36,180 bases of DNA from an uncultured Oscillospiraceae bacterium (lineage in GTDB: Bacteria > Bacillota > Clostridia > Oscillospirales > Oscillospiraceae), in NCBI GenBank assembly GCA_947624585.1, contig CANQKZ010000013.1:1-36180 (forward strand), written 5' to 3'. A program made the position numbers and the translations under genes. The notes under the pieces are model-generated. The model saw nothing but the letters and a program-made list of their open reading frames with translations, ran no database searches and was not told where the DNA came from. Below, one piece after another: positions 1 through 36,180 of the stretch; within the stretch, counting starts at the first letter, position 1; each line of letters begins with the position of its first letter.

Positions 1-810
1 CGGGTGGCCCAGATGGGCCGCGCCGCCGGCATGCATCTGGTCATCGCCACCCAGAGCCCCCGCGCCGACGTGATCACCGGCCTTATGAAGGCCAACATCC
101 CCTCCCGCATCGCCCTGAAGGTGGCCTCCTCCCTGGAGTCCCGCATCATCCTGGACGCGGGGGGAGCGGCGGACAAGCTGGTGGGCAACGGCGATATGCT
201 CTACGCCCCCATCGGCGCCTCCAAGCCCGCCCGCATCCAGGGCACCTGGGTGTCCGACGAGGAGCGGGAGGCGGTCATCGAGTACGTCAAGCGCGCCTCC
301 GGCGAGGCCAGCTACTCCGAGGACGTGATCTACGAGATCGAGAAGGCCGCCGCCGAGAAGGACGGGGGCAAGGGTCCCGCGCCCCAGTCCCAGGAGGACA
401 AGTTCAAGGACTTCGACGAGCTCCTGCCCCAGGCGGCGGACGTCATCTTCGAGACAAACATCGCCAGCGTCTCCGCCCTCCAGCGGCGGCTCAAGCTGGG
501 CTACGCCCGGGCCGCCCGCATCGTGGACCAGCTGGAGGAGGTGGGCGTCCTGGGACCCTTCGAGGGCTCCAAGCCCCGCCAGATCATCATGACCCGCCAG
601 CAGTGGCAGGAGATGCAGTTCATCAACGGCACCGCCCCCATCGGTCCCGGCGGGACAGGCGGTGCTTACAGCACAGGTAGTCCCGGCGGGACAGGCAGTC
701 CCTCCGCCCCCGGCGCGGGCGGATTCCCGACGCCCCCGCCCGCGCCGGCGGTCCCCGTCAACGACGACCTGGCCTTCTCCGCCGACGACCCGGCGGAGGA
801 CGGGGAATAA
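1..810 (+). CDS. ftsK: DNA translocase FtsK/SpoIIIE, C-terminal part (5' truncated by window edge)
   Basis: The reading frame is open from the first base, so the gene begins outside the window. FtsK/SpoIIIE proteins are septal hexameric ATPases that pump chromosomal DNA during division or sporulation. The visible 269 residues start in the RecA-like motor (ATQSP near residue 16, then DVITGLMKANIPSRIA, the family signature after Walker B). About residues 145-205 form the gamma winged-helix domain that reads the orienting DNA sequences, with VSALQRRLKLGYARAARI as its typical core. After that the protein ends in a Gly/Pro/Ser/Ala-rich tail of about 60 residues that FtsK proteins usually lack. The tail contains an almost exact DNA duplication (CCCGGCGGGACAGGC at about 646 and 684). 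The N-terminal membrane domain cannot be seen, so FtsK and SpoIIIE cannot be separated. Family call is firm. Confidence 0.95.
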   Translation, partial: RVAQMGRAAGMHLVIATQSPRADVITGLMKANIPSRIALKVASSLESRIILDAGGAADKLVGNGDMLYAPIGASKPARIQGTWVSDEEREAVIEYVKRASGEASYSEDVIYEIEKAAAEKDGGKGPAPQSQEDKFKDFDELLPQAADVIFETNIASVSALQRRLKLGYARAARIVDQLEEVGVLGPFEGSKPRQIIMTRQQWQEMQFINGTAPIGPGGTGGAYSTGSPGGTGSPSAPGAGGFPTPPPAPAVPVNDDLAFSADDPAEDGE

Positions 811-822
811 GGAGGGCAGACG

Positions 823-1398
823 GTGGAAGACCTTGGAAGCAAGCTGGCCGTGGGCGGATTTGCCGCCCAGGGCGCGGCGGGGCTGGCCCTGGGGCTCACG
901 TACGTGTTCGCCGGGGACGCTTTGAGCGACGTGTTCGCGGGGCAGACGGGCGGGGCGCTGGCGGCCGCCGCCGGGGCCCTCAGCACCCTCAGCGGCGTGG
1001 GCATGACGGCCTGCGCGGTGGGCTTCTCCCTGCGGTATCTGGACCGCCGCCGGGGCGCGGACCTGGCCGTGGCGGCGCTGACGATCCTCTCCCTGGTCGT
1101 CGCCCTCTTCACCCCCCGGTTCGCGGCGCTCCGGCCGATCCTGGGGTGGGCGTACATGGCGGTGATGTCCGTCACATCGCTCCGGCGCCGGAAACCGGCC
1201 CTGTCCGCCGGGCTGACCGCCGCGCTTTTTCTACAGGTCGTCTCCGGCCCCCTGGCGGCCCTCCTGCCCGACGCGCCCGTGCCCCAGGGGCTCTTCTCCG
1301 CCCTCCAATCCCTTGCCTGCTGCGCCGCGCTCACCCTCTACCCCCTCCTCGTGGCCCCCGCGCCGCCGGAGGAGGAGGGGAAAAAGCCCCGGAAATGA
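823..1398 (+). CDS. Hypothetical multi-pass membrane protein, 191 aa
   Basis: I do not recognise a family. The start is a GTG at 823, supported by GGAGG at about 811-817 with good spacing. It lies 12 nt after the FtsK stop, so the two are probably cotranscribed. The product is Ala/Leu/Gly-rich with about five hydrophobic stretches: roughly residues 8-30, 40-65, 78-95, 105-120 and 127-170. They are separated by short basic loops such as LDRRRG and LRRRK, and the tail is charged (PPEEEGKKPRK). This pattern suggests an integral membrane protein with positive-inside loops. No catalytic motif is visible. A strong terminator follows directly, so this is the last gene of the ftsK transcript. The opposite frame is also open over part of it, which is common in this GC-rich DNA and is not taken as a gene. 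Confidence 0.75.
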   Translation: MEDLGSKLAVGGFAAQGAAGLALGLTYVFAGDALSDVFAGQTGGALAAAAGALSTLSGVGMTACAVGFSLRYLDRRRGADLAVAALTILSLVVALFTPRFAALRPILGWAYMAVMSVTSLRRRKPALSAGLTAALFLQVVSGPLAALLPDAPVPQGLFSALQSLACCAALTLYPLLVAPAPPEEEGKKPRK

Positions 1399-1401
1399 CG
1401 A

Positions 1402-1443
1402 CACCCTCTCCCGACGGACGGTCGGGGGAGGGTGATTTTTATT
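1402..1443 (+). terminator. Intrinsic terminator after the ftsK transcript
   Basis: A 14-bp stem (CACCCTCTCCCGAC at 1402-1415 with GTCGGGGGAGGGTG at 1421-1434, one wobble pair) has a 5-nt loop and is followed by ATTTTTATT. It lies between the plus-strand membrane gene and the converging htpG. The T-run is on the plus strand only, so it mainly serves the plus transcript. Confidence 0.9.
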
Positions 1444-1457
1444 GGGTTTGTAAACGC

Positions 1458-3371
1458 TCAGATCAGGGCGCAGACGGCCTCAGAGTAGGCGGACAGGTCC
1501 TCTACGGGGAGCCCCGCCAGGAGCTTTGCCTGGGCGCAGAGCACCAGGGCGATCTTGGCGGCTTTATCCTTATCCTGCTCATAGGCGGCGGTCAGGGAGG
1601 CGAACACCGGGTGGGACGGGTTCAGCTCCAGGACGCGGCGGGCCTTGATCTTCTCCCCGGCCTCGCCGGGCATCTGGCGGAAGTACCGCTCCATCTCCAG
1701 GGTGATCTCCCCCTCGTAGGACATACAGACGGCGGAGCTGACGAGGGAGTTGGACAGCTTCACGTCTGCCACGTCGTCCTTCAGCGTCTCCTTCATGAAG
1801 TCCAGAAGGTCCCGCGCCTTTTCGGCGGTCTCCTCCTGCTCCTTCTTCTCCTCCTCGGACTCCAGCCCCAGGTCCCCGGCGGAGACGCTGCGCAGCTCCT
1901 TGCCCTCGTAGTTGTAGAGCATCTGGACGGCGAACTCGTCGATGTCCTCGATGAGGTACAGGATCTCATACCCCCTGGCCTTCACCTGCTCGTTCTGGGG
2001 AAGGCCGGCGGCGGTGCGGAGACTGTCCGCGGCGGCGTAGTAGATGTATTTCTGGCTCTCGGGCATCCGGGAGACGTAGTCCTTGAGGCTGGTCAGCTTC
2101 TCCTCGTTGGAGCTGTAAAATTTCAGAAGGTCCTTCAAAAGGTCCCGCTTCATGCCGTACTCGCCCACCAGGCCGTACTTGATCTGGCGTCCGAAGGCGG
2201 CCCAGAAGGTGTCGTACTTGTCGGGGGCGTCGGTCATCAGCTTCAAAAGCTCGGACTTGACCTTGTTCTCCAGATTCCCGGCGATGATCTTCAACTGCCG
2301 GTCGTGCTGGAGGATCTCGCGGGAGATGTTGAGGGAGAGGTCCGGGGAGTCCACCACGCCGCGCACGAACCGGAAGCACTCGGGCAGCAGGTCCGCGCAG
2401 GACTCCATGATCAGCACGCCCGAGCTGTACAGGGCCAGCCCCGGCTTGTAGTCCCGGCTGTAGAAGTCGTAGGGCGCCTTGGCGGGGATGAAAAGCAGGG
2501 CCCGGTAGCTGGTCAGCCCCTCGGCGTTGACGCGGATGACCGCCACCGGGTCGTCCTGGTCGTGGAACCGCTCCTTATAAAACTCGACGCACTTCTCGTC
2601 CGTGGCCTCCGTCTTGCTCCTCTGCCAGATGGGGACCATGGAGTTGACCGTCTCCTCCTCGGTGCGGGTGACGGGCTCCGTCTTCTTGTGGCCGTGCTCG
2701 TCCTCCTCGTCCGTCTCCACATACTCCGTGTGCTCCACGTCCATGCGGATGGGGAAGCGGACGTAGTCGGAGTACTTCTTGATGAGGTCCTTCACCCGCC
2801 AGGTCTCCAGGAAATCGCTGTACCGCTCCTCCTCGGTGTCGGGCTTGATGTGCATGATCACGTCGGTGCCCACGGCGTCCTTCTCGCACTCGGTGACGGT
2901 GTACCCGTCGGCGCCGGTGCTCTCCCACATATACGCCTGCTGGGCGCCGTAGGCACGGGAGATCACGGTCACCTTGTCGGAGACCATGAAGGCGGAGTAG
3001 AAGCCCACGCCGAACTGGCCGATGATGTCGATGTCCTCGTTTTCGCCCTTGTCCATCTCGGACTTGAATTTGAAGGACCCGGAGTGGGCGATGACGCCCA
3101 GGTTCTCCTCCATGGAGTCCCGGTCCATGCCGATGCCGTTGTCGGAGACGGTGACGGTCCGGGCGTCCTTGTCCAGCTTTACCAGGATGCGGAAATCGTC
3201 CCGGTTCATGCCCACCTTGTCGTCGGTCAGGGACAGGTAGCTGAGCTTGTCGATGGCGTCGGAGGCGTTGGAGATGATCTCCCGGAGGAAGATCTCCCTG
3301 TGGGTGTAGATGGAGTTGATCATCAGGTCCAGAAGACGCTTGGACTCGGCCTTGAACTGCTTTTTTGCCAT
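1458..3371 (-). CDS. htpG: Chaperone protein HtpG (bacterial Hsp90)
   Basis: HtpG is a cytosolic homodimeric ATP-dependent chaperone. The 637-residue product has the family's usual length and all N-terminal GHKL ATPase motifs. NASDAIDKL (about residues 35-43) carries the Mg-binding Asn. SDNGIGMDRD (about 77-86) and GQFGVGFYSAF (about 118-128) form the nucleotide lid and pocket. In the middle domain, SREILQHDRQLK carries the Arg that contacts the gamma-phosphate. An acidic stretch (EEDEHG, about 221-226) lies in the linker. The ATG at 3371 is preceded by GGAAGGAAGT. The gene stands alone, facing the ftsK terminator. A 24-nt inverted repeat lies between it and mntP upstream. Long open frames antisense to it are shadows. 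Confidence 0.97.
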   Translation of the reverse strand: MAKKQFKAESKRLLDLMINSIYTHREIFLREIISNASDAIDKLSYLSLTDDKVGMNRDDFRILVKLDKDARTVTVSDNGIGMDRDSMEENLGVIAHSGSFKFKSEMDKGENEDIDIIGQFGVGFYSAFMVSDKVTVISRAYGAQQAYMWESTGADGYTVTECEKDAVGTDVIMHIKPDTEEERYSDFLETWRVKDLIKKYSDYVRFPIRMDVEHTEYVETDEEDEHGHKKTEPVTRTEEETVNSMVPIWQRSKTEATDEKCVEFYKERFHDQDDPVAVIRVNAEGLTSYRALLFIPAKAPYDFYSRDYKPGLALYSSGVLIMESCADLLPECFRFVRGVVDSPDLSLNISREILQHDRQLKIIAGNLENKVKSELLKLMTDAPDKYDTFWAAFGRQIKYGLVGEYGMKRDLLKDLLKFYSSNEEKLTSLKDYVSRMPESQKYIYYAAADSLRTAAGLPQNEQVKARGYEILYLIEDIDEFAVQMLYNYEGKELRSVSAGDLGLESEEEKKEQEETAEKARDLLDFMKETLKDDVADVKLSNSLVSSAVCMSYEGEITLEMERYFRQMPGEAGEKIKARRVLELNPSHPVFASLTAAYEQDKDKAAKIALVLCAQAKLLAGLPVEDLSAYSEAVCALI

Positions 3372-3397
3372 ATCGTTTGTTACTTCCTTCCAATTTT

Positions 3398-3421
3398 ACA
3401 GGCCCGACTAAGCGGGCCTGT
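3398..3421 (-). promoter_or_regulatory. Perfect inverted repeat in the htpG leader
   Basis: ACAGGCCCG (3398-3406) and CGGGCCTGT (3413-3421) pair over 9 bp with a 6-nt loop, about 26 nt upstream of the htpG start. On the htpG strand a TATAAT hexamer lies at 3441-3436, just upstream of the repeat, but no convincing -35 is seen. No T-run follows on either strand, so a plain terminator is unlikely. It could be a 5'-UTR stem or an operator. It does not match the CIRCE element. Confidence 0.5.
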
Positions 3422-3474
3422 TCTGTATTGCTGTCATTATAGTCCCATTTCCGGGGGCTTTTGTTACAAATTTC

Positions 3475-4041
3475 TTAAAAGTTGATGATTCCCAGGTGTT
3501 CCAAAAGGATCTTGAGGCCAATGAGGATGAGGATGACGCCCCCGGCAAGCTCCGCCTTCTCGTGGAAACGGCCCCCCACCCGGTTGCCCAGGTACACCCC
3601 GCCCACGGAAAAGGCGAAGGTGGTGACGCCGATGACGGCGATGGAGGACCAGATGTTCACCGAGAGGAACGCGAAGGTGACCCCCACCGCCAGCGCGTCG
3701 ATGCTGGTGGCAACGGCCAGGATCAGCAGCTCCCGGAGGGCGAAGGAGCCGGAATCATCGTCCTCCCCGCCCCGCAGGACCTCCCAGATCATCTTCCCGC
3801 CGATGAAGGCCAGGAGCACAAAGGCGATCCAGTGGTCGATCTCGGTGATGTAGGACTCAAACTGCCGCCCCAGAAGCCAGCCCAGAAGGGGCATCAGCGC
3901 CTGGAACCCCCCGAAGAAAAGGCCGGTCTCCACCGCGTTCCACGGGCGAAGCCGCCGGGCGGACAGGCCCTTGCACACGGACACGGCGAAGGCGTCCATG
4001 GAGAGGGCCACGGCGGTGAGGAAAAGCTCCGCAAACCCCAT
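3475..4041 (-). CDS. mntP: Putative manganese efflux pump MntP
   Basis: MntP exports Mn2+ across the cytoplasmic membrane. The 188-residue length is typical. The protein is an internal duplication of three-helix units, and each unit carries the expected Asp motif: SMDAFAVSV (residues 14-22) and SIDALAVGVTFAF (about 113-125). Six hydrophobic segments are evident, with an acidic cytoplasmic loop (GGEDDDSG) between the halves. The ATG at 4041 is one base after the stop of thrH, so the two are almost certainly translated from one mRNA. No yybP-ykoY (Mn) riboswitch can be recognised upstream of thrH, although mntP genes often have one. Family identity is strong and the metal specificity is from family knowledge. 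Confidence 0.93.
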   Translation of the reverse strand: MGFAELFLTAVALSMDAFAVSVCKGLSARRLRPWNAVETGLFFGGFQALMPLLGWLLGRQFESYITEIDHWIAFVLLAFIGGKMIWEVLRGGEDDDSGSFALRELLILAVATSIDALAVGVTFAFLSVNIWSSIAVIGVTTFAFSVGGVYLGNRVGGRFHEKAELAGGVILILIGLKILLEHLGIINF

Positions 4042-4042
4042 G

Positions 4043-4648
4043 TCAGCCCCTTATGGCCGCCCGGATGCCGGAGAGCAGCCCGTCGAAGGTCTCATAGGCG
4101 GGCAGGTCCGGGTTGTCGGCGCGGATCTTCTCGGTGCTCCGGAAGAGGAACCCGGCCTTGCTGGCGCGGATCATGGCAAGGTCGTTGTAGCTGTCCCCGG
4201 CGGCCACGGTCTCGAAGCCGCAGGACTGGAGCGCCCGGACGGTGGTGAGCTTGGACTGCTCGCACCGCATCCTGAAGCCCGTGATCTCCCCGGAGGGGGC
4301 GGCGATGAGCTCGTTGCAGAAGAGCGTGGGCCAGCCAAGCTTGCGCATCAGCGGGGAGGCGAACTGGGTGAAGGTGTCCGACAGGATCAGCACCTGAGTC
4401 TCCTCCCGCAGGGCGTCCAGGAACTCCCGCGCCCCGGGCAGGGGGTCGATTTGGGCGATCACGTCCCGGATCTGCCGGAGGCCCAGACCGCGCTCCTTCA
4501 GGATGGCGAGGCGAAAGGCCATGAGCTTTGCGTAATCGGGCTCGTCGCGGGTGGTGCGGCGGAGCTCCGGGATGCCGGAGACCTCCGAGAAGGCGATCCA
4601 GATCTCCGGGACAAGGACGCCCTCCAGGTCGAGACAGACGATATTCAT
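4043..4648 (-). CDS. thrH: ThrH-type HAD phosphatase (phosphoserine phosphatase / homoserine phosphotransferase)
   Basis: This is a 201-residue HAD-superfamily hydrolase matching ThrH in length and motifs. Motif I is DLEGVLVPE (nucleophile Asp7, acid Glu9, the DxEGVLVPE form typical of ThrH). Motif II is ILSDTF (about 88-93), motif III is the Lys in EQSKL, and motif IV is AGDSYNDLAM with the Mg-binding Asp pair. ThrH of Pseudomonas dephosphorylates phosphoserine and can transfer the phosphate to homoserine. Here it sits next to the branched-chain operon and upstream of mntP. The start ATG at 4648 has TGAGGT upstream. The serine versus homoserine role cannot be told from sequence. A dedicated minus-strand promoter is seen at 4687-4714. 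Confidence 0.85.
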   Translation of the reverse strand: MNIVCLDLEGVLVPEIWIAFSEVSGIPELRRTTRDEPDYAKLMAFRLAILKERGLGLRQIRDVIAQIDPLPGAREFLDALREETQVLILSDTFTQFASPLMRKLGWPTLFCNELIAAPSGEITGFRMRCEQSKLTTVRALQSCGFETVAAGDSYNDLAMIRASKAGFLFRSTEKIRADNPDLPAYETFDGLLSGIRAAIRG

Positions 4649-4686
4649 AGGGAAACCTCATTTCATTTAAAGAAGTAAACGTACCC

Positions 4687-4714
4687 ATTATACACGTTTT
4701 TTACCGATTTGCAA
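4687..4714 (-). promoter_or_regulatory. Promoter for thrH-mntP
   Basis: On the minus strand TTGCAA (4714-4709), a 16-nt spacer and TATAAT (4692-4687) lie about 40 nt upstream of the thrH start. This is a good sigma-A type match. It is divergent from the leuA promoter at 4807. Confidence 0.7.
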
Positions 4715-4806
4715 GGCGAAAACCGCCGTCAACAATGCTAAAATGCCTGAAAATTTGTGGATTTAAAGCGCGAGATTCGCTAAAACGTAAAAACGGAAAT
4801 CGGCTC

Positions 4807-4835
4807 TTGACATTCGGGGAAAGTGGTTGTATGAT
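4807..4835 (+). promoter_or_regulatory. Sigma-A promoter of the branched-chain amino acid operon
   Basis: TTGACA (4807-4812), exactly 17 nt, then TATGAT (4830-4835). Transcription would begin near 4842, at the 5' edge of the T-box leader. Confidence 0.85.
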
Positions 4836-4841
4836 AAGGAG

Positions 4842-5129
4842 CAATAGAAAAAGGCTGTGATGGGAACAAAGGCGTTCGCAGTAGATTTCAGAGAGCCGCT
4901 GTCCGGTGCAAAGCGGTATCGGGCGTCCGCCGGTCTCCTCCCTGAGCCGTAACCTGAAAGCCCGCGGGCAAGTAGGGGACACCGGGTTCTCCCGTTACAG
5001 AGAGGCCGCGTTGACAGACGCGGGGTGAGTGGGCGCTCCAAGCGCCAAGAAGAGTGGTACCGCGGAAGCTTCTTTCGTCTCTTTATCCTAAAATATTTTG
5101 TGTATTTTGGGTAAAAAGAGGCTTTTTTT
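4842..5129 (+). promoter_or_regulatory. T-box leader, leucine-type, upstream of leuA
   Basis: T-box leaders sense uncharged tRNA and allow read-through when it is abundant. The diagnostic T-box (AGAGTGGTACCGCGG, 5051-5065) is present. Its TGGT bulge would pair with a tRNA ending in ACCA, which means discriminator base A, as in tRNA-Leu. Stem I features include the AGAGAG-type run and the GGTGCAAAGC segment near 4893-4912. The 3' side of the presumed specifier loop reads GGTCTCCTCCCTGAG, with two adjacent CTC triplets (4935-4940), a leucine codon. Specifier assignment is inference from position and from the leuA context. The leader ends in a terminator hairpin that can compete with the antiterminator. 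Confidence 0.9.
5079..5129 (+). terminator. T-box attenuator terminator
   Basis: CTCTTTATCC (5079-5088) can pair with GGGTAAAAAGAG (5109-5120), followed by GC and seven T (5123-5129). The 5' arm overlaps the 3' strand of the antiterminator (GTCTCTT with AAGAG of the T-box), giving the mutually exclusive fold expected of a T-box. It ends 29 nt before leuA. Confidence 0.82.
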
Positions 5130-5158
5130 GTACCCAAAAATACCGGAAAGGGAATGTT

Positions 5159-6826
5159 ATGAAAGGTTTTGAAAAGTACACCCGGCAATATTTCATCCCG
5201 GAGGGGAACTACGCCGACTGGATGAAGCGCGATCACATCGAGAAGGCCCCCACCTGGTGCAGCGTGGACCTGCGGGACGGGAACCAGTCCCTGATCATCC
5301 CCATGAGCCTGGAGGAGAAGCTGGAGTTCTTCGACCTTTTGGTGAAGATCGGCTTCAAGGAGATCGAGGTGGGCTTCCCCGCCGCCAGCGAGACGGAATA
5401 CGAGTTCTGCCGCACCCTCATCGAGCGGGATCTGATCCCCGACGGCGTGGCCATCCAGGTGCTGACCCAGTCCCGGGAGCACATCATCAAAAAGACCTTC
5501 GAGGCCGTGCGCGGCTGCAAGAACGCCATCGTGCATCTCTACAACTCCACCAGCGTGGCCCAGCGGGAGCAGGTGTTCAAGAAGTCCAAACAGGAGATCG
5601 TCGACATCGCCGTTTCCGGCGCGAAGCTCTTCAACGAGTACGTGGAGAAGACCCCCGGCAATTTCCGCTTCGAGTATTCCCCCGAGAGCTTCACTGGCAC
5701 CGAGCCGGAGTTCGCCCTGGAGATCTGCAACGCCGTCTCCGAGGTGTGGAAGCCCACGCCGGAGCGCAAGGTCATCTACAACCTGCCGGTGACCGTCTCC
5801 CACTCCATGCCCCATGTGTACGCCAGCCAGATCGAATATATGTGCAAAAACCTCAACTACCGGGACGGCATCGTGGTGTCCCTGCACCCCCACAACGACC
5901 GGGGCTGCGCCATCGCGGACACGGAGATGGGCATCCTGGCCGGGGCCCAGCGGGTGGAGGGCACCCTCTTCGGCAACGGCGAGCGCACCGGCAACGTGGA
6001 CATCATCACCCTGGCCCTCAATATGTACTCCCAGGGCGTGGACCCGGAGCTGGACTTCCACGACCTGCCCTCCATCACCAGGACCTATGAGAAGGTCACC
6101 AGGATGCACGTCTACGAGCGCCAGCCCTACTCCGGCGCCCTGGTCTTCGCCGCCTTCTCCGGTTCCCATCAGGACGCCATCGCAAAGGGGATGCACTGGC
6201 GGGAGGAGCACCCGGACGAGCCCTGGACCGTGCCCTACCTGCCCATCGACCCCACGGACCTGGGCAGGGTCTACGAGGCGGACGTCATCCGCATCAACTC
6301 CCAGTCCGGCAAGGGAGGCATCGGGTACATCCTGGAGACTCAGTTTAAATACCTCCTGCCCCCCAAAATGCGGGAGTCCTTCGGCTACCACATCAAGGGC
6401 ATCTCCGACCGGGAGCACCGGGAGCTTCTGCCCCAGGAGATCTTCGACATCTTCAACGAGAACTACGTCAACGTCAAATCCGTGATGAACGTGCCCGAGG
6501 CCCACTACGTCCAGGAGCCCGACGGCATCACCGCCACGGTCACCGTCCTCTACAAGGGCGTCAAGCAGAAGGTCACCGCCTTCGGCAACGGCCGCCTCGA
6601 CGCCGTATCCAACGCCGTGAAGATGGTCATCGACCAGCCCTACACCCTGGAGGTCTACACCCAGCACGCCCTGGAGGAGGGTTCCACCTCCAAGGCCGCC
6701 AGCTACGTGGGCATCAAGTCCAAATCCGGCGAGATGTTCTGGGGCGTGGGCGTCAGCCGCGACATCATCGTAAGCTCCATCAAGGCCCTGGTTTCCGCCG
6801 TGAACAGGCTGCTGGAGAAAAAGTGA
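5159..6826 (+). CDS. leuA: 2-isopropylmalate synthase, long (LeuA2) type
   Basis: LeuA condenses 2-oxoisovalerate with acetyl-CoA, the first committed step to leucine. I chose ATG 5159 (MKGFEKYTRQYF) because the longer open frame from 5054 runs through the T-box, and GGAAAGGGA lies just upstream of 5159. The 555-residue protein has the length of the actinobacterial-type enzyme. The DRE-TIM catalytic domain shows SVDLRDGNQS (residues 35-44, metal Asp and catalytic Arg) and HPHNDRG (243-249, metal His). GNGERTGNVD (about 275-284) marks the end of the barrel. The C-terminal region from about residue 430 is the regulatory domain that usually gives leucine feedback inhibition. It is the first gene of the T-box operon, with ilvB 40 nt downstream. 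Confidence 0.96.
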   Translation: MKGFEKYTRQYFIPEGNYADWMKRDHIEKAPTWCSVDLRDGNQSLIIPMSLEEKLEFFDLLVKIGFKEIEVGFPAASETEYEFCRTLIERDLIPDGVAIQVLTQSREHIIKKTFEAVRGCKNAIVHLYNSTSVAQREQVFKKSKQEIVDIAVSGAKLFNEYVEKTPGNFRFEYSPESFTGTEPEFALEICNAVSEVWKPTPERKVIYNLPVTVSHSMPHVYASQIEYMCKNLNYRDGIVVSLHPHNDRGCAIADTEMGILAGAQRVEGTLFGNGERTGNVDIITLALNMYSQGVDPELDFHDLPSITRTYEKVTRMHVYERQPYSGALVFAAFSGSHQDAIAKGMHWREEHPDEPWTVPYLPIDPTDLGRVYEADVIRINSQSGKGGIGYILETQFKYLLPPKMRESFGYHIKGISDREHRELLPQEIFDIFNENYVNVKSVMNVPEAHYVQEPDGITATVTVLYKGVKQKVTAFGNGRLDAVSNAVKMVIDQPYTLEVYTQHALEEGSTSKAASYVGIKSKSGEMFWGVGVSRDIIVSSIKALVSAVNRLLEKK

Positions 6827-6866
6827 GAGTATTGTAAAGACATTAAGCATATTTTAGGAGAACGAC

Positions 6867-10162
<3,296 letters not shown>

Positions 10163-10186
10163 TAATTGGATACCCATTCCGCTTTC

Positions 10187-10222
10187 ACAGGCCCGGAAGG
10201 CCCCTCCGGGCTCCGGGCCTGT
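10187..10222 (+). other. GC-rich hairpin between ilvC and ilvD
   Basis: ACAGGCCCGGA (10187-10197) can pair with TCCGGGCCTGT (10212-10222, one base offset by CT) around a GC-rich loop that itself contains CCGGG. No T-run follows, so it may be an mRNA-processing or stabilising stem inside the operon. The outer nine bases (ACAGGCCCG) are the same as the inverted repeat upstream of htpG. Confidence 0.6.
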
Positions 10223-10250
10223 GGTGTCGATATGAAAGGAAGGAAGCCAA

Positions 10251-11915
10251 ATGGTCAAAGACACCATCGTGGGCGGCTATGAGAACGCCCCCCACCGGTC
10301 CCTGTATTACGCGCTGGGGCTCACCGACGAGGAGCTCCAGCGGCCCCTCATCGGCATCGTCAGCTCCTACAACGAGATCGTCCCCGGCCACATGAATCTG
10401 GACAAGATCACCGAGGCCGTGAAGCAGGGCGTCGCCATGGCGGGCGGCACCCCCATCGTCTTCCCCGCCATCGCCGTGTGCGACGGCATCGCCATGGGCC
10501 ACGTGGGCATGAAGTACTCCCTGGTCACCCGGGACCTGATCGCCGACTCCACCGAGTGCATGGTCATGGCCCACGGGTTTGACGGCCTTGTGATGATCCC
10601 CAACTGCGACAAGAACGTGCCCGGCCTCCTGATGGCGGCGGCGCGGCTCAACCTGCCCACCGTCTTCGTCTCCGGCGGCCCCATGCTGGCGGGGAGAGTG
10701 GACGGACACAAGACAAGCCTCTCCAGTATGTTCGAGGCCGTGGGCGCCTACTCCGCCGGAAAAATTGACGGGGCCAAGCTGCGGGAGTACGAGTGCAAGA
10801 CCTGCCCCTCCTGCGGCTCCTGCTCCGGCATGTACACAGCCAACTCCATGAACTGCCTCACCGAGGTGCTGGGCATGGGCCTCCGGGGCAACGGCACCAT
10901 CCCCGCCGCCTACTCCGCCCGCATTTCCCTGGCCAAACGGGCCGGGATGCAGGTGATGGAGCTGGTGCGGCGCGACATCCGCGCCCGGGACATCATGACC
11001 GAGGCCGCCATCCGCAACGCCCTCACCGCCGATATGGCCCTGGGGTGCTCCACCAACTCCATGCTCCACCTCCCGGCCATCGCCAACGAGTGCGGCGTGA
11101 AGTTCGACCTCAATATGGCAAACGAGATCAGCGCACGCACTCCCAATCTCTGCCATCTGGCCCCCGCCGGTCCCACCTACATGGAGGACCTGAACGAGGC
11201 GGGCGGCGTCTACGCAGTGCTGAAGGAGCTGACGAAGAAGGACCTCATCGACACCTCCGTCATGACCTGCACGGGAAGGACCCTGGGCGAGAACATCGCG
11301 GACGCGGAGAACCTGAACCCGGAGATCATCCGGCCCATCGACAACCCCTACTCCGAGACCGGCGGCATCGCGGTGCTCTTCGGGAATCTGGCGGAGAACG
11401 GCTGTGTGGTGAAGAGAAGCGCCGTGGCCCCCGAGATGCTGGTCCATGAGGGCCCCGCCAGGGTCTTCAACAGCGAGGAGGAGGCCATAAAGGTCATCCA
11501 CGCGGGTGGAATAAACCCCGGCGACGTGATCGTCATCCGCTACGAGGGCCCGGCGGGCGGCCCCGGAATGCGGGAGATGCTGAACCCCACCTCCGCCATC
11601 GCGGGAGCGGGGCTGGATAAGTCCGTGGCCCTCATCACCGACGGCCGTTTCTCCGGCGCGACCAGGGGCGCCTCCATCGGCCACGTAAGCCCCGAAGCGG
11701 CCTCCGGCGGTTTGATCGCGTATGTCCACGAGGGGGACACCATAGCCATTGACATCCCGGGCCACACCATTACCCTGAAGGTCCCCGACGGGGAGATCGA
11801 GGCCCGGAAGGCCGCCGAGAAGCCGCTGGTGAAGACCGATATCACCGGGTATTTGAAGCGCTACGCCGCGCAGGTGTCTTCCGCCGACAAGGGCGCTATT
11901 GTCAATCATATATAA
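10251..11915 (+). CDS. ilvD: Dihydroxy-acid dehydratase
   Basis: IlvD is an Fe-S dehydratase that turns the dihydroxy acids from IlvC into 2-oxoisovalerate and 2-oxo-3-methylvalerate. The 554-residue protein is full length. It has [13 protein letters not shown] (cluster Cys) and [20 protein letters not shown] (further cluster Cys and Mg site). It also has the C-terminal [23 protein letters not shown] block typical of IlvD/Edd, whose Ser is the proposed base. ATG 10251 follows GAAAGGAAGG. It is the last gene before the first repeat-filled gap, and a hairpin-bounded repeat begins about 20 nt after its stop. A promoter-like TTGTCA, 17 nt, TACTAT (11899-11927) overlaps its 3' end. Confidence 0.97.
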
Positions 11916-11933
11916 CCTATATACTATAATGTG

Positions 11934-12324
11934 TTCCCCCCTTGTGGGGAATGTGGGTTTACTTTCTTCTCTTTTGCGGTGACAAAAGAGAAGAAAGTAA
12001 CAAAGAAGAGAAAATCATGTTTTGGGGGTCGGCGGTGACTTTTGGGTGGGCGCTTCGTAACGCGGGGCGGCTTCCGCGTTCCGTGTCTGTACGTCTGGGT
12101 GGAACCATAGCCGCGCGGGCCTTGGTCTAATAGGTTGGAGCATCAACTTCGCTTGGCCGCTTACGTTGGCGGTGGTCAGGGGTTTGGTATCTCTGTTTTG
12201 GGCCGCGCTTGGTGGGCGGTTGTTGTGGAGCCCGTTTGGGAGTGGGAGGTCATCTGGGGGCGTACGTCGCTCTTTTTAAAAAGGGTTTTCAAAATATTTT
12301 TCCTTCGGAAATTCATTTTGAAAA
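11934..12324 (+). repeat. Hairpin-bounded repeat, copy A (type-a end, plus orientation)
   Basis: First copy of a family seen seven times in this window. In order it has four parts. The outer stem is TTCCCC with GGGGAA (11934-11951). The type-a hairpin is a perfect 18-bp stem (TTACTTTCTTCTCTTTTG, 11959-11976, loop CGGTGA, complement to 12000), followed by a partial third arm (AACAAAGAAGAGAAAA). A GC-rich core (about 12030-12280) includes AACGCGG pairing with CCGCGTT. The 39-bp inner hairpin (12286-12324) has TTTTCAAAAT and ATTTTGAAAA as outer stem, with TTTCC/GGAAA inside. No consistent reading frame is shared with the other copies. Confidence 0.9.
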
Positions 12325-12555
12325 GATTTGGGGGCGGTCCACTTCCCCTTCATTTCACAAATCTCCCGCTTAATTTCAAGAAAATTTCCTTAATTTCAAA
12401 CGAAATTCCTTAATTTCAAAGAATTTTCCTTAATTTCAAAGCCCCCCAAACCCCGAAACCCTTGCGGCGCAAGGAGTTTGCCCTTAATTTCAAAATTTCA
12501 CCCGTTTTTGGCCTTTTAAAACGGTTACAACTTTGTAACCATTCCAAATTCAGCC
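12325..12555 (+). repeat. 20-bp iteron-like array attached to copy A
   Basis: CTTAATTTCAA starts at 12369, 12389, 12409 and 12429, exactly 20 bp apart, with a fifth at 12483. The array is followed by a small palindrome (CTTGCG, G, CGCAAG) and ends at another (GGTTACAA, CT, TTGTAACC, 12524-12541). An inverted copy of the whole module is attached to copy D. There are no unique spacers, so it is not a CRISPR array. Together with copies A and B this accounts for the gene-free gap 11916-13085. Confidence 0.88.
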
Positions 12556-12559
12556 ATAA

Positions 12560-13048
12560 CCCAATGCGATGCCCCCAAGATGACATCCATCCCCAAACAG
12601 AACCATCCACCGTCCCCACCACCGAAAGCACCACAAAGCGCAACCCAAAACAGAACCACCCACCTACCGTCCCCACCAGGGTAAGCGCCCACCAAGCGCG
12701 GCCCAAAACAGAACCACCCACCTACCGTTCCAACCACCGAAAGCGCCCACGCAGCGCGGCCCAAAACAGAGCCACCCACCTATCAACAACCTCCTCCGTA
12801 AGCGGCCAAGCGAAGTTGAAGCAGAAACCAATTAAGTCTTCGTCCCGCGCGGCTATGGTTCCACCCAGACGCACCGACCCGGAACGCGGAAGCCGACCCG
12901 CGTTACGCAGCGCCAACCCCGGACCACCGCCGACCCCAACACCGCCCTTTTCTCTCTTTTGCTTCTTTTCTCTCTTTTGTGCAGTGGGCAAAAGGCCCAC
13001 GGAACAAAAGAGAGAAAAGAAGACCTCCCCTCCGGCAATTCCGCCGGA
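12560..13048 (-). repeat. Hairpin-bounded repeat, copy B (type-b end, minus orientation) with 58-bp tandem units
   Basis: This is an inverted copy facing copy A. The type-b hairpin is a 19-bp stem (12962-12980 with ACAAAAGAGAGAAAAGAAG at 13004-13022). A nested GTGGGC/GCCCAC stem sits in its loop, and a third arm of the same sequence lies at 12947-12960. The outer stem TCCGGC/GCCGGA is at 13031-13048. On the inner side a segment is tandemly repeated: CAGAACCA-type starts fall at 12598, 12651, 12709 and 12767 (spacing 53, 58, 58). The 39-bp inner hairpin is missing, so this copy is expanded and truncated. Confidence 0.87.
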
Positions 13049-13085
13049 CACAGAATAAAAGAATAAAAAAGGATGTGATCTCAAA

Positions 13086-14351
13086 ATGCCCATGACCATG
13101 TCACAAAAAATCCTGGCTTTTCATGCCAGTCTCCCGGCCGTTGAGCCCGGACAGCTCATCTTATGCGATTTAGACCGTATTCACGGTAACGATATCACCT
13201 CCCCGGTGGCTATCCGGGAATTCAAGAAAATGGGATTTGAAAAGGTGACAAATCCCCAAAATATCACCCTTATCATGGACCATTTCGTGCCCAACAAGGA
13301 CATCAAGGCGGCCCAGCAGTGCAAGTGCTGCCGGGAGTTCGCCGGGGAGCAGGAGCTGGAGAGCTTCTTCGACGTGGGAAGAATGGGCATCGAGCACGCG
13401 CTGATCCCCGAGGAGGGGCTGGTCGTCACCGGGGACGTGGCTATCGGGGCCGATTCCCACACCTGCACCTACGGGGCCCTGGGCGCTTTCTCCACCGGCG
13501 TCGGCTCCACCGATATGGCCTTCGGCATGGCCACGGGGAAGGCGTGGTTCAAGGTGCCCTCCGCTCTCAAATTCGTCCTCACCGGGGAACTTCCAAAGTA
13601 TGTATCCGGCAAGGACCTGATTTTGCACATCATCGGCATGATCGGCGTGGACGGCGCGCGCTATAAATCCATGGAGTTCACCGGCCCCGGCGCGCACTCC
13701 TTAAGTATGCCCGACCGCCTCACCGTCTGCAATATGGCAATCGAGGCAGGAGCCAAGAACGGCATCTTCGAGGTGGACGAGGTGACCCTGGCCTACGAGA
13801 AGGAGCACGCAAAGCGGGAGCTCCGCGTCTTCCGGGCCGACGAGGACGCACAGTACGACGCGGTCTATGAGATCAACCTCTCCGAGCTCCGCCCCACCGT
13901 GGCCTTCCCGCACCTGCCCGAGAACACCCACACCGTGGACGAGATCGGGGACGTGAAGATCGACCAGGTGGTCATCGGCTCCTGCACCAACGGCCTTTTC
14001 AAGGATATGGCGGAGGCCGACTCCATCCTCAAGGGCCGCAAGGTGGCGAAGAACGTCCGCGCCATCATCATCCCGGCCACCCAGGACATCTATCTCAAGT
14101 GCCTGGAGGCGGGCTTCATAAAGGACTTCATCGAGGCGGGCTGCGTCGTCTCCACCCCCACCTGCGGCCCGTGCCTGGGCGGCTACATGGGCATTCTCGC
14201 CGAAGGGGAGCGGTGCGTCTCCACCACCAACAGGAATTTTGTGGGAAGAATGGGCCATGTGGACAGCGAGGTGTACCTGGCAAGCCCCGCCACCGCCGCC
14301 GCCAGCGCCGTGCTGGGCAGGATCGCGTCCGCCGAGGAGGTAGTAAAATGA
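13086..14351 (+). CDS. leuC: 3-isopropylmalate dehydratase, large subunit
   Basis: LeuC with LeuD forms the 4Fe-4S aconitase-like enzyme that isomerises 2-isopropylmalate to 3-isopropylmalate. The 421-residue length is that of the HACN/LeuC type common in anaerobes. Cluster ligands are Cys300 (IGSCTNG), Cys360 and Cys363 ([10 protein letters not shown]). [21 protein letters not shown] (about 118-138) is the substrate-binding block. The start is ATG 13086, with AAAGGATG about 10 nt upstream; a second ATG (MTMSQ) lies 6 nt inside. It follows a 1.17-kb repeat-filled gap after ilvD and overlaps leuD by 4 nt. Homoaconitase is an alternative for the family, but the leu neighbours decide against it. 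Confidence 0.95.
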
Positions 14352-14842
14352 AGTGTATTGGAAATGTTGTGAAGTACGGCGACAACGTGGACACCGACGT
14401 TATCATCCCCGCGAGATACTTAAATACCAGCGACCCCAAAGAGCTTGCGGCCCACTGCATGGAGGACATAGACAAATCCTTCCGAAGCAAGGTTTCGGAG
14501 GGGGACATCCTGGTGAGCGGCGAGAACTTCGGCTGCGGCTCCTCCCGTGAGCACGCCCCCATCGCCATCAAGGAGAGCGGCATCAGTTTGGTCATCGCGA
14601 AGAGCTTCGCCCGCATCTTCTACCGCAACGCCATCAACATCGGCCTTGCCATCACCGAGTGCCCCGAGGCCGCCGAGGCCATCGAGGAGGGCCACCGCGT
14701 GGAGGCGGACCTGGACGCGGGCGTCATCACGGACCTGACCACCGGGAGGAGCTTCAAAACCGAGCCGTTCCCGGAGTTTATCCAGAATATCATCAGCGCC
14801 GGCGGGCTTGTCAACGCCGCCAAAAGCGGGATCCTTTCGTGA
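14348..14842 (+). CDS. leuD: 3-isopropylmalate dehydratase, small subunit
   Basis: LeuD is the swivelling small subunit of isopropylmalate isomerase. The ATG overlaps the leuC stop in an ATGA, so translation is coupled. The 164 residues contain [15 protein letters not shown] (about 12-26) and [16 protein letters not shown] (about 58-73), the substrate-contact loop of the small subunit. A near-perfect hairpin (GATCCTTTC and GAAAGGATC with GT between, 14830-14849) spans its last codons and stop. After it comes the second repeat-filled gap, before leuB. Confidence 0.95.
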
Positions 14843-14875
14843 AAGGATCTGAAGCTTTAGTTTATGCTTTGGCCG

Positions 14876-15270
14876 CCCTTCCCGGACGGAGGGGGTGGGT
14901 TTACTTTCTTCTCTTTTGCGGTGACAAAAGAGAAGAAAGTAACAAAGAAGAGAAAATCATGTTTTTGAGGGGTCGGTGGGAACTTTTGACCTGGCGCTTC
15001 GTAACGCGGGTCGGCTTCCGCGTTCCGTGTCTGTACGTCTGGGAGGAACCATAGCCGCGCGGGCCTTGGTCTAATAGGTCGGAGCATCAGCTTCGCTTGG
15101 CCGCTTACGTTGGCGGTGGTCGGTAGGTGGGTATCTCTGTTTTGGGCCGCGCTTTGTGGGCGGTCGTTGTGAGGCCCGTTCTGGAGGTGCGGAGGTCAAC
15201 GGTCGTACGTCGCACGGGTTAACAAGGTATTTTCAAAATTGTTTGCCTTTGGCAAATGCATTTTCAAAAT
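14876..15270 (+). repeat. Hairpin-bounded repeat, copy C (type-a end, plus orientation)
   Basis: The outer stem is CCCTTCC with GGAGGGG (14876-14894). The perfect 18-bp type-a hairpin runs 14901-14942, followed by a core closely matching copy A, including the conserved stretch ending TAGCCGCGCGGGCC. The inner hairpin (15230-15270) has a TTTGCC/GGCAAA stem in place of TTTCC/GGAAA. A TATAAT at 15270-15275 at its inner edge could act as a -10 for the small gene that follows, but the -35 is poor. Confidence 0.88.
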
Positions 15271-15317
15271 ATAATTGCGCGGCTTGCTGATAAATCAGGA
15301 TTTGTGGAGGTAAAGAT

Positions 15318-15563
15318 ATGAACAAAGTTTGGCAGTATTTTTTGTTGGGTATTGTAGTGGCTATTGGTGGATTGTTTGTAACTAATTTTATAGCGAGTAT
15401 TCTCAATATGATTATGGATTACGGAACTGCATATGTTATTAGCATTTGCATGTATCTTAGTGTTGTTGTTGTGACCTGTACGGGAATCATAGTCATTAAA
15501 CTGGACAAAATCACGCATTTGGATAGAGAAAGTGGCAAACAAAGTAACGAGCAAAGCGAGTGA
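15318..15563 (+). CDS. Small two-helix membrane protein, AT-rich, unknown
   Basis: I do not recognise this 81-residue protein. The ATG at 15318 has GTGGAGG about 8 nt upstream, a good ribosome site. Two hydrophobic segments (about residues 7-31 and 38-62) are followed by a charged, polar tail (KLDKITHLDRESGKQSNEQSE), consistent with a hairpin membrane protein. Its DNA is visibly AT-rich and uses codons such as TTG, ATT, GTA and TTA that the neighbouring operon genes avoid. This suggests separate origin. It lies between the inner hairpins of repeat copies C and C', as if carried as cargo. No terminator or partner gene is obvious. Confidence 0.7.
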   Translation: MNKVWQYFLLGIVVAIGGLFVTNFIASILNMIMDYGTAYVISICMYLSVVVVTCTGIIVIKLDKITHLDRESGKQSNEQSE

Positions 15564-15587
15564 TAAAATTCCCGTTTATGAAAAAAG

Positions 15588-15714
15588 ATTTCAAAATGCA
15601 TTTGCTAACGACAAACAATTTTGAAAAACCTCTTTAACCCTGCGACGCACAACCCCCGGACAACCCACGCACCCCCAACACTGGCCGCCCCTCCTCGCGG
15701 CAACGGGACCTCAC
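15588..15714 (-). repeat. Truncated repeat copy C' (inner end only, minus orientation)
   Basis: An inverted counterpart of the inner end of copy C. The hairpin at 15588-15627 uses ATTTTGAAAA and TTTGTC/AGCAAA-type pairing. It is followed by the core's inner edge (GCGACGCAC) and then degraded core. It lacks the type-a/b hairpin. Copies C and C' together flank the small membrane gene with inverted repeats. Confidence 0.7.
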
Positions 15715-15945
15715 GCGCTGATTTAGAATAGTTACAAACCTGTAACCATTTTAAACGCCCCAAAACGGGTGAAATTTTGAAATTAAGGGCAAACCCCTTG
15801 CGGCGCAAGGGTTTCCGGGTTTGGGGGGCTTTGAAATTAAGGAGAATTCTTTGAAATTAAGGAAAATTCTTTGAAATTAAGGAAATTTTCTTGAAATTAA
15901 GCGGGAGATTTGTGAAATGAAGGGGGAGTGGACCGCCCCCAAACC
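15715..15945 (-). repeat. 20-bp iteron-like array attached to copy D (inverted relative to 12325-12555)
   Basis: TTGAAATTAAG occurs at 15831, 15851, 15871 and 15891 (20-bp period), with one more at 15778. The CTTGCG/CGCAAG palindrome and the GTTACA/TGTAAC palindrome (15731-15747) are in the mirror order of the copy A module. Confidence 0.88.
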
Positions 15946-16350
15946 TTTTCAAAATGAATTTCCGCAGGAAAGATATTTTGAAAACCCTTTTTTAAAAGAG
16001 CGACGCACACCATTAGATGACCTCCCACTTCCAAACGGGCACCACAACAACCGCCCACCCAGCGCGGCCCCAAACAGAGCCACCCACCTATCGACCACCT
16101 CCAGCGTAAGCGGCCAAGCGAAAGTGATGCTGAGCGTATTAAGTCTCAGGACCGCGCGGCTATGGTTCCGCCCAGGCCCCGGACACACACCGCGTGAGCC
16201 GACCCGAGATACACGGTAGGAGACTTCGTCTCCCGCCAACCCCCAACACCGGCCTTTTCTCTCTTTTGCTTCTTTTCTCTCTTTTGTGCAGTGGGCACAC
16301 CGCCCACGGAACAAAAGAGAGAAAAGAAGACCCCCCGTCCCCTCGGACGG
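15946..16350 (-). repeat. Hairpin-bounded repeat, copy D (type-b end, minus orientation)
   Basis: The 39-bp inner hairpin is at 15946-15984 (TTTCC, GCA, GGAAA). The GC-rich core runs to about 16250. The type-b hairpin has its 19-bp stem at 16269-16287 and 16311-16329, with GTGGGC/GCCCAC nested. The outer stem CCGTCC/GGACGG is at 16335-16350. It ends 56 nt before the leuB start. With C, the small gene, C' and the array it fills the gap 14843-16406. Confidence 0.9.
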
Positions 16351-16406
16351 ACACCCAAAAAAAAGCCCCAGTGGCCTCAAGAACAACAAAGGAGATCGCA
16401 ATTTCG

Positions 16407-17483
16407 ATGAATTACAACATAGCTTTACTTCGCGGCGACGGCATAGGACCCGAAATCGTAGACAGCGCCGTTAAAGTCCTCCGGGTCATCGGCCAAAAAT
16501 ACGGCCACGGTTTCAATTTCACACCCTACCTCATTGGCGGCACCGCCATCGACGCCACCGGCGTCCCCCTCCCGCGGGAGACTGTGGACGGTTGTCTCGC
16601 CTCCGACAGTGTGCTCCTGGGCGCCGTGGGCGGACCCAAGTGGGACACCCTGCCCGGCCATCTCCGCCCGGAGAAGGCGCTTCTCGGCATCCGCGCTGCC
16701 CTGGGGCTCTTTACCAATCTTCGCCCTGCCAGGCTCTACCCGGCTCTCAGCGGCGATTGCCCCCTCCGCCCCGACATCGTGAAGGACGGGTTCGACATCA
16801 TGATCGTCCGGGAGCTCACCGGCGGCATCTACTTCGGCGACCGGGGGTACCGGGAGGGCAAGTACGGCGAGGAGGCCTTTGACACCGAGTGCTACTCCCG
16901 CTTCGAGATCGAGCGCATCGCCCGCGTCGCCTTCGAGACGGCCCGCAAGCGCCGGGGCAGGGTCAGCTCCATCGACAAGGCAAACGTCCTGGAGACAAGC
17001 CGCCTCTGGCGGAAGACCGTCCACGAGATCGGCGAAGCCGACTACCCCGACGTGGAGCTTCGCGACGTGCTGGTGGACAACGCCGCCATGCAGCTGGTGA
17101 AGAACCCCGCCCAGTTCGACGTGATCGTCACCTCCAATATGTTCGGCGACATCCTCTCCGACGAGGCCAGCCAGATCACCGGCTCCATCGGGATGCTGCC
17201 CTCCGCCAGCCTCAACGAGACTACACGGGGAATGTATGAGCCCATCCACGGCTCCGCCCCCGACATCGCGGGACGCGGCATCGCCAACCCCATCGCCACC
17301 ATCCTTTCCGCCGCCATGATGCTCCGGTACTCCTTCGACCTCCGTGCCGAGGCGGACGATATCGAAGCCGCCGTGGATAAGGTCCTGAACGACGGCCTGC
17401 GCACCGCCGACATCGTGGGCGCCTCCGGGAAGACGCCGCTGTCCACCGCCGAGATGACCGACGCCGTCATAGCGAGGCTCTGA
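16407..17483 (+). CDS. leuB: 3-isopropylmalate dehydrogenase
   Basis: LeuB oxidises and decarboxylates 3-isopropylmalate with NAD+ to give 2-oxoisocaproate. I chose ATG 16407 ([17 protein letters not shown]) with AAAGGAG 13-19 nt upstream; the frame extends back into repeat D, which is not coding. The 358 residues match the family. Motifs are [10 protein letters not shown] (9-18), [20 protein letters not shown] (substrate loop), and [22 protein letters not shown] with the Mg-binding Asp. [13 protein letters not shown] is the NAD-binding loop. The next gene starts one base after its stop. Confidence 0.96.
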
Positions 17484-17484
17484 G

Positions 17485-18681
17485 ATGCTGGAAAGTCTGC
17501 CCATCGCGGCGGCGCGTCTGGCGTCCATCGTGGTTTTCCGGGGCGTGAAGAACGCGCCCGTTTTAAAGGCCCTCCGCGCCTTCTTTGAGTGCGAGGGGGA
17601 CGAGTCCGAGCGGGTGGAGCGGTACGCCGATTTCGTCTCCGCCCTCTACGAGGAGGGGTACAACCTGAGCCGGTACCTCCTGAACGCGGCGGCGGAGGAC
17701 GAGAACCGGTACGTCATCCTCCGCTCCAGGGGCGAGCCCATCCCCCCGGCGCTCCAAAACGCGGTCAACGGGGAGCTGGGGGTCTTCCAGGAGATCTCCG
17801 ACCTGACCGCCGCCGGGTTCAAGCGGCTCATCGGCTTCCACCGGTACCTGCCGGGGTTCGAGTCGGAGAAGCTGGACTTCGCCGCCGAGTTTGAAAAGCG
17901 CATGGCCTCCATCGGCACCACCGGCTACGGCCAGTACGCCCGCCACACCATGTTCCGCGTGGTGGATGGGGAGGTCCGGCCCGTCCACACCCCGGACAGG
18001 ACCGATATCTCCGAGCTCATCGGCTACGAGCGGGAGCGGGGGGAGCTTCTGCGCAACACCGAGGCCCTCCTCCGGGGCCTTCCGGCCGCCAACGCCCTGC
18101 TCATCGGCGACGCGGGCACCGGGAAGTCCAGCTCCGTCAAGGCCGTGGCAAATCTCCTGGCTCCACGGGGCCTGCGGCTCATCGAGGTCCCCAAGTCCCA
18201 GCTTCTGGCGATCCCCGCCGTGCTGGAGCACCTCAGAGACAACCCGCTGAAATTCGTCCTCTTCATCGACGACCTTTCCTTCGAGAAGAACGACGACGCC
18301 TTCTCCGCCATGAAGGCCATTCTGGAGGGCTCCGTCTCCGTCAAGGCCCCCAACACCGTCATCTACGCCACCTCCAACCGGCGGCACCTCATTAAGGAGA
18401 ACTACTCCGACCGGGACGGGGACGATATGCACCGGAACGACACCATCCAGGACACCGTGGCCCTGTCCGACCGGTTCGGGCTCACCATCCTGTTCACAAA
18501 GCCCAATAAGGCGCTGTATCTGCGCATCGTCCACGAGCTGTGCGAGGCCAAGTCCATCCCCGAGACGCCGGACCTGGACACCCGGGCCTGCGCCTTCGCC
18601 ATCCGCCGGGGCGGCATGACCCCCCGGGCCGCCGAGCAGTTCACCGACAGCCTCCTGGCGGACCTGCCCCCGGAGCGGTAA
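17485..18681 (+). CDS. DUF815-family AAA+ ATP-binding protein
   Basis: This 398-residue protein fits the DUF815 family of AAA+-like P-loop ATPases, whose function is not established. Walker A is GDAGTGKS (208-215), with Lys214. Walker B is VLFIDDL with Asp262 and Asp263. A sensor-1-like YATSNRRHL follows, then an acidic loop (DRDGDD) and [10 protein letters not shown]. The N-terminal 180 residues are a helical region typical of longer Clostridia members. It starts one base after leuB and ends 31 nt before ilvA, so it is embedded in the amino acid operon. The pathway does not obviously require it. Its role there is unknown. Family call is good, the function is not. Confidence 0.85.
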
Positions 18682-18712
18682 TTCTTTTCGCGTATCCTTG
18701 GGAGGGAGAAAT

Positions 18713-19915
18713 ATGATCACACTTGACAAAATCTACCACGCGCGGTACGTGCTGCGGGACGTGATCCGGAGCACCGACGTGATCTACGCGCCCCACATCA
18801 ACGAGGAGTCTCAAATTTATTTGAAGACGGAGAATCTTCAGATCACCGGCTCCTTCAAGGTCCGGGGGGCGTATTACAAAATCAGCCAGCTCTCGGAGGA
18901 GGAGAAGGCCCGCGGGGTCATCGCCTGCTCCGCCGGGAACCACGCCCAGGGCGTGGCGCTGGCGGCCCAAAAGGCCGGGATCAAGGCGGTCATCTGCCTG
19001 CCGGACGGGGCGCCCATCTCCAAGGTGGAGGCCACCAAGTCCTACGGCGCCGAGGTGGTCCTGGTGGAGGGCGTCTACGACGACGCCTACGAGCGGGCGC
19101 TGAAGCTCCGGGACGAGTGTGGGTACACCTTCATCCACCCCTTCGACGACGAGCTGGTCATCGAGGGGCAGGGGACCATCGGCCTGGAGCTGATGGAGCA
19201 GATCCCGGACATGGACGCGGTGATCGTGCCCGTCGGCGGCGGCGGGCTCATCTCGGGCGTGGCCTTCGCGGTGAAGGCGCTGAACCCGGAGGTGAAGGTC
19301 TACGGCGTCCAGGCCGCCGGGGCGCCCAGCATGGTCAGCTCCCTCCGGCAGAAGGAGATCGTCCACCTGCCCTCCGTCTCCACCATCGCCGACGGCATCG
19401 CGGTGAAGACGCCGGGGGAGAACACCTTCGCGCTGACAAGCAAATATGTGGACGAGGTGGTGACCGTCACCGACGACGAGATCGCCGCCGCCATCCTGGC
19501 CCTGATGGAGCAGCAGAAGCTGGTCACCGAGGGGGCGGGCGCCATCGCCGTGGCCGCCGCCATGTGGAACAAGGTGCCGGTGAAGGGCAAAAAGGTGGTG
19601 TGCCTGCTGTCCGGGGGCAACGTGGACGTGTCCATCCTGTCCCGCGTCATCGACCGGGGCCTCCTCATGTCCGGGAGGCGGTGCCAGCTGACCATCGAGC
19701 TGGTGGATAAGCCGGGCCAGCTGGAGAAGGTGGCCGGGTACATCGCCCGTGAGGGCGGCAACGTGGTCTCCGTCCACTATGAGCACGCCAACGAGGGCAG
19801 CGATATCAACGGCTGCTACCTGCGGCTGGAGCTGGAGACCCGCAATTTCGACCACATCCGCGCCATCCGGCAGAGTCTGAAGGGGCACGGATTCAAGCTG
19901 ATCGACGAAAAATAA
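18713..19915 (+). CDS. ilvA: Threonine ammonia-lyase (threonine dehydratase)
   Basis: This PLP enzyme deaminates threonine to 2-oxobutyrate, the entry to isoleucine. I chose ATG 18713 with GGGAGGGAG just upstream; an in-frame TTG at 18698 lies before that site and is less likely. The 400 residues are the short type. PLP-Lys is in ITGSFKVRGAY (about 44-54), the phosphate loop is VPVGGGGLISG (about 174-184), and CLLSGGN contacts the PLP ring. A single ACT-like domain (about 325-400, with IELVDKPGQLEKVAGYI) is at the C-terminus. This architecture is shared by some catabolic TdcB-like and biosynthetic Firmicutes enzymes. The operon position favours isoleucine synthesis. Confidence 0.92.
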   Translation: MITLDKIYHARYVLRDVIRSTDVIYAPHINEESQIYLKTENLQITGSFKVRGAYYKISQLSEEEKARGVIACSAGNHAQGVALAAQKAGIKAVICLPDGAPISKVEATKSYGAEVVLVEGVYDDAYERALKLRDECGYTFIHPFDDELVIEGQGTIGLELMEQIPDMDAVIVPVGGGGLISGVAFAVKALNPEVKVYGVQAAGAPSMVSSLRQKEIVHLPSVSTIADGIAVKTPGENTFALTSKYVDEVVTVTDDEIAAAILALMEQQKLVTEGAGAIAVAAAMWNKVPVKGKKVVCLLSGGNVDVSILSRVIDRGLLMSGRRCQLTIELVDKPGQLEKVAGYIAREGGNVVSVHYEHANEGSDINGCYLRLELETRNFDHIRAIRQSLKGHGFKLIDEK

Positions 19916-19927
19916 GGAGGAGTTCAC

Positions 19928-20302
19928 ATGAGCAAAACCATCCACACCGACACCGCCCCCGCCGCCATCGGGCCCTATTCCCAGGCCGTGGTCACGGGGA
20001 ACCTGGTCTTCACCTCCGGTCAGATCCCCATCGACCCCGCCACAGGGAACGTGGAGGCCGACGGCATCGAGGCGCAGAGCGAACAGGTGATGAAAAACCT
20101 GGGCGAGGTGTTGCGCGCCGCCGGGAGCGATTACGGGAAGGCCATTAAGACCACCTGCTACCTTGCCCACATGGCGGATTTCGCCGCCTTCAACGGGGTG
20201 TACGGGAGGTATTTTACGTCCAGGCCCGCCAGGAGCTGCGTGGCGGTGAAGGATCTGCCCAAAGGGGTGCTGGTCGAGGTCGAAGTTGTAGCTGAGATTT
20301 GA
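19928..20302 (+). CDS. ridA: RidA family 2-iminobutanoate/2-iminopropanoate deaminase
   Basis: RidA hydrolyses the reactive enamine/imine released by threonine dehydratase and so protects PLP enzymes. The 124 residues carry the usual signature: APAAIGPYSQAV (about 11-22), FTSGQIPIDPATG (about 31-43), and RSCVAVKDLPKGVLVEVEVVA, whose Arg and Glu form the active site. AAGSDYGKAIKTTCYL is also typical. It starts 12 nt after ilvA with an ideal AAGGAGG site. The pairing with ilvA makes functional sense. It is followed by a terminator, so it is the last gene of the operon. Confidence 0.96.
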   Translation: MSKTIHTDTAPAAIGPYSQAVVTGNLVFTSGQIPIDPATGNVEADGIEAQSEQVMKNLGEVLRAAGSDYGKAIKTTCYLAHMADFAAFNGVYGRYFTSRPARSCVAVKDLPKGVLVEVEVVAEI

Positions 20303-20314
20303 GGCAAAGCTCAT

Positions 20315-20349
20315 AAAGCCCGGGGGTCGGAATGCTCCGGGCTTTTGTT
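20315..20349 (+). terminator. Terminator of the branched-chain amino acid operon
   Basis: AAGCCCGG (20316-20323) pairs with CCGGGCTT (20337-20344), followed by TTGTT, 13 nt after the ridA stop. It precedes repeat copy E and is separate from the repeat's own hairpins. Confidence 0.85.
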
Positions 20350-20354
20350 CTGTG

Positions 20355-20764
20355 TCCGGCAGAGGTGCCGGAGGGGGGTCTTCTTTTCTCTCTTTTGTTC
20401 CGTGGGCTTTTTGCCCACTGCACAAAAGAGAGAAAAGAAGCAAAAGAGAGAAAAGGCCGGTGTTGGGGTCGGCGGTGGTCCGGGGTTGGAGCTTCGTAAC
20501 GCGGGTCGGCTTCCGCGTGCCGTGTCGTGGGTCTGGGTGGAACCATAGCCGCGCGGGCCGAAGACTTAATTGGTTGGAGCATCAGCTTCGCTTGGCCGCT
20601 TACGTTGGCGGTTGTTGGTAGGTGGGTGGCTCTGTTTTGGGCCGCGCTTTGTGGGTGGGGGTTGTGGGGCCCGTTCTGGGGCGTGTCTGTTGTCCGGGGC
20701 TGTACGTCGCACTGTTAAAAATGGATTTTCAAAATATCTTTCCGTTGGAAATTCATTTTGAAAA
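20355..20764 (+). repeat. Hairpin-bounded repeat, copy E (type-b end, plus orientation)
   Basis: The outer stem TCCGGC/GCCGGA is at 20355-20372, followed by GGGGGGT. The type-b hairpin has a 19-bp stem (20380-20398 with 20422-20440), GTGGGC/GCCCAC nested in the loop, and a directly repeated third arm (CAAAAGAGAGAAAAGG, 20441-20456). The GC-rich core is closely similar to the others. The 39-bp inner hairpin is at 20726-20764 (loop GTT). This is the best preserved type-b copy. Confidence 0.9.
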
Positions 20765-20836
20765 TTATTTTATTGCGTTCTGTCCTCTGCCTTACAAAAT
20801 AATATCCGCCGTCCGTAAAAACAGCGGGAAAATGTA

Positions 20837-20865
20837 TTGACTTTTTGAGTCCGGGAGCATATAAT
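20837..20865 (+). promoter_or_regulatory. Promoter of the antisense RNA
   Basis: TTGACT (20837-20842), 17 nt, TATAAT (20860-20865). This is a near-consensus sigma-A promoter. No reading frame with a ribosome site follows before the terminator at 20952-20991. Confidence 0.85.
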
Positions 20866-20871
20866 AAAAGT

Positions 20872-20990
20872 GTGGAAGGCCGCAGAACGCTTGGCACCAC
20901 TTACATAGGGTTCACAATCTTAGCTCGGGGTCCCAGCCCCAAAACCAAGGCGTGAGCCGTCTGTTCGTTGCAGACGGCTCACTTTTTCTT
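20872..20990 (+). ncRNA. Candidate antitoxin-like antisense RNA, about 115-120 nt
   Basis: The interval runs from the predicted start after the 20860 TATAAT to a strong terminator: a perfect 12-bp stem GTGAGCCGTCTG (20952-20963) and CAGACGGCTCAC (20971-20982), then TTTTTCTTT. It also contains GGGGTCCCAGCCCC, a short internal hairpin. The terminator stem and T-run are complementary to the last codons (Ile-Lys-Lys-Lys), the stop codon and the 3' region of the small hydrophobic peptide gene on the other strand. Convergent 3' overlap with a short membrane peptide is the layout of Gram-positive type I toxin-antitoxin pairs such as txpA/RatA. I did not recognise it as a known RNA family. Confidence 0.72.
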
Positions 20991-21074
20991 TATCGTTATG
21001 TACAGCGCGTACACGGACACGATCAGCCCCAGTATACTGCATATGCTGCCAATCACGGAAAGAACAGTGACTAT
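20979..21074 (-). CDS. Candidate type I toxin-like hydrophobic peptide, about 31 aa (start codon ATA)
   Basis: The peptide (I/M)VTVLSVIGSICSILG... ends YALYITIKKK. It is one strongly hydrophobic helix with a Lys tail, like small membrane toxins of type I systems. An excellent ribosome site (GGGGAGG, 21089-21083) is followed, 8 nt later, by ATA (21074-21072), where an ATG would be expected. The only other nearby in-frame start is a GTG (21083) overlapping the ribosome site. The ATG at 21203 gives a 74-residue frame with an unnatural Arg/Pro-rich N-terminus and is rejected. A consensus promoter lies at 21288-21316, giving a long structured 5' leader of about 190-200 nt. It may be a decayed toxin with its start lost, or use a rare start. 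Confidence 0.55.
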   Translation of the reverse strand: MVTVLSVIGSICSILGLIVSVYALYITIKKK

Positions 21075-21287
21075 GTATCTCACCTCCCCGGGCGTATTTC
21101 CCGCGAAAGCAAAACACTCGCCTCCTCGTCGTCGCGGAACCCGCTTTACCTCGCCCTCCCTCCGGTCGGGCTCAGGCGCTGGGTTCGCTCCTCCTCTCCC
21201 CACAAAATCTCCAATTTTGCGGGGACCCCGTGAGGGATGTCAGGCACCGTCAGCGTACCGCAAATTGCGTCGGACTTCTACACATTT

Positions 21288-21316
21288 ATTATACATCCAG
21301 GCCACTTTCCTGTCAA
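21288..21316 (-). promoter_or_regulatory. Consensus promoter of the small hydrophobic peptide gene
   Basis: On the minus strand TTGACA (21316-21311), exactly 17 nt, TATAAT (21293-21288). A perfect sigma-A match, 10 bp inside the inner hairpin of repeat copy F. The leader downstream contains CCCCGCAAAAT pairing with ATTTTGTGGGG (about 21201-21227), which could influence translation. Confidence 0.88.
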
Positions 21317-21325
21317 TTCCGAATT

Positions 21326-21722
21326 TTTTCAAAATGAATTTCCAAAGGAAAGATATTTTGAAAATCCTTATTGATACGAGCGACGTGAAACCCCGGACAA
21401 CATACACGCCCCAGAACGGGCCCCACAACCCCCGCCACCGCAGCGCGGCCCCGAACAGAGCCACCCACCTACCGACCCCCACCAACGTAAGCGGCCAAGC
21501 GAAGCTGATGCTCCAACGTATTAGACCAAGGCCCGCGCGGATATGGTTCCTCCCAGACGTATCGACACGGGACGCGGAAGCCGACCCGCGTTACGAAGCG
21601 CCGGGCCAAAAGTCACCGCCGACCCCCCAAGAAGCTGATTTTCTCTTCTTTGTTACTTTCTTCTCTTTTGTCACCGCAAAAGAGAAGAAAGTAAATTAAC
21701 CCCCCGCCCGTTGCACGGACGG
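21326..21722 (-). repeat. Hairpin-bounded repeat, copy F (type-a end, minus orientation)
   Basis: The 39-bp inner hairpin is at 21326-21364 (loop AAA). The core then reads the reverse of copy C. The perfect 18-bp type-a hairpin is at 21653-21694 (loop TCACCG), and the outer stem CCGCCCGT/ACGGACGG (one mismatch) is at 21704-21722. The outer stem ends 2 bp before the glpK stop codon. Copies E and F enclose the toxin-like cargo in the gap 20303-21724. Confidence 0.9.
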
Positions 21723-21724
21723 TC

Positions 21725-23209
21725 TTATTTCGCCCACCCTTTGGCGCGGTCGACCGCGCGCCGCCAGTCGGAAAGAAGCCTTTGACGTTCCGCCTCCGCA
21801 AGGTCCGGTGTAAATTCGGCGTCCATCCGCCAGAGGGACTTGAGTTCCCCGGTGCTGTTCCATATTCCCACGGCGAGGCCCGCCAGGTACGCCGCGCCCA
21901 GAGCTGTCGTCTCGCGGATCACAGGGCGGCGGACGGGTTTGGCGATGATGTCGGATTGGAACTGCATCAGGAACTTGTCCCGGCTGGCGCCGCCGTCGGC
22001 GCGGAGGGAGTCCATGCGGATGCCGGCGTCCGCCTCCATGGCCTCCACCAGCTCCGCCACCTGGTAGGCGATGGACTCCTGGGCGGCGCGGACGATGTGC
22101 TCCCGGGTGGTGGCCCGCGTCAGACCCACAATGGCGCCCCGGGCGTACATATCCCAGTGGGGGGCGCCAAGGCCGGTGAAGGCCGGGACCAGGTAGACGC
22201 CGCCGTTGTCGGGGACGGAGACGGCCAGAGTCTCCGCCTCCCGGGCCTCCGTCAGGACGCGCAGCTCGTCCCGGAGCCACTGGATCACGGCGCCGCCCAC
22301 GAAGACGCTCCCCTCCAGGGCGTAGGTGACACGGCCCGGAAGGCCGGCGGCCACGGTGGTGACCAGGCCGTTTTTGCTCTCGAAGGGCGTCCCGCCGGTG
22401 TTCATCAGCAGGAAACAGCCGGTGCCGTAGGTGTTCTTGGCCTCGCCCGCGTCGAAGCACCCCTGGCCGAAGAGGGCCGCCTGCTGGTCCCCGGCCATGC
22501 CCGCCACGGGGATCTTCACGCCGCCGAGCTGGGCGTACCCGTAGACCTCGCTGCTCATGCGCACCTCCGGCAGGACGGAGCGGGGGATGTCCAGGGCACG
22601 GAGCAGGGTGTCGTCCCAGCGGAGCTTGTGGATGTCGAAGAGCATGGTGCGGCTGGCGTTGGTCACGTCCGTGGCGTGGACCGCGCCGCCGGTGAGATTC
22701 CACAGAAGCCAGGTGTCCACAGTGCCGAATAAGATCTCGCCCCGCTCCGCCCGCTCCCGGACGCCGGGGACGTTGTCCAGGATCCACTTGATCTTGGTGC
22801 CGGAGAAATAGGCGTCCGGCACGAGGCCCGTGACCGCCCGGATGTGGGGCTCCAGGCCGTCGGAAACCAGCGTCTCCACGATGTCCGCCGTCCTCCGGCA
22901 CTGCCACACGATGGCCCGGGAGACCGGCTTGCCCGTTTTCCTGTCCCACAGCACCGTGGTTTCCCGCTGGTTTGTGATGCCGATGGCGGCGATGTCCCGG
23001 GGGTCAATTCGGGCGTCCGCGACCACCCGCTCCATCACCGCCCGCTGAGTCTCCCAGATCTCCATAGCGTCGTGCTCCACCCAGCCGTTTTGTGGGAAAT
23101 ACTGGGTGAACTCCCGCTGGGAGACGCCCACGATGTTCTGCTCTGTGTCGAAGAGGATGGCCCGGGAGCTGGTGGTCCCCTGGTCCAGCGCTAAGATGTA
23201 TTTTTTCAT
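21725..23209 (-). CDS. glpK: Glycerol kinase
   Basis: GlpK phosphorylates glycerol to glycerol 3-phosphate in the cytosol. The 494-residue protein is full length. It has [13 protein letters not shown] (about 6-18, phosphate loop), [19 protein letters not shown] (substrate Arg/Glu), and [17 protein letters not shown] (about 241-257, catalytic Asp). ATP-binding [12 protein letters not shown] and [16 protein letters not shown] follow. The region before the catalytic Asp reads [15 protein letters not shown]. It resembles the E. coli form, and I do not see the His that PTS HPr phosphorylates in many Firmicutes GlpK proteins. ATG 23209 follows GAAAGGGGAT, and its own promoter is at 23242-23270. No glpF or glpD is adjacent. 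Confidence 0.96.
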
Positions 23210-23241
23210 ATCCGAATCCCCTTTCGGTAGTTTTTGGCACT

Positions 23242-23270
23242 ATTGTAGCATACCGGGGCGAAATTGTCAC
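23242..23270 (-). promoter_or_regulatory. Promoter of glpK
   Basis: On the minus strand GTGACA (23270-23265), 17 nt, TACAAT (23247-23242), about 35 nt upstream of the glpK start. It is divergent from the glg promoters. The gap 23210-23664 holds these promoters and no credible gene. Confidence 0.7.
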
Positions 23271-23412
23271 CGGGTTTTGTGAAAAAATGCTGAAAAGGTC
23301 AAATGGATGAAAATTGCCCGGAAGGGCCGCCCCTTTCGCCGGTTCGCGGCGGATTTGGGGGCGGAGGGGTTCGCTTTCGGGGCGGCGGCGCAAATCGAAC
23401 GCACAGAAAAAA

Positions 23413-23442
23413 TTGAAAAAATGACTCCCGGCGGGTCATAAT
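23413..23442 (+). promoter_or_regulatory. Possible upstream glg promoter with overlapping inverted repeat
   Basis: TTGAAA (23413-23418), 18 nt, CATAAT (23437-23442). An imperfect palindrome (TGACTCCCGGCGGGTCA, 23422-23438) occupies the spacer and touches the -10, so it could be an operator. Weaker than the promoter at 23540. Confidence 0.4.
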
Positions 23443-23539
23443 AGAGGCTTTTTGTGCAACTGATGCAAAAAATGAGTGGTTTTTTCCGGCAAAACGTAAA
23501 AAATAACGAAAACAACCCCTTAAAACCCATGGAAAACGG

Positions 23540-23568
23540 TGGACAAATTGAGATATATCTGTTATAAT
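23540..23568 (+). promoter_or_regulatory. Promoter of the glycogen operon
   Basis: TGGACA (23540-23545), 17 nt, TATAAT (23563-23568), giving a leader of about 90 nt before glgB. Confidence 0.75.
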
Positions 23569-23664
23569 GTTCACAAGGCGGCGAGTACGCCTTGGTTTTG
23601 CGTGCCGTGCCGGCCGATTGGGAGAATAACTCCGCCATTATTTACATAAGAGGATGTAAGGACG

Positions 23665-25557
23665 ATGGATAAAAAGATTCTGACGAACGACGAAAGCTGG
23701 GAGTTCGCCGAGGGGACGTGGACCCACGCTTTCGACAAATTCGGCGCCCACCGCTGTGAGGAAGAGGGCGTGGCCGGGTGGCGCTTCGACCTGTGGGCCC
23801 CCGGCGCCAAATCGGTGCGGCTCACCGGCTCCTGGTGCGACTGGGACCCCCGGCGGCACTTCATGGAGCCCACCGGCGACAGCGGCGTCTGGCACATCTT
23901 CATGCCGGGCCTCAACGCGGGGGAGAGCTACAAATACGTCATCGAGGCCAGGGACGGGCGGCTGCTCTACAAGGCCGACCCCTACGGCTACTCCTGCGAG
24001 ACGCCCCCGGAGACGGCCTCGCGCCTGGCGGACATCGACACCTTTCAATGGACCGACGGCAAGTGGATGCGCGCCCGCGCGAAGGGCAATATGCGGGAGA
24101 AGCCCCTGAACATCTATGAGGTCCACCTGGCCTCCTGGCGGCGGCACGAGGACGGGTCCATGCTCTCCTACGCGGAGCTGGCCCAGACTCTGGTCCCCTA
24201 CGCCGTGGAGATGGGGTACACGCACCTGGAGCTGATGCCCGTGATGGAGCACCCCTTCGACGGGTCCTGGGGCTACCAGCTCACGGGCTACTACGCGCCC
24301 ACCTCCCGGTACGGGACGCCCGGGGAGTTCCAGGCGTTTATAAACGCGGCCCACAACGCCGGCCTCGGCGTGATCCTGGACTGGGCCCCGGCCCACTTCT
24401 GCCGGGACGCCCACGGCCTGGGGGAGTTCGTGGGCGAGCCCCTCTACGAGGGCGGCTCCCACCCCCAGTGGGGCACCTATAAGTTCAACGTGAAGAAGGG
24501 GGAGGTCAGAAGCTTCCTCATCTCCAACTGCCTCTACTGGGTGGAGAAATACCACGCCGACGGCATCCGCATGGACGGGGTCACCAGTATGCTGTACCTG
24601 AATTTCGGCATCGACGACCCGGGACAGAAGAAATTCGCCGCCGACGGCACGGAGAAGGACTACGACTCCATCTCCCTCATTCAGAAGATCAACGCCACCG
24701 TCTCACGGGACCACCCGGATGTGATGATGATCGCCGAGGAGTCCACCGCCTGGCCCCTGGTCACCTACCCGCCCGACGACGGGGGACTGGGCTTCCACTT
24801 CAAGTGGGACATGGGCTGGATGCACGACACCTTAAATTATATGAAGACCGACTTCCCCTACAGGCCCGCCCATCACGGGGCGCTGACCTTCTCCATGATG
24901 TACGCCTTCAACGAGAATTTCGTCCTGGCCCTCTCCCACGACGAGGTGGTCCACGGCAAGGCGTCCCTCATCGGAAAGATGCCCGGCGACTACTGGCGGC
25001 AGTTCGCGGGGCTTCGGTCCCTGCTCCTCTATCAGACGCTCCACTCCGGCGCCAAGCACAACTTCATGGGCGCGGAGATCGCCCAGTTCATCGAGTGGCG
25101 GTACTATGAGTCCCTGGAGTGGAAGCTTCTGGAGTTCGACGCCCACCGGAAGCACCAGGAGTACGTGAAGGCCCTGAACCGCCTGTTCCTTCGGGAGAAG
25201 GCCCTGTGGCAGAAGAACTTCTCCTGGGAGGGGTTCGAGTGGCTGGACGCGGACAACGCCGCCCAGTGCATCCTGACCTTCATCCGCCACGGCAAGCGGC
25301 CCACGGAGGATCTGACGTGTCTTCTCTCCTTCGTGCCGGAGACCTACGACGGGTACCGCATCGGCGTGCCCCGGAAGGGGACGTATGTGGAGGTGTTCAA
25401 CTCCGACGACGCCCGCTTCGGCGGCTCCGGGAGGGTCAACGCCCAGCCCCTGGAGGCGGAGAAGGTGCCCGCCCACGGGAAAAAGTACTCGGTGGTGGTC
25501 AGAACGCCGCCCATCGGGGGACTTGTGCTCAAGCGTTTACCGCCTGCAAAGGCGTAA
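23665..25557 (+). CDS. glgB: 1,4-alpha-glucan branching enzyme
   Basis: GlgB makes the alpha-1,6 branches of glycogen. The 630-residue protein starts at ATG 23665 after TAAGGACG. It has an N-terminal CBM48 domain (about 30-115, with FDLWAPGAKSVRLTGSW). The GH13 barrel follows from about residue 140, with YEVHLASWRR and ELMPVMEHPFDGSWGYQ. Catalytic residues by position are Asp304 (GIRMDGVTSML), Glu358 (MMIAEEST) and Asp426 (LSHDEVVHGK). The nucleophile motif has Gly after Asp where most GlgB have Ala, and a slightly divergent loop after it (FGIDDPGQKKFAADG), as in the Clostridia subgroup. The C-terminal beta-domain is complete. First gene of the glg operon. Confidence 0.95.
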   Translation: MDKKILTNDESWEFAEGTWTHAFDKFGAHRCEEEGVAGWRFDLWAPGAKSVRLTGSWCDWDPRRHFMEPTGDSGVWHIFMPGLNAGESYKYVIEARDGRLLYKADPYGYSCETPPETASRLADIDTFQWTDGKWMRARAKGNMREKPLNIYEVHLASWRRHEDGSMLSYAELAQTLVPYAVEMGYTHLELMPVMEHPFDGSWGYQLTGYYAPTSRYGTPGEFQAFINAAHNAGLGVILDWAPAHFCRDAHGLGEFVGEPLYEGGSHPQWGTYKFNVKKGEVRSFLISNCLYWVEKYHADGIRMDGVTSMLYLNFGIDDPGQKKFAADGTEKDYDSISLIQKINATVSRDHPDVMMIAEESTAWPLVTYPPDDGGLGFHFKWDMGWMHDTLNYMKTDFPYRPAHHGALTFSMMYAFNENFVLALSHDEVVHGKASLIGKMPGDYWRQFAGLRSLLLYQTLHSGAKHNFMGAEIAQFIEWRYYESLEWKLLEFDAHRKHQEYVKALNRLFLREKALWQKNFSWEGFEWLDADNAAQCILTFIRHGKRPTEDLTCLLSFVPETYDGYRIGVPRKGTYVEVFNSDDARFGGSGRVNAQPLEAEKVPAHGKKYSVVVRTPPIGGLVLKRLPPAKA

Positions 25558-25650
25558 ATTATCAGGAAAAGGGGCAAATTCGGCCCCGGCTCCGTAAACT
25601 CTCAGGTTCAGAGAGAAAAAAGGAAGAAATTTGTTTCAAGGAGTACCCAT

Positions 25651-28068
25651 ATGTTCAAGGACAAAAAAGATTTCACAAGACAGCTGGAAAGCTCCGCCGT
25701 GGCCAACTACGGCAAGCCCTTCGCCAAGCTCAATCCCACCCTCAAGTACCAGGCCCTGGCCCGGCTCATCTCGTCCAACGCCCGCAACATCCGCGTGGTC
25801 AACGACGAGACCAGGATGGAGGAGAAGAAGCGCGTCTACTACTTCTCCATGGAGTTTTTGCTGGGCAAGCTTCTGGAAAACTACATCATGAACTTCGGCA
25901 TCAAGGACATCGTGGAGGAGGGTCTTGCCGACTACGGCGTGACCATCTCCGAGCTTGCCGCCGAGGAGGTGGACCCGGGCCTGGGCAACGGAGGTCTGGG
26001 GCGTCTGGCCGCCTGCTTCATCGACTCCCTGGCCAGCCTCGGCTACATCGGGCAGGGCAACGGCATCCGCTACCGCTACGGCCTCTTCCATCAGCGCATC
26101 GAGAAGGGCTGTCAGGTGGAGGACCCGGACAACTGGCTGGAGGGCGGCTACCCCTGGGAGATCGAGCGCCCCGAGGAGGCCGTGCGCGTCCGCTTCGGCG
26201 GCACCGTGGTCCACAAATATACGGGCAACTCCATGAGCTACGAGTGGACCGGCGGCGAGGAGATCCTGGCGGTCCCCTACGACGTGCCCGTGGTGGGCTA
26301 CGGCGGACAGACCGTCAACAATCTGCGGCTGTGGAGCGCCGAGCCCGCCAAGCAGAACTTCGATATGGAGGCGTTCAACCGGGGCGACTACGCCGGGGCC
26401 ATGAAGTTCCGCTCCGACGTGGAGGCCATCACCTCCGTCCTCTACCCCAACGACAACGCCGACCCCGGCAAGGTGCTGAGGCTCAAGCAGGAGTATATGT
26501 TCGTGGCGGCGGGCCTCAAGTCCATCCTCCGCTACTACAAGCGCGAGTACGGAAAGCACGCCTGGAAGCGGTTCCCCGAGCTCATCGCCATCCACACCAA
26601 CGACACCCACCCGGCCCTGTGCGCCCCGGAGCTTCTGCGGTTGCTCATCGACGAGGAGGGGCTGGACTGGGACACCGCCTGGGAGATCGTGCAGAAGTCC
26701 ATCTCCTACACCAACCACACCATCCTGCCCGAGGCGCTGGAGAAGTGGCCCATCGATATGTTCCAGAGGCTCCTGCCCCGTGTCTATGACTTCGTGCAGG
26801 AGATCGACCGCCGCTACCGCGAGTCCTTCGCCCGCCGCCGGGAGCAGAACCAGGAGCTTTTGATGAGCACCGCCATCCTCTGGGGTGGCCAGGTGAAGAT
26901 GGCGAACCTGTCGGTCATCGCGGGCCACGCCGTCAACGGCGTCGCGGCGCTCCACACGGAGATCTTAAAGCGCGACGTGCTCCGGGACTTCTACACCCTG
27001 ACCCCGGAGAAGTTCAACAACAAGACAAACGGCGTCACCCACCGGCGGTTCCTGGCCCAGGCCAACCCCACCTACGCCGCCCTCATCACCGAGACCATCG
27101 GCGACAGGTGGTACACCGACGCCATGGAGCTGGAGAAGCTCAAAGCGTTCGAGAACGACCCCGCCTTCCTGGAGAAGGCCGCCAAATCCAAGGCCAAAAA
27201 CAAGCAGGCGCTGGCAAAATATATCAAGGACACCACCGGCATCATCGTGGACACCGAGTCCATCTTCGATATCCAGGTCAAGCGGTTCCACGCCTACAAG
27301 AGGCAGCTTCTGAACCTCTTCAAGATCATGGACCTGTATAACAGGTTCGTGGACGACCCCAATTTCGACATCCGGCCCACCACCTTCATCTTCGCCGGGA
27401 AGGCGGCCCAGGGGTACGAGTTCGCCAAGAACACCATCCGGCTCGTCAACTCCGTGGCGGACGTGATCAACTCCGACTCCCGCGTGCGGGGCCGCATCCG
27501 CGTGGTGTTCGTGCCCAACTTCTCCGTCTCCAACGGCCAGCTCATCTACCCCGCCGCCGACATCTCCGAGCAGATCTCCACCGCGGGCATGGAGGCATCC
27601 GGCACCGGGTGCATGAAGTTCATGATGAACGGCGCCCTGACCCTGGGCACCCTGGACGGGGCCAACGTGGAGATCGTGGAGCAGGTTGGTTTCGACAACG
27701 CCGAGATCTTCGGCCTGAAGACCGAGGAGATCGCGGAGCTCAAGTGCAGCTGGGGCTACTTCGCCCGCGGCGAGGTGGACGCCAACCCGCGCCTCAAGCG
27801 GGTGGTGAACCAGCTCAACGACCGCACCTACGCGAAGCTGTCCGGCGGGTTCGAGTCCGTGTACTCCAACCTCATGAACTCCAACGACGAGTTCTTCGTC
27901 CTCAAGGACTTCGCCCCCTATGTGGAGGCTTGGCAGAGACTGGTAAATCTCCACGCCAACAAGCAGGAGTGGTACCGCAAGTCCGTCCACAATACCGCCT
28001 GCTCCGGCATCTTCTCCTCCGACCGCACCATCCGCGAGTACGCGGAGGACGTGTGGAAGCTCAACTAA
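25651..28068 (+). CDS. glgP: Glycogen/starch/alpha-glucan phosphorylase
   Basis: GlgP releases glucose 1-phosphate from glycogen chain ends. The 805-residue protein is of the GT35 family's usual length. It shows YFSMEFLLGK (about 70-79) and DPGLGNGGLGRLAACFIDSL (about 109-128), both typical of the N-terminal half. TNDTHPALC and NKTNGVTHRRF mark the centre. The PLP site reads EASGTGCMKFMMNG, with PLP-Lys656; most homologues have Asn where Cys654 stands, an unusual substitution next to the cofactor. ATG 25651 is preceded by CAAGGAG. The gene lies 93 nt after glgB, without a terminator between. It is followed by a cluster of strong hairpins. Confidence 0.97.
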   Translation: MFKDKKDFTRQLESSAVANYGKPFAKLNPTLKYQALARLISSNARNIRVVNDETRMEEKKRVYYFSMEFLLGKLLENYIMNFGIKDIVEEGLADYGVTISELAAEEVDPGLGNGGLGRLAACFIDSLASLGYIGQGNGIRYRYGLFHQRIEKGCQVEDPDNWLEGGYPWEIERPEEAVRVRFGGTVVHKYTGNSMSYEWTGGEEILAVPYDVPVVGYGGQTVNNLRLWSAEPAKQNFDMEAFNRGDYAGAMKFRSDVEAITSVLYPNDNADPGKVLRLKQEYMFVAAGLKSILRYYKREYGKHAWKRFPELIAIHTNDTHPALCAPELLRLLIDEEGLDWDTAWEIVQKSISYTNHTILPEALEKWPIDMFQRLLPRVYDFVQEIDRRYRESFARRREQNQELLMSTAILWGGQVKMANLSVIAGHAVNGVAALHTEILKRDVLRDFYTLTPEKFNNKTNGVTHRRFLAQANPTYAALITETIGDRWYTDAMELEKLKAFENDPAFLEKAAKSKAKNKQALAKYIKDTTGIIVDTESIFDIQVKRFHAYKRQLLNLFKIMDLYNRFVDDPNFDIRPTTFIFAGKAAQGYEFAKNTIRLVNSVADVINSDSRVRGRIRVVFVPNFSVSNGQLIYPAADISEQISTAGMEASGTGCMKFMMNGALTLGTLDGANVEIVEQVGFDNAEIFGLKTEEIAELKCSWGYFARGEVDANPRLKRVVNQLNDRTYAKLSGGFESVYSNLMNSNDEFFVLKDFAPYVEAWQRLVNLHANKQEWYRKSVHNTACSGIFSSDRTIREYAEDVWKLN

Positions 28069-28070
28069 CT

Positions 28071-28245
28071 AACTTGAAAAGGGCGATGCCCTTTTCAAGT
28101 TAAGGGGGAACGTGCGGAAGATTTTTCTGAATTTCGCAAAATTCAGAAAAATCTTCCTGCCGTCACGCTGGCCGCGCCGCCGCTGGCGGCACAACCGGCG
28201 TGACAAAAAGGGATTTTTTCCGACGTACATGCCGCCGGAAAAAAT
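28071..28245 (+). other. Cluster of four consecutive hairpins between glgP and glgC
   Basis: Four stems follow one another. H1 is AACTTGAAAAGGGC with its perfect complement (28071-28101, 3-nt loop). H2 is a perfect 19-bp stem (28116-28134 with 28139-28157, 4-nt loop). H3 is GTCACGC with GCGTGAC (28162-28204), with GCCGCC/GGCGGC nested. H4 is ATTTTTTCCG with CGGAAAAAAT (28213-28245). None has a classic T-run directly after it, except that H3 is followed by AAAAAGGGATTTTTT. They may stabilise the upstream mRNA or terminate in part before glgC. No gene is seen in 28069-28330. Confidence 0.8.
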
Positions 28246-28330
28246 ATTTGAATTTTTATTCGACGCGGAAAATGATTAAGCCTTCGGCTTTCATTTATAA
28301 ATGACAAAAACTATAAAGGGAGGTCTTCTT

Positions 28331-29470
28331 GTGGCAAACAAAAAACCGTTCATAGCCATGCTGCTTGCGGGAGGGCAGGGCAGCAGGCTGGGTGCTCTCA
28401 CAAAGCACATCGCGAAACCCGCCGTCTCCTTCGGCGGCAAGTACCGCATCATCGATTTCGCCCTCTCCAACTGCGCCAATTCCCATATCGACACCGTGGG
28501 CGTCCTGACCCAGTACAGGCCCTACCTCCTCAACACCTATATCGGCACCGGCTCTTCCTGGGATCTCGACTCCCATGACGGCGGCGTCGCCATCCTTCCC
28601 CCCTACGCCACCGAGACCGGCGGCCAGTGGTACGCCGGTACCGCCGACGCGATCTACCAGAATCTGGACTACATAAACCTGTACGACCCGGACTATGTGA
28701 TCATCCTCTCCGGCGACCACATCTACCGCATGGACTACCGGAAGATGCTCCGCACCCACATCGACAACCAGGCGGACCTGACCATCGCGGTCATGACCGT
28801 GCCCTGGGAGGAGGCTCCGCGCCTCGGTATCCTGGCCGCCGACGAGACGGGCAAGATCTACGACTTCGAGGAGAAGCCCAAGCAGCCCAAGTCGAACCTG
28901 GCGTCCATGGGCATCTACATCTTCTCTAAGAAGGTGCTGGAGGACTCCCTGATCGCTGACTCCCGGGACCCGGACTCCGAGCACGACTTCGGAAAGAACA
29001 TCATCCCCACCCTGCTCAGTCAGGGCAAGCGCCTCTTCGTCCACAGGTTCGAGGGCTTCTGGAAGGATGTAGGAACCATTCCCAGCTTCCACGAGACAAG
29101 CATGGACCTTTTGGAGGCCCATCCCCAGTTTGACATCATGGCGGAGGACTTCCCCATCCTCACCAAGGACGACAGTCTGCCGCCCCACTATGTGGGACCG
29201 AAGGGCAGCGTGGAGCACGCCTTTGTGGGCAACGGCTCCATCGTGCTGGGCCAGGTGGAGCACTCCATCATCTCCAACGGCTGCACCGTCGGCGAGGGCG
29301 CCACGGTGACGGACTCCATACTCCTGCCCAACGTGACAGTCGAGAAGGGAGCCGTGGTCACCCGCGCCATCGTGGGCGACGGCGCCACCGTCAAAGCGGG
29401 CGCCGTGTTCGGCAGCGCCGATACCAATGTTCCCATTGCCGTGGTCGGCGACGACGCGGTGGTTGAATAA
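28331..29470 (+). CDS. glgC: Glucose-1-phosphate adenylyltransferase (GlgC, catalytic subunit)
   Basis: GlgC makes ADP-glucose, the donor for glycogen synthesis. I chose the GTG at 28331 ([15 protein letters not shown]), which has GGGAGG at the right distance; the ATG at 28301 lacks a ribosome site. The protein is 379 residues. It has [17 protein letters not shown] (pyrophosphorylase loop), [42 protein letters not shown] (catalytic Asp) and FEEKPKQP. The C-terminus is a left-handed beta-helix of hexapeptide repeats (about 285-375). In Firmicutes GlgC pairs with GlgD, and glgD follows 14 nt downstream. Confidence 0.95.
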
Positions 29471-29484
29471 GGAGGGTGTGAATC

Positions 29485-30567
29485 ATGGATAGAGTTATAG
29501 GACTTATCGCCGCGAACTTTGAGACGCGCGGAATGGGCGAGCTGACGGAGGACCGTACCATCGGCTCCCTGCCCTACGGCGGCAACTACAGGGTCATCGA
29601 CTTCCCCCTCTCCAACATGGTCAACTCCGGCATCAACACCATCGGGCTCATCACCCCCTACAAGTACCGCTCCATCATCGACCATGTGGGCGCGGGCAAG
29701 GCGTGGGATCTGGACCGCAAGAACGGCGGCCTCTTCGTCCTGCCCGGCTCCGTGTTCGGCGTACACAGCGAGAACAGCCACTTCCTGCTGCGGGACATCC
29801 GCCGCAACGTCATCTACCTTGAGCGTAGCCCGGCCCCCTACATCCTGGTGACCGCCGCCAACGTGATCTCCCACATGGACTACCGGCCCCTCATTATGGA
29901 GCACATCAGGTCCGGCGCGGACATCACCATGGCCTACAACACCTGCGACAGGGACGAGCCCCACAGGCTCGGCGTCAACGTGGAGAACGGGCGCGTCACC
30001 GCCTTCAAGCCCAACCCCCTCAAGTATGAGGACGCCATGCTGGATACCTTTGTCATCTCCCGGGATCTGCTCATGAAGATCATCGAGTGGTATTCCGCCA
30101 TCGACTACCTTGATTTCTTTGAGGCCATCGAGGGCGACCTGGACAAGATGGACATCCGCGCCTGGAAATATGAGGGCTACGCCCGCCAGATGTTCACCAG
30201 CCGCGACTACTTTGAGTACTCCATGGAGGTTTTGAACCTGGACGTGGCCGGGGAGCTCTTCAGCCGCGAGCGGCCCATCTCCACCAAGGCCGCCGAGTCC
30301 GCCCCCGCCAAGTACCTGGACGGCGCTAAGGTCCGCAACTCCATGGTGGCCTCCGGCTCCGTCATCGAAGGGGAGGTGGACCACTCCATCCTCTTCCGGG
30401 GCGTCAAGATCGGCAAGGGCGCCGTCGTGCGCAACTCCATCATCATGCAGAAGGCCGTCATCGAGCCGGGCGCCGTGGTGGAGAACGTGATCCTGGACAA
30501 GTCCCAGACCGTCAAGGCCGGATCCGTCATCAAGGGCACCGGCGACACCACCTTCATCAAAGCCTGA
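29485..30567 (+). CDS. glgD: GlgD, non-catalytic partner of glucose-1-phosphate adenylyltransferase
   Basis: GlgD is a GlgC paralogue of Firmicutes that assembles with GlgC and raises its activity. The 360-residue protein retains the fold (GGNYRVIDFPLSNMVNSGI, about 32-50, and C-terminal hexapeptide repeats about 275-355). It has lost the catalytic loop: where GlgC has AGGQGSRL, it reads ANFETRGMGELT. The SGDH motif is replaced by TAANVISHMDY. This loss is the usual hallmark of GlgD. ATG 29485 follows AAGGAGGGTG. It is translationally close to glgC. Confidence 0.95.
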   Translation: MDRVIGLIAANFETRGMGELTEDRTIGSLPYGGNYRVIDFPLSNMVNSGINTIGLITPYKYRSIIDHVGAGKAWDLDRKNGGLFVLPGSVFGVHSENSHFLLRDIRRNVIYLERSPAPYILVTAANVISHMDYRPLIMEHIRSGADITMAYNTCDRDEPHRLGVNVENGRVTAFKPNPLKYEDAMLDTFVISRDLLMKIIEWYSAIDYLDFFEAIEGDLDKMDIRAWKYEGYARQMFTSRDYFEYSMEVLNLDVAGELFSRERPISTKAAESAPAKYLDGAKVRNSMVASGSVIEGEVDHSILFRGVKIGKGAVVRNSIIMQKAVIEPGAVVENVILDKSQTVKAGSVIKGTGDTTFIKA

Positions 30568-30586
30568 ACCCGAATCAACTCACACT

Positions 30587-30624
30587 CCCCCGAACGCCGG
30601 TCCCCCCGGACCGGCGCCCGGGGG
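30587..30624 (+). other. GC-rich hairpin between glgD and glgA
   Basis: CGCCGGTCC (30595-30603) pairs with GGACCGGCG (30608-30616) around a CCCC loop. An outer CCCCCG/CGGGGG stem lies at 30587-30592 and 30619-30624. Further GC-rich sequence with a short T-run (GCGGCCGCTTTTT) follows. It could attenuate or process the mRNA ahead of glgA. Confidence 0.6.
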
Positions 30625-30685
30625 CGCGGAAGGCGGCCGCTTTTTCGGAGGCGGCGCTTTTCGCGGCGACGACAGGAGGATAAAA

Positions 30686-32188
30686 ATGAGGAGAAAACTT
30701 CGTGTCCTTTTCGCCGCCTTTGAGGCCGTGCCCTTCATGAAGACCGGCGGCCTCGGCGACGTGGGCGGCTCCCTGCCCCAGGCTTTGAAGGAGGCCGGGT
30801 GCGAGTGCCGCGTCATCATGCCCAAGTTCATGACCATCCCGGAGGAGTACAGGTCCAAGATGACCCATGTGACGGATTTCTACGTCAGCCTCGGCTGGCG
30901 CAACGTCTACTGCGGCATCGAGAAGCTGACCCACAGGGGCGTGGTCTACTATTTCGTCGACAACGAGTACTACTTCAACCGGGAGCGCGCCTACGGCTAC
31001 TTTGACGACGGCGAGCGCATCGCCTACTTCTCCAAGGCCATCGTGGAGGCGCTCCAGTATCTGCCGGACTTCAAGTGCGACGTGCTGCACTGCAACGACT
31101 GGCACACCGCCCTGGCCCCCGTGTTCCTGCGGGAGTTCTATCAGGGACTGCCCCTCTATGAGAACGTCAAGACGGTGTTTTCCGTCCACAACCTGAAATT
31201 CCAGGGCCAGATGAGCGACTATGTGCTGGGCGACATCCTGGGCCTGTGGGGGATCCCCGCCGCCGCCAGCCAGCTTCGGAGCGACGAGCACTCCGTCAAC
31301 TTCATGAAGGGCGCGCTCCTCTACTCCGACATCCTCAGCACCGTCTCCAAGACCTACGCCGAGGAGATCAAGACGCCCTTCTTCGGCGAGCACATGGACC
31401 AGATCTTCCGGGACAGGTCCTCCATCCTCTACGGCATCATGAACGGCATCGACACAGTGAACTGGGACCCGGCGGCCGACAAGCTGATCCCCGCCCCCTT
31501 CTCCGCCGCCGACAGGACCGGGAAGGCCAAGTGCAAGGCCGAGCTCCAGAAGGAGATGGGCCTGGAGGTCAACCCGGACATCCCGCTGGTGGTGATGATC
31601 GGGCGGCTCACCGAGCAGAAGGGCATGGACCTGGTGCAGAGGGTCATCGGCGAGATGCTGGACAAGGTCCAGCTGGCCGTCCTGGGCACCGGCGACAAGC
31701 AGTATGAGGATATGCTCAGCTACTACAGCTGGGAGCGTTCCGGCCGCTGCGCCGCCTGCATCCGCTTCGACGAGGCGCTGAGCCACAGGATGTACGCCGG
31801 AGCCGATATGCTCCTGATGCCCAGCCTCTTCGAGCCCTGCGGCCTTAGCCAGATGATCGCCATGCGCTACGGCACCCTGCCCGTGGTGCGGGAGACCGGC
31901 GGACTCAAGGACTCCGTGGCCCCCTACAACCAGTACACCGGCGAGGGCACCGGATTTTCCTTCGCCAACTACAACGCCCATGATATGCTCTACACCGTCC
32001 AGCACGCCTGCGAGCTGTACACCGAGAACAAAGAGGCGTGGAACGGGCTCATGGACAACGCCATGGCCGCCGACTTCTCCTGGGACCGGGCGGCGCAGGA
32101 GTACCTGGCCATGTACCGGCGCACACACCCGGAGATCGAGCCCTGGTCGAAGAAAAAGGCGGAGGACGAGGACGAAGCGGAGGAATAA
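30686..32188 (+). CDS. glgA: Glycogen synthase (ADP-glucose)
   Basis: GlgA elongates alpha-1,4-glucan from ADP-glucose (family GT5). The 500-residue protein starts at ATG 30686 after ACAGGAGGA. N-terminal PFMKTGGLGDVGGSLPQAL (Lys19-Thr-Gly-Gly, the ADP-glucose motif) is present. LHCNDWHTAL and FSVHNLKFQG follow. GIMNGIDTVNWDP is the domain hinge, MIGRLTEQKGMDL the start of the C-terminal Rossmann domain, and PSLFEPCGLSQMIAMRYGTLPVV the catalytic Glu motif. The C-terminal tail is acidic (KKKAEDEDEAEE), a small extension beyond most homologues. Confidence 0.96.
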   Translation: MRRKLRVLFAAFEAVPFMKTGGLGDVGGSLPQALKEAGCECRVIMPKFMTIPEEYRSKMTHVTDFYVSLGWRNVYCGIEKLTHRGVVYYFVDNEYYFNRERAYGYFDDGERIAYFSKAIVEALQYLPDFKCDVLHCNDWHTALAPVFLREFYQGLPLYENVKTVFSVHNLKFQGQMSDYVLGDILGLWGIPAAASQLRSDEHSVNFMKGALLYSDILSTVSKTYAEEIKTPFFGEHMDQIFRDRSSILYGIMNGIDTVNWDPAADKLIPAPFSAADRTGKAKCKAELQKEMGLEVNPDIPLVVMIGRLTEQKGMDLVQRVIGEMLDKVQLAVLGTGDKQYEDMLSYYSWERSGRCAACIRFDEALSHRMYAGADMLLMPSLFEPCGLSQMIAMRYGTLPVVRETGGLKDSVAPYNQYTGEGTGFSFANYNAHDMLYTVQHACELYTENKEAWNGLMDNAMAADFSWDRAAQEYLAMYRRTHPEIEPWSKKKAEDEDEAEE

Positions 32189-32263
32189 CGCCCGTCAAAT
32201 CATCGCATTCATTCATTTTGTGTACATTTGGGCGGGAAAAGCCTGAATCTCGCGAAAGAAAAC

Positions 32264-32295
32264 CTCCGGGGGCCGGTCATCCGCCGGCCCCCGAG
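32264..32295 (+). other. GC-rich hairpin between glgA and the GH13-GH77 gene
   Basis: GGGGGCCGG (from 32268) pairs with CCGGCCCCC (ending 32292), with CTC and GAG extending the stem past one bulged base. No T-run follows. It lies 75 nt upstream of the chosen start of the next gene. Confidence 0.6.
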
Positions 32296-32369
32296 CCGGG
32301 GAAAAGGTCATGATCCTTCAAAAAAAGGCCGATTTTCCCCATATTCTCCAAAAAGGAACCCGGATTTGT

Positions 32370-35300
32370 ATGAGAGCTTATCACGACTCCCGAGAACTGA
32401 AATTTCGCGACCCCTTTGGCGCTGTCCCCGTCGGCGGCGCTGTTTGCGTTTCCATAGACACCTGGGACGGCGAGCCCGACTGGGTGGAATTGCGAGTGCG
32501 GGTGGACAAAAAGAGCGACCGGTACTACACGATGGACCGCCAGGGCGGCCGGTTCACCTGTACCCTGACGCTGGACGCGCCTGACATATACTGGTACAGC
32601 TTCATCTGCCACTGGAACGACGGCGGCTCCTGTATGTACGGTCCCCAGTGGGGCCGGGTGGGCGGCATAGGCCAGGTCCACGACGGGAACTGCCCCGAGT
32701 ACCAGATCACCTGCTACGTGCCGAGACGTGTGCCGGACTGGTACAAGAACGCCATATTCTACCAGATCTTTCCCGACCGGTTCCACCGGGGCGGGGATTG
32801 GCGGGAGCGCGCCCGGAATGTGCTGTCCCGGGAGCGGCGCGGAACGCCCAGGGCGCTGGTGGAGGATTGGGACGCCCCGGTCCGCTACAAGCGGGACCCG
32901 GAGGGGCGCATCAAGGTGTGGGAATTTTACGGCGGCACGCTGGAGGGCATCCGGGAGAAGCTGGACTACCTCCGGGGCATGGGCATCACGGCGCTGTACC
33001 TGAACCCCATCTTCGAGGCCGCCAGCAACCACCGGTACGACACCGGCGACTACCGGAAGATCGACGGCCTTCTGGGCGACGAGGAGAGCTTCCGGGCCCT
33101 GTGCTCCGACGCCCAGGCGCGGGGCATCTCCGTCATTCTGGACGGCGTCTTCAACCACACTGGCTGTGACAGCAAATATTTCAACAAATACGGAAACTAC
33201 CCGGACCCCGGGGCCTTCCAGGGGCCGGTTTCAAAATATTTCGACTGGTTCCGGTTCCACGAGTTCCCCTGGCGGTACGAGTGCTGGTGGGGCGTGGACG
33301 ACCTGCCGGACGTGGAGGAGCACAACCCGGACTTCAAGGAGTACATCTACGGCGGCGAGGATTCCGTTGTGCGCCACTGGCTCCGTCTGGGGGCCAAAGG
33401 CTGGCGGCTGGACGTGGCCGACGAGCTGCCCGACGACTTCATCGAGGGCATCAAGACCGCCGTGGTGGCCGAGAAGGGCGACGAGGGCGTGCTCCTGGGC
33501 GAGGTCTGGGAGGACGCCTCCAACAAGGTGGCCTACGGCGAGCTGAGGAGGTATTTCCTGGGAAGCGAGCTGGACTGCGTCATGAACTACCCCTTCCGGG
33601 ACGCCCTGCTCTACTTCCTCATCGGCTCCAACTCCGCCCGGAACGTGCTGGAGACCATGCTCTCCCTCCAGGAGAACTACCCGCCGGAGAGCTTCAACGC
33701 CTCCTTCAACCTGGTGGGCAGCCACGACCGGGCCAGGGTGCTGACGGCCCTCAGCGGGGCGCCCACGCCGGAGAGCCTCAACGAGGAGCAGAAATTCCAC
33801 TACCGCCTGACCCCTCATCAGAGGGGGGCGGCCAAGGGGCGGCTGTGGCTCCTGGCGCTGATGCAGATGACCCTCCCCGGCGTCCCCTGCGTCTACTACG
33901 GGGACGAGGCGGGGATGGAGGGGTACGCCGACCCCTACAACCGGGGCACCTACCCCTGGGGCCATGAGGACCGGGACTGCGCCACCATCTACCGCAACGC
34001 CATCCAGCTGCGCCGGGCCTTCCCGGAGCTGCCCGACGCCTCCTTCACCCCCTTCGCCTTCGGCGACGAGGTGTTGGGCTGGTATCGGGACTGGCAGGAC
34101 GAGGGCATCGCCGTCCTCATCAACCGGGGGAACACCACCAAGCACGAGACCATCGCCTCCCACGGGGAGGAGGTCACCGACATCCTGGGTGGCACGAAAT
34201 TCTACGTTCAGGACGGGGAGGTCACCGTCACCCTGTGGCCCATGGGCTCCGCCATCCTGCACTTCCACAAAAAGGAACGCCTGGGCCGGACGCTCCCCCG
34301 GGGCGCCGGGGTGCTGGCCCACATCACGAGCCTGCCCAATGAGAAGGGCCCCGGCGATATCGGCGAGAGCGCCAGGCGGTTCATCGACTTTTTGCACGAC
34401 TCCGGGCAGAAGTACTGGCAGATCCTGCCCATCAACCCCACGGATATGCACGGGTCCCCTTACGCCGGGGCCTCCGCCTTCGCCGCCAACATCTCCCTGC
34501 TCCCGGAGAGCGAGGAGGAGCTGCGGGCTCAGTTCGCGGCCTTCACGCCGGATGAGGGGTACGCCCGTTTCCTGCGGGACAACGGGCGGTGGCTGGAGCC
34601 CTACGCCCTCTTCATGGCCGTCAAAAAAACCGTGTCCAGTGAGCACCACGCCCGGTGGCCGGAGAAGTACCGGCGGTACAGCCCGGAGCTGCCGCTGGAC
34701 GAGTCCCTGCGGCCCGAGGCGGAATTTCAGAAGTTCTGCCAGTACAGATTCGAGCTGGCCTGGCGGGAGCTGCGGGCCTACGCGAAGGAGCGGGGCGTCG
34801 CCATCATCGGCGATATGCCCATGTACGTCTCCGCCGACTCGTCGGACGTGTGGGCGGAGCCGGGGGAGTTCACGGTGGACGCGGACGGGAACGCCAGCCT
34901 CGTCGCCGGTGTGCCCCCCGCCTGGAACGACGAGGGCCAGCTGTGGGGCAACCCCCTCTACGACTGGGACGTGATGCGGCAAAACGGGTACGACTGGTGG
35001 ATGCGCCGCTTTGAGCGGATGCTGGATCTCTACGACTACACCAGGCTCGACCACTTCATGGGCTTCGAGTCCGCCTGGGGCGTCCCGGAGGGCATGAGGC
35101 CCGCCGACGGGCACTGGGTCAAGGGTCCGGGACTGGAGCTCTTCACCGCCGCCTTTGACCGCTTCGGGCCCCTGCCCTTCGTGGCGGAGGACCTGGGCAG
35201 CATCACCCCGGCCATCCGGGCCCTGCTCTCCCGGTGCGGATTTCTGGGCACGGACATCCTCCAGTACGCCAGCGGCGAGCCCATGGACGGGTACGAGCCC

Positions 35301-35603
35301 GCAAAGGAGAAGATCGCCTACTCCGGCACCCACGACAACGAGACGCTGCGGGGGTTCGCCGCCCACAGGTATCCGCATCTTGACGGGGCGGAGGCCGCGC
35401 GGAGGCTGTCCGAGAGGATCTACGCCTCCTCCGCCGACGTGGTGATTTTGCAATTGCAGGACGTTTTGGAGCTGGGGAACGAGGCGAGGATGAATACGCC
35501 GGGCACCACCGGCAAAAACTGGTCCTGGCAGGCAAAGGAAACGGACTTCAAAGACGCGCAGAGGCGCCTTTTGAGCTATACAATCAAATCTTTAAGGAGC
35601 TGA
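32370..35603 (+). CDS. Bifunctional GH13 debranching/amylase-type enzyme fused to 4-alpha-glucanotransferase (GH77)
   Basis: One 1077-residue protein joins two enzymes. Residues 1-110 form a beta-sandwich starch-binding-like module. Residues about 125-630 are a GH13 barrel with Asp348 (GWRLDVADEL), Glu378 (LLGEVWED) and Asp453 (VGSHDRARV), as in neopullulanase/alpha-glucosidase-like enzymes. Residues from about 640 (RTLPRGAGVLAHITSLPN) are a full MalQ domain with Asp894 (TRLDHFMGF), Glu940 (VAEDLGS) and Asp989 (GTHDNET). I chose ATG 32370 (MRAYHDSRELKF), preceded by AAAGGAAC, since it begins the conserved part; ATG 32310 would add 20 residues. Debranching and disproportionation would complement GlgP in glycogen use. 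Exact GH13 specificity is not settled by sequence. Confidence 0.92.
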   Translation: MRAYHDSRELKFRDPFGAVPVGGAVCVSIDTWDGEPDWVELRVRVDKKSDRYYTMDRQGGRFTCTLTLDAPDIYWYSFICHWNDGGSCMYGPQWGRVGGIGQVHDGNCPEYQITCYVPRRVPDWYKNAIFYQIFPDRFHRGGDWRERARNVLSRERRGTPRALVEDWDAPVRYKRDPEGRIKVWEFYGGTLEGIREKLDYLRGMGITALYLNPIFEAASNHRYDTGDYRKIDGLLGDEESFRALCSDAQARGISVILDGVFNHTGCDSKYFNKYGNYPDPGAFQGPVSKYFDWFRFHEFPWRYECWWGVDDLPDVEEHNPDFKEYIYGGEDSVVRHWLRLGAKGWRLDVADELPDDFIEGIKTAVVAEKGDEGVLLGEVWEDASNKVAYGELRRYFLGSELDCVMNYPFRDALLYFLIGSNSARNVLETMLSLQENYPPESFNASFNLVGSHDRARVLTALSGAPTPESLNEEQKFHYRLTPHQRGAAKGRLWLLALMQMTLPGVPCVYYGDEAGMEGYADPYNRGTYPWGHEDRDCATIYRNAIQLRRAFPELPDASFTPFAFGDEVLGWYRDWQDEGIAVLINRGNTTKHETIASHGEEVTDILGGTKFYVQDGEVTVTLWPMGSAILHFHKKERLGRTLPRGAGVLAHITSLPNEKGPGDIGESARRFIDFLHDSGQKYWQILPINPTDMHGSPYAGASAFAANISLLPESEEELRAQFAAFTPDEGYARFLRDNGRWLEPYALFMAVKKTVSSEHHARWPEKYRRYSPELPLDESLRPEAEFQKFCQYRFELAWRELRAYAKERGVAIIGDMPMYVSADSSDVWAEPGEFTVDADGNASLVAGVPPAWNDEGQLWGNPLYDWDVMRQNGYDWWMRRFERMLDLYDYTRLDHFMGFESAWGVPEGMRPADGHWVKGPGLELFTAAFDRFGPLPFVAEDLGSITPAIRALLSRCGFLGTDILQYASGEPMDGYEPAKEKIAYSGTHDNETLRGFAAHRYPHLDGAEAARRLSERIYASSADVVILQLQDVLELGNEARMNTPGTTGKNWSWQAKETDFKDAQRRLLSYTIKSLRS

Positions 35604-35609
35604 TAAAAA

Positions 35610-36180
35610 ATGGATGATTGGACAATGTACAGCAACACCGTCCTCTATTCCCCCAAGACGAAGCTCATGATGGAGTGGGGCGGCATGGATATGGACCCGG
35701 AGTACATCTTCTCCATGGAGAAGAAGATGAACACCGCCCAGAAGGCGATGCACGAGCTGGACCTGGGCGCCATCGCCAACCCCGACGAGGAGCGCATGGT
35801 GGGCCACTACTGGCTTCGCGCCCCGCATCTGGCCCCCACGGAGGAATTGCGGAAGGAGATCACCGACACCCTGGCCGCCGTCAAGGCCTTCGTGGCGGAC
35901 GTACACGCCGGGAAGATCTGCGGCGAGAAGGGCGGCAAATTCGTCAACGTCATGGTGGGCGGCATCGGCGGCTCCTCTCTGGGTCCCCTGTTCGTCAGCA
36001 AGGCGCTGTCCACCCCGGACGACAAGATGAAGCTGTACTTTTTGGACAACACCGACCCCGACGGCATGGACAACGTGTTCCGCGCCGTGGAGCCGGAGCT
36101 GGACGAGACGCTGACCGTCATCATCTCCAAGTCCGGCGGCACCATCGAGACGCGCAACTGCCAGATGGAGGCCAAGAATT
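35610..36180 (+). CDS. pgi: Glucose-6-phosphate isomerase (3' truncated by window edge)
   Basis: The frame from ATG 35610 (MDDWTMYSNTVLYS) is open to the end of the window, with 190 codons seen. TTTAAGGAGC overlaps the end of the preceding gene as its ribosome site. VMVGGIGGSSLGPLFVSKAL (about 113-132) is the sugar-phosphate loop, followed by LDNTDPDG. VIISKSGGTIETRNCQMEAKN is the SIS-domain phosphate motif, in the SGGTxETRN form found in one bacterial Pgi branch. Pgi interconverts glucose 6-phosphate and fructose 6-phosphate and would link glycogen turnover to glycolysis. Confidence 0.93.
   Translation, partial: MDDWTMYSNTVLYSPKTKLMMEWGGMDMDPEYIFSMEKKMNTAQKAMHELDLGAIANPDEERMVGHYWLRAPHLAPTEELRKEITDTLAAVKAFVADVHAGKICGEKGGKFVNVMVGGIGGSSLGPLFVSKALSTPDDKMKLYFLDNTDPDGMDNVFRAVEPELDETLTVIISKSGGTIETRNCQMEAKN

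Follow-up and report, generated by a model that had tools for sequence, protein, structure and literature searches.

A gene for a small hydrophobic peptide and a convergent antisense RNA form a real family in the genus of this uncultured Oscillospiraceae bacterium, and the locus described here is likely to be a type I toxin-antitoxin-like module that acts as proposed, by RNA-mediated silencing with copies that remain orthogonal. The RNA probably silences the peptide gene, and most copies of that gene seem to begin with AUA or AUC. Where one genome has near-identical copies, the differences between them fall mainly in the linker and loops of the RNA, as though a separate recognition code served each pair. 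By architecture, we file the family as an unreported variant of the type I toxin-antitoxin kind, with putative functional membership.

Results

Organization of the locus

The window, the whole 36,180-nt stretch of DNA that was analysed, is contig C13 of a draft genome of 3.28 Mb in 290 contigs. The module sits between two inverted repeat arms of ~330 bp, flanked by open reading frames at 19928-20302 (+) and 23209-21725 (-). On the plus strand, a consensus promoter (TTGACT-17-TATAAT, 20837-20865, 11/12 consensus matches) is followed by a predicted RNA of ~118 nt (20870-20990) with a strong terminator at 20952-20991, namely a 12-pair stem (GTGAGCCGTCTG/CAGACGGCTCAC, 20952-20982) and then TTTTTCTTT. 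On the minus strand, a perfect promoter (TTGACA-17-TATAAT, 21316-21288, 12/12) precedes a leader of ~200 nt, the Shine-Dalgarno (SD) site GGAGG at 21087-21083 and a frame that reads ...YITIKKK-stop and ends at 20979. An earlier sequence-only reading had described two convergent near-perfect promoters and an RNA of roughly 117 nt with a strong terminator. The promoters were confirmed, with five promoter-like sites in a 2.5-kb scan against a mean of 0.6 in shuffled sequence, and the terminated RNA is borne out by the sequence. The fold of the RNA exceeds chance (z -3.9 versus shuffles), and the RNA model R1 matches 20869-20987 with 97.6 bits, the window's copy being itself among those from which the model was built.

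Comparison of copies divides this RNA into constant and variable parts. A hypervariable linker at 20900-20925, the putative recognition sequence, includes 21 nt that match only themselves in the genome at three or fewer mismatches. It is followed by the stem-loop CGGGG[TCCCAG]CCCC at 20926-20940, with a variable loop at 20931-20936, and by the terminator hairpin, whose own variable loop lies at 20964-20970. The terminator T-run was also said to be complementary to the last Lys codons of the peptide gene, and three Lys codons (20990-20982) and a TGA stop (20981-20979) indeed lie opposite it. The peptide reaches a hydropathy of 2.46 over 19 residues and ends in KKK, and thus has the small size, hydrophobicity and charged C-terminus of type I toxins. 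The other hallmark of the class, an antisense RNA that has its own promoter and overlaps the toxin transcript, is present as judged from the promoters and terminators in the sequence alone.

Conservation within the genus

The window's genome holds the peptide at six places (C13, C14, C23, C118, C15 and a broken copy in C11), the first four of which were found by a search with the single peptide. Across the genus, it occurs in 13 of 34 genomes at 30 places, 29 of them intact. A match to the convergent RNA lies beside all 29 intact peptides, at 82 bits or more in 27, although the RNA models were built from such copies and the scores are partly so by construction. The two weaker matches are G018:C56 (67.1 bits) and G032:C72 (36.9 bits, near a contig end and lacking TATAAT). 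Conversely, 27 of the 30 RNA matches of at least 82 bits adjoin an intact peptide, the exceptions being C11, G015:C7 and the first RNA of G031:C21. The antitoxin -35 element reads TTGAC[A/T] in 27 of the 28 copies kept from the genus genomes, for which TATAAT was required. Of 30 toxin promoters, 28 are perfect (12/12) and one has 11/12, while that of the broken C11 copy is degenerate; together with the SD site, the promoter is found in all 29 intact copies. The peptide frame shows a clear coding signal, with 32, 12 and 67 changes at codon positions 1, 2 and 3, respectively, among 23 copies of four peptide groups. The sequence-only reading had made its case depend on a frame conserved in related loci, and it withstood this comparison, given the 29 intact copies in 13 genomes and the excess of third-position changes.

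Start codon and leader of the peptide mRNA

The length of 31 residues claimed for the peptide holds if translation starts at AUA 21074-21072, giving a gene at 20979-21074 (-), and gives way to 34 residues if a GTG three codons upstream is used. Relatives favor AUA or an equivalent AUN codon. In the 29 intact copies, the codon 7-9 nt past the SD site is AUA in 11, AUC in 15 and AUG in 3 (the SD site at 21083-21087 lies 8 nt ahead of the AUA in the window). More distant relatives, inspected by eye, have in the same place AUU (L132, L134, L147), AUA (L123), AUC (L115, L135, L138) or AUG (L119), and the L118 and L114 types have an ATG ~10 nt and L139 an ATG ~12 nt past the SD. An in-frame GTG lies just upstream in 10 of 11 group A copies, and an in-frame ATG in 6 of 7 B1 copies. 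The GTG is missing from G022_C10 and the ATG from G022_C8, and the eight B2 copies offer only a CTG that touches the SD, which favors AUN initiation without proving it, given the GTG and ATG codons kept in most A and B1 copies. The conserved upstream motif (G/A)TACAT is read in different frames in group A (TAC|ATA) and group B (CAT|ATC), and is therefore probably leader.

Published work, cited here from parts of the sources, bears on such starts. Non-AUG starts have been described in general as a brake on type I toxins (PMC8167048, in extract). In Staphylococcus aureus, translation from AUA or AUU reaches about 10-30% of the AUG level when the SD site is extended (PMC13009471, in extract). In Helicobacter pylori, changing the aapA3 start to ATT nearly removed the mRNA from polysomes (PMC6733600, in extract), so AUA and AUC starts might simply be poor.

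The SD site is also predicted to be folded. A hairpin at 21075-21117 (-) pairs it and extends up to the base preceding the AUA; in the window copy, to which the shuffle comparison applies, it has a z of -4.6 and no shuffle folds equally well. A nested hairpin spans the SD in all 22 distinct copies folded, with mean SD-base pairing of 0.66-1.00 in 14 and of 0.33-0.58 in eight (seven B1 copies and G018_C56). RNAalifold favored an alternative leader helix incompatible with the SD hairpin, in which both sides are changed in 4 of 11 pairs. An element further upstream in the leader is able to pair with the strand that the SD hairpin uses; the SD would then be released, and the alternative helix may possibly act as a switch.

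The long structured leader reported earlier is structured beyond chance, as the SD hairpin attests, but its length is partly that of an inserted dispersed repeat (approximately 21123-21230). This repeat has many partial copies genome-wide, is present in the leaders of C13 and C14 and absent from those of C23 and C118, and related stretches occur near modules of other genomes. Leader length was thus rejected as a family trait.

At its other end, past the antitoxin promoter, the peptide mRNA has a probable terminator hairpin at 20806-20827 (-), with a z of -3.6 for the minus-strand hairpin at 20800-20830. On the toxin strand, 18 of 28 copies carry a terminator-like hairpin immediately ahead of the antitoxin -35, where mononucleotide shuffling predicts 0.32; in one of these copies (G031_C21), the hairpin is simply the complement of another RNA's own terminator. 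By the rule used, the hairpin is absent from the other 10, C23 and C118 included. If these hairpins end the mRNA, the RNA would be antisense to its entire 3' UTR.

Divergence of the linker and loops

Ten within-genome pairs of copies were compared, three of them non-independent pairs of one trio and one an identical pair. Differences number 58/224 positions in the linker, 39/131 in the loops, 32/175 in the promoter spacer, 12/228 in stem 1 plus spacer, 9/332 in the 5' hairpin and 2/240 in the terminator stem. Linker and loops together differ at 97/355 positions versus 20/1760 in the CDS plus leader. Tandem copies give the clearest examples: among the three units of L118, 6-7 of 17-18 linker positions and 3-6 of 14 loop positions vary, with just 2-4 differences in 176 positions of CDS plus leader. 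G018_C19 shows seven linker-plus-loop differences versus 0/176 in the CDS plus leader. The pattern has exceptions: a G020 pair has identical RNA, and the within-genome pair G018_C77_3369 and C19 shows no linker excess.

On balance, we lean towards the reading that recognition sequences have diversified. Its main rival is relaxed constraint plus homogenisation, whereby linker and loops drift unselected as unconstrained parts and the toxin halves stay similar through gene conversion or constraint; we hold this to be a substantial but lesser probability. The promoter spacer also diverges in older pairs, so age may account for some of what separates the linkers. The RNA outpaces the CDS between genomes too (25 of 30 pairs), as in G017 and G031_C7, whose linkers differ at 13/29 positions. 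Unselected change accounts less well for the L118 trio, in which the promoter spacer (0/17), 5' hairpin (0/32) and terminator stem (0/24) are unchanged while linker and loops differ, or for the identical linkers (0/25) of one cross-genome pair, G018_C23 and G011_C45. A plain comparison of RNA divergence within and between genomes gave no difference (p 0.50) in a run in which the promoter of one copy (L144, position 38) had been mis-read. With that copy dropped (54 of 55 copies), the ratio of RNA to CDS divergence had a median of 4.90 within genomes versus 2.36 between them (p 0.0025), a result to be treated as exploratory because the ratio was chosen after the null first run, and drawn from pairs that are not independent.

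Distribution and associated peptides

With a wider RNA model, matches came from 16 of 250 family genomes, representing 13 of the 106 genera sampled, and from 9 of 295 genomes drawn from the order, reaching four further families with a weakest E-value of 9e-7; these E-values are rough, and the matches are those of the RNA model. Such a patchy distribution is as expected for genes that come and go. Named records show this RNA design next to hydrophobic, K-tailed peptides that are quite unlike one another, e.g. MDILSAIANLCTIVEFLSSLIKYLIQKNDDKKK and DTLIALEIIQTLLAVASFVIELVSYLASKESK. A crude frame rule failed to pick out such a peptide beside the RNA in e.g. L117, L131, L141 and L156.

Several further occurrences were recorded. 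The shared hairpin was found in 48 stretches of the named collection, 35 of them from MAGs labelled 'Lapin', which we take to mean rabbit gut. Where the convergent peptide is absent or broken (L131 at ~475, L126 at ~1849, L109), the RNA is a candidate orphan antitoxin. A hairpin pattern search of viral contigs gave two stretches, one of which (L168, ~225, on a 5.4-kb IMG/VR contig) carries a related peptide frame together with the RNA and its promoter; phage and plasmid records yielded nothing in DNA or protein searches, each of the latter made with one peptide. At ~417 in L121, the RNA and a promoter-like site occur in a MAG named Candidatus Cacconaster, a genus that NCBI places in Bacteroidales, and this is either a mis-binned contig or a transfer.

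Toxicity of the peptide is itself inferred, and the peptides match no model above cut-off, which leaves room for a non-toxic membrane regulator whose amount is tuned by the antisense RNA. We consider this unlikely, since tandem copies, the patchy distribution (16/250 family genomes), layered repression and unrelated hydrophobic K-tailed peptides under one RNA scaffold all suit toxins better. It is very improbable that the plus-strand RNA works in trans, as an sRNA on other targets, and that the peptide frame is accidental: the RNAs that stand without an intact peptide (G015:C7, the first of G031:C21 and C11, plus L117, L141 and L156 by the crude rule) would suit this, but the codon-position bias, the SD and toxin promoter of all 29 intact copies, and a linker with no other near match in the genome speak against it.

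Relationship to the repeat arms

The left arm (copy E, 20370-20700, +) and the inverted right arm (copy F, 21391-21671, -) have palindromic inner ends at 20718-20765 and 21326-21367. Of 113 first-look candidates for the ~330-bp arms in the window's genome, 40 were scored, giving at least 40 long matches. Inverted pairs of arms enclose the module, other cargo or, in C3, nothing but a single palindrome. Similar arms with palindromic ends also lie at 11982-13033 and 14924-16336 of the window. An 81-aa hydrophobic ORF (15318-15563), present once in the genome and with no significant family match, lies between another inverted arm pair.

The sequence-only reading had suggested that a toxin-antitoxin pair helps to explain how the repeat element persists, and had called for a search for homologues that travel with the same repeats. 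Homologues of peptide and RNA were found, as the 29 intact copies show, but no arm appeared in the 72 module loci retrieved for other genomes (24 plus 48, overlapping sets with limited flanks). As the arms also surround varied cargo or none, the suggestion was not upheld, and dependence of the module on the large repeats was rejected; the module is wider than the arms. Four of the six copies in the window's genome lie between inverted arms and a fifth (C11) beside one arm, so the arms may be landing sites or local spreaders, possibly a non-autonomous mobile element or a landing pad. That the module is functionless, decaying cargo of such an element, as those placements and the broken C11 might suggest, is the least credible reading, given promoter, SD and frame intact at 29 of 30 peptide places in 13 genomes and arms unseen in the 72 loci fetched elsewhere.

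Discussion

Comparison with known systems

Consistent with the earlier statement that neither component was recognisable, no Pfam, NCBIfam or Rfam model matched the peptide or RNA above its cut-off, and neither PHROGs nor structure look-ups of the peptides gave a significant hit. The best score for Hol_Tox (PF16935, cut-off 23.3 bits) in the window's genome was 10.4 bits, at another place. Rfam found only a T-box in seven relative loci; a T-box leader also lies in the window at 4848-5085 (95.5 bits). Searches of open-licence literature, including on type I toxin-antitoxin systems in Oscillospiraceae, on AUA/AUU/AUC starts and on duplication and specificity, turned up no paper whose title or abstract describes the family.

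The txpA/RatA-type layout with a 3' overlap, proposed earlier, is supported by the sequence layout. Membership of that sequence family is not, as Pfam, NCBIfam, Rfam and PHROGs, which presumably hold TxpA or RatA models, showed no similarity. RatA is ~220 nt long, and the RNA here is about half that length, with no profile-library similarity. Like RatA of the Bacillus subtilis skin element, it is an antisense RNA with its own promoter and an overlap at the 3' ends (PMC3531473, in extract). The RatA-txpA overlap is ~120 nt and the toxin mRNA is destroyed with RNase III; txpA starts with AUG, whereas the 31-aa peptide here likely starts with AUA or AUC (same source, in extract).

The Clostridioides difficile modules (CD2517.1-RCd8, CD2907.1-RCd9 and others) are likewise clostridial, convergent in the best-studied cases and present in many copies per genome, and their toxins resemble the peptide, by description rather than by sequence, in a hydrophobic N-terminus and Lys-rich end; several lie in prophages or by CRISPR arrays, whereas the window's module lies between chromosomal genes and repeat arms (PMC6563280, in extract). 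Antitoxin action in these modules is mostly cognate-only, according to the same extract. The Escherichia coli zorO-orzO and zorP-orzP loci are also duplicated and distinguished by a short unpaired sRNA region, V1, but their genes are divergent and pair over ~18 nt in the 5' UTR (PMC3919570, in extract). H. pylori aapA/IsoA shares a toxin of similar size (30 aa), SD-sequestering alternative hairpins and an antisense duplex, and differs in that the antisense RNA lies opposite the small ORF itself and an ATT start served as the inactive control (PMC6733600, in extract).

Proposed mechanism

The layout, conservation, coding signal, SD hairpin and local divergence are shown by the sequence itself; transcription, the duplex, cleavage, toxicity and use of AUA are inferred, in the following sequence of events. 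A minus-strand mRNA starting near 21281 would encode a 31-residue, single-helix membrane peptide. With the SD folded in a hairpin and the weak AUA as the probable start, leaky translation would be low. The mRNA probably passes the stop codon, crosses the whole antisense gene and ends near 20806-20827, and the ~118-nt RNA would then be fully complementary to its 3' UTR and last codons. First contact would probably occur at the unpaired linker and the two loops and spread to a duplex, which would be cleaved before the peptide accumulates, as RNase III does in txpA/RatA. Copies in one cell would stay orthogonal because their linkers and loops differ.

Across the wider set of loci, we tentatively propose, while rating it below an even chance, a superfamily with one RNA scaffold, its 5' hairpin and terminator fixed, that has acquired unrelated toxins, mostly AUN-started, and whose ~25-nt linker plus loops have diversified into orthogonal codes. 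These codes might be likened to plasmid incompatibility groups, and AUA, AUC, AUU and sometimes AUG starts 7-9 nt past a strong SD might form a safety catch, an idea as tentative as the superfamily of which it is part.

Several natural paralogous pairs per clade, separated by few RNA differences, would permit direct tests of antisense specificity, and would also let the origin of new specificities after duplication be tested. If true, the regular use of AUA, AUC and AUU starts in a toxin family would be unusual.
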